Assembly: GCF_022539665.2 (NCBI RefSeq)
Contig: NC_081336.1
Coordinates: 7,726,778-7,790,777 of the forward strand
Reading direction: 5' to 3'
Length of the DNA stretch: 64,000 nt
DNA from: Daphnia carinata
Taxonomy: Eukaryota; Arthropoda; Branchiopoda; Diplostraca; Daphniidae
Shown: positions 1-64,000 of the stretch, one piece after another
How the letters are laid out: every line of letters starts with the position of its first letter
How positions within the stretch are numbered: the stretch's first letter is position 1
Notes under the pieces: model-generated
Databases searched by the model: none
What the model was told of the DNA's origin: nothing
Seen by the model: only the letters and a program-made list of their open reading frames with translations
Position numbers and translations under genes: made by a program

Positions 1-67
1 GTAGCTGTTTGTATCTTTTCCATTTCATCTAAAACGAATCACTCCGTCCAAGCTGCCAGAGAATTCT

Positions 68-2397
68 ATGATCAATATGCTAACCAGCCTAGTTGTTCGT
101 TTCTGTAACGCCTACCTGGGGCAATATCTGGAAAATCTAGACAAGAATCAACTTTCGTTTTCTCTCCTAAAAGGTCTACCCTGATTAACGCATAAAGATC
201 GAACGGAAACATAATGCTTGATGTTTATTACAGGGAAGGCTGAATTGCAAAACTTGTCTATAAAAAAAACTGCTTTTGAAAATCTTAATTTGCCATTTTG
301 TATTCATGGCGGATTTGTGGGAAAAATTTGCATTGACATACCACTTACACGAATAAGCAGTCAGCCATGGGTTATATCCTTCGATCAAATATATGTGATA
401 GCTGGTCCCAAGACAAACACTATGGTAAGGATAGCTTTCATTGTTGTTTCTCGCTTCATTTTCATTCCAACAAAGCTTATGAACTTTTAGCCTCATAAGA
501 CACAAAAGGAAAAAAATGAAGATTTGGAGTCTCATCAATTCAAAAGAGCTGCTTTGGACTTGATGGAAGCTGAATGGAAATCAGATCTGGGGTTTCATGG
601 ATTAGCATTAATGTTGTACAATTCAACATGTTCATCTTGGATAAGCCATTTAACTAGTCTGGTGACTCATATTGTGCAAAACATTGAGGTAAGCCTTGTG
701 AAATGCTGTGTTTTACTACAATATTGTGTTACTATCTTAGATTTCAGCTTAAAATGACAAAGGTCCACATCCGGTTTGAAGATGGTGGTATATCATGCCC
801 TGGTAAAGTTATCGCATGTGGCTTACATCTCAAGTCATTCACTGCTCAGACGTGCGACGAAAAAAGGAAAACGTCTGAATTCCTGTACTATAATCCAGAG
901 TTCATGTATAAGCTGCTGGAACTCAACGGATTGGCAGTGTATTGGGACACAGATGCTAACGCCTTCTGGGACCTGCCCCTTAGTGACCTGTGCAAGAAAA
1001 TGAAATGCTGTTCGATGAAGCAAGATGCGTTCATTTTAACTCCTACTCATGGCTATGCCTACATTAAGAGGAACCGTACTACTACTTCCCTGCAATCCCT
1101 CGAGCAACCACGCGTTAAGTGTGATTTCGTACTCGACCAAGTCGACATTGAATTTCGTGATGCCCAATATTACCAATGCTGCAAAGTTCTTGAAATGCTA
1201 TCTCGTCGTAGTAACCACAAATTCAATCCCAGGCGTCAATGGAAGTATGCCGGGGAGCGTATCATTGCTGCAATCCATGAAAGAAAGAAGATCGAGAACT
1301 GGCCCTTTCTGATTCGTCGCGTTCAAGATGTTCTTCTCTACGTTCGTTCTTATAAGGAACACTTGATGAATTCCTCTGCAGCCGCAAAATTCGAACTAGA
1401 ACGTGAAAGAATTGAATCCGAATTTGAATTAGAAGAACTAATGATGTTACGGTCTATTGTTATGCGACAAATTTCCAGAAGCCGAAATATTTTCAATTGC
1501 TGGTACGACGACTTCATGACATGGTGGTATGCAGAAGGAAACTGGATGTACGCGGCAAATAACGAGTCAGTTATTAACAACACAACTGACCACGAGATCC
1601 TCGAAATGCTGCAAGAGGCCAGAAAAGATAATTTGATTCGAAAGGAAGACCTGCTTCCTATTCAATTTAGCTTTGCCTTGAAACATGGCTGTTTTCGCTT
1701 GTCTGTCTGCCCTAAGAGCATTGAAACTTACCAGCCGTCTAATCTTCTCGTGAAACTCGAATTGCGTGAAATCCTTGTCGACGTTTGGAAAGCACATCCG
1801 AAAATTGGTTGGATTAAACTGCATGTCATCGTCAAGAACGTTTCCTTATGCGACCGCATAACTAAATTTTTCCAAAGTTCTGCAAATCCAGAGGATGAGG
1901 CACCGCATTTTGATTTCGTAAGTTAATCCTATATAATCCTTAGAAACAGTGATTTAATTAACATTATTTTCAATAAGGAGTATGAAAAATATCCGCCTGA
2001 TGGTGACTGGAAACATCGTTTGATGGTCACCATTATGCCTACAGAGTGCGTTTACAAACATGAAATTGTAGGCCAAATTAGAAAATGTTTTCCCATCCCC
2101 AAAAAAGAACGATCTTTACTAGGCCAGCGTGTCCACAAGGAAATCCGTTCTCGTCTTAATCTTGTCAAAAGCAAGGTTACAAAAATTTTAAAAATGACTG
2201 TAGCGAAGCTTTCAAATAATGAGGCGTGGGATTTGAAGATAAATGTCGGTACTCTACGCATTCTAATTGCTGATTGTCCTTTTAGTCCAGTTCCACTTAC
2301 CATTGAGTTTGGCCCAATATATGTTAAACCCACGATCAGTTGCACAGTCGCCGACTTGACCTCCTTGTCCACGGACAATACCGTAGGCGAGCCATAG
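68..2397 (+). CDS. Truncated VPS13D-like chorein-family protein (N-terminal part only)
   Basis: Five exons keep one frame: 68-173, 234-424, 491-688, 748-1917 and 1978-2397, giving 694 residues. Residues 1-100 match the chorein N-terminus: a leader ending NLDKNQLSFSLLKG, then KAELQNL, LPF, and the SQPWVIS motif that is typical of VPS13D rather than VPS13A/C. Exon 4 continues with KVHIRFED and the conserved downstream helical region. VPS13 proteins are bridge-like lipid-transfer proteins at membrane contact sites; VPS13D acts at mitochondria and peroxisomes. The family member is over 4000 residues long, whereas this one ends at an in-frame TAG after GEP, just before a repeat-rich stretch. No continuation was found downstream in the window. 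The ATG at 68 is the natural family start. It may be a truncated duplicate, expressed or not, or the rest may lie beyond an unrecognised long intron. Family assignment is strong; functionality is unknown. Confidence 0.8.
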
Positions 2398-3026
2398 AAG
2401 ACGAAAAAAAACCGTGCTGTTGGTCTCTTAGACTTACTACTTTCTTATTTCTGCGTCTTACAATGCAAGCAATTTTACGCTTACTTCGTTCCTGGAATGA
2501 CCCACATCCCCGAAATTTATTAAATGTTCGATTATATCCCCGTTTCGTAATTCTTCTACTTGTTTTGGTGATTACACGCACATATAAATTCTCCCCATCC
2601 TATGTTACTCAAAAGCTCCAGCCAATTGTACAGAGGGTAGGAGTTCCACAATTCGGTCCCACGGACATCCGTGGTATATCCTATTTGGATAACGGTGACA
2701 TCTTACGGACATCCGTGGAACTGCCTGACCTCCGAGTTGGATGTCCATCGGATACCGACTGAATATTGGAAGACCTCCCGGGAATATGCCGATGGATATC
2801 CGAGGGACGTCCTGCTGGGCGGGAAAAGGACAAGCCATGAACAAGTGATAATTATGAAAATTTCTTTGTTTAACCGTTCTTGGCTTAAGTAAAAAATAAA
2901 TAATAAATAACGTAACACAACGATGGAATTCAGGTGAGAAATTTCTTTGTATTAACATACACAACAATAACATTCAACAGGTCTCTTGGTAGTTTGGAAG
3001 ACAAATAAAAAAAAATCATTATTACA
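2398..3026. other. Non-coding stretch between the VPS13D copy and the DUF4806 gene
   Basis: No supportable exon was found here. It contains the near-palindromic GGACATCC repeat cluster (annotated separately) and, at its right end, the A/T-rich 3' flank of the minus-strand DUF4806 gene. Confidence 0.5.
2658..2821. repeat. Cluster of near-palindromic CGGACATCCG repeats
   Basis: Near-palindromic words such as CCCACGGACATCCGTGG (2658-2674) and ACGGACATCCGTGG (2705-2718) are followed by diverged versions (GGATGTCCATCGGATA near 2739, GATATCCGAGGGACGTCC near 2795). The same words recur at 8981-9056, on the far side of the gene-fragment block. The family is not recognised; it may be a terminal piece of a non-autonomous mobile element. 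Confidence 0.5.
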
Positions 3027-4339
3027 TTAAATCCCCCTTACATTATTATTTTTTTCTTTATCCTTGCAATGGCGCAGCAAAGCCTGGATCACCTTGATGG
3101 CATCTTGCTCGGTAATTATTGGTTGAGTCCTTTTAGCGGCCACTAAAATGGAAAATATTACATACTATAAAAATTAATTACTTTTATTTCTCCTACTTAT
3201 GATGGATTTTCCGATGTTCGTCTCGGAGAGGCACTCATTTCCTCTCTGTCCAAACCAGCTAAAATGCCTCCCTACATCCTTAGTGAACACTCGCCGTGTA
3301 ATGAGCCGAATGATGGTTTTTGGTTCGTGACCACCAATTCCGATTAGATGATTGTTCTAAAACATAAATTTGCAATAATTAAACGAACGTATTAATAAGT
3401 ATTAGAAAAATATTTACCAAGCATTTTTTAATCCAAGGTTTTTTCAGTTCTTCGTTAAAATTCTTAAAATCCTCCATTGTTGTGAGAGGAAGAGATTCCA
3501 AAAATTCTTCGTTTTGATCGTTTTCCACATCCTTTTGTTTGATAGCCGACTCGATGTTATGTAGTCGGTCAAGCACGGCGATTCCTAGAGAGCTTTGGTC
3601 CGTAATTCATGGGAAAGAGACACTATCCCTCGATGTACAAATTCATCGGGGGATTCTACATTACAAAAAAATGGCTTTTAAGTTAAAGACAGAAATAAAA
3701 AAACAGAAAAACACATACCACCGTGATGTTTAGAAATTCTGTGGCGTCTGTTATTTGCTCCGTTCCCAGTCGACACCAACAAGGGGCTGTTTGTCAAATT
3801 ATCTGATGAATTTTCATTTCCCCTGTAGCCTACAAAATAAACAACAAAACAAAAATTGAAATTCCAAAATAAAAACAGAATGTTAAAGTTAGAATAGTTA
3901 ATATTACCTTTTTTCTTTCTCAACTCTTTTTCGTGGCTGCTATAGAAATTCTTTTCATTACCATCAATTATTAAAGGTGGAAACTCGCTTAATGAGGATG
4001 CAGATCGACGAACTGGTGTGCCTTATTAAAAAAAACAAAGTAAGTTTAAGACTGAAGAGGAATTGGTAGGAATATGGATTAAAAAGTTTTTTTGTTTTCT
4101 CTGTTATGTGAATTTAAATTTGTAATTACCAATAGAAGACGAAAGGAACAATGAAGATGGAGGAGGAGGAGGTGGTGGGGACTCGTCTTCCGACTCATCA
4201 CTCAAAATTTGAACGGAAGTTTTTTTCAATGAGGGTTTTGTTCGGGCTAAACTGCTATTATCAAAAATGTGTTTAACTTTCCTGGCGCTCCTACTGCGTT
4301 TTTCCTTCGGATCGAAGAAAAAGAAGAAAAGTCGCTTGA
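3027..4339 (-). CDS. DUF4806-domain protein, six or more exons, 5' end unresolved
   Basis: On the minus strand six exons keep one frame: 4130 to about 4339 (left open at 5'), 3908-4021, 3719-3829, 3418-3584, 3197-3356 and 3027-3142, ending in TAA at 3027-3029. The C-terminal half reads as a DUF4806 module: SLPLTTMEDFKNFNEEL, then GIGGHEPKTIIRLITRRVFT, then SWFGQRGNE, with a short basic tail. The N-terminal half is low complexity, with a run of acidic residues and prolines (DESEDES then seven P) and many serines and lysines. DUF4806 has no assigned biochemical function and occurs in expanded families in Daphnia, ants and Hydra. The start codon was not found; upstream minus-strand sequence is poly-pyrimidine and then the tandem duplication. 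The consistent splice phases across five introns argue for a real gene. Confidence 0.65.
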
Positions 4340-4378
4340 AAAAACACCGTGAGAACACCCGCAAAAAAAAAGAAAAGA

Positions 4379-4917
4379 AAATGATTAACCGATCTTGCAT
4401 AAGCAAATCAATTGCCAAAAAAGTAGTAATAAACGGCAAAGATATGAAGCCGTCAGAAAAAAAGGTTCAAAAACGTGAAAACGAAAAGAAAAGGAAAGAA
4501 AAAAAAATAATCTTATCACGCAAAAGCAAAAGCTTATTGCCAAAAGAGTGATAAAAAACGGAAAAGCTGTTCAAGCGCCATAAAAAACGGTTAAAAACTT
4601 CGTTGTATAAAGCGCCCTACCATCACTCGCGAAATAAAAGAAACTTAAGTAACGAATAAGGCCAAAAATGATTAATTGATCTTGCATAAGCAAACATCAA
4701 TTGCCAAAAAAGTAGTATAAACGGCAAAGATATGAAGCCGCCGGAAAAAAAAGTTTCAAAAATGTGCTTATCACGCAAAAGCAAAATCATTTGCCAAAAG
4801 AGTGATAAAAAACGGAAAAGCTTTTCAAGCGCCAAAAAAACTGTTAAAAATTTCGTTGTTAAAGCGCACTACCAGCACTCGCGAAAAAAAAAAAGAAATT
4901 TAAGTAAAGAATAAGGA
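4379..4917. repeat. Tandem duplication of an A-rich, lysine-coding unit (about 255-285 bp, two copies)
   Basis: Copy 1 (about 4379-4660) and copy 2 (about 4663-4917) share the same ordered landmarks: GATCTTGCATAAGCAAA, CAATTGCCAAAAAAGTAGTA, GGCAAAGATATGAAGCCG, CACGCAAAAGCAAAA, GAGTGATAAAAAACGG and CACTCGCGAAA. They differ by small indels. The + strand reading is very lysine-rich (for example NGKDMKPSEKKV in copy 1 and NGKDMKPPEKKV in copy 2) but is interrupted by stops, so it is treated as a repeat rather than a gene. A-rich tracts make lysine codons trivially common. Confidence 0.7.
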
Positions 4918-6127
4918 CAAAAAAAATGAAGAAAGAACTTAAGCATTAGAACGGCCTGAGGAAACAGTTTAAAAAATTGCCAGGCAAAGCCCCCTGCCAA
5001 AATCAACAAAGAAGAAAAAGAAAAGAAAAAATTTAATTAGTAAGACGTAAGTAAAGTCCAGTTGAAAAACCATAAAAAGAAAGTGAAAGTTGTGTGAAGA
5101 AAGAAGGCAATTCATTGCATTTGAAAAAGTAGCATAAAAAATTTCCATATATAATTAAAGGACTAACGCAATTATTTCTAATCCTAGTCGGCCTATGTCC
5201 CGACTAAGATATTCATCTAACTGAAGGTCCACTGACCATGGCCAGACAATTGGTTTCACGACGACACTGTGAAACCAATCCCGATACCTGTGCCCATTGA
5301 GGTGACAAGTCTCAATGCCCTTAAACTTATAGTAACAATGCCAGCACTCGAACCGTTGCCTATCCGTTCCGAGCCTGATACACTGTGTCCGGGAGCGGCC
5401 CAGCACTAGTTAAATGAAAAATTGACTTACGGTTTGCGAATCCATTTTTATCCAAAATAGTAGGAAGACTACGCAGCTGGGCAGAAACACAGCGGTCCGC
5501 TGGGCAGCAACAGAGGGGGCCGCTGGACAGGAACAGAGCGGGCCGCTGGACAGGAACAGAGCGGGCCGCTGGACAGGAACAGAGCGGGCCGCTGGACAGG
5601 AACAGAGCGGGCCGCTGGACAGGATCGAGAAAAGCACTTTTTTTACAGCACTGAAAGTATTCCGGAACGGCACAGCACACAGAGTAAGAGAAGCACTAAT
5701 AGAAGCACTGTTAACGAAGAAAGTCACAAACGCCAAATTCACTAGTTAGTTTAGTTTTTGGTTAGTTTGCACGGAAACGCAGACCAGACACAGCACAAAC
5801 AATAACCTGTTCCGTCAACAACTAAACGACGACTGGCAAAAACGCTGAATCAGCATGCGAAAATTTGGAAAGTCAGAACTACCATTTTTTATTATTTCAG
5901 CTCTCTTTCCCTAAACACCAGGGAATGGTTACATCTAAAATATCCTTTTATATAATAACTTTGATTATTGAAGCTTGAGTATTGCGTTTTTTTACAAGTA
6001 TATAGTTTAAACATTATTGTAAGTTTTTAAAGCCCGTTTAAATAATAATTTTGAATTATTTAAAAAACAGCAAAAAAAATCTGGCACACATTGTGTTACT
6101 AATGCTTAATGCTAAATTCCAATTCAG
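4918..6127. other. Non-coding stretch around the 23-bp minisatellite
   Basis: Apart from the minisatellite at 5473-5624, no gene is recognised. A minus-strand ATG with five codons and a clean GTAAGT donor occurs near 5433-5447, and a minus-strand open frame covers 5155-5406. They could be 5' exons of the DUF4806 gene, but no consistent phase could be established. Confidence 0.4.
5473..5624. repeat. 23-bp GC-rich minisatellite, about 6.5 copies
   Basis: The unit GGGCCGCTGGACAGGAACAG plus AGC repeats exactly every 23 bp, with the two leftmost copies diverged (TCCGCTGGGCAGCAACAGAG). Every unit carries the self-complementary core GCGGGCCGC/GCGGCCCGC. It is a GC island in AT-rich surroundings. 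Because 23 is not a multiple of 3, it reads open in all frames on the minus strand, giving spurious ORFs. Confidence 0.9.
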
Positions 6128-6493
6128 TTGACGTCTGCTCGAGTGAGACACCAGAATCAGGCAAGTTTACATTTACTGTAGTTTATTTTGGTTAATATTA
6201 CATTTTTTCTTATATTTAGATATCAGAGATCGACAATTTATACTTAGAGATGAATGGGATTATTTACCACTACTATCTTCCAAATGATGAAGAAGTTCAC
6301 TTCAGAATTGTCATTGAAAAAGTATTTTTAAACATTGTGCATTATTTGGAGGTAACGTTCCATTCAATATGCCTGTATTAATATCATTTTAAAATACCTT
6401 TTAAAGCTGTTTGGTTTAATTAGGGCCCAAAAGATATTTTGTATTCCTATTATTGATGTTGTGGCTCCCCGAGCCAAAATAATCCCAAAATGA
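6128..6493 (+). pseudogene. XRN1 (5'-3' exoribonuclease, pacman type) N-terminal fragment, broken
   Basis: Three exon-like blocks resemble the start of XRN1: 6128-6160 (LTSARVRHQNQ), 6220-6351 (SEIDNLYLEMNGII, PNDEEVHFRI, IVHYLE) and 6407-6493 (IIDVVAPRAK, then TGA at 6491-6493). The VHFRI and HYLE words fit XRN1 rather than XRN2. XRN1 degrades decapped mRNA in the cytoplasm, and its first domain begins with this acidic DNLYLDMNG motif. Here the conserved Gly after the second Asp is Val, the following basic motif is lost to a stop, and nothing of the remaining 1500 residues is present. The first intron would use a GC-AG border (CAG then GCAAGT). It is a relic, not a working nuclease. Confidence 0.75.
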
Positions 6494-6775
6494 AGCAGAA
6501 ATTTGCACTCCACACAATTGGTGAGTTCAACGAACAGTTTCATTAACATATACGTTTCAGTAAATACTTACTTGTTCTTTTTTAAGGTATCGATGGGATT
6601 CTTGGTGGTAAATGGTTACCTAATATTCCTCGTTTTCATCAAACAACTCAAACAATTCTTGGAACAACTCAAACAACCACACGATCACTGTGTAAAACCG
6701 CTAATGACTGAGGTTGCTACAATTAATAAAAAATTTCTCTAGTTTTATCCTTTAAATTTTTAAAATATTCTACAG

Positions 6776-6958
6776 TTGCTGAAACGGATCCTGAATGGCA
6801 ACAAGCAAGTTAAACAGGCAGCTTGTTCAGCTTTTTCCACTCTTGAGGAAGAAGCATGCACAGAATTAGTACCTTACTTGGGCTTTATTCTGGAAACGGT
6901 TGTCTACGCTTTTAGCAAATATCAGCATAAGAACTTACTGATTATTTACGGCGCTATC
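6776..6958 (+). pseudogene. Single exon of transportin-1 (karyopherin beta-2), isolated
   Basis: After a good acceptor (TTCTACAG) the reading [20 protein letters not shown] continues with [19 protein letters not shown] and [17 protein letters not shown]. This is almost identical to the HEAT-repeat region of transportin-1 found about halfway through the protein. The similarity stops at IYGAI, and the next bases run into an unrelated A-rich frame. Transportin imports PY-NLS cargo into the nucleus. No other transportin exon lies in the window, so this is a captured or left-over exon. The high conservation suggests recent origin. Confidence 0.8.
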
Positions 6959-7017
6959 CGCTATCCGATTTCAGCTAGAAAAAGAAAGAAAAACGTTAAA
7001 AAAAGGAATTTTAGGCC

Positions 7018-8463
7018 ATGACCATGGACACCCCGACTTCTTTCATTACAGAGGCCAGTAGCGTCAGCAACGATTCGGCTTTTGTATCGCCGCTCAATAC
7101 GCCGGTATCGGTTAACCGATCGCGCCATAATTCAGCCTCTAATCTGCTGGTCAATCGAGTTCGTCACTGATCCGGAGCCTCAATTACAGTCCGTCACGCG
7201 CCATATGCAACGCCTTCTCTGATGAATCACGGTCAAGATGGACTGTTTAATGCCTCTGTGCGCTCACGTCACAGTTCCTGTGGATCACCTTCATTGCTTC
7301 GATCCGCGCCTCTGTCGCTTCTCGTTCAATCCTTCCCGCAACAGGTAAAAAAAACAAAACACGTTTATTCATATATGACGTCATACCTAAAATTGCTCCC
7401 CCACATATTAGACGGAACCAAGAGGAAGTGAGCGCATCTGCCAAGATTTGCGTCAACGCCATGTTTCGGCCAGCGTAGTTCTGGGTTTGAGTCCTCACCA
7501 AATATCCGCTTCCGGCCTAGTCCAGACCACGCTTAACAATGCTGTGCCACATCTATGGGGTAGCTACCCACTTGCCCAAGAGATCGAGGGTCTTCTAGAT
7601 TCAGCTCCGAGCATTGTCAATCGCTGACTCGGTCATGAATCGCTCACAGTCTGTCCCGCCTCACCGCATGTTCCAGCAATTCCAGTCTCAAGGTATCACC
7701 AGATATGAAACTGATCGCAACCCAACTGTAAGTCATGTCTCATACGGTCGTATGGTAGTTGGACAAGGCTATGCGACCGCGTCGCAACCCAGCACGCCCT
7801 TCGCTTGCGGCAGCAGGAATTTCACGTACAACGCATCCGCCATCAGCAGCCCGTACAGCTACACGGCCACGCCCGTACCCGCCGAATGGAACGATTTCAA
7901 TTCGAATGCCAACAATGGTGAAATCAAATCAAAGAGAATTGTATTTTTTTTTTTACGTAACTGATCCTCTTGTACCCAAAGGCGATGCAGGAACGGAGGG
8001 CTTCGTTCAACTCGATGCTGCCCAACAGGAGTTGGAAAACTTCCACGAGATCATTAGCGAAGTCTACGCCAACAATCATCAGGAATTGGCTCCGTGCCTC
8101 GATAGATTAGGTGCGGAAGCTTTACAAGATCCTTCTTCCGCCAATTTTTCCCAAATTAATTTTCAAGGATCTAATTCTGGTACGTTTATCTGACCTTCTT
8201 TGGATTGGAAGTGTTATTGTAATTAATTTATTTTGAATGCAGCCGTAACCAATATGGATTCCGATCTTTCGTTCAGTTGTTCGGACAATGGCGATGGCTA
8301 CCCTTTGTCGGAGTTGAGCGATTCCGTGACACTACCGGGATTGTTTGATCCAGAAGATTTGGCCGCAACTCTGGTAGCTTTGAAAGAAGCTCCCGAATTG
8401 AATCGACTGGTCCAGGATGTGGCCGATGGGCAGCAGTCTGTCGCTTTACCACAAGGCATGTGA
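7018..8463 (+). pseudogene. Ser/Asn-rich transcription-factor-like C-terminal region with an in-frame stop
   Basis: Coding-like sequence starts at ATG 7018 with a Ser/Asn-rich segment (SRHNSASNLLVNRVRH), hits TGA at 7168-7170, and continues in the same frame (SGASITVRHAPYATPS) to a plausible donor near 7345. Further blocks lie at about 7411-7625, 7614-7918 (NRSQSVPPHRMFQQFQS), 7980-8180 (ELENFHEIISEVYANNHQEL) and 8244-8463 (LSELSDSVTLPGLFDPEDL), ending in TGA. The frame changes near 7620. Composition resembles the unstructured C-terminus of a large transcription regulator; an RFX7-like origin was considered but not established. No DNA-binding domain is present. Strong codon structure with one stop and one shift suggests a recent pseudogene or a fragment with misjudged splicing. 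Confidence 0.45.
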
Positions 8464-9895
8464 ATCAACGCACCTATACTGAAGATCCCCTAGTCCAGTC
8501 AGCCGCTCTCTCTCCTGCTCAACTCTTGATTTACTCTTTTTTTCATTCTCTATATTTTTAATGAGTTTAATCCATTGCATCCCAACGCATTGAAAAAAGA
8601 AACTAAAAAAAGCAACTAATTCTTACAGTAATAATACTAACTTAACAATTATTATTTTGTCAATAAATTAACAGGCTAGTATGCAGCAATCCGATCAAAA
8701 ACAATGTGTTACGTAATGTGTTTAACATTTTATCATGTCATTTGCCGTGGTCTAATTTTTAATAAAAAAATTTTTTCTACGAGAGTTCAATTTTATAACG
8801 GACATTTTTATTACATTATATATTAAATCCTTTTCGAAAACGATTTAAAACATGGTTTAAATGTTTTTTAACAACGTTTATTTAGAAAAAAGAAAAAATA
8901 TTTGAACTCCTATTTGCTGTTGTAGGGACGTCCTCAGGATCTTGTTTTGGAACCTCCACCGGGCTTCAAATTCTAATAGCCGACGGACATCCATGGAACA
9001 ACCCGATATGGCACAGGATATCTAACGGATGTTCGGATCCCAGTCGGACATCCGACGGCAGAGATGTGCTATGTGGGATGTGGATCTTTTTACTTTCTTT
9101 ACAATCAAACAGAAAGTGACGCCACGAATAATATGATTGCTATCATCATGAACTTTCTTACGCGATAATGGACACCGCTCTCTATGTTCTTGTCCCTAGA
9201 AAGTAATTAGGAAATACACATCCAATCATAAAACAATTGACAGTATTCATGGAGCATGATTGGAATTGTATGCTGAAATACCTGTTGATTTTCTCCCACA
9301 TCCGATTTGAATAAGTTTTACTTCTTATAAAGGGATACTAGCATGGTTCATTTTCTTCGGTGGCACTCCATTCTTGTTAGTGAAAATTGTGATGTGGGCT
9401 TGTTCAGGAAACAAATTAGAACATTTTAAAGAAAGAATGTTTCACCTGAAACAGTTCTGCATAATTGGGTTTACTTTCTCATGTTGTTTCAAGCTCATTG
9501 TTCCAACAGGTATCATTGGCCCAAAGTTGCATCACAATTTCTGTTTTATTGAACATTCAAGATGTCACAGCATCCACTAAAACAAGTTTTCGTTGGGGTA
9601 GATACTTTGACGAATCATTATCCTGTCACTGACCTGTAAAAGATTTATACTCATGAAACGAACTACCTTACGCATTTCTATCTCAAAACTGTATATTGTT
9701 AAAGTAAACTCACCAGATAGCTATCAATATGGCCTTTTTCTTTATCCATCTGAAATATGATCGGATTAAATTAGATTTAAAGTTATGCTATTCATCCTGC
9801 TTGATGAAATTTTCATTAAACGTACCTGCCTGTTCGGTGCAAACACATACAAAACATGAAACACAAACGTAAACATCGTTCTCTAACAAGCAAAA
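8464..9895. other. Non-coding stretch with a second GGACATCC repeat cluster
   Basis: No gene is recognised. The left part is AT-rich and looks like a 3' flank (AATAAA near 8660). Near-palindromic words CGACGGACATCCATGG (8981-8996) and GTCGGACATCCGAC (9043-9056) match the cluster at 2658-2821. Confidence 0.45.
8981..9056. repeat. Second near-palindromic GGACATCC repeat cluster
   Basis: Two copies of the CGGACATCC word, CGACGGACATCCATGG and GTCGGACATCCGAC, lie about 60 bp apart with a diverged inverted copy between them (AACGGATGTTCGGATCC). The pattern is the same as at 2658-2821. Confidence 0.5.
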
Positions 9896-10102
9896 ATGGA
9901 CAATGAATGGCTGTCAGGCTGTGGCACATTATCAGATGACGCCACTGTAGTAGGACTGTGCATCTTCACACTGACGACCGCCATTGCTTTCTACAAACTC
10001 AGAAAAATTCGTAATATGACTTTTAAAAATGCATACCCAAGACTGTTTAATACTAATGGAAAAGCACGAAGGAAAAATGAGACAAAGAATGACAAAAAAT
10101 AA
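9896..10102 (+). CDS. Small predicted single-pass membrane protein (68 aa)
   Basis: The ORF starts MDNEWLSGCGTLSDD, carries one hydrophobic segment at about residues 18-36 (TVVGLCIFTLTTAIAFYKL), then a strongly basic tail (RKIRN, KARRKNETKNDKK). This arrangement, an acidic N-terminus, one helix and a positive C-terminus, is common for small organelle or ER membrane subunits. The TAA stop is embedded in an AATAAA, and the next 40 bases look like a 3' end. No family is recognised. A short intergenic ORF of this length can occur by chance, so coding status is uncertain. Confidence 0.35.
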   Translation: MDNEWLSGCGTLSDDATVVGLCIFTLTTAIAFYKLRKIRNMTFKNAYPRLFNTNGKARRKNETKNDKK

Positions 10103-10626
10103 ATGTATCAAACCTAATTGTGCTTCTTTCCTTTCTCTGTACTTTGATGGCTGATGCGTCTGCTAGCTTTTGGAACGTTCGAAACCGTTCAAGCGGATTT
10201 AACTTACTTATGGGGTTTTGATACTGGAATTAACGACGAACTACATTAATTTTTGCCGTAAATGGTGTCCCAATGATTGGACAGCTTGTAGAGTCATTCT
10301 TGAGCAGGTAGTCGGCATTTATCCCTTCGTTAAAGAGAGCCATTCCCAAAGTCACGATAACATAATACTTCAGCGCGAAAGCGGGCAAACTTTTCAACAC
10401 ACACCATGTTTTTTTTGTTTTTTTCCCGGTAGTTTTGATTCCAAAGAAACAGTTCAAATGAAAAGAATGGAGCCGGCACCGTTTGCTGTTAACGCCCTCC
10501 TTGGGGATAATCCAGTACTTAAGCGACAAGCAACGCCTTCCCCTCTTCTGCAGAAAAGCGGCTCTGTTTGGAGAAAGAAGAGATGAAGTGAGACCATGAA
10601 CTCAGGTTGTTTGACCTCGAGTGGCC

Positions 10627-10666
10627 TTAAATACCCTCAGTGCTTCCCACGAACAACCATCATTCG
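10627..10666 (+). promoter_or_regulatory. Core promoter of the BicC-like gene
   Basis: TTAAATA at 10627-10633 lies about 33 bp upstream of an initiator-like CATCATTCG (A at 10662). The proposed start site is only about 26 bp before the ATG at 10688, which implies a very short 5' UTR and supports that ATG as the true start. Confidence 0.4.
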
Positions 10667-10687
10667 CATTTCCATCAATGTCCTACC

Positions 10688-12593
10688 ATGTTCTCTGTCA
10701 ACTCTACTCCTCTAGGTATTCCTCAGCACTCTCTGGTAAGACAATTAATCTTGATCCGTTTAATTCTAATACCTATTCGAATTACACTGAGTAATAAAGG
10801 TTGCTTACTTTTACTTCATAGGGTCCATCATTAGCTACTTTATCGATAGAAGTCAGCTATCCATTCCATTCGCATCTTATCGGCAGATCAGGGCAGAACA
10901 TCAATCGCACGATGAAAGAAACTGGAACCCGCATTCACTTCCCAGATCGCAATCGCATCAGCAACGAAGTCAAGAGTAATAGCGTAATGATTCGGGGTGA
11001 ACCAGCTAATCTTGAAAATGCTCGCCAACGAATTCGGGTAAATCATTATTTTATAGCCAGATCTTTTCAATTTACCTTACATATGTTTTGAATTGTCCAG
11101 GCGGATATACCGGTCGAATTCATTGTAGATTGCAGTTTTGAACGGATAAATGTCGTTGGCCAGTCGTCGCTCCTGCAATACTTTTCAACTACATTTGGCG
11201 TTGTGTTGCGTTTCTATCCAAAGGTTGATGGTGTCAACTGCCAGGTTAACATTCGTGGACATCAGAATGGTATCAAAGAGCTGAAAGACTCCGTAACCTA
11301 CTTTAGACGACTAATGCATAATAACCTGGTACGAGAATTTCCAATTTCCTCCGACCTTGTTTTAATGTTGAATTAAACACAGGACACCGTTGTAATGAAG
11401 GTAGAGACATCCTTCGACCACGTTTGGCTTATTCGGGACCATATAAACAAAATTGTGGCAGCAACAGGGGCTGGCATTCGTTGCCCCGATGTTTCTGTTT
11501 TGAAAGATCTACCTAAAAAGTATTGCGTTTGGATCCGTGGTTCTTTCGACCAAGTTTACTTGGCCAGCTCGATGCTACACGTATGTGTTTTGTGCTCATT
11601 TGTAAAGTTTAAGACTTACAACTTACTTTTTTTGTAGGGATTGTTGCCAATGCAGCTGATAGTTCAAGTTCCACCGAATCGTGTTGGTTGCAGTTTTCTG
11701 GTTGAAGCGAAGGACGTCGATGTTTTCGCCCGTTTAGAACGCTCCGTGGATACTTTGACAATCCGACTTACTTCTTACGAATGGAATGCACGTATGTAAA
11801 TTGTAAATCATTTAAGTTTTATGGTGTTCATTATCCTTATGGACTTGTATCAGGAAATTTGTTTGATTTGCTACAACGCTGCCTGGATCAACCCAGCATT
11901 CAGGCCGTCATGCCTAATTTACCGTCGAATTGGTTAGGAATTGCCGATATAACTCGTAACACTTTCAGTAAGTTACTCTGCTCACATCCATCTTTGTGTG
12001 GTTATTCATATGATTCCATTTTCTCCATAGTTTCAGCTTCCCAAAAGTTGTCAAACTTTTTGTCTTCAAATGACAGCAGTTGTGCTCAACAATTCAGTGC
12101 AATGGTGATTGATATGCCCCAATCGTCCGGTCTTTCCGATCAAACTTCCAGCAGCACAAGCTTGCCATCTCCAAGTAAATTAAAGTTCTTGACTAATTAA
12201 AAACTGATTTAAATTCTCGTTTCGCCTGCTTTAGTAAACGAGACTTACAACCAACCATCACTTGCAGCTTCTCGATTTGACCTGGATTCATCTCGACATC
12301 TATCACAGCTCCTCGAGACGGTCGGGCTGTTTCATTATTCAGGTAAATATTAAATTTTTATTCACCCAAACTTCTTATTTGACCTTTTGCGTCTGTCAGA
12401 TCTCTTTAAGCAGAACGAAGTTGATCTGGCGATGTTTACGACTTTGAAAGACGACGATTTGATCACTATTGGGATCGTCTCGTTCGGTGCCAGGAAAATC
12501 TTGTTAAATGTCATTCAAGGTATACGTTAATTACTCGTTTTAATCTTTTAAATTGATATTGACAGACATTCATTTGTAGAACTGCGTCGCTGA
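10688..12593 (+). CDS. BicC: Bicaudal-C-like RNA-binding protein (KH repeats plus SAM), short form
   Basis: Ten exons keep frame: 10688-10735, 10822-11037, 11101-11328, 11383-11580, 11638-11791, 11854-11967, 12031-12174, 12235-12342, 12400-12519 and 12580-12593, giving about 447 residues. A KH module with an intact GxxG loop (HLIGRSGQNINRTMKE) lies near residues 32-48. Two further KH or KH-like repeats follow, and a C-terminal SAM domain (LLETVGLFHYSDLF, TLKDDDLITIGI) ends the protein. BicC binds target mRNAs through its KH repeats and assembles through the SAM domain to control translation and decay. Family proteins are about 900 residues or longer with more KH repeats before the SAM. This copy lacks the first KH part and most of the serine-rich linker, so it looks like a shortened paralogue. 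Promoter, splice sites and stop are all intact. Confidence 0.85.
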
Positions 12594-15500
12594 TGTTCAC
12601 GTCGTTTTCTTCATTGTCAACTGATTTAGACTTATTTTGTGTTTCTTCCTGTTTCACTCACACGTCACTGTCAACCTTCGGACTCAGAATTATTTTTCTT
12701 GCGTTGATCATTTCCCTGGACCTCTTCATGATACTTGTATATATGACCACTTCACTTTTGATCATTACAAGCTTGACTCCTGAAATATGTAGTTACGATT
12801 AATTTCAAATTTACCTCCGTAACATGAGACGTCACTATTGACTCTCTGCAATTGGTGCAAATAGTATGTTTACCTTCGATTTCGTAAATGAGAGATTCAC
12901 ATCTCACAATCCAAAGCAACTCTCACCAGGACCGACCTTAGATGGCACTTCATAGGGAAGATACATCGATTAGGATGTTTGCAACAGCTCGTCATGAAAT
13001 TCCAAATCGATTTTGAGTTCACATCGCTTATGTAACGGATGATACCCCAATTTTTCCACATGACAGACAAACATTGCTGCCTGTAAATGTATTCCTGGCT
13101 GTTTTGCATGGCAAAATATGTTAAAAGCTGTTTCCTTTCTTTTCCTGCAGTGCTTTATCTAAAACGAAAACAAACCTTGCAACTCTATACCCCCGCTACT
13201 TCGTAACTTCATGCTCTTCCGCGCAGAAAAATGTAAGATGACAAGCTGATACTCAGGGGATGTGCTGCAACAGCATGGAAGAATTCACGGATATACAGGA
13301 ATTGGGCGTCCTCTATCTGAATACCTAGGTGAATGAAAAATCGAATTTGCTGCTGACTGCAGTAAAAGTAATAAGAAACATTACCGTTTTGCAGACATGA
13401 CGTCTTTTTGTTGTGTACAAACATCAAAAAGGGAAAGGTTGTTCCATGCTGGCCTTGATGCTAGAGATGTTCGGAATGTGCCGGGCTCCACACACGAGAA
13501 GTATATGAACTGTGCGGACAATAGAAATGTCAAACAAAAGGTGAATTTAATTACCTTAAGATTCAACATCGCTGCATACGGGGGATATGCTAATAATTAA
13601 AGTTTTGGCCTACCAATGAAAAATCAATTTTCCTAGAATGGAGATCAATGTCTCGTACTTCTATACACATGAGTTTCCTACTCAAGAGAAACTATACCTT
13701 TTCACATTTACTGTATAGGAAATAATAGCATTCTGTATCATTTAATTGTTAGTTAATAAAATTGTTATCTATATTTTTACCAACTGCTGAAGCTAAGGGT
13801 AATCTAAGGTTGCGTACATAATACTGACTTGACGAGATTTTCACAAAACAGAACTTTGAACACAACGGCATAATGCTTACTTGTTATATTGCAAAAGATG
13901 CTTTGCGTAAGTTCGAGCAGCCTATTTTGAATTTCACCAGAAATTTAAGGGGCGAATAAAGTTCTAGTTTTCCATTGATCGGATTGCTGCGGGACCTGCG
14001 AATATACAGCGGTACAAAAAGGGCAATACATCATTTCATAACGTGAAAAATTGGCTGAATATCATGAAACTGGGAGCTTAACGTCTAGTAGAAACCTTTA
14101 CCATTGTTTTAACATTGTAACGAGCCAAACTATTTGACGGACATAGCTCTTCGACTGAACTTTCTTAAACAATACGGTTCGTTTGACTAATGCCATTTAG
14201 AACTTCAGCATGTGAAGCGGTAAAAGGTCTGGTGGTTAACAACTTTGGTAGTTCATTAAACAAGATATCTGTAGTTAACTTACTTGTTTTGATTTCCACG
14301 CCTTTTATGGGATTGCAGATGTTACTTGTCGCTGTGTTTGATCATAAAAAGTTCGAATCTGGACAAAAAAAAATTAATAAAAACGTATCCATTACTGTAT
14401 TGGTATGGATTTACATGTGGTTAATTCATTGTGGATTTGTTGATTGCAGCAGGTACAGAGTTGTTGTATGCCCCAGATTGCACAGATACCTTTTTTGGAG
14501 AAATCAATATCTTTTGCTGTGGTTTTGGAGACAATGTAATTTGGGCAGTGACCTACGAAAACAAATCCTATTTAAATAAAACCATTTTTTTAATGATTAT
14601 TCTGTCATTATGGCCCTTCCCAAGTTTGATTAAAATATTTAACTTTACTTGAGACTGTGGTTTCCAGCTTGGAGCATAAAGAACATTCTGGAATCTGTTG
14701 AATTAATTGCTTTTCACCACAGAAACATGTGACTTTAGGTTGTCTGTGTTATACAACTTTCAAAAACTTCCTAGTCTTCAGCCATAAATAAATCATACTA
14801 AGGCATTCTTTATCACGTTAAACTGGCACGTGGTTTGACTCTACTTCAATATTGAAAAAAATAAAATAGTGCAGTTCCCTTTTTAAATTATGTAACGCCC
14901 TCGTGACGTGCAACACATGCCAACCGATTGTATAACGAAACGTTCACGAGGACAACGTTTTTGTACCACGTGAACACGTCCTATACTTCTGCGAATCGTA
15001 AACAAACTATACAAATAATATTTTAATTTAGTAGGCTCGTGTACTTACATAAACCGTCGACACGATTTTCAACTTTTATTCAAGCAGAAAAACATGAGGT
15101 TCGCAGAAATGCACCGAAGCAGTCGATAAACTGTACAGTCACGGTTGCCATGTAAAAATCTGATGTGGAGATCTGACTGTTTTATTTATTAAAAAATAAA
15201 AATTAACGCGAAAACCATTTGTTTCCGCGATCGAAAACATGGGTCATTATCAAAATATTTCAAGGGTTCAACTAAGATGATCCTACGTCTTCGCTGACAT
15301 TTTTTTTATGCTTGTTATTGTTATTTAAACTTGACAAGTGATGTTTTTGACAGATCCTACATGGCGAATAACCCAGGACTAGTTAACTGCGTGGAACAGA
15401 ATGAACTTGTTGGCAGTCACTTTTGTTTTCATAGTATCAAGAACGAGTAATTACGAGTATCATGTCTGGCTATTTTTCTTCATTTAAAGACTTTACGTGA

Positions 15501-15960
15501 AAATTAAATTCAACTGGCACAGGAGGGAAAAAATTAGCTAATGATAAGAGTACACATTGGGACGTACGTATAATAATGTTATCCGAAAGTTTACGTTTCT
15601 TATAGTTTCCTGAATAAGTTCCTGAAACTTGTCTAGCCTGGTAACTTGCGTCATCAGCGGCGTTTAAACTTTCTAATATTCCTAATTTTTTCACAAATTT
15701 GCATTAAGAACATAAGATATGGCAAATGAATCTGAACTTAGGTCATACAAAAATTTATAATCCTCTTTTCATTCCTGTGAGATCGATACCCGTGTTCGCT
15801 TTTCAAATTGGTTCCTAAATCAAGTCTTTTTCATTTCAGCTTAGCCGTCCCTCCTAAAATTTCTGGGAGTTGCGAACGACAGATATTTCCAATGAGAAAA
15901 ACATAACGCACTACTGACGGGGTAGGAACATCTTGCGCATCTGCGCTGAAGATCCCTCGT
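12594..15960. other. Intergenic region between BicC-like and opsin genes
   Basis: No exon could be supported. Open frames at 13381-13600, 14190-14652 and 15470-15694 lack recognisable domains and linked splice sites. Base composition is AT-rich without obvious tandem repeats. Confidence 0.5.
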
Positions 15961-15967
15961 CGCAAAG

Positions 15968-16004
15968 TATAAAAGACGCTCATACTCTCAGGACTAATTT
16001 CAGT
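15968..16004 (+). promoter_or_regulatory. Opsin core promoter (TATA box and arthropod Inr)
   Basis: TATAAAAG at 15968-15975 is followed by TTTCAGTAC, an arthropod-type TCAGT initiator with its A at 16002, 34 bp from the start of the TATA box. The ATG of the opsin is 65 bp downstream, with no intervening ATG in that leader. Confidence 0.65.
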
Positions 16005-16066
16005 ACACATGATACCTGAAAAATAGAGTGCAACCGGAGGTCACTTTTAGTCTTTCATACAAAACA

Positions 16067-18310
16067 ATGGCATATCGTACTGCATTTTTATGTTTCTGTT
16101 TCCTATTTCTTTGTGGATGTGTTGGATCGGCCCCAAATATTTCGGAGACTTTGTATCTTGGTGAAGTGGATAATGGAACGCAAGGGCATGCCGGTGGTTT
16201 TGCACTTAACGGTAGCGGATGGTCTGTCATAACTGGAAATATCTCTGCTAGCAGTACAGGTCTACTCATGCCCGAATGGGTTTACTTGTCAGCAGGCGCC
16301 TATTTGTTATTCATTAGTGCCATCGGTTTGATTATGAACATTGTAGTCATCATCATCATCTTGAATGACCCGCAGGTAATTAACAATGGCATCCTAGGGA
16401 ATCCCATTATATGTATATTGGATTGGTAGGGAATAATTGATAGAATCAATTACGTATCTTTAATTTGATGATGGTAAAACCACGTTTGTTAGGGGGATTC
16501 GGCTGGTAGAGCCACGTTCACTGTGCCTATGAAAATGAATAATAATTGGAAATCTATTGATCGTGTTTTAATTGTAAAAACGAAATTACCCGCAACAGCA
16601 CACAATAGTCTGAATGTTTGAATTTGCATGGATTCTTTAAGTGGAGGTCTGTGGCTATAGAAAGTCGCGTATTTAAGAATGACATAGCAACAGTAAATTA
16701 GGATCAGAACAGTATCAAAATGGACTAAATTATCATGTTGATTGCGCTGCTCAATTTTCTAACAACCTAATGGGGGCCCTAAGAAAATGACGCCCTTGAA
16801 TTGGATGCTTCTCAATTTGGCGTGCTCCGACGGTGCCATTGCCGGTTTTGGGTAAACAAATTAGCGAAACAAAAGAAAACATCTTTCTTAACTTGATTTT
16901 TCTAATGGGTTGATTAGGACACCAGTGTCAACGGTCGCTGCTTGGCAATTTACTTGGCCTTTTAGTCACGAGCTGTGCGTAGCCTACGCCATGATTATGT
17001 CCACTGCAGGTTGTGAGAGTAAAACAAGAGTTAAATAAATCAAATTACTGTTTCAAAATAATTATAATTACCAAGAATTTACGTTTTAAGGTATAGGATC
17101 CATTACAACTCTAACAGTATTAGCTCTATGGCGATGTCATCATGTCATCTGGTACTCAGCTAAGCGCAATGGACCTTTTACTGATCACAATGGACGACTT
17201 GGATTTCGCCAGGGAGCTTTTCTTTTAACGCTCATCTGGGCTTATACGCTGGCCATCACATGTCCGCCACTCTTCGGATGGGGCCGTTACGATCGAGAAG
17301 CAGCTCATCTCAGGTAACATAAAATTAATTTTAAAAACATTGAATTAAATACCAAGAAAAAGAAAATCGTATCACAGCTGTTCGGTGAATTGGGAATCGA
17401 AAATGGACAACAATCGATCCTACATTTTCTACATGTTCGCAATGGGATTGTTCGTGCCGCTAGTGGCCATCACCATCTCCTACACCAGCATCCTAGTCTT
17501 CATTCAAAAGGTTAGCTTAAATAATATCCCGACATATTCGAATCGATCCCTACAATTTGGAAAATAAATCTTTTTCTCCTTCACGACAAACAGACGAGCA
17601 AAATGAGAAGAAAATTAAAGTCGACGCTTCAATTGGCTTCTGCCGGGCAACAGAATGACAACAGCAGCGATCCAGTGGAGAAAAAAGTGACCGTGATGGT
17701 AGCTGTCATGATTGGAGCTTTTGTAATCGCCTGGACTCCATACTCGATCCTGGCTCTTATCGAAACGCTCATTAGCGACACGGCAAACATTGCCAATTAT
17801 TCAAATACGACACTCATTAATAGCGATGAAAATTTCTTTTACAATGGAGCTGTTTCACCCCCTTTGGCAACAATACCTTCATTGTTCGCAAAAACGTCTG
17901 CTGTACTCAATCCCCTTATTTACGGACTTCTAAACACGCAGGTATTTATCAATCACATTCATTTTTATTAGCGCTTTTAATTTTTTTTAAACATGAATTG
18001 TTTGAAACAGTTCCGCTCGGCTTGGAAGAAATTTTCATTACAGTTCATCTGTCGAAGGAAACATCGCCATAAAAAGCGCAAGTGTGCAAGTCACGAAGGA
18101 CGTAGTAATTATTTACGGAGATTATTCAACTATGCTGGGAGATCTAACTCGTTGGCCATTATCCAACGATCCAGCACGAAAGAAATGGTTTCTAGTTACT
18201 CGCAAAATGCATTGGCACTGGCGAAACAAGAAGTCAGCAACACGCACATTCCGCCAGCCCCGCCCAATTCACAATACGACGCTATCGAACGCGATGAGTT
18301 GGATGTGTAG
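16067..18310 (+). CDS. Pteropsin-type ciliary opsin (seven-helix photoreceptor, retinal-binding)
   Basis: Seven exons keep frame: 16067-16375, 16784-16851, 16918-17009, 17091-17313, 17378-17510, 17594-17941 and 18011-18310, giving 490 residues. Retinal Schiff-base lysine is K375 (FAKTSAVLNPLIY, with the NPxxY motif as NPLIY). The disulphide pair is C146 (before TM3) and C232 (loop 2). The ancestral counterion position in loop 2 is Glu (E226, in REAAHLSC), whereas the TM3 counterion site is Tyr (Y149), as in most non-vertebrate opsins. The D/ERY motif reads LWRC, keeping only the Arg. The C-terminal tail is long, basic then Ser/Asn-rich. These features fit the pteropsin group known from insects and expanded in Daphnia. 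Residues 1-22 resemble a cleavable signal peptide, which is unusual for an opsin. An upstream in-frame GTG at 16028 is not needed. Confidence 0.92.
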
Positions 18311-21300
18311 ATGTAAAGCAACAGAATAATTCAATTTCAGCCAAATCTAATTGTCGAAAAGTTTTTCCAACTATTTAACAGGTTACTCAACTATTTGTTC
18401 AAAATGTTTACATCAACACGTTTAAATCGCGTCAAATGTTTTTCTCCCATCGTTATTCTTCTAATTATATCTTGGATAATCTATAAATATTTATATTAAT
18501 TTATCGACTCGAGTGCTTGTTTTGCTTAAGGGACAAACAAAAAACATGATTGACAGATTGAATGTTGTTTTACGATAATGATAGGTGCACAATCTCAGAT
18601 TTGTTTGGACTTCCATTGAGACAGCCTAATGTTTTCAAAACAAAATATGAGCATTAAAAGCTTTGAAGCAAATTATTATCGGTCTTATCGACTTCGTATC
18701 TTGTTAGGCTTTCCCCCAACTGACTTTGCTACAGTGATTTCCAATCAGCGTTACGAGTGACCCTTAAGCAAACAAGCATATTAAAATGATTAGAGATTAG
18801 AACGAAAACAAAGATTCGAGGCTTGTTAGTAGGACGACCTGTTTGAGGAGAGACGAAAGACGTATAACAAGTTAAAATACTGCATGGTTTATACACCAAC
18901 TTTAACAACTAACGAATAAAAACAAGGAAATGCTTACGAGTTTAAATTATTAAGGGAAAAACGGTAACGTCCGCTACAACAATGATGCCAAGAATCCAAA
19001 CTTCTGATACTGCAAAAATCTTTTCATCTTTTTCCATGTGCACAACATGGATGAAAATTGTTTAAAAAGAAAAGCTTTAGATTTGCCTGCTCTTTCTTTT
19101 AAAACCTTTTCAAGCCTTTCAATGAAAGCTGAATTTTGAAATAGCAAACTTGTCCAGTAATTCTCAAAATCATTAAGATTATCTTTTCTGTTTAAATAAT
19201 TTCTCAGTTTGCCACCCAAGTTGCTTAGGGCCATCTACATGGTAAAGCATTAGACAGCCTGACACTGTTGGGATTACGATAGAGATGAAAGTTCCACTTA
19301 CTTTTTGTTTTTGACACGACAGGCCAAATATGAAAGTGACAGGAGTTGGATGCAGCCAAGCATGATGGAACTCATAAAGCAGAACATATATCACATATAT
19401 GTTCAGACGAATCGACGGCCAACTGGGTATTTGTTTTAAATGTCATAACTGATATGCATTCAACTGAGGATTGGCAGTATACGAGAACTATGACGTTTCA
19501 TAATCTTGCACATGATCGTACACATTCCACTTTCTTTTAACTTGTTTTGTCAAGAACAAGGTACAATTTACACATACGTAAATGATTAACAGATAATATA
19601 CCTGAAGCTTTAGTATGTTCACCAAATCTGGTTAAATTATTTGATATCTCAGACGATGACGCCTTTAAATTGAACTTCTATCAAATTGAGCAAGACCTCG
19701 TCAGCAAGGCAAAGCCGTCAGCTTTCGTAATTGCCTACTTCATCGAGTAATAAAAATTAAGAGTTATAAAGGGCACCCATGGGCAGTAATTAAAAATATA
19801 ATTAGAGCCCGTAGTTTAAATACCTACAATAAATCAATCAAATTAAATTTCAATTTATAGATCGTGAATGGTGGCAGCGTGCGCAGCATCTCAACTGATT
19901 AGCGCAGCCATTAAAAATTTTGCTGCGTCACGTTTAGAATTCAGATCTTAGTTTGATACGATTGGCTTGATAACGATTAAATGCGTTAAAAAGCTCTTAA
20001 CGATGTAAGACAAACCCCAATTTGTGTATTCGATCTCAAGCTCATAATTCTATACTAACAACACAATGATAAAGAGTGAAACTAAAAATGAGAAAATGTA
20101 CTCACTAGCGCCATTAGTTTGGCCTATAGTATGGCCGACTTCCTTTGACAATTAGCGAGGCTCTGTGCCAAGTTAATATGTTTTCGCGCATCACTAGTTG
20201 CCCCAGACTATTAGCAATGAAGAAATTGTTTCTTCGAGCATCAAATTATTAAAATGAGTGCATATCTACACCCATTGGGGCTTCCATGGTAAAATTACAT
20301 CATACCTGATTTCATTATTCATTTTTTTCTCGAGACGTCGTTAATGATTCAATTACAAAATAACCAAGCCCGCCAAAAGCATATTGCTCTGATGGAGTCC
20401 TTCTCGATGTTTTTGAGCAAGTATGAATAACGTCAAATGTCAGCTCTTAATTGAGTTTTCCGATTATCGTTTCTGTTGTAAAGTTTGGGTGAACGAGACA
20501 ACTCGAGTTCAGCGGAAATGCCATGACCTGCACACGAATATCGACGTTTCACGTGAGGAGTCATTAAAGTACGAAGAAAAAAAGGTAAATATCTTTGATT
20601 AAACACGTCCAAACAATTTACAAAAAAAGAGAACAGATTTATTCGTTGCGTACGGGCACGTCAATACTTTTCCTGGTAAGATAATCAGCATTTCCTGTAA
20701 TGAGTTGTGGATCAATACCAGTTCAAACCTGAAACAACAATGTTCTTGACGACAACTCGCATACTTCAGCCTTACGCAACAAAGCTTATGATTCATTTAT
20801 AATTAATCATCCCAGGAATTCATACGAGTTTTCCCTGTAAAACCTTCGAAAGTTGAGCAAAACGCGTTTCACATAATTCCAATGCATGTGGCATCACAAT
20901 TGCTGTAAAGGATAGCATTTATCGACCCGTCACCAAGTAGCATCCCCTGTGGCCTACGTTCCTGTAAACCTTGATTAACTGACAAAGTTTAAAAACTCCG
21001 TAAATAATAGGGTTCGTGATTTAAATCTTTCTGTCATCCGTCCACTTATCGTATTCAACTTCAGGACTACGTTCGTGCTTGGAATTGAAAGGGGGCCTTA
21101 AAATTTGGCGCATTTTTTTTTTTGTAAAAAAAACACATACATACAACGCCGCCATCTCTTATCGGAAAAAAGAAGTACGGTTTCAAATTCCATCAGAAAT
21201 AGTCGTCTGATAGCCGTGGTTGCCGAACCGTATATCACGTGACCTTTGATTGACGTCAAACACATTTCTTAGTAAAACGCCATTGCTGCTCATTATAACT

Positions 21301-23012
21301 AACTGAATTCTGGTATCGATCCGAACAGAGTTCATAGGTCCATTTACAATTTAAAAACAGAAACATACTCAAAGACCTTGACAAACACTAGAACTCGACT
21401 AATTTAAGAATCGTGTAAGGACGTCATCAACTGAGTTATTTGTTACCTACTGATTTTAATGGGGAAGTAAAGATGTCCCAATCTACCTGAAACTTGAATC
21501 CAACGTGCCTAGAATCTAATAGTCAAGTTACAATTCGCCGTCAATTATTCGCCCGTACGTCTTGATCAATCACTGCTAGATAACTGAACTTGTAGGCTCA
21601 TGAAATAAGAAACACTTTTGCCTGTTAACTGAGCTACAACGCCACAGTAAACATATGTAAAGCAGACGTACGTGGAAAGGAGGGGGGCCTCCCTCTTTGA
21701 CAGCTGTTTTAGAAAATTAAGGCAACGCCGGATATGTCGGCCTTTGTCCAAAATTATAATCAGGAATAATTAATGGCCCCGTCGACATAAATATGCCAAC
21801 TGTCTTCATTCTTGGCTCATTTCTTTTTAGGGGGTTTATTGTACTTGATGTAGGTACAAATCCAAGCAATCATTTTCCAGCTCCATTGGCCGTCTCCCGA
21901 TGTTCTAATTATGTCCAGACAGTAACATGCCATATGGACATAATTCCAGGTTTAAAAATAGAATTGTTTTTAAAGCTTTTTTTTCTTTTTTAATTATTAG
22001 GGGGGAGTGTAATGTCCTTTGTGCTTTTCAGTATTTTAATTTAGGAAAATCTTGCAACAGAGTGCAGAATTAATTTTTTTAAACATTCTGCAGTCATTTG
22101 TTTTCGGGAATAAATCACAAGTCGACATCATGAAACACAAAGAGGTATATTTAATTTTTTTTTTTTCGCCACCATCATTTCAACTTTTCAATAGCAAATC
22201 TTTCGAGCGACCAACAGAATTTGGAAAAAAAAAAAAAAATCATTTCGCTCTAAAAAGAAAATCAATTTTTTGTTTTGCCCATTTGACAAAAAAACAAAAA
22301 CAAGTTCAACTCTACTCCAAATAAAAGAGGGAAATGTTGCTTAATCAAAAATCAAACAAACATATGGCATTGAAAATATATAACTGCGCGCGCATCATTT
22401 GATGACATAATATGAGAGGAAACTGGTATTTTTTTTCTTTTCATGTTTCACTTAAAAAAAAATTTTAAATGTCCATTACGAAGATCTTTAAACTCTCCGT
22501 TTTGAAATTCAATTTTTTTCCCCATCCTCCAAGTTTAAGTAAGAAATTACAAACGAGGGGCCAAATAGCAAGGAGGGGATGGGATTGAATTTAGGATTTA
22601 ATTTTTTGAACAGTGGCACAAATTGAACTTATTATTTTTTTTTTTAACATCAACGTGTCATGTGTTGTTCCTTCTTTTTTTTTTACTTTTTATTATTTTA
22701 TTATGATCATTATTTAATTAATTATTATTAATTATTATTACATGGAGCAGAAATTATACAATCAACGGTTGGCAAAAAGGAATTTCATTTTTCAAAAAAT
22801 TTTAAAGAGGAAAACAGGAAAAAAAAAATTGATCTTTTTTTTTTCTTAATGTGTAAAAGCTTTTTCTCGTCATTCGCTTGATTTTTTAAGTATTCACGAT
22901 TTATTATTTCTTTTTCTAATTTTCATGATCCTCTTCATATATTTTAATGTTCTCCGCCCTCAAATGTTTGATGATTCCTATGAAATTATGATGTCAATTC
23001 AAATATTCATTT
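18311..23012. other. Intergenic region between opsin and TOX genes
   Basis: The first part is the opsin 3' flank (AATAAA near 18914). The right part, about 22000-23012, is very AT-rich with poly-T/poly-A runs and is likely the long 3' UTR of the minus-strand TOX gene. A possible small ORF at 18974-19234 is listed separately. Nothing else is supportable. Confidence 0.45.
18974..19234 (-). CDS. Hypothetical 86-aa ORF, coding status uncertain
   Basis: The ORF reads MALSNLGGKLRNYLNRKD at its start and contains a Lys/Phe-rich helical stretch (ERLEKVLKERAGKSKAF). The ATG sits directly after a minus-strand TACCATGTAG that could be a splice acceptor, and a second open segment lies upstream at 19250-19394. 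No domain is recognised. It may be a fragment of a mobile element or a chance ORF in AT-rich DNA. Confidence 0.25.
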   Translation of the reverse strand: MALSNLGGKLRNYLNRKDNLNDFENYWTSLLFQNSAFIERLEKVLKERAGKSKAFLFKQFSSMLCTWKKMKRFLQYQKFGFLASLL

Positions 23013-24636
23013 TTACTTGACCGGAGGTGGATAACCGGGTGGGGCACCTTGGCCGGAAGCCACCCACGCAGAGAAAACATCCCTAATCAATACATTTCAA
23101 AATCCAGATAAACATTTAAGATAACAAATTTAAATAATAATTAAATGTTTATACCTGCAATGGCTGACGACGCACTCGTTGCTGCAGTACTCGTTCTCCC
23201 AGTCGGGACTGGAGATGGCCGCGTTGGGACAGCCGGAGCGGATGCAGTGTGGGTGTACGTTGGTACCAGGGCCAGGTTTGCCGGTACCTGTGACCTGATT
23301 TAAATGTTGTACTCTTTGCGGTTGTTGTTGCTGCTGCTGCTGAGACTGTTGCTGATTAGGTTGTTGTTGTTGCATAATGTGAGGTGAATAATTCATTCCG
23401 GCCTGCTGGACCTGATGAGGTGCAGTCTTTTGAATCATTTGCGGCTGTTGATTCATGTAAGCCGGTCGATTGTTCTGCATTGGATAATTCAACATGTTCT
23501 GTTGCTGCTGCTGTTGGTGTTGTTGCTGCATTTGTTGTTGGTGTAGATGAAGTTGCTGCTGTTGCTGCTGCTGCTGTTGTTGTTGCTGATCGACCATGAG
23601 GGAGTTCAACAATGGCGATGGCTTCTTCGACATGGGGGAGACGGGTTGTTGGGGCATCGGCGCAGAAGTGACGGCCATCGTCGCCGTGTACTGCGGTTGC
23701 TGCTGTTGTTGCTGAGGTGGCATGTTGTAATTGCTCTGATAATTGGCAAAGTTCTGCGCCGCCACGTTCTGCTGTTGTTGCTGCGCCGTCGGCGCATTGT
23801 TCGTAGCCTGGAACATTGGAACACTTTCGTTGTTGCCTGGGCCGTTGTTGCCCTCCTTCGACACGACGCTGGCCCTATAAGCGGCCAACGCTTTCAAATA
23901 TTCCTTTTTGGCCGCTTCCGTTTTCTTTTTGTACACCTGTTTCATTTAAAATTTTTTAAAAATCTATTCATCCACAACATTTAAAAACAAAAACCACGTA
24001 CGTTCTTGGATTCCGCGTCCAGGGCGTCCCACATGGAAGCGACAATTTTGGAGACTTCGCCAAACGACGCGTTGGGATTCTGGCCTTTGATGGCGGCCTG
24101 AGTGTCTCGGAAAAACAGGGCGTACGCTGAAACGGGCCTAAAAAAAAAATGAAATTTTTTAATGAAATTAAATGAAACTCATTTCGTGAAAGAAATGCAA
24201 ATTACTTTTGAGGCTCGTGAGGATCCCTCCTCTTCTTCTTTTTGGCCGCAGTGACTTTGGCTTTCTTGGCAGCAGCTTGGCCACCTCCCGCACGGCCGCT
24301 ATTCGTCTCAATGGGCTCAGGAGACGGGCGTTTATTGGCATTAATCTATCACATCATTTTTTTTTTTTATTAAAAATTTGAATCCAATTAAAAATCACAT
24401 CAAATTGAATAAAAAAAAAACGAACCTGTGTGATGGAATGGCAATCGTCGCCACTTTCCTCGCTAGTATCGCCGCTGGGCGGAGTGGCCGAAACGTTGGA
24501 GCCTAGCGGCGAGGTATTGACTCCGGGCATCATAGCCGGGCCTGTCCAGTTAGGTGGTGCCATCGTCGTGGCAGAGATCCTGTGCATGTCCGCTTCGGTC
24601 TGCAGTGGCCGGCACTCTACGGTGATCCGGCCGACT

Positions 24637-24668
<32 letters not shown>

Positions 24669-27600
24669 TTGTTGTTGCTGCTGCTGCTGGGGCGAGTACC
24701 TGTTGACGGAGGCCATCGGATTGTTGGCCGGTGGCGACCCCAACGTCTGCAGCGTGTAACCTCCTCCATCGGACATGGCGTGCGGATTGTAGAGCGGATA
24801 GTGCGACGACATGTCACCTCCGGCCGAAGGGTTGCCGTGGTACATGCCCTGCTGCGGCTGTTGCTGCTGCTGTTGTTGCGTCTGTTGCGGCTGTTGCTGG
24901 TGCGGATGGATGTGATGCTGTTGCTCGGCAATCGGCACTCCGCCCATCAGGCCCAGGGATCCCATATCGAACTCATCGTCACCAAAGCTCGGCGTGTGCG
25001 GCTGAAACTTTTATGTTTTGAATTCAAAAGAAATGAAATGAAATTCCATTTTTTTTTCTTGAATAATTAAAACTAATCTCATTTGCATACGACCGGGAAT
25101 GGTGCGTGTGCACTACTGTTGCCACTTTGAAAACGAGGGGTTGTATTGATTAGTCAGGGGAGGGATAGAATAGAGAAAAGAGAAGAGGAGAAGAAGAACG
25201 GGGGAAGAGAAGGGGGACGTAACAAACGACCAACATCAAAAAGCGGCCATCTTTGATGATGGCGTATGAGCATGGGGGGGGGGGGGGGGTTGGAATAATA
25301 CACGCAGACACATACCTGATCGGCCATGTTATATCGATGAGTGTTGCTGTAGTCGGGATGGATCTGATGATGGCCCGATTGTTGCTGTTGAATCTGTTGC
25401 TGTTGGTGATGTTGCGGTTGTTGTTGCTGGTGATGCACGTGAAGATGTTGCTGCTGGAGGGGATGAGCAGACGACGCCACCAATTCGGAATTCTGAAAAT
25501 TCAATCAGAAATTAGTTTTTTTTTTTTTTTTTTGAAACTTTTAAAACTTGGCGAAACGAAGGCAAAAGTTAACTTTGGACAATATGGTTGAACAAACAAG
25601 TTAACTGAATAACACAATTTCTCTTAAACTAAAAAGATAAACAAGCGACAAACGCAATGGACGAGTTTAGACCGTCTATTTAACAGTTGCCCCTCCCCCC
25701 TCGTCCATCCGAAAACAAAAAAGTCCAGCGGACCTTTTTCATTTCATCAGTTGTGCCCGGCTACTAGTTTCCTCCAAACAGATTGCAATCTGCCCAGCTA
25801 AAAATGACGCAATGCGATTTAAAAAAAAAAAAAAAGAGGGAATTTCGACACGTAGGTGAACATTGCAAAAGATATCTCTGTACACGTATGAAAATACATT
25901 TTAAAAAAAAGAGAGAGTTGAGACGAGTAAATTGTATTGGAGTTGGGAGGGGTAAAAGTAGGGCACGTCTAACACAATATATATAGGAAAGTTTTCTTTT
26001 TTTTTTTTCTATAAAAACAACGCAGAGAGATCTAATTCCAGCCTTGAGAAAAATCAATTTCTTTTAATATTTTAATGAAATGAGTAAAAAATGATTAGAT
26101 CTCCTCATTTTGGCAAGAATATTTTCGTTTCTTTTTAATTGTAAAACAATTTCAAACGCAAACTTCTTTTTTTTTCTTTCTTAAATTCAATTGATTTCAC
26201 ATATTTGTTCGCCTTGAGGGCAAGAGAGATCGACTGCCTCTTTTGAATTTTGTTTCCTTCTCCGGAAGAGTAAAAAAAAAAAAGAAGAAAACGGATGGAA
26301 TGAGAGAATATCTAATGAAAAGTGAGAGAATGAGATACACACATAAGCAAAAAGCACACACACACACACACACTGAAGAAACTAATCGATCGAGACCCCT
26401 CCAAGTTTTCTCTCCCGCACACACAAACCTCTTTGCGCAGCAGCAAAAGGGAGGAGGAACCTTATAAAATATAAAATAAAAAAACCTTTTTTTATTTTGT
26501 TTTGTTTTTCCCAACATACCCGTCCCCCCCCTTCATCTTCAAGCTCCAAAAGAGAAAAGAGAAGTTTATAAGGGGCGCTGCGGAATGTATTTATACGGTC
26601 CCGCGTATGTGTGTGCGCGCTAGTAGAATAAATCAAAATTCCTAATTTCGTTAAGCTGTACACATAGAGAAGAGAAAAAGAGCTGCAACGTCATTGGTCC
26701 TACGGACGACCTTCTTCTTCTTATTAATTCCTATTAATATCCTTCCATCTTTTTTTTCCCCCTCCCCAGCTTGTGTTTCATTTAATGGACTCACGATCTC
26801 TCCTGTTTTCGCTATAACGGTACAAAACAAAAGGGCATTTTTTTCTTTTTTTTTTTTAAATGAATATTAATGTAAATACCAGAAAATAATTAATAATTAA
26901 AAATGATACAGTCGACTGATCTGAGCTTTCCACCACCTCACGCGGGGTGCATTTTTTCACGCTCGTTTTCACGCTCAAGATTTTTTTTTTTTTTTTTTTG
27001 GAGGTTCCATCTGAACGCCATTCGGTGTAATGGCCGAAGGCACATTTTCTTGTGTTGAGTAGCGTATCGTACAAACACACACAACCGGGAAGTACAAAAA
27101 AAAAGGGGGAAACGGGAGTCCAGCGTGATTTTTTTTTTCTTTTGTGATTTAAAAATCCGTTAAGAACCGCAAATGAAACTTGGTGCGAGTGACCGATCCT
27201 CAAATATATTATTTTTATTTTTAGTTGAAAAAATAATAAAAATTGACGCCTCGCAACGGGAAAAAAAAAATAGAGAGACAATTAACCGGCAAATTTCCCA
27301 GCATTTTTGAAAGGAAAAAAACAAAACCACACGACGGGAAATGATTTCATCGCCGCGTGTTTGTCATTTTTTAAATATTTTCTTCCCAAAATCGAAAAAA
27401 AAAAAAAAAAAAATTCAATGAGATAAATAAATGTCAAGAACCTGTTGAAATTCTCAACATTTCCGATTGACTAATAATAATAATAATAATAACAATAATA
27501 AAAGAACAGCAGTCAATTGTTTCGGTTCTCATCCACAACAGTCCGTTCATTTTTTTTGTGGCAAAAGAGTTAGAAAAAAAAAAAGAACGGGAAATCAAAA

Positions 27601-27825
27601 ACACTTAAAATCTCATCAACTTCTCCGGGTTATTATTATTCTTTTTCCCCTCGGTTCGTTGGCTCATCTTTCCATCTATGCACCAAACTAAATTTAAAAA
27701 AAAAAAAAAAAAACCTCGAAAAAAAAAAAAGGAAATACCAAAGGGGTCATTACCTTGAACCAAACGGGATCGGTGAAGATATCGTGCAAGTCGGTAACAA
27801 CCGAACTACAAACTAATCCGTCCAT
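23013..27825 (-). CDS. TOX: TOX-family HMG-box transcription regulator with long polyglutamine tracts
   Basis: Seven coding exons keep frame: 27754-27825, 25316-25492, 24426-25001, 24206-24345, 24002-24137, 23155-23936 and 23013-23082, giving 650 residues. The N-terminus includes the TOX signature [13 protein letters not shown] basic NLS-like stretch ([20 protein letters not shown]) precedes the single HMG box ([52 protein letters not shown]) at about residues 320-390. The C-terminus carries the conserved TOX3/4-like cysteine motif ([35 protein letters not shown]). TOX proteins bind structured or kinked DNA and regulate chromatin and transcription. Q runs encoded by CAG/CAA mixes lie in exons 2, 3 and 6. 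A small extra exon near 25085-25130 cannot be excluded. First intron is about 2.3 kb. Confidence 0.93.
24631..24690. repeat. CAG/CAA trinucleotide repeat encoding polyQ in TOX
   Basis: On the minus strand this reads as about 19 consecutive glutamine codons, a mixture of CAG and CAA. Interruption by CAA usually limits strand slippage. A similar tract lies at 23563-23590. Confidence 0.9.
25274..25289 (+). repeat. Poly-G run (16 G) in a TOX intron
   Basis: Sixteen consecutive G residues lie about 26 bp from the donor of TOX exon 2, read on the opposite strand as poly-C. Long runs like this can form quadruplex structures and are a common assembly-error site. Confidence 0.9.
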
Positions 27826-28121
27826 TTTGCTTTGAAATATCGTCGAAAAAAAAAAAAAAATTTTTAAGCCTTTGCCTGGATTCGATCCAGCGACCCGAGA
27901 AAACAAAAACAAACTGCACGCTCGCACACGCACGCACGACAGGAGAGAGAGAGAAAAAAAAAGAGAAACACGGTCAAGTAAAGAAAAAGGAGGGAAGCGA
28001 AAACAAAACGATCCGTTCAGGAGCGATTGATCGGAACTTGTGGCTTTGTTAAAAGACAAGGCTCCACGGAACATGGAACAGCCCCGAAATGGGGCTCCTA
28101 TGCGCGCTCCTGGCGCGCGCA

Positions 28122-28140
28122 CCCCCCCCCCCCCCCCCCC
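28122..28140 (+). repeat. Poly-C run (19 C)
   Basis: Nineteen consecutive C residues directly follow the alternating stretch GGCGCGCGCA. A 22-base poly-G run lies about 340 bp further on, so the two could pair. Confidence 0.9.
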
Positions 28141-28482
28141 TCTGTTCCTAGAAGGGCGAAAAAAAAAAAAAAAAAAAACCCTCACGTTTTTCCACAGACG
28201 GGACGATGTCGTGTCTCTCTGCGCGTGTTACGAAGAAGGGGGGGCTCCGCACACACACACGCGTCCAGGGGCCTCCCAGCAGAGTGGCGCTGTGCGCGGG
28301 ACTTGCTCTAAAAATGTCGTGAACCGCGCATCTCCTTCCCGTCTACTCAAAGTGGCCCGACTTACGCAACATCAAATCATTTTCTTTTCATTTATTTTTT
28401 TTTTGTTATCCTAATATTCAAACGAAAAAAAAAAAATGTTTCCCCTTTTCCAAAAATTAAATATGAACAAATACATTAACTT

Positions 28483-28504
28483 GGGGGGGGGGGGGGGGGG
28501 GGGG
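28483..28504 (+). repeat. Poly-G run (22 G)
   Basis: Twenty-two consecutive G residues, complementary to the poly-C run at 28122-28140. It is the longest G homopolymer seen in the window. Confidence 0.9.
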
Positions 28505-31500
28505 AAACTGAAAGATTTCGTTCAATTTAAAAATTCCCGACATGTTTCTACGTTGCCCACGGGAATCGAAATTTTTGTTTCACCCCCTAAAAAAAAAAAG
28601 AAGAAACAAACCGAAAACGAATAATAAAAAAAAAAGCAAATTCATAAACGCGTTCAATGCGCAAGATCGGGAGAGGCAGCCAACGGTGAACGAGGACATC
28701 CCATTGGAGGACAACAAGAGCAAAAGCGGGGAGTACAACAAATGGCATACAACACACAACAACCCAACCCATCAATTCAAGCGTCTCTTCCATTATTATT
28801 ACCATATCTCGCCATTTTCTCCAACACCCCACCGTGAAGAAAACGAACGCAATTCCTTTTTACCCCGCCCAACATCATTATTCACTTTTCTCCGCACATT
28901 TTCCATGCATATATATATTTTTTTTTTTTAAAGAAAAAGGAAATCATTTTAAAATTGATGTTGCCGTACGTGAACGACATTTTCCCTTTTTTTTTTTCAA
29001 TCCCCCGTCACATACGAGAGAGAGGCTGGAACGCAATCAATAATCAGCCGTGCACGGCCTATAGTTAAATATCTAATGCAATCTAAACACCCCACCGAAT
29101 CATTAGTGCGGTCTTTCTCCTTGGCCTTTCCTTTACCCCCGTACGAAAATGAGCATCTTCATTTTCGATCTCCGAAATGATGGCAACGCTGGAAAATAAT
29201 CAAAAAAAAAAAAAAAGAGAGAGAAAAACTTTTTGTTTTTTGTTGTTGTTCCGTTTTCAACTAATTCAATCAAAGCGAACACAACCGAAGCACAAACGCC
29301 ATGTTAGTATGTACATATTAGATAGAAACGGGGAGGGGGGGAGCGCTTGCGATCCAATTAAGAACCAAACTCTGCGAGATTCTCTCCTCTCTTTGGTTAA
29401 GGTATTAGACGACCGGGTTGCATATCGATTGCATAACTCGATCACATGGCAAAGAATAAAACAAAGCGAATCCCTCCCTTCTCCTTAAAAAAAAAAAAAA
29501 AAAGATCAAAATGACGTCAATCGTCTTTTGAGTTTGAACAAACAAAATCAACCGTTATTGAAATTGAATCGAAAACTTAAAGTTCGTGCAACGATGAGAG
29601 AGAGACTTGATTATTATTTTCGGTAACGTTGAAAAAGAAAATGATAATAAAGGAAAGAATTAAAAGGACCGGGTGATTAACGACACAGAGGAAAAAAAGA
29701 GAAATCATTTACAATCACGCGTGAGACAGTAATTATCATTCCCAGTATTATTTCTTTTTTTGTGTGTGTGTTGAAAACGGCAACAATAAACTTTCACATG
29801 TTAACTAGATTCTTCCCTTCCCTTTTCAACTTGCATTATTTAATAATTCCCTCTTCTTTTTTTTTCCCGGAATAAAAGATTAGGTAATTTCAGTATTAAA
29901 AGAAAAAAAAAACAAATATCAAAGAGTGACGCAAAAAAAGGGGGGAGGGTATGGGGAAATCAAATTTGAGAATTCAAAAAAAAAAAAAAAAATATGTCGA
30001 AAGGCACCACCCCACCCCGTTTTGATGTTATTGATTTTCTTTTTAAGAGTGGGGGGGGGGAGGAGGAGGTTGGCAGAGAGAAATTCTTCCCACTTTTTTT
30101 TTCTTTCCACAGTGAAAAACGGGAGGGACCACACCCAACAAACATGGTTCCTCAGTGTGTGTGTGTGTGTGTGTTACACACTCACTTTCCCATTTATTTA
30201 ACCCAAATGTCAGACACACGAGAGAAAAGGAGGAGGGGGAGAAATCAGATTGAGGCCACAGCAACAACATTGCCCTCCCCACCCACCCACTTTTATTTCG
30301 TTTGCAAGGAACCGGGAGGGTGGGAGGGGAAACGAATAAAACAAACAAACCAATGTGGAACATACAAACAGGACAGGGGGAAGCCGTTAACATCAGAAAT
30401 CCATCCCTTTAAAAAACATTTAGAAAATAAAAAAAGAAAATGAGCTGCAGCGATAATAAGTAAACATCTATCATCCTAGCCCCGCCATCTTTGATTCTAT
30501 TAGAAAAACAATTCCAAACGGAAATGAAATTCTCTCAACTTTTTTGACATGCATGAAATATTCAATAAAGATAAAGAATATTTACTGACCATGTTTGATT
30601 TTCTTCTTTTTCTCGGGATACTATTTCAAAAGTTCCCTTCGAATCTCTGTGTGTTCCCGGATGAGGAAGTAGGAAATAGTTGTTGAGGGGGTAGGGAGGG
30701 GAACGAGATAAAAAACTTTGTTTCTTTTTCTTTCCAATTATCTCTTTTTTTTTCTTTTCTTTTCTTATCTCTATCCTTTTAGTTTCACACACACACACAC
30801 ACACACTGATACGACTAGTTTCTAGTTTCAAAGTTTTGGAAACATTGAAAATTCATTTGTTTTTGTGTGTCGTTTGGTTGCGAGAGAACAGCAGACGAAA
30901 AGCACAGCACTCGAGTTCTTCTTTTTTCCGGTTATCTTTTTTTTTCTTTTGCAAAAAGAGATAACAGAAATAGAGAAGAGCAGCAAAATAAAAAAATATC
31001 AGATTTGAATTTCTCGAGAAAAACCAACAAACACGCAAACACAACTCGACACCGATTTAAAAGCAAAACAGTTTCGAACACAACCACGCGGGAACAACAC
31101 GGTCCTGCGCAATGGCCGCTGTTGTGTACGGCGTGGCAAAAATGTTTTGGCTCCAAATCCACAAGTTTCACAACATTTCGCCAAAAACAAAAAAACGAGT
31201 ACCACACTAGAAAATTAAAAAAATCGTTTTCTTCGAAACTATTAAACACCCACGACGAAACGATAAGGAATTTCAAGATGAAAACACGACAAAAATTCAA
31301 GGAAACAGTTGGTGTGGCAACAATCTCGAACGAGGACGAAGCCCAGACTGAAAACGAAACCGAATGCAGTTGGTAGTCCCCCACCACCACCACGCCGTGC
31401 ATAGACACACACGCCCAAGAGTTTTTGACCACGAAAGCTAAGCAGAAAAGAGAAAAGGGGAATAAATAGAAAAAAGAAAGAAGAACGAGGTCCATGGGTG

Positions 31501-31810
31501 GGCTTATTTCAAACAAAATAAAATTTAAAAAAAAGAAAAAAAAAAAAACTTTTTATTTTATTTTTTTTTTCCTTCATGCCCACCCTACTTCTTTCGACAA
31601 ATGTCCCGCGGGCAATCTTGTCTTTTCTCCTCTTTCTTTTCCTTCGTTTCAAAGAAACTGAAAAAATCCCAATCGAATGTGTGTGTTTAAATGAAATTGT
31701 TTGGAAAAAAAAAGTACATAAATTCTTTTCAAAGTTATGTGTTGTTGTTGTAATCATTAAAAAATGTATATATAGATGGCGGAATGTGAATATCCCGAAA
31801 AACTTCAATC

Positions 31811-31824
31811 AGCGCCACCTGTCG
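31811..31824 (-). promoter_or_regulatory. CTCF-like motif
   Basis: The minus strand reads CGACAGGTGGCGCT, which contains AGGTGGCGC, the core reported for Drosophila CTCF. A related word TAGATGGCGG lies at 31773-31782. Binding is inferred from sequence only. Confidence 0.4.
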
Positions 31825-34800
31825 TCAAAAAAAGATGATCGAAAAGAAAACACATTCTTCGACGTGTGTTATTTTTAGACAGACACAAACAAAAAAACAT
31901 GGCTGAATAATTAATCAGCTGATTGGTAAACGCTTTTCAAGGTTGTGACGTCAGTCGTTAAAATGGGAGAGAGATGAAAAAAAAACGCACGTGACTATCG
32001 AATGATCTGCCGGTTTCTCCTGCCCACAATCAACACGAAACGAGTTCCTTCCATGTTTCACGTTTCCTCTTAAATTAAATTATAATAGAAAAAAACAAAT
32101 GCCTGTACACACCAACTAATTAGGTCTTTTTCAACTTAAAAGAATGAACGAAAACAAAAACAAAGAAAATTCCAGCAAGAAGAGGTTTTTCTTTTTGTCT
32201 TGGAATAGTTTTAACCAAATAACAGGGTTGCCGCGTAGTGAATGATTTCCTTCTTCGACGGGCGTGTACAATAATAATAATAAGAGGTAGTCGACAACCT
32301 GATGATGGATCGACTTTTGACATTTGAAAAAAAAAAACAGCAAAAATAATCTTTTAAAACAAAACAAAAATCCCTCCTATTCTTTTAAATTTATCTGAAA
32401 TTATCGTTTTTCACACGACCACATTTCCCATTCGATTTGTGTTTTGAAATAAACCGTAAACACAGAAAATGAAGAACCGGTTCCTCTTGTGCTACTACAC
32501 ACACTGCTACCACATTCCCCACCTCCACCCTTTTACACACACGATTTCATTTGATTTAATAAAAATTTAGCATTTAAGATACGCATACACTTTGAAATGA
32601 TTAAAAACGCCGAAATTTCTCCACGAAAAAACAAGAACAGTTATTTTTATTTCAACTGTCGACCTTTTACCATCTGTCTCTCTCTCCCCCTCAACATTTT
32701 CTTGAACTTAATCTATATTTCTTTTATATATATATATATTTCCCCCCTCTTTAAACACAACCTTTCCCCCCTTACTCCGCCCCCCTTTTTTTTTCTTTTG
32801 AAAACATTTTCTTCCCCCCCCCCCTCCCATAGCTTTCCCTTCTGTTCTTTTATAATACGCCGAAGACAACAACAACATCTACGGACGCGGTTTTATTTCT
32901 TATAAACGCTGCATGCGTTTACTTACACACAAAAAAATAAGAGAGAGATAAGCAAATGAAATTGTTAATCATATAAGAAAATGCGCCCTCAATTCCTTGT
33001 GGTTCGCTCTCATGAACAATCCCATCGTATTTTATTATTATTTTGTGATACTCGGAAAATCCTAATGAGAAGAACCCAATCTTGCACCCGACCCCCTCCT
33101 ACACGCAAGACATTCGAGTCATTTCGGGGGACAGCGAAAGAAGAACACGAACAAGAAAAAGTTTATGAAAATCTAATAACTTTCACTATTTAAGAAGAGA
33201 GGAGAAAATATGCAAGAAAATGAAATGATCTGATCGATTAGGTTTTCCCCTCTCTCCGTTTTTATGTCGATCGAGTCCCCCACGCCCGACGTCACGCGGA
33301 ATTCATTACCCCCTTCCCTTCTGCTTGTTCGTTCGGGATTTCAATATCGTTCGTCGACGTGATGACGATGAAATTTCCTAACGACATTGTGCAAACTAAA
33401 AGAAGGCAGAGAGAGAGAATGTTCATTATGAATCGACTCATTTTAAATCATTTTCATTATGAAAATAACTCGCCCCACTTCCATTTTCTTTTTTAAATAC
33501 ATCTAAACTTTATATGTTCATGGTCATTTAAACTTTAGAAATAAAAAATAAGATGAGAAGAACGACTACGTCCACTTCGGGAAACGAATAACACAAAAAG
33601 TTTGGCGGCCGGATGTCATTTTTTCTCCCCCCCCCCTTTGATGCAATAAAACTCACACACACACACACACACGGATGGCAATGAAACAATGCCATTACCT
33701 GATCATCATCATTTCTAAATTTTTCATCGGAGTTTCAGGAAAAAGAAAATAATAATCAGTTTAACCAAAAGGAAAAAAAAATATAACCGACTGAAAAGGG
33801 CGCGACAGGTCAGATCCAGCCCCCAACTCACGCACCTGACGCTTTGACCCCCTTACCCCCCCCTTACCATTTCTTTCTTCCCTCACCAACGTCTTAGGTT
33901 TCTTATAAAAATGATTTTTTTCTTTTCTTCTAACTTTCAATTATCTTTTACCTTCCTTTAAAGTCACCCCCCTCCCATCATCATCATCATTTTTACCCCC
34001 CCTATATTTTTTTTTGTTCTTTTTTTTTTTCTAAACTAGAAGAAGTTGAGGAATTGAGAGGTAGAGAAGGGGGGGGGGGGTGAGAGAGAGACAGAGAAAG
34101 CTACACATCTGTGCTGGACCACCTGTTGCCCGAATGACGCTGGAAGCGATGAAGAGCAAGAGAATGAAAGAAAAGTCAGAACGAAAACAAACGTCAAAGA
34201 AGAAAAACAAAAACTCCACTGTTTTTCTTCTTTTCTTTCATTTTCCATCCTTCTTCCACCGTGGCCCCAAAAAAAAAAAAAAATATTTATTTAAAAAAAA
34301 AAAAAAAAGGATTTTTGTTTAAGGGTCAAATGGCTCACGGGGTCACAACTCTTTTTCTCCCTTCCATGTTGTTGTTGTTTAGCCGTTAAGCTCCTCCCCT
34401 TTTTTCTCCCGAACGTTTTTGAAAAATACAATTTTAAAAAACCCAGCCATGTTCCAAACATTCCTAACCCCTGGATAGGGTCCAGCAACCTCGTTCGCAA
34501 CACAAGAGTCACGCCACAAACATTCCAACAAATCCCCCCCCCCTCCTGGCCCTCAACGTCTAATAACCAAAACGGATACACGCTATTATGCGACATTCCC
34601 TTAAAAAAAAAACGGTACATCACGACGAACCTCCTGGAAGTTGGTTTCAATTTAAAAAAAAAAGAAGAAAACAACAACAACAAAAGAAAAATAAAAATCA
34701 TTCGTCATTTTTTGTTTTCCACATCGGGGGGGGGGGGGGAGGCCGTCGTGAATCTTTGGCTCACGGTGTCAATGCCGACGCATCAAAACTCATCATCTTT

Positions 34801-37144
34801 CAACGCTCACGTAACCACAACAACTCGTCTTCGTTCAACCGCATCTCTTCTTTTTTAGAGGTCGTCTACTCGCACGAAAGAAAAAAAAAACAGAAGAAGA
34901 TAATTCGAAATCCTTGGAATTTCTAAACGACTTTAGCAGAGACTTCCTTCTCACTACCCCGACACCGAATCAAATAAGAAAAAACTCCAATTGAAATTTG
35001 TGGAAGCTCTGCTGGTTAAATGATTGAAGAAACATCAAAACCCAAGGACATACAGCACATGTACATACACTATTAGTGCAATCAATATCGAAAAATAAAA
35101 ATGGAGGACAAAGTAAGGAGGAAAGTAGGAGCTACTAAAGAGGGAAATATCGATCCAATTTTGTTCTTTTGGGGCTATCCAGCACCCCCCCCCCCCTGCC
35201 GAGAAAGTATAATGACGAGACTATTGCACACATACGAGTCTATACAGTCGGTGTGTGTGTGTGCTTGTACAAAATGATTCAATGGTCGGATCGAGAGATA
35301 GTCGGGAATTGCATTTTGTTATCCTTTTGGGCTTGCTCGTATAATATATCCCTTCGACTTAGACATATACATCCGAGAGCTACAGAGGAAAAAGCCCAGG
35401 GGGGACTTGATTAGAATATCGATGTCATTCTTCTTCATGTCACGCAGAGGAAAGGGGAATTTAAAACAACAAAAAAGAAAACCCAAATCGAATTGTGTTT
35501 CCCATTTCACGAAGAAAAAGAACATGGCAATCGCTGTTACATTTTTGGATATTTAAAAAAAGAGACTTCAAAAGAGCTGAATTTCAGAAATGAGTTAACC
35601 AAAAGCCATATCATTATATAAGAGAGAGCTCTTTTAAATCCCTTCAGCCACTCCTTAATAAAAAAAAAACCCACCTCCTACCCCTCCACCCAATCTCTTT
35701 CCCCAAAGCTGCTAATTCCAATTAAAGTCCCGCCATCCGAAGGGGGGGAGAGAATGAAAAGCAGTGCAACGCTGATTAACAGCTGATTTAAGTCGGTAAA
35801 ATGGGGGGAAAAAAAGAAGAAAATAAAATACCTTTAAAACATATATATGTAGTTCTCCTATTCTTCCTACACCGACAATACTAGTCGGGGGAGGAACCAG
35901 GGAGAACAACAGAATCCCATCAGACTAATTTCACATTAATGAATTGCATTGCCTATTCTGAGCGCTGCTCTGTGTGTGTGTGTCTTTTTTAATCCCCTTT
36001 TCCGCCTGCCTTTATTATTATATTTATTTATTTTTTTTTTTTTTGGAAAACTTCAAACGAAACTGTGTAAAGAGATGGGTGGTGGAAAAGAGGGGGGAGG
36101 GGTTCTCCTGAACCAATCCAATCTGCTCTCTATTCATGAAAGTTTCATCGACTCAAACAAGTGCGTCAGACACACAGAGGGTAGAGTGTGTGTTTTTTAC
36201 GAATAAGAAAAGAACGTCAAAATAATAAAAAAGAAATCAATAATCTTTGCGAGTCCTTCTTTAAAGGCTTTGATTGAATATGCTCAATGTTTCAACAACT
36301 CTTGGCCTCAGTGTGGGCTAAAAAGTTGCAACTTGGACCACATCGGCGAATTCGATGTGCAAAGGACTAAATTTCAAAAGCAAATTCACAAAGTTTTCGT
36401 TCCCCTCAAGCGTTCCAAACGCACAGCCCTCGTCCTCCTCTCTTCTCCCCCCTCTTTTCCAACAAAACTTGTCTCCAGTCTTCTCTCCCTCTCCTACTCT
36501 TCATTCTCATTCTCTCTTTGCTCCCTCTCCAGAGAGAAACCAATCGATCGACCCCTCCCGCGTGAGCATGCTTTGCTTGCTTAAAATTGATCCACTTCTC
36601 TCTCTGCCCTTCTGTCCCTCCTCCATGGAAATCTGTTTTCGCAACCATTAATACTTGATGAGGCACGGCCTTCTCCTAGAACTTGTGGCCAACACAGCTC
36701 GAAAACTGGGCTAATGAAAAACTCATGAGGGCTCGATAAGTCAACATGAAGAGAAAATCTGTTTACAATTAATAGCAACCTTGGGCTTCATCCGAGTTGG
36801 GTAACAACATGCAAATAAATCCTTCCCATTTTATGTTGGTCCACTTGAAGACTTACTAGCAGTATGTTTGAGGGGAACGATGATCGTTTTACATAGCGTG
36901 ATACACCTAATGATAACTCAACTACGCCAGTTTATAACAAGAAGATGAATCGACTTACGTGCTCGCTACAGGCGGTGCTTGGGTGGAACAAGACGAAACG
37001 GTGCCGTTAGTTGTTTCAAATCTTCTAATAACATGGGGAAGGATCTGTAAACTGGTTGATGCTCAAATCAGACACGCATCCTAGACCAATACAGCGCGAA
37101 AATATACTCACGCCTGCTTCCAAAAAAATACAGACGAACTCTGA

Positions 37145-37192
37145 GCCATCTAGCGGTCGAATCAAGCTTCATTCGTCTTTAGCGCCATCTAG
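37145..37192 (-). promoter_or_regulatory. Pair of CTCF-like CTAGATGGC motifs
   Basis: Two same-orientation copies, GCCATCTAGCGG (37145-37156) and GCGCCATCTAG (37182-37192), lie 37 bp apart. In reverse they read CCGCTAGATGGC and CTAGATGGCGC, close to the CCASYAGRKGGC form of the CTCF site. They sit just past the 3' end of Su(dx). Confidence 0.4.
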
Positions 37193-37922
37193 TTCTTGTC
37201 AACGCAGAATCAAAATTTAATCGAATAAGCACAATAATAATAAAACAAAAATTTGTTCGCTTATGGTAGAAGTTTATTTTTTATTCACTCAGTGCGATAT
37301 GCAAATTTTAAAAAAATTCAACAGAAAATAGTACATCGTTCAGAATGATAGAAATAAAGTCGAACGGACAAAAAAATACGTCCAGCGTCGTCTCGGCTGT
37401 TGGGGATTATACATGACGGAAACGCGTGAAAAACGCACACCCCCCTCCCACAAAAAAAAGTTAATAAACTCTATCGATTTTTTTGTTTCTTTTCTTTTTT
37501 TTTGGTTTTAAATCTAAAAAAAAGATTGCGTACTTAGGACGTAAACAACCAACACATCATTACTGATTGAACACCAAAACACACGCACTCAGTTCTTATC
37601 GCACATTCGCGCAGAACAAACGCCGTTTTACAAAAAACAGAAAAAAAAATGGGTCGACGCACTGTTACGCTAAAAGAAATTATTATATGCTAAAAACGGG
37701 AATCGGAAGTGGTAAACAAACGAGGCCGACGGAAAGGTACTAATGTGAAGAAGGGAAGTACTGGCATATATATATTATATGCAAAATCTATTGTACAATT
37801 AAAGGAAAAAGGTCAGCCTATTCTTCCACCCATTTTCTCCTACCTTTCTGATATTTAATTCGTAGCAAGTTTATCCCTTGTGTTGTTAGCTTAGCTTAGT
37901 TTTTTTTTTCACCTTCTCAATC

Positions 37923-41806
<3,884 letters not shown>

Positions 41807-42474
41807 TTCATGCAAACCAGGATGTAGGAATTTGCTGCCACTCAGTACTACACCAGTCACTAAAATGTACTGGTGTTCCCAATATTCTCAAATGCCATAA
41901 TCAGACCAGGAACCTGCAACAAAGTGTTGGAGATAAGGGTAGTCTCAATCATTGATATCAAAACTGATAAGGTTTACTTACTCAAAACTACCATATTCCA
42001 TAAGTTACATGGAATATAAAAGACGTTCCCGAATCGCAGAAATAAATTTTTTTCTATGATAACAAGTAGGCTGCAACCTCTAGAATGTCACTCTAAAAGA
42101 GAAAACAGCCAAAAAAAAACACCAAAAGACAAGGTTGAACATTTGACTAAAAGAAAAAAAATTTCTCACAGATAGTCAACAGACCTAAATATATGGCTCA
42201 AAAGTGGTAAGATTAGAAGCTTCGATTGTATTTCCTGTAGAGTGGGATAAAACTATCGCAGGAAACACAAAAAACAAGTCCAAGTCTTTCTAATAAGTCA
42301 CCATCTTGGCTTAGGGACACCGTTGCCAGTATAGTCAACAGAGTTTTTCCATGAAAGTTTCGCCACTAGATGGTCGTATAATTCGTCTGCTAATATATGC
42401 AAATGTGCAAAACAAATCCTGTTTAGTATTTGCTATCAAGCAATCAAATTCAGAGTAATGGTAAGATAATTAAA
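41807..42474. promoter_or_regulatory. Divergent promoter region shared by Su(dx) and AARSD1
   Basis: The two start codons are 668 bp apart, head to head. The Su(dx) side includes a 5' UTR acceptor (TTTTAG on the minus strand near 41861). The CTCF-like word CGCCACTAGATGGTCG lies at 42361-42376, about 110 bp before the AARSD1 ATG. No TATA box is evident, as expected for housekeeping genes. Confidence 0.55.
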
Positions 42475-44333
42475 ATGGTTTTTGAATGCCAGAAATCACC
42501 ATATAAAAGAGAGGTAAATATTGCCTTTAAAACCACAAATTTTTGTGCTGTGATTTAACTGATGGTTCATAGTTCACAAGCACTGTTGTCTCTTGCGAGC
42601 CATCTCAAATTGAGAGGCTGGTCCTGGGTAAAAAAGAAAAAATACCAGCATTTGAAGTTATATTGGAGGATACAATTTTCTTTCCTGAAGGTGGAGGACA
42701 GGTAATGATGTCTGTCAAGTTATTCATGCTGATGTTATCATAGGGTCCTAATAATCAATTCTTTTAGCCAGATGATAGAGGTGTCTTGAATGGCATTCCT
42801 GTCTTGCATGTGAAAAGACGAGGAAAGGATGCAGTTCACTTTCTACCAGAGTGCCTAGATGTTGGAGCGCAGGCAGTAGGGGTCATTGATTGGGAAAGAA
42901 GATGGGACCATATGCAACAGCATTCTGGACAGCATCTAATCACTGCAATAGTTGATACTTTGTTTGGTTACAAAACAACATCTTGGTGGCTTGGGGAGTT
43001 TGTGTCCCATATTGAACTTGGTAAAATCCATCTTTTGATTTTTGAGTACTAACATTTGAATTCATTTCCTTTGTTTTCAGACACTGCCAATGTAAATGAT
43101 ATCCAACTCCAAATCATTGAAAACAAAGTGAATGAAAAAATTAGAGAAGCAACCTCTGTAGAAGTGGAAGAATATGAGGGGGATGCTATACCACAACAAG
43201 TATGAATCTAAATTCAATCATTCTATACCTTATTTCAATCAAGAAAGCATTATTGTTAGGTACGTTCAAGGGGTCTTCCTGATGATCATACTGGACCTGT
43301 TCGTGTCGTTACAATTACAGGCGTTGACAGTAACATGTGTTGCGGGACCCATGTTTCAAATCTAAGTCACTTGCAGGTAGAATTTTACTTAGATAAAACT
43401 TAACTTCAACAGAGTTTGTTAAGCCACTCTTAAGCAATCATTTTGACCTTTGTTTAATTTATTTAGTTTATTAAATTGCTTCATACGGAAAAGGGTAAAA
43501 AGAACAAGACGAACCTCTTCTTCATCTGTGGCAACCGAGTACAAGCTTTCATGAATCGATCACTTGAAAGGGAGAGGCAGTTGACCAAAATTTTCAAGTA
43601 TTAATCATTTCCAAGGATTCTTTTGCATAAACCAGATTTAAAGTTTTCTATTCTTATTCCAGAAATGGCCCGGAAGATCACGTTGATTTAGCAACGAAAT
43701 TACAAACCTCAGTTAAGGTTTTTCAAAAAGTAAAGTGCCCGTTTTCGTACTCTCTGATTTCATATTAATTCCTAATGATTTTTGTTTGATTTTACGTTGT
43801 CAAAACGCTAGACTTTGCAAGCTTTGATGAAGGAATTAGCTGTCGTTCAGGCAGAGAAAATTAAAGTAGAGAAACCGAAATTTGCCGTAGTTCACCGCAA
43901 AGACGGAGATGCTGATTTTGCAAGCGCTCTGATAGCTGAGCTTGCTTCTGAGGTACATGAGTGTATATATCTTATTATTTTTGTCAGTGACCGTTCATTG
44001 TATTCCCTGCGTAGGATGTCACTTTACTTATTACCATAGGAGAAGACAACAATGGACAGATGACGCTTGTTGGACAAGAGGAAGTGATCGGCACCCTCGG
44101 TCCTAAGTATGCCCTTTCGCGATCTTTTAACAAGCTTAACGACAAAAAAAAGAATAAAATTTAAATAACTCACTAGGATTTGCAGTTGTCTGGCGGGCAA
44201 AGGCGCTGCTAAAGGCAAAAGATTTCAAGCCAAAGTTACGCAACTGGGTCCATCTGCACGACAGCAAGCGGAGACGATTCTTCGTGAATACTTTCAAGTG
44301 AGTAACGTGAACATTGCCGTTGCAATTGACTAA
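42475..44333 (+). CDS. AARSD1: Alanyl-tRNA editing protein AARSD1 (freestanding AlaX-type deacylase)
   Basis: Ten exons keep frame: 42475-42513, 42573-42701, 42768-43020, 43081-43199, 43260-43376, 43467-43597, 43663-43729, 43812-43952, 44015-44106 and 44177-44333, giving 414 residues, the usual AARSD1 length. Motifs in order: MVFECQKSPYKREFTSTVVS at the start, ILEDTIFFPEGGGQPDDRG, the zinc-binding HMQQHSGQHL (HxxxH, near residue 104), and VDSNMCCGTHVSNL (C207/C208 to H211), the second metal-binding half. The enzyme hydrolyses Ser-tRNA(Ala) in trans, preventing mistranslation. All metal ligands look intact. The last exon could instead be spliced at CAA-GTGAGT (about 44297), changing only the final residues. 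The stop lies 77 bp from the stop of the convergent transporter gene. Confidence 0.93.
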
Positions 44334-44410
44334 ATGTTTTGTACTTTAACCTTAAAAGACTGGCAATAAAGTGATATCGTTACAGATCACTTTGAAAATG
44401 GATTTGTTTT

Positions 44411-46998
44411 TCAATACCAGTAGTGTAACTTAACTAATCCGGATTTGTCAACTGGCAGCTCGAGCGAACTCATTCGATGAACTAATATCTTGCGCATTGA
44501 TTTTCGGTGTGCCAGAGGCGTTGACAATGGTGTAGTATTTTCCACTCGGAGAGGCGTCTCTTCATTGTCGACTTGCCCCGCAATTTCATGCATTTCAATA
44601 GACTCCTCCGGCCTTTATTGGAAAACAAATTGTTGAATTGAAGACGGGAAAAGAGGGAAATACTATCGATACAGACAGCACAACTAAACAGCAGCTGCAT
44701 GTACATTACTTTTCTGGAATGCATTGCAGGCATTCTTTCATGCCAAAATCCTTGCCGAATTCTTCGCCTTCTTCCATCGTTTGTGGTAGCTTTTTGAAAA
44801 GAGTTTCGGGAAGACGTAGTCCGACGACTCCTCCAATAGCCGAGATGAAACCCATGACAACCAAAGGCAGAACGAGCATTTCCGAACCCTAATAACGTAA
44901 GTTCAACATCATCACACGCGCATCAGATCAATTCAGAAATTTATGGAATAATTACTAAATAATTGACGAACGGAATGACTGCTAAACCGAGACCGCCCAA
45001 ATAAGCGGTGAAGCCGATACCAATGCCTCTCACTTCTGTCGGATACAGCTCCCCAGCAAAGGGATACAAAATGAGAAAGCTTGCAGCGATTGCGAATTTG
45101 GCGATCAAATAAAGAATTAAGGTCTCGTTGACCGCATCTGTATGAGCAAACAAGCCCAGTTATTGGATATTTTAAAAAATGATTAGCTAAGAATAGAAAG
45201 AGACCTGTAGGCATGAGGACAGTGGCCACGCAAAACAATCCACCGACCACCATTAGCATGCAGAGTGGCCAACGTCTACCCCAACGATCCATGACGGCCC
45301 AGCAAAAGAGATAGCCCGGAATTTCCACCAATCCGGAGAGAAAGAATGAAAAATATTCGTCGGTGCCCATCACGGGTCCGTAGTAACTCAACCCGACATA
45401 AACCGTGTTGTTTGCAAACCTGAACGTAAAACGTCATTACGTGTTGAACAATGAAAATGATTTTAGCATCCTTGTTTACATACCAATTGAAAGTGATGAG
45501 AATGGTCTTGAGCCGCATGTTCGGCGTGCGGAACAGGCTAGACACGCCTACGACCTTGTGGGGTTCTTTTGGGGCCGACCGTCGTGACAGGCTCGAATTG
45601 CGGTTCTCCGTCATTTTTCTCTGCAACAAGAAAGTTTGTGTGGTGAATTGCAGAAATTTGTTATAACCATGTCCTCAATCTGAATAATGCCCTTTACTTC
45701 TAACTGTGGCAACAAATGTTCGGGGAATTCTTTTCCATTGATCTTGGCGCATGTTTTCATTATAGATTTCACTTCAGCGAATCGACCTTGTGACATCAGC
45801 CAGCGAGGAGACTCTGGCAGATACCTGTGCAATTCACGTCAAACGTGACTATTGTAAAAAAAAAAAATGATGAAGCAGTTTCTTTGTTGTCAATTGTTTA
45901 CACTAAATAGATGAAGAAGACGAGGAATGGCAGAGTGGTGGCGTAGCAAAGATGGGTCCAATCGCGTACGACGTAAGCTACTCCTGATAAAAGTAACATG
46001 CCCAAGGTGTAGAAGAGACACGTCATGACGGTGATGAAGGTTCTATAAGTGGGTCCCACCAATTCCAGAGCTAAAGGGAAAATCCCGATAATAATTGGAT
46101 CACTATTTACGAATCCTTTATAGTGCAAAATCTCTGTATAATAATCACCTATGATGAATGGAATTTGATAGATGGCCGGGATCGTTAGCCCTACTACAAA
46201 TCTACATGCGGCCCATAACCAAAAATTCGGTGCAAGGGCTGTGAGGAAGCCTCCAACGAGTTCGACACTCAGACATAGGAAAAACGAGATCTTCCTTCCG
46301 ACCCTAATCATATTACACGAATATTTAATTTAATTTTCATTGGCGTATTATATTGGAATCTTATATAATACCTGTCACTAATTACGCCAAAGATGTAAAC
46401 ACCAATAATGCCTCCGACGTTTAACAATGAAAGCCCAATGGTTGGGTACAGACTGCGACTGCAAACCAATTCAAACTAAAAAAATAAATAAACCAGAAAT
46501 GTTTTTAGGAAGAGTCCCCATAAAAATTACATTCAATTTATACTTTACATCAATAACGATCGACGAAGACACCGTTGAATTGTCAAACTCCCATCCGTAT
46601 AGGCAATGGGTAATATTATTGCCGTCGGTTTCTTCCGAACTGTTAAACATTGTACATTTGCTGAACTCCATTACTCCTTGATTCACCTGTCAATGTTGAT
46701 CAAAATTAAAATTCGAAACTTTGGAACGTTTGAAATTGAATACCGTGTAAGGAATCGTGGCCATTTTTCTTTCAATTAAGGTCCAATTTTGTTGTTCCAG
46801 ATCCGGCGGAGTTTTGCACCAGTGGTCTGGAACGTTTGCCATGAAGAGCTGATTGAAAGCGTGAAATCCGCAAGGAATGCAAGCCGGCAGGCAAACCAGC
46901 CACACCAATAACTTTTGATAGCGACCGAATTCTCCGACGTACGGCAGTAAATCGTCGAAATCCCATTGTTTCTTATCCTCCATCTTCACGTCCGTCAT
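44411..46998 (-). CDS. SLC22-type organic cation/carnitine transporter (MFS)
   Basis: Eleven exons keep frame: 46744-46998, 46549-46686, 46372-46475, 46149-46303, 45902-46070, 45668-45824, 45484-45620, 45205-45419, 44956-45137, 44710-44888 and 44411-44612, giving 630 residues. The layout is that of SLC22: TM1 (LLVWLVCLPACIPCGFHAFN), a large glycosylated extracellular loop with cysteines and N-S/T sites (NSS, NIT, NST), the MFS loop signature DRVGRK after TM2, ESPRWLMSQGR after TM6, and ELYPTEVRGIGIG in the second half. A long hydrophilic tail follows. Substrate cannot be read from sequence; carcinine/organic cation transporters of insects are the nearest-looking group. A 5' UTR exon ends at a clean GTGAGT donor near 47059. 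M46998 is chosen as the first ATG; ATG 46983 is an alternative. Confidence 0.88.
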
Positions 46999-47436
46999 TA
47001 CTGCAAATGTCGGTGTAGCCTAGCCAATCCGCTGGATCAAGACAATAGGGACTCACCTCTTGGATTGATGGCACTTTTCTTTTTCTTTTTAATTTTTCAA
47101 CGAAATCAGACAATGAAATTCACTAATAACCAGACGCGCAAATCAACGTCAGTCTCGGACGGACCCATGCTGATTAAAGAGACATACCCAGGACGTAGGT
47201 ATACCTTGAATGTCCCCTTATATCCGGTCAGCGAATCCCTAAAAGTTGACCAATTCTCGTGCGTCAAAGTTTTTTTAACAGGCTAAAAATAACCAACTTG
47301 TACGACTCCTAAGAATCCTTACAATCGGTTCATTTTTTTCCTATCCAAATTTCTCTTTTTTTTTGTGTTTTGTTTTTATTTAAAAAAAAAAAAGAAAATC
47401 GTGATGAAAATGACAAGTTGGGGGAACTGAGAATTG

Positions 47437-48957
47437 TTACATAAGAAGTGAGGGTGCCGGCTTTTTACCCGGCCATGCCTCTTTGGCATATTTCTTTCTC
47501 TTGGGTAAGCCGGATGAAGATTCCGATTCTACCGCAGGAGGTTGGGCGAACTCGACATTGACTCGGGAAGACACCGGTGCTGCAGCCGGTTCTAATGGGG
47601 CGGACAAGTCGACATCAGGGGCAGGGTTAGGCATCAATGGCAGTCCCAACTTAGAAGCTAGAGTCGATGAGAAGAGGCCGGCAGACGCTGATTGAGAAGT
47701 CAAATGAGACGCAGATGATTCGCCCATCTCAGGTGGTAGGCCTCCATACAGTCCCTCTACGCCCGACGAGGATGCCAGAGAACGGTGGAACTGGTGTTCT
47801 CTCGAAGATGCTCCTCCACTGGCCAACGTTTCATTTTTAATCCGCTTTAGTAGTGCCAATGGAAAAGAAACCTTAGTTGATATAGTGGCTTGAAAAGTTC
47901 TATGGGTATATTCTAATTACTTTTGTAGGGATGACGAGAGACGTGTGGACCAGATTACGGAATCTTCCCACATTCGGATCAATATCTTCCGGGTTGATGA
48001 CTTCCTCTTCGTCATTGAATGTGATGGATCTCTTTTTTCTTTTGCCACCTGGATTTCTATTATCGCCATCGTCGTCTGCAATACCCAACATAGAGATCCG
48101 CCGGTTGTGTGCTGTATTGAATTCTGTCAAGTTCTGGAATAAATGTTAAATTTTTTAGTTCGAATTTAGCTGTTGTCATAAACAGAAAGTGTTTTACATC
48201 TAATTCCATTTCTGATTCGGGGAGTCCAAGCTTTCCTCCATCTTGATGCACACTTTTGGCCTCTTCCTCCAACTCTTCCAAAATTGGTCTGGGGGCGTTT
48301 TGTGGCCGTTCCCTCAAAACGTAATACCTAGTTGAAGCACCAAAGTGAAAGGTACTATCCACTGGAAGTTGAGTAGGTTTTTCGCTCTCAATCCTCATTG
48401 AGCCAATAAATGTTCCATGGGCTAGAAAATTTTTTTAAAAAATTTTAAATTTAGTTTTTAAAAACCTGTCTTAAAAAAAAAGCTAAACTCACTGCTTCCA
48501 AGGTCAACAAGGAATGCACGATTCAAGTGCTTGTGCCAGACAAGTGCCGAGTGGACCTGTGATTTATAAATAGATAGAAGGAAATATACTAAAAGCAAAC
48601 ATGAATTCATAGAAACATACCCTCGAGCATGATGCATGATCTATACAAAAGTCACACATTTGAGGATTTCGTCCGAAGAGGTAGCATTTTTTCTGATCAA
48701 TCATCAGTTTCTATAGGAAAAGAATGACCAACGAAAATACGTTAAACCGGTAATAGAGAGCATCAACAACAGTAGAAAAATTAACAAACGAGGCGGTCGT
48801 CTTACCTGGATAAGTTTCCCATCTTTAGTCACATCAAGGTGCAGTCCAGTTGTTGGTTTACCAGCCCTTGAGAAAAGAAATCAGGTTACATTGCTACATT
48901 AAGCAGATTTCTTATTAAAAATAGTTACCAACTCGGAATCTCATAATGATTCGCCAT
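47437..48957 (-). CDS. PPP1R8: NIPP1, nuclear inhibitor of protein phosphatase 1 (FHA domain)
   Basis: Seven exons keep frame: 48929-48957, 48806-48866, 48621-48710, 48493-48556, 48198-48421, 47921-48133 and 47437-47871, giving 371 residues, close to the 351 of human NIPP1. The N-terminus MANHYEIPSWAGKPTTGLHL leads into the FHA domain (CYLFGRNPQMCDF, SCSRVHSALVWHKHLNRAF, STHGTF) at about 30-115, which binds phosphothreonine in splicing factors. A PP1-docking RVxF-type motif is present as RSITF (191-195), followed by the conserved INPEDIDPNVGRFRN. The C-terminal KKYAKEAWPGKKPAPSLLM is nearly identical to the family end that contributes to PP1 inhibition and RNA binding. It acts in the nucleus. 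All key residues are present. Confidence 0.95.
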
Positions 48958-49122
48958 TTTTTGGTGTTTTTTTTTTTTGTTGACGGTACCTTTTGTTGAC
49001 TGTACACGCTGCAGCATTGCCCGATCTCCTGAATAGCCTACATACGTGTAAAATGAGGCGGTAAACTCGTTTAGCTTTCAAAAACCCTCGGCAATGCACG
49101 CCGAACATTGGCCTGCTATTCA

Positions 49123-49335
49123 CTAGATATTATGTGGTGGGATTTGCAAAGATTTCCTATTCGCCTTGACAGAGATTGTGGAAAGCGCCTTCGAAACGAT
49201 GGCGAATTTCTCTTTTTGCCCATCAAAACGTAATTCGTCAGCTTCATTGCGAGCCAAAATGAATGTATTCCAGTAATGCATTCCATAATTAAAAGAGTCT
49301 CGATTCACCTTTCCTTTCTTTACCAAGTAGCGCAT
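49123..49335 (-). CDS. Hypothetical 70-aa basic protein, uncertain
   Basis: The minus-strand ORF starts MRYLVKKGKVNRDSFNYGMH and continues with HYWNTFILARNEADELRFDG and a Ser/Lys-rich end. Codon use and residue pattern look more protein-like than the neighbouring chance ORFs. No family is recognised. It lies about 166 bp upstream of the NIPP1 start on the same strand, so it could also be an upstream ORF or first exon of that transcription unit. Confidence 0.3.
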   Translation of the reverse strand: MRYLVKKGKVNRDSFNYGMHYWNTFILARNEADELRFDGQKEKFAIVSKALSTISVKANRKSLQIPPHNI

Positions 49336-52300
49336 GATATTGCTGAGACGGCCATGTAAATGATGGCCTACATTTTTTAATTTTAGCTCGCAGTATAATA
49401 AACAGCTAAATGAATCTCATCAGCTTTACTCTAGCATCAGCCGTGGAACAGCAGGCAATTGCGCAAAACTAAATGAAGCAACTTGGGCCGAATTATTGTC
49501 GCTTGTCTTTTAATGATATTTAGCAAAGAATAACGCAATCATTTGTTTCTCTTTCATTAAGCTGCCAATATAAAGAACTCTCCCCCCCCCCCAAAAAAAG
49601 CATCTTGCCTCCAGCACATGTACAATATTCTCCTGGAATTCTTTTTATTACGCAGTAAGATGAATGGGTGATATAAAAAACGGAATCACCTTAACTCACT
49701 GGGAGCGTCTCCTCGAGCTATTCGTAACTATTTTAATAACTACTCTTCTTTTTTTTTTACTTTATAGAAGAGAGGATCATAAAGAAAAGTTGTCACTTTC
49801 TTTTAAACAATGACCCACTGGGAAATAAGCATCCTGGAACAAGCAGACGCGATTTCAGAGACATTCGGCATTAAACTTAAATTTTAAATGGCTATTCAGT
49901 TCGTAATTTTTCTATGAAATAGTTCATAGCATTAAGGAAGGGAGGGAGAATCAGTGTGTGACGCACGGGACTAATCCCCGACGAAGCTGCGGGAGCGGAA
50001 CAGTGCGGGAAAGTCCACTTTGTGCGCAAAAGCCGAATTAGCAATGCATCAGAGGACAAAACACTCATTCCCCCCCGCTTGCTTTTCTTTCAAGTCCTAC
50101 ATGTAATTTCGGCTCACCAAACTTAAATACTATTAAGAATTTGTGTCAACCAACATAAACGGAAGACAATAAACGCACCGTCTATGGACGTTATTATCTC
50201 TGCAAAAAAAAAAAAAAAAAGGGAAGAGAGACAGTCAATAGATGAAGGAAAACCTGTTGTTTCCTTGAAATCATCAAAACACATAAATACGCGGACTTCT
50301 TTCTTTCTTTTAATAAGTACCCCATTCGTCTTGTCAAATTGTGGAAAGCTATATCTACTGAAAAAGACTTGATGAGAAGTCGCAATAACCGAGTTTCTCT
50401 TTCGCCTGTCCTGTCCGACAAGTAACACATTGAAGAGGAAGTCACGGACGATTTCCGGCACTGTGACATGATGGCGACGGCCATATTTTCTTCCAGCTTT
50501 TTCTGTGCTACAACAACTGACGTTTCATTTTCTTGAATCAGAATATTCTTTTTTTTTTTTTCAAAATTACGTTGGCAATTTTCTTTTTGTTCAACGACAG
50601 TCTAATCATTTTTTTAAAAAATAAGTGGACTGCAAAATGGCAGTTGTTAGTACAACAATATCGACCGCAACTGCGTGATTTGCGCCCATTCAAAATCCAA
50701 ACGGGTTGGCGACACTGCAGCACAACGTTTATACGCGTACGTGAATATTACGAGCAATTGGCGAGAGAGTTGCAATTTGCTCGCCTTTCTCTTCTCTTTA
50801 AAAAAAAAAAAAAAGAATAGCTCAATAAAATTCCTGTTCATGTCGAACAAACGTTTTCTTGGGCCAGGTGGCTGATAGAATCTGCCCCGAGAGGGGGAAA
50901 CATTGGCACGCGGGAATGTAATGAGCACATAATGACGATGAAAGATTTCAATCTCGTTCGCTATTGAATGAGATCAACTCCCCCCAGAAAAAAAAAAAGT
51001 GTTACAAAACGTGTAGTCACGATGTACGCACAACAATCGATATATTTTTTAAATAGAGAAATGTATCGCATCTCCGGATGATACGCGGGGCGATGTTTGA
51101 TTTTACGTCATCTTTCGGCGTGAAAAAAGGAAGACCCTTTCCCTCCCCCCCACTCCCTCCGACAACACTCGAAAGCTTTCTCCTCTTGCGACGATGAAAG
51201 TGCACTAAAGTTGACTTTATTTAATTACGAAATTCAAGACGAGAAATGATTTTTACTCGGTGCGATTCCAGAGAGAGTAAGTAAACGCGTGTAACGATGG
51301 TCAATTTATGTCACGTCACGTTTTTTCGTACCTTTTAAAAAATAAAATTCTTTTTTTGAAAAGAGAATCCCCCCCCCCCTTTTTTTTGACAGCCATATAC
51401 GAAAAATGCTTTAGGGGGAGAATCCTTTTTTCTGTAGGATAGTACTAACGAAAATGAAGACAAATAGAAAAAAAAAGGGCATATTATTCGAACTTTCTAA
51501 CGTGACCGGATAAAAAAAAATAAGATTCTTCGTTACGTAGCAATTGTTTCGAATCTGAGAAGAAGATGCTCTCTCTCTCAGATCACACGTGCGAAGTTGG
51601 ATTCGATCTAGTTCGAATGGAAAGTGTGTGACATCATTAAATGTTAAACCCTCCCCCTCTCTCGTTAAGAAGTGTTTGCTGGAACATGAATAGAAAGCCT
51701 CCCTTTACGTTTTTCGTAATAGCATACACAACAAAATTAACCCTTACGGCTTTGGGCATTTCAAAGAGAGATATACATTCATAGTGTAAGCACTATATGT
51801 CAGCATAACCTTTATTCATTTGAAGGTTTTGAACTTTGGCTCGAGAGAAAATGCTGGGAAAACATTTTCTCCTGGTAATAATAAAAAAAAAACGAAATTA
51901 TCTCGAGAAGGAGAAAATATATGTCTCGCACAGCTTACTCGTATGTAGAAAGATGGCTATCTCGTTAATATACACACACACACAGAGGATGGACCGTATA
52001 ATAAATGAACACAGTCGTCCATCACAAACTTTCGTCTGCTATGAGAAATACATATTCTCTTATAGCTGGTCTGTGTGTGTATATATCAGGATATCATAAC
52101 TTAATTCATCTTTATTTCTGGGGTCGCTACATTTTCTTTTCAAAAAGGATGACAGCACTCACGCTGGTGAGACAGTCGGCATTTTCTTTTAAAGTTGACA
52201 CATTTTTCGTTCTCACGCGGTTACTTCCGCCACTCGTCCGTCTATTTTAAAGGGGACCACGGGTGAGCCCCCATCGCTGCCTCTTTTTTTTTATTATTGT

Positions 52301-54206
52301 ACCTAAGATTTTAAGTTTTTTCTGAACGTGTTTTCTCCGCAGCGCAATACAAACAGTTTCACTGTAAACAAACAAGCAGACTTTCACGTGAGCATTTCGG
52401 GATTTCCTTTTTCTTTCATGGGAAGCGCTATATGTGAATCTCAAAACGATGAATCACTTGTTCTCACTAGCGACAGCCTTATTACATCGCCAGCTGAGAG
52501 CGAAAATGAACGGACCCTCTTTTCTCTTCTCCTTCATTCACGCGATAATGTCACCCGAAAATTCATTTGCCGTGTCACGCCGTCCCGAAAGCGAAACAAC
52601 ACTGGCCATTTTTGATTTCTTTGAACGAAACAGTTCGTTGAGGACGCGCACTTGAGAAGAGAAACGTCGATGGGACGTGATGTTACAATGACCTTCTACG
52701 AACGCGATTTTTCTTAATAGAGAAATCAAATGAAAACAGTAGAAAGAATAGCGACAAAGAGTTTTGTTATTCTTCTTTACCTAATTTTTTTTATTTTCAT
52801 TTGATCTAAACAAATGCAACGTGCGAGGTCCGTGCGCAAACATCAATGAGACGGACAGATTTTTTCAAGCATTTCCTTATGCGTTTGCGCAAGAATAGCC
52901 AGGAGGGATGTGACACTAGACTTTGGATTTCTCTTCGACTGGCTCGAAAAAATCAGGTAAATATTAAAGGGGAAAAATAATTGCTTTATCAAAAATAGAA
53001 AATCAGGTAAAAGTGCGCACGCGTACGACGTGCGCATCTGATGACCGGCAAACAATTTCGTCAGTTGCGATGGGTGCCTTACTATGTAGGATGGTTAAAC
53101 ACACAGACACATGCCGTGGTTTGAAAGATGATTAGGGAAAGCCGCGAATTCGATCCCACTTTCATTTTCTATTTTGACTCTCTCACAATGGGCGAAGCGG
53201 CACGGCCAATCTGGCGCATCGTCGACACGTACAACATAAGCCGGAATAACATAAGAAAAATTGTGGCATCTGATTTTTTCGAGTCCTGTCAATCAGCAAA
53301 CGACAAGTGAATCAAACAATCGCGCGCATTACGTTAATGAGGTACAAGTGAGAGCATCACGATGTCCCTCACGCTCAAGTGAGAATCCGTGACTCGAGAT
53401 TGGTTGGGGAAAGACTAAAAAATGAGGGGAAGGGGGACGTTAATTTAGATCTGGTGCGATGCTTGGGAGAGACGTACTCGCCTTTTCATATCGTAATCAC
53501 GACGTCATCGTTAAAACAATTAAAAAAAAAAAAGGGCCCGCGTCCTCATTCTTTTTGTTAGAAATGTCATAGAGTTAAAAGCTTTTAACGTTAATAAATG
53601 CGAAAAGCTAAAGTGAGTCAGTCTGCCACGCGTAACTTCAAAACAATTTCAAATGGCTATAAAACAAGTGAAAATGTCTGGCGCATGATTGCAAACGTCC
53701 ACTTGCATTGGACCGCAAATAACAGGACAGTCCATGGACCAAAAATTCTCTTTAAAAAAAAAAAAATTAAATTTCACTAACGTCTGTCATTTTTTTCACA
53801 CCAAGATAAAAATTTTTTTTAGCCTGTGTACGGAATTTACGCAATTGTTTGTACAATTCATTCAATCATACAAGGACACGACAGTCCGAATGGGGACATT
53901 TGCAATACGCAACTCATCACACCACAAGTGAATAGAGAAAGGACATTAAAATAGCCTCTCTCTCTCTCTCTCGGACTTAGTTAACTAGATACAATTCGAG
54001 TGTGTGTCAAAACGAGTGTCACCTACGACCGAAGTGAATTGACGTAGGCGACCTCGACGAATGGGACGGAACAAAGCTGCTGCTGTGTGTAGGGTTACAC
54101 AAGAGAGCCATGATTATGTTTTATTTTTTTTTTAATACGATGTATGGCAGGACAAGTGAAAACTATTTTTTGAGAGATGTGGAAAAAAAAAGGACTAAAC
54201 AAAGAG
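49336..54206. other. About 4.9 kb intergenic region between NIPP1 and the ZP gene
   Basis: Open frames here are short and without recognisable domains. The stretch contains poly-A runs (50203-50220, 50801-50814), short poly-C runs (49587, 51369), CA/GT microsatellites (51972-51984, 52070-52082) and a CT repeat (53957-53972). It probably contains regulatory DNA for the ZP gene. Confidence 0.45.
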
Positions 54207-54441
54207 AGAGAGAGAGAGGGGGCGGGATGAAACTTGCTCTTCTTACATGTGTAATGCACTGAGGAAGGCTGGCCTCCTTTCGCCTATAAAAAGCTACCAA
54301 CATCTCTTAGCCGGCAACTCAGAACCTCACCGGCTCCGAGTTCCTCAACACGCACATATCACCCTCCAAGATCTTATTCTTAAAAAAAAAAAAATACTGC
54401 AATTCATTATCATCTACTAGAATTTCAATCTATTATTACGT
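54207..54441 (+). promoter_or_regulatory. ZP-gene promoter (GAGA repeats, TATA box) and first 5' UTR exon
   Basis: An AGAGAGAGAG run at 54204-54219 is followed by TATAAAAAG at 54285-54293 and an initiator-like ACTCAGAAC (A at 54321). The untranslated first exon would run to 54441, where ACGT is followed by a GTGAGT donor. The next exon begins after TTCTCCAG at about 55220 and carries the ATG. A CT repeat at 53957-53972 may be an additional GAGA-factor site. Confidence 0.55.
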
Positions 54442-55284
54442 GTGAGTATGTCCTTATTTATGTTCTGAAATTTTCTCACGTGGGACCCGTGCAATTATTT
54501 TTCACGTCAAAAACAAAAGTCATTTGTTCCAGGTGGCGACACAACAGGATTAAATATTTCAGAATTTTTTTTGCGTGTTGTTCCATCCAACGCCTTTACT
54601 GACCCATTGCCTCGGGCATTCTAGGATTTCCCCTAACAATCCCGCATCGTCTTGTCATTTAAATCGATTCACAAAAAAAATTATCTTAACCTCCCCCCCC
54701 CCCAAATGCATAGCTGACAGATACGTGTGGTAAGACCACACAATCGCAACCGGTTACTTCGATGGCGGTTAACCGAAACCCGCCGAATCTCTTTTGATTC
54801 ACGCGCTCTATCCGAAAATCGAATGCCATCAAGATGCGTAAAAAACAAAGCAGAACGTCTTTAACGTCTGCACGAAAACAAAACAACAGCCCTCCCCTAT
54901 CTTTCGCGAAAAAAAAAAAGAGAGTTCGAAGCAAAAGACGTTGCCATCGAGTTCGTGACTGTGCGGTAAGAATCGGGAGTGAGCGCAAATGTAGGTCAGC
55001 CTTTCGTCTGTTCCTCCCATTTTGACGAGACTTCTTCTTCCTCCTTTTTTTTTATGGAAGGGGGTGGGGAGGTGGTGGAGTAAAGAAACAGAGAGTTTCT
55101 AGTAGCTACTGTGTTATATAGGCCTCGAACGATACGCAAGAAGGAGAGAATGTTGTTTCCTACCTTTTTTTTCAGTTGTGATGCTAATGACAAGCTGTTC
55201 GGTTCGTTTTGTTCTCCAGCAGGTCGTGTGCGTCTCGTTTGTTTTTCCCTGCAAAACAAGAAGAAATTTATTGTTAAACACATC

Positions 55285-58200
55285 ATGAGGATTTTCTTAG
55301 CTCTCTTCATCTTAGGGGTAAGTTCTATCATTTTCCTTTCGCTAAATTTAAATATAATTGAAATGCTGAATTGAAATTTTTGTGGGGATAGCACGCATTG
55401 GCGGGACTTCCGCACGGCCAGTTGTCGGCTCAAATCAACGCGGATAAATTGAAACATCACGAGAGACTACATCCGATTGTGGTCCAGCAAAAGACGCCCA
55501 ATGTTCCGGGTTCCGGCATCCGCATTCTGCGTCAACAACCGGCTGGCTATCAGTACCCACAGCCGACCCCTTCCTTCTTCCTTCCCACACAAGCCAGCAA
55601 TTCAGGTAAACAACATTGACTATTTTTCTATGCGGGTACGTTTTTGGTTCAATTTTCATTTGCATTCTTACAATCTCGCAATATCAAAATCAAGAATGCG
55701 TGACCTCGATTGAGAGATGTTCAAAAAAACGGCTAGCGGCTGATTTTGATTTCGTTAAACAGAGGGAGGCAATACTTTCTATTTATGCACGAACATTTTC
55801 AGAAAAAAATCTCGGTACTCTAGAATAGACAAGCCTTAATAATCCAGAACAGTGTGAGTGAACACATCGCGGGCCGGAAGTCAACCTATCACGCCGGAAA
55901 AGAAAAAAACAATCGTGCGTCTTTTGAATTTCGATGTTGTCGTGATTCACGAGACCTAGTCTATATAGTACCATCATTTTTCTTGAAAAAAAATCCCCTC
56001 AAAACACTCTAGCATTGGATGGGCCGTGTGGTGTTATGTCGGACAACTTTTTTTTTTTTTTTCAAGTCGTGACTCGAAAAAAAAAATAAATAAAATGATG
56101 GATGTGTTTGAAAAATGGGAGCTAGGGTGGAGAGAGAGAGAGAGTATTAACTTGTTTCTACATAATCCGAGATTTTCCCCGCCGCTGGTTTCATGTTGGA
56201 ACCGTACCGTGTCGTCATCGAGCCCGACAGAAAGAAGAGAAATGAGGTCGTTGCCTCATTCATCGAGCCTGACGCGGCGAAACCCAAGAAAAAAAACATT
56301 TTGATTGCTTCTCCTTTTTATTTTTTTTCTCGCCTGCCGGCGACTTTCACCTGCTCCCTTAACATCTCGCAATTCATTACACAAAAAAAACGAATTCTAT
56401 TTCAAGAAAAATGACGTTAAATGATCCCACAGTACAAACGGCAGTGACGCTACCCCAACAATTAGTTCCAGCATCGACCGCACCTCCGCCGACGTTAGCT
56501 CCGACCTATCCGACGACGGCTTACCTGCCGCCTACCAGTGCGCCCACGACGGCTGCCCCGCCTCCGCCAGAGGTCATCATCGTCGAACCCATCCGACCTG
56601 TGACCATCCCGGCCTTCATCGCTCCAGCCACAACGGCTCCGATCACTGTGCCGCCCGTTAGCGTCACCCAACCGTCCATCCTATCGTTCATACCTCGTCC
56701 GACCGTCGGCCCGGTTGTTGTCGAACCGCCAGCGATGAACATGGCTCTGATGCCGCAATTGCCCACCGTCCAAATGGCCCAAATCGTCTCGTTGGATGTC
56801 GATTGCGCTAAAGAGTCCATGGTCGTCAAAATCAAATTCGATCGCGCTTTCGGCGGTCTTATCTACTCCAAGGTATCGCCACACTCACTAGGCCCCCCAC
56901 GTCAAAAGAGCTTAAGTTTAAAATGCAAATTTTGACAACTGAATAGGGTTTCCATAGCAACTTGGATTGCCATCACGTGCGTTACGGAACCAACCGCGAT
57001 TCGTATGTGTTCACCATCCGTTTGGATTCGTGCGGATCGCAATGGGTCGACGCTTTGGCCAGTGGCGGACAAGCTTATCTAGAAAACGTCATCATCATTC
57101 AAAACGAGCCGGGCATTCAAGAGGTGCGATCCCAAAACATTTTTAAAAAAACAAAAATTTGAAATTGAAATTCTGCTTAGATCTGGGACACTTCCCGCTC
57201 AATCCGCTGCTTCTGGGAAGGTTCCCTGGAGAAGACGGTCACTTACGCCTTCAACATCGACATGCTGGACACTCAGATCGTCAGCTTCAGCGGCGATTCG
57301 GCGACTGCCAGCATGGACATCCAGATTGGCAAGGGACCGTTCGCTCCGAGCGTCAACGGACTGGTCAAGATTGGCGATACTTTGACGATGGTCATCGCCA
57401 TCGAAGGCGACCCAGGTTTCGATGTCCAGGTGCAGGAGTGTATCGCTCACGACGGCGACCGAGCCAACGCTGTGACGCTGACCGACAAACGCGGCTGCGT
57501 CCTCAAGAAGAAACTGATGGGACCTTGGCAAAAGAGCAGCCAAACCGGCCGGCCCGGCGTGTCTCTCGTCGCCTTCTCCTTCTTCCAGGCTTTCAAATTC
57601 CCCGATCAAATGGAAGTCTTCCTCGAATGCAACGTCGAACTCTGCAAGAACGGATGCGATGTCTGCCCCGATGACGCCAGTCTCGTAATTATACAACACA
57701 TGAATCAAATCGAAAACGGATGTTTAATGTTTTTTTCGTTTGTCCCGCAGTTTGACATCCGCAGTCGCAATCGCCGTAGCGTCAACAACTCAACGGCCGA
57801 AGTATCGGACGTCCGTTTGCGCCGATCGCTTCGCGTCATCTCTAACGAGGATATTGCTTACAAACCAGATTCGCATTCCGTCGTGACTCTCACCACAGGT
57901 GAGTAAAAAACAAACAGCAAAGCGCACGTTGTCTCAATTCATGTCACCTTTGCTTCCGCACACACAAACAATTTAAAAAAAAAAAAAAAAAGGAATATTT
58001 TTTTAAAAAGAAGAGTTGACTGATTGACTGATTGTTTTTCGATGATAAACGAAAGACGATTCGAAACGCATTATAACGGCCAGTATTTTTTGTACCAGTA
58101 TTATGTGACATATCGTAAATGTCTTTTCGATATCATGTCTATCTTGAAAAAGAAGTGGACTTTCTATTTTTTTCTACCACCTAATCGCAATTGTAATCCA

Positions 58201-58734
58201 TCCCAAGCATATTAACCAACGCCTTTACCTTTAGCTAATGTTCGCCAAACTGCGCATTCGAATTCCATTTTTTACAATAAAAAAAACGAATTGTCTCATC
58301 ATTTGCAATTGGATCAATTCGATTCACTTTAATTTCTTAGTACTGTGAATCAACAGAATACCAAAACGATATTACAGTTAAAGTGGTCAATAAATAAAAG
58401 CCACACGTGTGGCAACAATAAAAAAAAACATGTTCATTTTCTATCGAAACAATCAGTCAATCAGAATACGAGTCGCACAAAACAACACGCCTATATTGCC
58501 ATAAATGATCGTTCGTTTCGCACAGGCAATCGTCTGACGAACCACGAGGACGTGTGCATGTCCCTCAGCAGCTTCGTCGTCGGCCTCGTTGTGATTCTCA
58601 TCATCCTGGTCGTGTCGTGCGTCATGACGGCCTTGCTCTGCGTGAAAATCCGCTCGGCAACTGTCGGCACCGAGTCCATCTACCCGCCAAGTTCCACGTA
58701 CCACGCCTTTTCATCTTCTGCCTCAAAAGCCTGA
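55285..58734 (+). CDS. Zona pellucida (ZP) domain transmembrane protein of the cuticle/apical matrix type
   Basis: Seven coding exons keep frame: 55285-55317, 55392-55605, 56433-56872, 56947-57123, 57181-57684, 57751-57898 and 58526-58734, giving 574 residues. A signal peptide (MRIFLALFILG and following) is encoded by exon 1. Residues 85-200 are a Pro/Thr/Ala/Val-rich mucin-like stretch. The ZP domain begins near residue 200 (SLDVDCAKESMVVKIKF) and runs to about 450 with paired cysteines (GFHSNLDCHHV, RLDSCGSQW, SIRCFWEG, VQECIAHD, ECNVELCKNGCDVC). Dibasic furin-like sites (RSRNRRS, RLRRSLR) separate it from one membrane helix at about 519-545 (FVVGLVVILIILVVSCVMT) and a short tail. Arthropod ZP proteins of this layout polymerise in the apical extracellular matrix and shape cuticle. 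Which fly paralogue is closest cannot be decided here. Confidence 0.9.
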
Positions 58735-59130
58735 AACCAATAATTTCAATTTGTATACGAAACATTTAGTCTTCAACTCCTATCGTGATTATGTTTGATA
58801 TTGTTCGCTACATGCTGATTGGCCAGGTGCGATCGGCTCATTGAAACTTGTGAATATTATAGAGATTTTAATTTTTGTTGTATTGATTTCGGTACTATGC
58901 TCAATACACGACAACGATTGACGTTGTTTTATATTTCAAATTTTTTTTTGCTGCCAATTACATGGAAAGCCTAGAGCTACTAGTTTAGATTTGCATTCTA
59001 CGTTAATCCAATTACGATTGAAATTGACTACCAGGCTGCTCTTTTAAATAAAATTACGCTCGCTCGCTCTCCGCATTTCGTTCCGTTTAGCCTGTCTAGT
59101 TAAGCGATTAGTTAGAAAGAGGAAGAAACT

Positions 59131-60329
59131 TTAGGAATGACGAGGCAACAAAGATGAATCGAACGCGAATGCAATGGCGTACACACGTCGACCACTAATC
59201 ACGAGAACAAGAAGGTGAGGATGCGTGTGACGTTGCATTCGGTTAGATCTACCAACGTTGAGAAAACGTAGTGGTTTCAACTCTGAAAACAGATCTTTCT
59301 GTCCTAGTTTTAACATCTGTCAATGGAAAAGAAGAATGTGTATATTAAAAATGGTAATTGCACGATGAATCCTTAGCATCACAAGAGGGTTGAGGGTAAA
59401 AGAATTTTAAATCAGTGACGATCTGGCGATTTAACGTTCACAGTTCAACAAAAATGGAGAAAGACACGAACAAAAAAAGGAGAAATAAGAAATCTGTTTC
59501 CTTTCCCAGTTCTTGGTGAGCCTTACTTGACTTGAAGCTGAAAAAGAGTCATGCAATAAAGCCAATATCTCTCAGCTATTTTGGGATTTAGAAAAATGAA
59601 GCAACAATGAGCGTACGCTGTCAAGACGAATTTGCCCCTCACCCTTGTTAAATAGGTGTTCAATTTGAAACAAAGGCTGTAGAAGTTCGTTGAGGAAGAT
59701 CATCACAGTCATCATTCTCTAAGAACTAATAAACTTGTACTGTTTAGAAGAAGTAAATTCTGTCAAGCGGTGAAACATGAAATAACCTACACAAGCCAAA
59801 TGTTCAAAAAAACATTGCTTGCCATTATTCCTCAAGAAATAATAAAAGGAAAAGAATACAACTGAATTCCACAATAGCATTGAGCTATAGATTTTCTTTC
59901 TGCTGTCTGAACAACAATGGAGTACTAAACAACAGATTCTACACACATTCTTTGGGGATTTTAATTCTGGAGTGTTCTCGCTGCCCTTTACCACCTAATC
60001 CCAAGAATAGCAAGAAAACCTAAAGCTCTTTCAGTACAACAATGTTGAACCCTGTTTTTGGGTGTTCAACCTACTCAAATGAGTCTTCTGTACAAATGAT
60101 ATTGTCAATCCGGTCATGTGGACAAATTCTGTCTGTTCACCTATTATTTTTTGCTGTCTGATCGACCTTTGTCATTTCATTATGAAATTTAAGTGCAACT
60201 CAATCGAAGAATTTGCTTATGTGTGGTGACATATGAAACTAAATAATTAACCTATTCTAAAATATATTTTTTTAAATCACTCACGTTTTATGTGTTGTCA
60301 TTTTCTTCTCCAGATTGGAAGTGGCCATT
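59131..60329 (-). CDS. Candidate unrecognised multi-exon gene, model incomplete
   Basis: On the minus strand a start exon 60282-60329 reads MATSNLEKKMTTHK and ends at a GTGAGT donor. Joining it to an acceptor CAG at about 59981 continues in frame as ENTPELKSPKNVCRICC, a Cys-rich segment that recalls the start of a ZAD-type zinc-binding domain, but only weakly. Further coding-like pieces are ELLQPLFQIEHLFNKGEGQI (about 59610-59690) and an ATG directly after an acceptor at 59316. A consistent full-length frame was not found. It could be a real small gene or a decayed one. Confidence 0.3.
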
Positions 60330-62334
60330 TTCCAAACACACTGAAGACCAGAGAGTATGGCACAATCACATACTGAGGATTTTGGTGAAGAATGGGTCAA
60401 ATGAAACAGAATCTGAAATTTTTAAAATAGAGATAAATAAAGTTAGAATATGCGTTCACGTTTGAATTTTTGCTTACGAAACGTGGTAACGATTTGATTT
60501 AGACGACAGGATTGGCTCCGACACCTATGAGTAAAGCTCATATTTCATTCTTGCAAGCGCGCCAAAGTTAAATGTTTTGGCGGGCACTGACTTGTATTGG
60601 CACGAACATTCTCACGCCATCTAGCGATAACTGCTGAAGTTCAAGTTATAAACCTGTGTTCCATCCGACATCTTGCTTAACCCGGCTTAACCTGTTTTCC
60701 ATCCGTTTAATTAACAAAGGTAATGGTTAGACGGCCTTTGAAAGATAAGTATCATTTAGGAAGGGCCTAACTAGGGTGGCTATCAAGGATTTTTCCGTCC
60801 ACACCCCAGTTTAAAAGGGCAACGCAAACTGGAAATCGGAAAAGGACGATAGATTTAACGAAATTCCATCCATCACAAGATAGAGACGTATTGAATTATT
60901 GTTGTCAGAAAATGAATAAAATTTAGTTGATTTTACACATTGCCTGTTACCATCCATTATGATATAAAAAAGAAACAGGAAATTTGAACACTTTTAGACT
61001 ACCTTTTCCACCTATCATGGCAGTGCTTCTAAAATGGTAACCACTTCCTCGCGCCCGACAAAACACCTACCTACCTCTACAGTCCTTCTATGAGCAATTC
61101 CATTGTCATTTGCTTTTTCATTTTCTTACCAGTTCTCTTGCACATTAGGTTCTGAAACTTGTTCCAGTTTATGTGCAGTGAACCTTTTTTGAATTTTCTG
61201 TGTTTCTGGTTTCGTATGATTGTTTTGTTCGCGCACGTCCACAAAATGGATGACATTTTCCCCACTCCTTTTCAATGCACACGTCATTACGTAGATGATA
61301 TATCGAAACAGCGCATTTTAGAATTAGTAAGAGAGCTTCGACAGAATTTGCATCATTTCGATCAAATAGTTTTTAGGCAAATATATATATAGGTATGTTT
61401 TGCATTATTTTCTACCGATCGACTATATACCACTATCCAGCGGATGGTACTTCCTATCTTTTTCTAATCGCTTACCTATTGAAAATATTTTTATAGATTG
61501 GAGTTATGACAGGTCCATCCAGTAACGTGTTGTGTGTGATACTGTTATCGTTTCGAAAGCTGTCTGTCTAGCTCGGCCCCATACCCAACCGTTTGTCTCT
61601 GTCACCAGGAGCTCGAGTGGAAGCCATGGATTTTTCATAAATGGTAACACAAAGAGGCAATCGAATTTTAATGGCAAGACCGAGACGAGAACTTGACAAG
61701 AAAAGTCAAGTTAATGTGGTTGCGAATGAAATGCAATGGACGAACAAGATTCGCCATAAGAAATTAAACTTTCAATTCAAGCTATTGTGAATTTTTCGGA
61801 CACTTATTATAGTGGTTGTAAGCACCATCTTTAATCAACCTCTACGCTTGAAAAAACAAAGCGGAAATACGAAAATTGTTACCTTTCCCTAAACAATCAT
61901 GGCTGCCTTTCTTAGAAGGTAACCACTCCCTCTACGCAGAAATGACATCCATTTGCTAAATTTTAGCATAGCAGTTTGCATGTGCCTATGATTAGTTTCA
62001 TCTTTAAACTAGATCAATCGGTGTTTGCATTAGTTGCACTAATCTTTTTGTCTTTTTCCCCTGCATGTATATTCGTACGTTATTGACTGTTGGTGTTACG
62101 TAACCATCGAATTGCAATTAGTGCGTCCTACCGGAAGTTTACAATTAATTTTGTCCTGTAACAGAACAAAAAAATTCGTTAAGTGTCGGACAGGCCTGAA
62201 CATGTTCAACTCAAGGACAAACAACACCATGGCGGGAAACAGGAGATTTCGCAACCAGCTCTTATTGTTTGCCAATTTGACAAGAGCCATGTCACTAGGG
62301 AATTAAGGACTGTGAAGCAGCTGTCAATCAAACG
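60330..62334. other. Intergenic stretch before the histone relics
   Basis: Contains the CTCF-like motif at 60614-60627. Open frames at 61077-61392 and 62096-62306 have no recognised domain. The end of the 62112-62306 + strand frame vaguely recalls a histone H2B C-terminus but is too weak to annotate. Confidence 0.4.
60614..60627 (-). promoter_or_regulatory. CTCF-like CTAGATGGCG motif
   Basis: ACGCCATCTAGCGA reads in reverse as TCGCTAGATGGCGT, matching the words at 37145-37192 and 42361-42376. It lies about 290 bp upstream of the candidate minus-strand gene's ATG. Confidence 0.4.
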
Positions 62335-62568
62335 TTGAAGAGACCGAGAACAAAGGCATATGCTTGTCAGAGATTGGTTTCCAAGAAAATGGTGGGAAAA
62401 ACGACCATTGGACAGAAAATGTTTAAGCAACGTGATTGGAAATACTTGACGGTAGCCAGTGAGCAATACATCACTGCGCTATATAGTCTAAGCGACAGAT
62501 GTAATAAACCTTTCAGTTCTATTGTCTTTAGTGATGGAAGAAGTGGTCGTTGTTCAAGTGTTGAAGGT
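62335..62568 (+). pseudogene. Possible histone H3 relic, highly degenerate
   Basis: The open frame contains QRLV at about 62368 and, 25 residues later, ASEQYITALYSLSDRC. H3 has QRLV followed after 23 residues by ASEAYLVGLFEDTNLC, so both anchors and their spacing are roughly kept. The segment between them is not H3-like. It ends at GAAG with a good GTAAGC donor, and a TTTTAG acceptor lies just before the H4 relic. Proximity to an H4 relic raises the likelihood; on its own the match would be weak. Confidence 0.35.
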
Positions 62569-62641
62569 AAGCATGACATGGGAGTAGTTATGTTATTTTG
62601 TGCGTGTTATCTGAGTATTACTTAATTTTAGAAGACCCTGA

Positions 62642-62866
62642 AGACTCATCATCCGTCACCTAGCTAACCGTGGCTGCTTCAAGCTCATCTACGAGAAACC
62701 ACGTGGCATACTGGCAATTCCCCTCGAGAATAACTTTGGTACCACTTGCACCTTAAACGAGCATTCCACGAGGAAGGCAGTTACGATGGTGAACGTCGTA
62801 TACGGATTGAAACATCAACGGCATCCTGTTCACGCGATTAACCTCACGAATCGATCCGGGCCTTGA
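62642..62866 (+). pseudogene. Histone H4 relic
   Basis: One frame reads IIRHLANRGCFKLIYEKPRG, then ILAIPLENNF, then STRKAVTMVNVVYGLKHQ. This aligns along the H4 core (IRRLARRGGVK, LIYEETRG, LENVIRD, KRKTVTAMDVVYALKRQ) with about 22 of 48 identities after LIYE, and a four-residue deletion (RISG) before LIYE. The N-terminal tail is missing, an in-frame stop (TGA 62639-62641) lies just upstream, and the C-terminal LYGFGG is replaced before the TGA at 62864. H4 is normally almost invariant, so this copy is long dead. A hairpin of histone 3'-end type begins 17 bp after its stop. Confidence 0.75.
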
Positions 62867-62874
62867 TGTACACA

Positions 62875-63620
62875 ACGGAATCGGTCCTTTTGAGGACCAC
62901 CAAATCTTCTAATTGCCTCAATACGTGTGGTAAAGCTACATGGGTCCTTTTCAGGCCCACACGAATCGCTAATTACGCCCTCCTCTTAAACAACCGGACC
63001 TTTTCAGGTCCATAACGATCGTTAATTACGCTCAACTGTTAAAAAATCGGTCCTTCTCAGGTCCACCATAATCGCCGCTTACGCCTTCGTGTTTAATAAT
63101 CGGTCCTTTTCAGGTCCATAAGAATCACTACTTATGCTCACCAGTTAAACAATCGGTCCTTTTCAGGTCCATAAGAATCACTACTTACGTTTACCAGTTA
63201 AACAATCGGTCCTTTTCAGGTCAATCGGTCCTTTTCAGGTCCATAAGAATCACTACTTACGCTTACCAGTTAAACAATCGGTCCTTTTCAGGTCCGCAAG
63301 AATCGCTAAAAACGCAACCTTACTTAACAATCGGGCCTTTTCAGGTCCATAAGAATCACTACTTACGCTTACCAGTTAAACAATCGGTCCTTTTCAGGTC
63401 CGCAAGAATCGCTAAAAACGCAACCTTACTTAACAATCGGGCCTTTCAATGTCCATGAGAATCGCTGATGGCGCTTTAGTTTGAAACAATCGGACCTTTT
63501 TGGGACCATATGAATCGCTAATTGCGCTTTGTTTAGGAACAAATGGTTCTTTTTAGAGCCTTGAAGATCGCAAAATTACGCGATCGTGTTAAACAAACGG
63601 CCCTTTATAGGGCCACCACA
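62875..63620 (+). repeat. 53-bp tandem array of histone 3' stem-loop-like hairpins (15 copies)
   Basis: Hairpin starts are at 62883, 62943, 62996, 63049, 63102, 63155, 63208, 63227, 63280, 63333, 63386, 63439, 63492, 63545 and 63599. Spacing is 53 bp except for 60, one truncated 19-bp unit, and 54 at the end. The typical element is AATCGGTCCTTTTCAGGTCC: a 6-bp stem with a TTTC loop, like the histone mRNA end GGYYYT-N4-ARRRCC. Four copies have different fully paired stems: GGTCCT/AGGACC (62883), GGACCT/AGGTCC (62996), GGTTCT/AGAGCC allowing G-T (63545) and GGCCCT/AGGGCC (63599). The last is near-canonical, with AAAC before and ACCA after it. The middle copies form a higher-order repeat of two unit types (63227-63332 and 63333-63438). 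Confidence 0.85.
63599..63614 (+). terminator. Near-canonical histone mRNA 3'-end stem-loop
   Basis: GGCCCTTTATAGGGCC has a perfect 6-bp stem and 4-base loop, preceded by AAAC and followed by ACCACA, as in metazoan replication-dependent histone genes, where SLBP binds and U7-dependent cleavage occurs a few bases downstream. A purine-rich TTAAAGAA follows about 13 bases later, as a histone downstream element might. The only histone reading frame upstream is the H4 relic, 730 bp away across the array. Confidence 0.6.
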
Positions 63621-64000
63621 AGTTAAAGAATCTGAATCAGTTAGCAACAATAATGATTTCTTTTTCGATCAGTCTTTTGTGTTATAGGATTTAAGACATG
63701 TTCCTCTACGTTAGTTCAACTATGCGTAATTTACTGTAGGTTATATACAAATTGTGGCTAATCATAAGTTTGCAAAATACTGTGTGACAAAATTGTTGTG
63801 CCTTTGGAGACCACAAAATCAACGTTGCTGATGGAGATTCTATTTGGTGAGTTAATGTTATGACGTGACTAGTGACGTCAACATGCTCGTCTCTGTAGAA
63901 GTTCTGAGACAATAACTCTTCCATAGGCTATGTTGATTCGACAACAACTTCGAATTCTCCTGTAAATTTTCCAATCAAGTCTTATTGGTAACTATTGGAA
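63621..64000. other. Window end, no gene seen
   Basis: No supportable gene or repeat is visible in the last 380 bp. Confidence 0.5.

Follow-up and report, generated by a model that had tools for sequence, protein, structure and literature searches.

A minisatellite of histone-type stem-loops at the 3' end of a decayed histone H4 gene in Daphnia carinata

We suggest that a 53-bp minisatellite on contig NC_081336.1 of Daphnia carinata arose by expansion of the 3' end of an isolated histone H4 pseudogene, that it is mostly neutral, and that its last copy is perhaps still a working processing signal. In our judgement this is the probable reading of the locus. The array occupies positions 62883..63614 of the window, the 64,000-nucleotide stretch analysed here, and holds 15 copies (u01 to u15) of a 16-nt hairpin, all of them on the + strand, as placed by TRF and pattern positions. 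Successive hairpins are 60, 53 (five times), 19, 53 (six times) and 54 bp apart, the spacing of 19 bp marking a partial copy at 63208. Among the periods found by TRF are 53 and 106 bp. Both the fifteen same-orientation hairpins and the almost exact 53-bp period described in the first-pass annotation are thus confirmed, and the array is a minisatellite in the usual sense: head-to-tail units, within the range of about 10-100 bp, in a register that preserves their length. Outside the array, a loose hairpin pattern occurs twice on the + strand and not at all on the - strand of the 64-kb window.

The array is unique, and its hairpin is shared with histone genes. When the 108-Mb genome was queried with the whole array as DNA, the sole match was the array itself. 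The hairpin pattern GGNCCTTTTCAGGNCC has 45 exact matches in the genome: the array contains 8, and the other 37 fall between 6.99 and 8.22 Mb on the same contig (NC_081336.1), in the region of the intact histone genes. With up to one mismatch there are 74 matches, compared with 7 for a reversed-pattern control, so the hairpin pattern is not due to chance. The spacer motif has four exact matches genome-wide, all four inside the array, and with two mismatches it stays at control level (257 matches vs 284). Among viral and prokaryotic contigs, the groups covered by a weak test, no exact 20-mer match to the array was found. As far as these searches show, the unit is not scattered through the genome, and we see no sign in the genome that it belongs to a known satellite or transposon without histone linkage.

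The decayed H4 gene lies upstream of the array on the + strand, and the hairpins are on its sense strand, as had been claimed. Its coding stretch, at 62642..62833, matches amino acids 32-99 of H4 with 47% identity, a four-codon deletion and an E value of 8e-8; it stops 49 bases 5' of the first hairpin, and vaguer homology extends upstream of 62642 towards the old start. The start is scrambled, four codons are deleted and the tail is lost. Histone homology with a broken frame makes this remnant a histone pseudogene, and the nearest intact H4 gene that we found is about 104 kb away, so it stands apart from the clusters, as orphons do. Thirteen of the 16 intact H4 genes were aligned with the decayed locus, which is colinear with them from the promoter to the first hairpin. 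The order is a CCAAT-like box (a label given in this analysis) with the sequence AGCCAGTGAG at 62454..62463 (+ strand; intact consensus AGCCAATGAG), a TATA-like box, TATATAG, at 62480..62486 (+ strand), the coding region, and AATCGG..CCACCAAAT around the first hairpin. The first third of the coding region aligns poorly. That the homology includes the promoter favours a copy made as DNA over a retrocopy.

Over 62 codons the remnant keeps 57-62% coding identity to the intact genes, with 25-28 changes at codon position 1, 15 at position 2 and 30-37 at position 3. The H4-like frame is open over 62641-62866, more than 70 codons, and position 2 carries the fewest changes. A spell of coding constraint, perhaps relaxed, is possible in the history of the pseudogene. 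Pfam does not recognise the 61-amino-acid H4-like piece. A tblastn search of the window for other histone remnants, with H3 and H2B as queries, gave a best E value of 1.3. By eye, an upstream ATG and a GT..AG pair are found 5' of the H4 remnant.

The first hairpin, u01 (62883..62898, + strand), has a full Watson-Crick stem with ACCA after it and sits where the stem-loop of the H4 gene should be, about 34 nt past the stop, compared with 26-40 nt in 14 of the 16 intact genes. Since both position and flanks match, we take u01 to be the gene's own stem-loop; it has no clear downstream element. The Rfam Histone3 family (RF00032) aligns to 10 of the 15 copies, three of them with E < 0.001. Copies u01, u15 and u03 score 24.4-25.5 bits and seven others 12.8-15.9 bits (E 0.5-7.5); the curated cut-off of 34 bits is reached by none of the 15, the best score being 25.5. 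The proposed tandem amplification of a histone 3'-end element is supported by the colinear H4 homology and by the related native stem-loops. The stem-loops of the intact histone genes and their near flanks are also related to the unit, so the histone link stands.

These intact genes provide the standard of comparison. Fourteen of the 16 H4 genes found are on NC_081336.1, between 6.99 and 8.43 Mb. A genome search with Histone3 gave at least 55 matches, a lower bound because 75 of 22862 candidates were scored; 51 of the 55 are on NC_081336.1, including all 37 above the cut-off, and the array is not among the matches listed. The stem-loop pattern is found in 14 of the 16 H4 genes, 26-40 nt past the stop, and in a further gene (L039) a stem-loop can be seen by eye about 62 nt past it. 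The intact H4 at L035 (C1:4374680-4374988) has a TGA stop and an AATAAA-like signal, and the stem-loop pattern is absent from the 150 nt after its stop; from these features it is perhaps of the polyadenylated replacement type. At L048, also on NC_081336.1 (C6:7303233-7303792), the H4 tail and its stem-loop are tandemly duplicated (about 1361-1592 and 1692-1920). This duplication of 233 bp, with 82% identity, adjoins a full H4 gene and could by analogy represent a first step towards an array such as ours. Between the intact histone spacers and the array spacer, no clear match was found by eye. The genome encodes SLBP, and a search for the U7 snRNA gene gave three matches at E 3-7, none of them credible.

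Most hairpins in the array are imperfect. Six base pairs are fully formed in 5 of the 15 copies, by Watson-Crick pairs in u01, u03 and u15 and with one G-U pair each in u10 and u14. The other ten stems have at least one mismatch, which in seven is a U-U at pair 3. The hairpin form GGNCCT-TTTC-AGGNCC given in the first-pass annotation thus holds in outline, though its two N positions are usually unpaired, and its four different perfectly paired stems are reached once u14, with its G-U pair, is included. Our native set of 52 intact 3' ends from 28 histone loci was chosen by a letter pattern that leaves little room for unpaired stems, so its figure of 100% paired is largely built in. The comparison with N left free is fairer: pair 3 is formed in all 37 exact matches outside the array (34 C-G, 3 U-G) and in only 2 of the 8 inside it. 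For the commonest core 16-mer the folding energy is -3.8 kcal/mol, whereas 35 distinct intact 16-mers have a mean of -9.47 kcal/mol (range -10.7 to -7.2). In addition, the 3' flank ACCA is altered in most inner copies. In a study of human stem-loop complexes (PMC10388802), C8-G19 forms the third stem pair, and simulations of the uridylated form showed a tendency for the neighbouring G7 pair to be lost when C8-G19 was disrupted. Given that study and the mismatches seen here, most array copies should be poorer SLBP ligands than native stem-loops.

Pair-keeping double changes do occur, in u01, u03 and u14. The matching changes on both sides of the stems that the first-pass annotation pointed out are not clearly above shuffles: the array pairing is equalled by 93 of 500 shuffles, the level of pairs altered on both sides is attained in 48 of 500, and the covariation score is equalled in 59 of 500. 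The fold of the whole array beats 19 of 20 shuffles (z -2.8), an excess to be expected from repeats of hairpin ancestry.

The last copy, u15 (63599..63614, + strand), is different. It has a perfect stem, GGCCCT/AGGGCC, with an unusual loop, TTAT, and it scores 42.1 bits with a local model that we built from the 52 stem-loop ends at the histone loci of this genome. The intact ends score 29.5-61.8 bits and 5 of the 52 are below u15, though their scores are flattered because the same ends trained the model; filters were off for the array and at default for the intact ends. The description of the last copy as near-canonical is therefore borne out. For the remaining copies, u01 scores 26.8 bits, u09 and u11 22.8 bits and the other listed copies 18.5 bits or less, while u12 and u13 are unlisted even with filters off. 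Of 18 highly conserved native letters, u15 has 17, and u01 and six inner copies have 16, so this count distinguishes u15 only weakly. At 63625..63630 (+ strand), 11 nt past the stem of u15, is AAAGAA, which we read as a histone downstream element with an inferred function. It has 6 of 6 letters at +11, the commonest intact offset, seen in 12 of the 35 intact ends that keep 5 or 6 of the six element letters. In the inner copies the element has at best 5 of 6 letters and lies 2 nt past the stem. A stem-loop with an AAAGAA-like element at native spacing is thus found at u15 only. It is the downstream element, flank and stem together that set u15 apart in sequence, and u15 is likely to be the cleavage signal if the locus is transcribed. 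The idea that the array would offer many good SLBP or U7 sites is not supported: ten of the 15 stems are mismatched, the 13 copies besides u01 and u15 score no more than 22.8 bits, and a complete downstream element at the native distance follows u15 alone.

The array has a young middle and old ends, as its sequence divergence indicates, which is the usual picture for a minisatellite. Its homogenised core, u05-u11 (63102..63438, + strand), is made of two interleaved unit types with most stems U-U at pair 3; u06, u08 and u10 are 96-98% identical and u09 and u11 100%. The outer copies u02-u04 and u12-u14 differ mutually by 25-43%, and the spacers of u01 and u15 align poorly to other units. Since the outer copies have diverged nearly as far as the H4 copy has from its relatives, the expansion probably began early. 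The ends of core units resemble what follows u15 (p 0.012 for u08 and 0.027 for u06; 0.08-0.87 for the other 8 of the 10 copies), a no more than suggestive hint at the origin of the spacer.

Some of our results count against neutrality. Across 12 units the hairpin columns are more alike than the spacer columns (0.85 vs 0.67, permutation p 0.004, a value that is too small because the units are related by descent); the six outer units alone give p 0.16, and these with the two core types p 0.03. Models with invariant sites fit better. The rate of the hairpin relative to the spacer is 0.55-0.56, with a likelihood ratio of 4.3. This is tempered by the ranking of the hairpin among 53 circular windows, 12th and 15th in two unit sets, so that 11 to 14 windows stand out more. 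Weak constraint on the hairpins, past or present, is possible from these comparisons. The two promoter-like boxes and u15 are well kept next to a coding part at about 60%, and the deficit of changes at position 2 in an open frame and the folding of the whole array also count on this side. As the conservation, rate and covariation signals are weak or mixed, we set aside the view that the array is kept for function. Among the three roles proposed earlier for the array, a neutral satellite fits best.

The best alternative, which we consider unlikely, is that the locus is a live H4-derived S-phase transcription unit, with a histone-type promoter, a non-coding or degenerate body and cleavage at u15, the array being a passenger. 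Such a unit would account for the kept CCAAT-like and TATA boxes, for the score of u15 above 5 of the 52 model-training ends and for AAAGAA at the commonest native offset, in a genome that encodes SLBP. It would also agree with the better preservation of u15 (17 of 18 letters) than of codon positions 1 and 2 (82 of 124; Fisher p 0.013, a comparison chosen after the fact). However, u01 and six inner copies also keep 16 of 18 letters, the loop of u15 is unusual, age or chance could account for the kept boxes, and no credible U7 was found in the genome search. More speculatively, and with still less probability, the kept promoter could drive a non-polyadenylated S-phase ncRNA that would be cut at u15 and whose up to 14 weakened stem-loops would be sampled by SLBP or other readers. 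We regard it as highly improbable that the array is maintained as a sponge or a 3'-end block, through RNA with many binding sites for SLBP or other stem-loop readers. Fifteen sense hairpins, some double changes that keep pairs, slower evolution than in the spacers and the fold of the whole array would suit this role, but a sponge requires the inner copies to bind, and the inner stems argue against it: ten stems are mismatched, amplification has gone furthest in the weak copies, the ACCA flank is altered in most inner copies, covariation is not clearly above shuffles and local-model scores are low. A satellite unrelated to histones, with a stem-loop likeness by chance or inserted beside the H4 remnant, is hardly credible despite the unmatched spacer and its control-level loose matches, given u01 with H4 flanks at the H4 stem-loop position, the Rfam and local-model matches, the confinement of all exact spacer-motif matches to the array and, weakly, the lack of 20-mer matches in viral and prokaryotic contigs.

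We thus favour the expansion of a pseudogene 3' end, and the following course would explain it. A replication-dependent H4 gene would have been copied as DNA, with promoter and 3' end, to an isolated site, the closest intact H4 that we found on the contig being about 104 kb away, and would then have lost its coding function. Its 3' end, the stem-loop with about 37 bp, could have expanded by slippage or unequal exchange into the 53-bp minisatellite; hairpin-prone DNA may favour slippage. After a tandem step like that at L048, further rounds of duplication would give such an array. The middle copies would have been homogenised recently, leaving the outer ones old and divergent, and the inner hairpins would mostly have drifted rather than been kept as SLBP sites, with u15 apparently still built like a functional histone 3' processing signal. 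The anatomy, homology, copy number, pairing and model scores are observed; how the array expanded, that it is neutral and whether its RNA is made or processed are what we infer from them.

Histone orphons and histone pseudogenes are a known class, and this locus resembles them as an isolated, decayed histone copy away from the clusters; unlike them, it has a 3' end turned minisatellite. A satellite at the histone loci of newts likewise consists of tandem repeats near histone genes, but it is not known to be made of histone stem-loops, and here there is one small stem-loop array at a dead gene. The single histone 3' UTR stem-loop of RF00032 shares with the array the 16-nt GGNCCT-loop-AGGNCC in sense orientation, here after an H4 remnant with H4-like flanks; the array differs in having 15 copies, mostly mismatched stems and none at the Rfam cut-off. 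Parts of genes or spacers are also known to seed satellites, as the rDNA spacer does (PMC5615363), and these have similar tandem head-to-tail units with a homogenised core and divergent ends, whereas the seed here is a histone mRNA 3'-end element. In the literature searched, outside which most subscription journals lie, we found no description of a minisatellite built of histone stem-loops.

Our analysis indicates that a minisatellite can grow from the 3'-end element of a histone mRNA. If the array is transcribed, it would be a natural experiment on which of many stem-loops in one RNA SLBP and U7 select, be it the first, the last or the strongest. If it is silent, it would be a natural record of stem-loop decay without selection.
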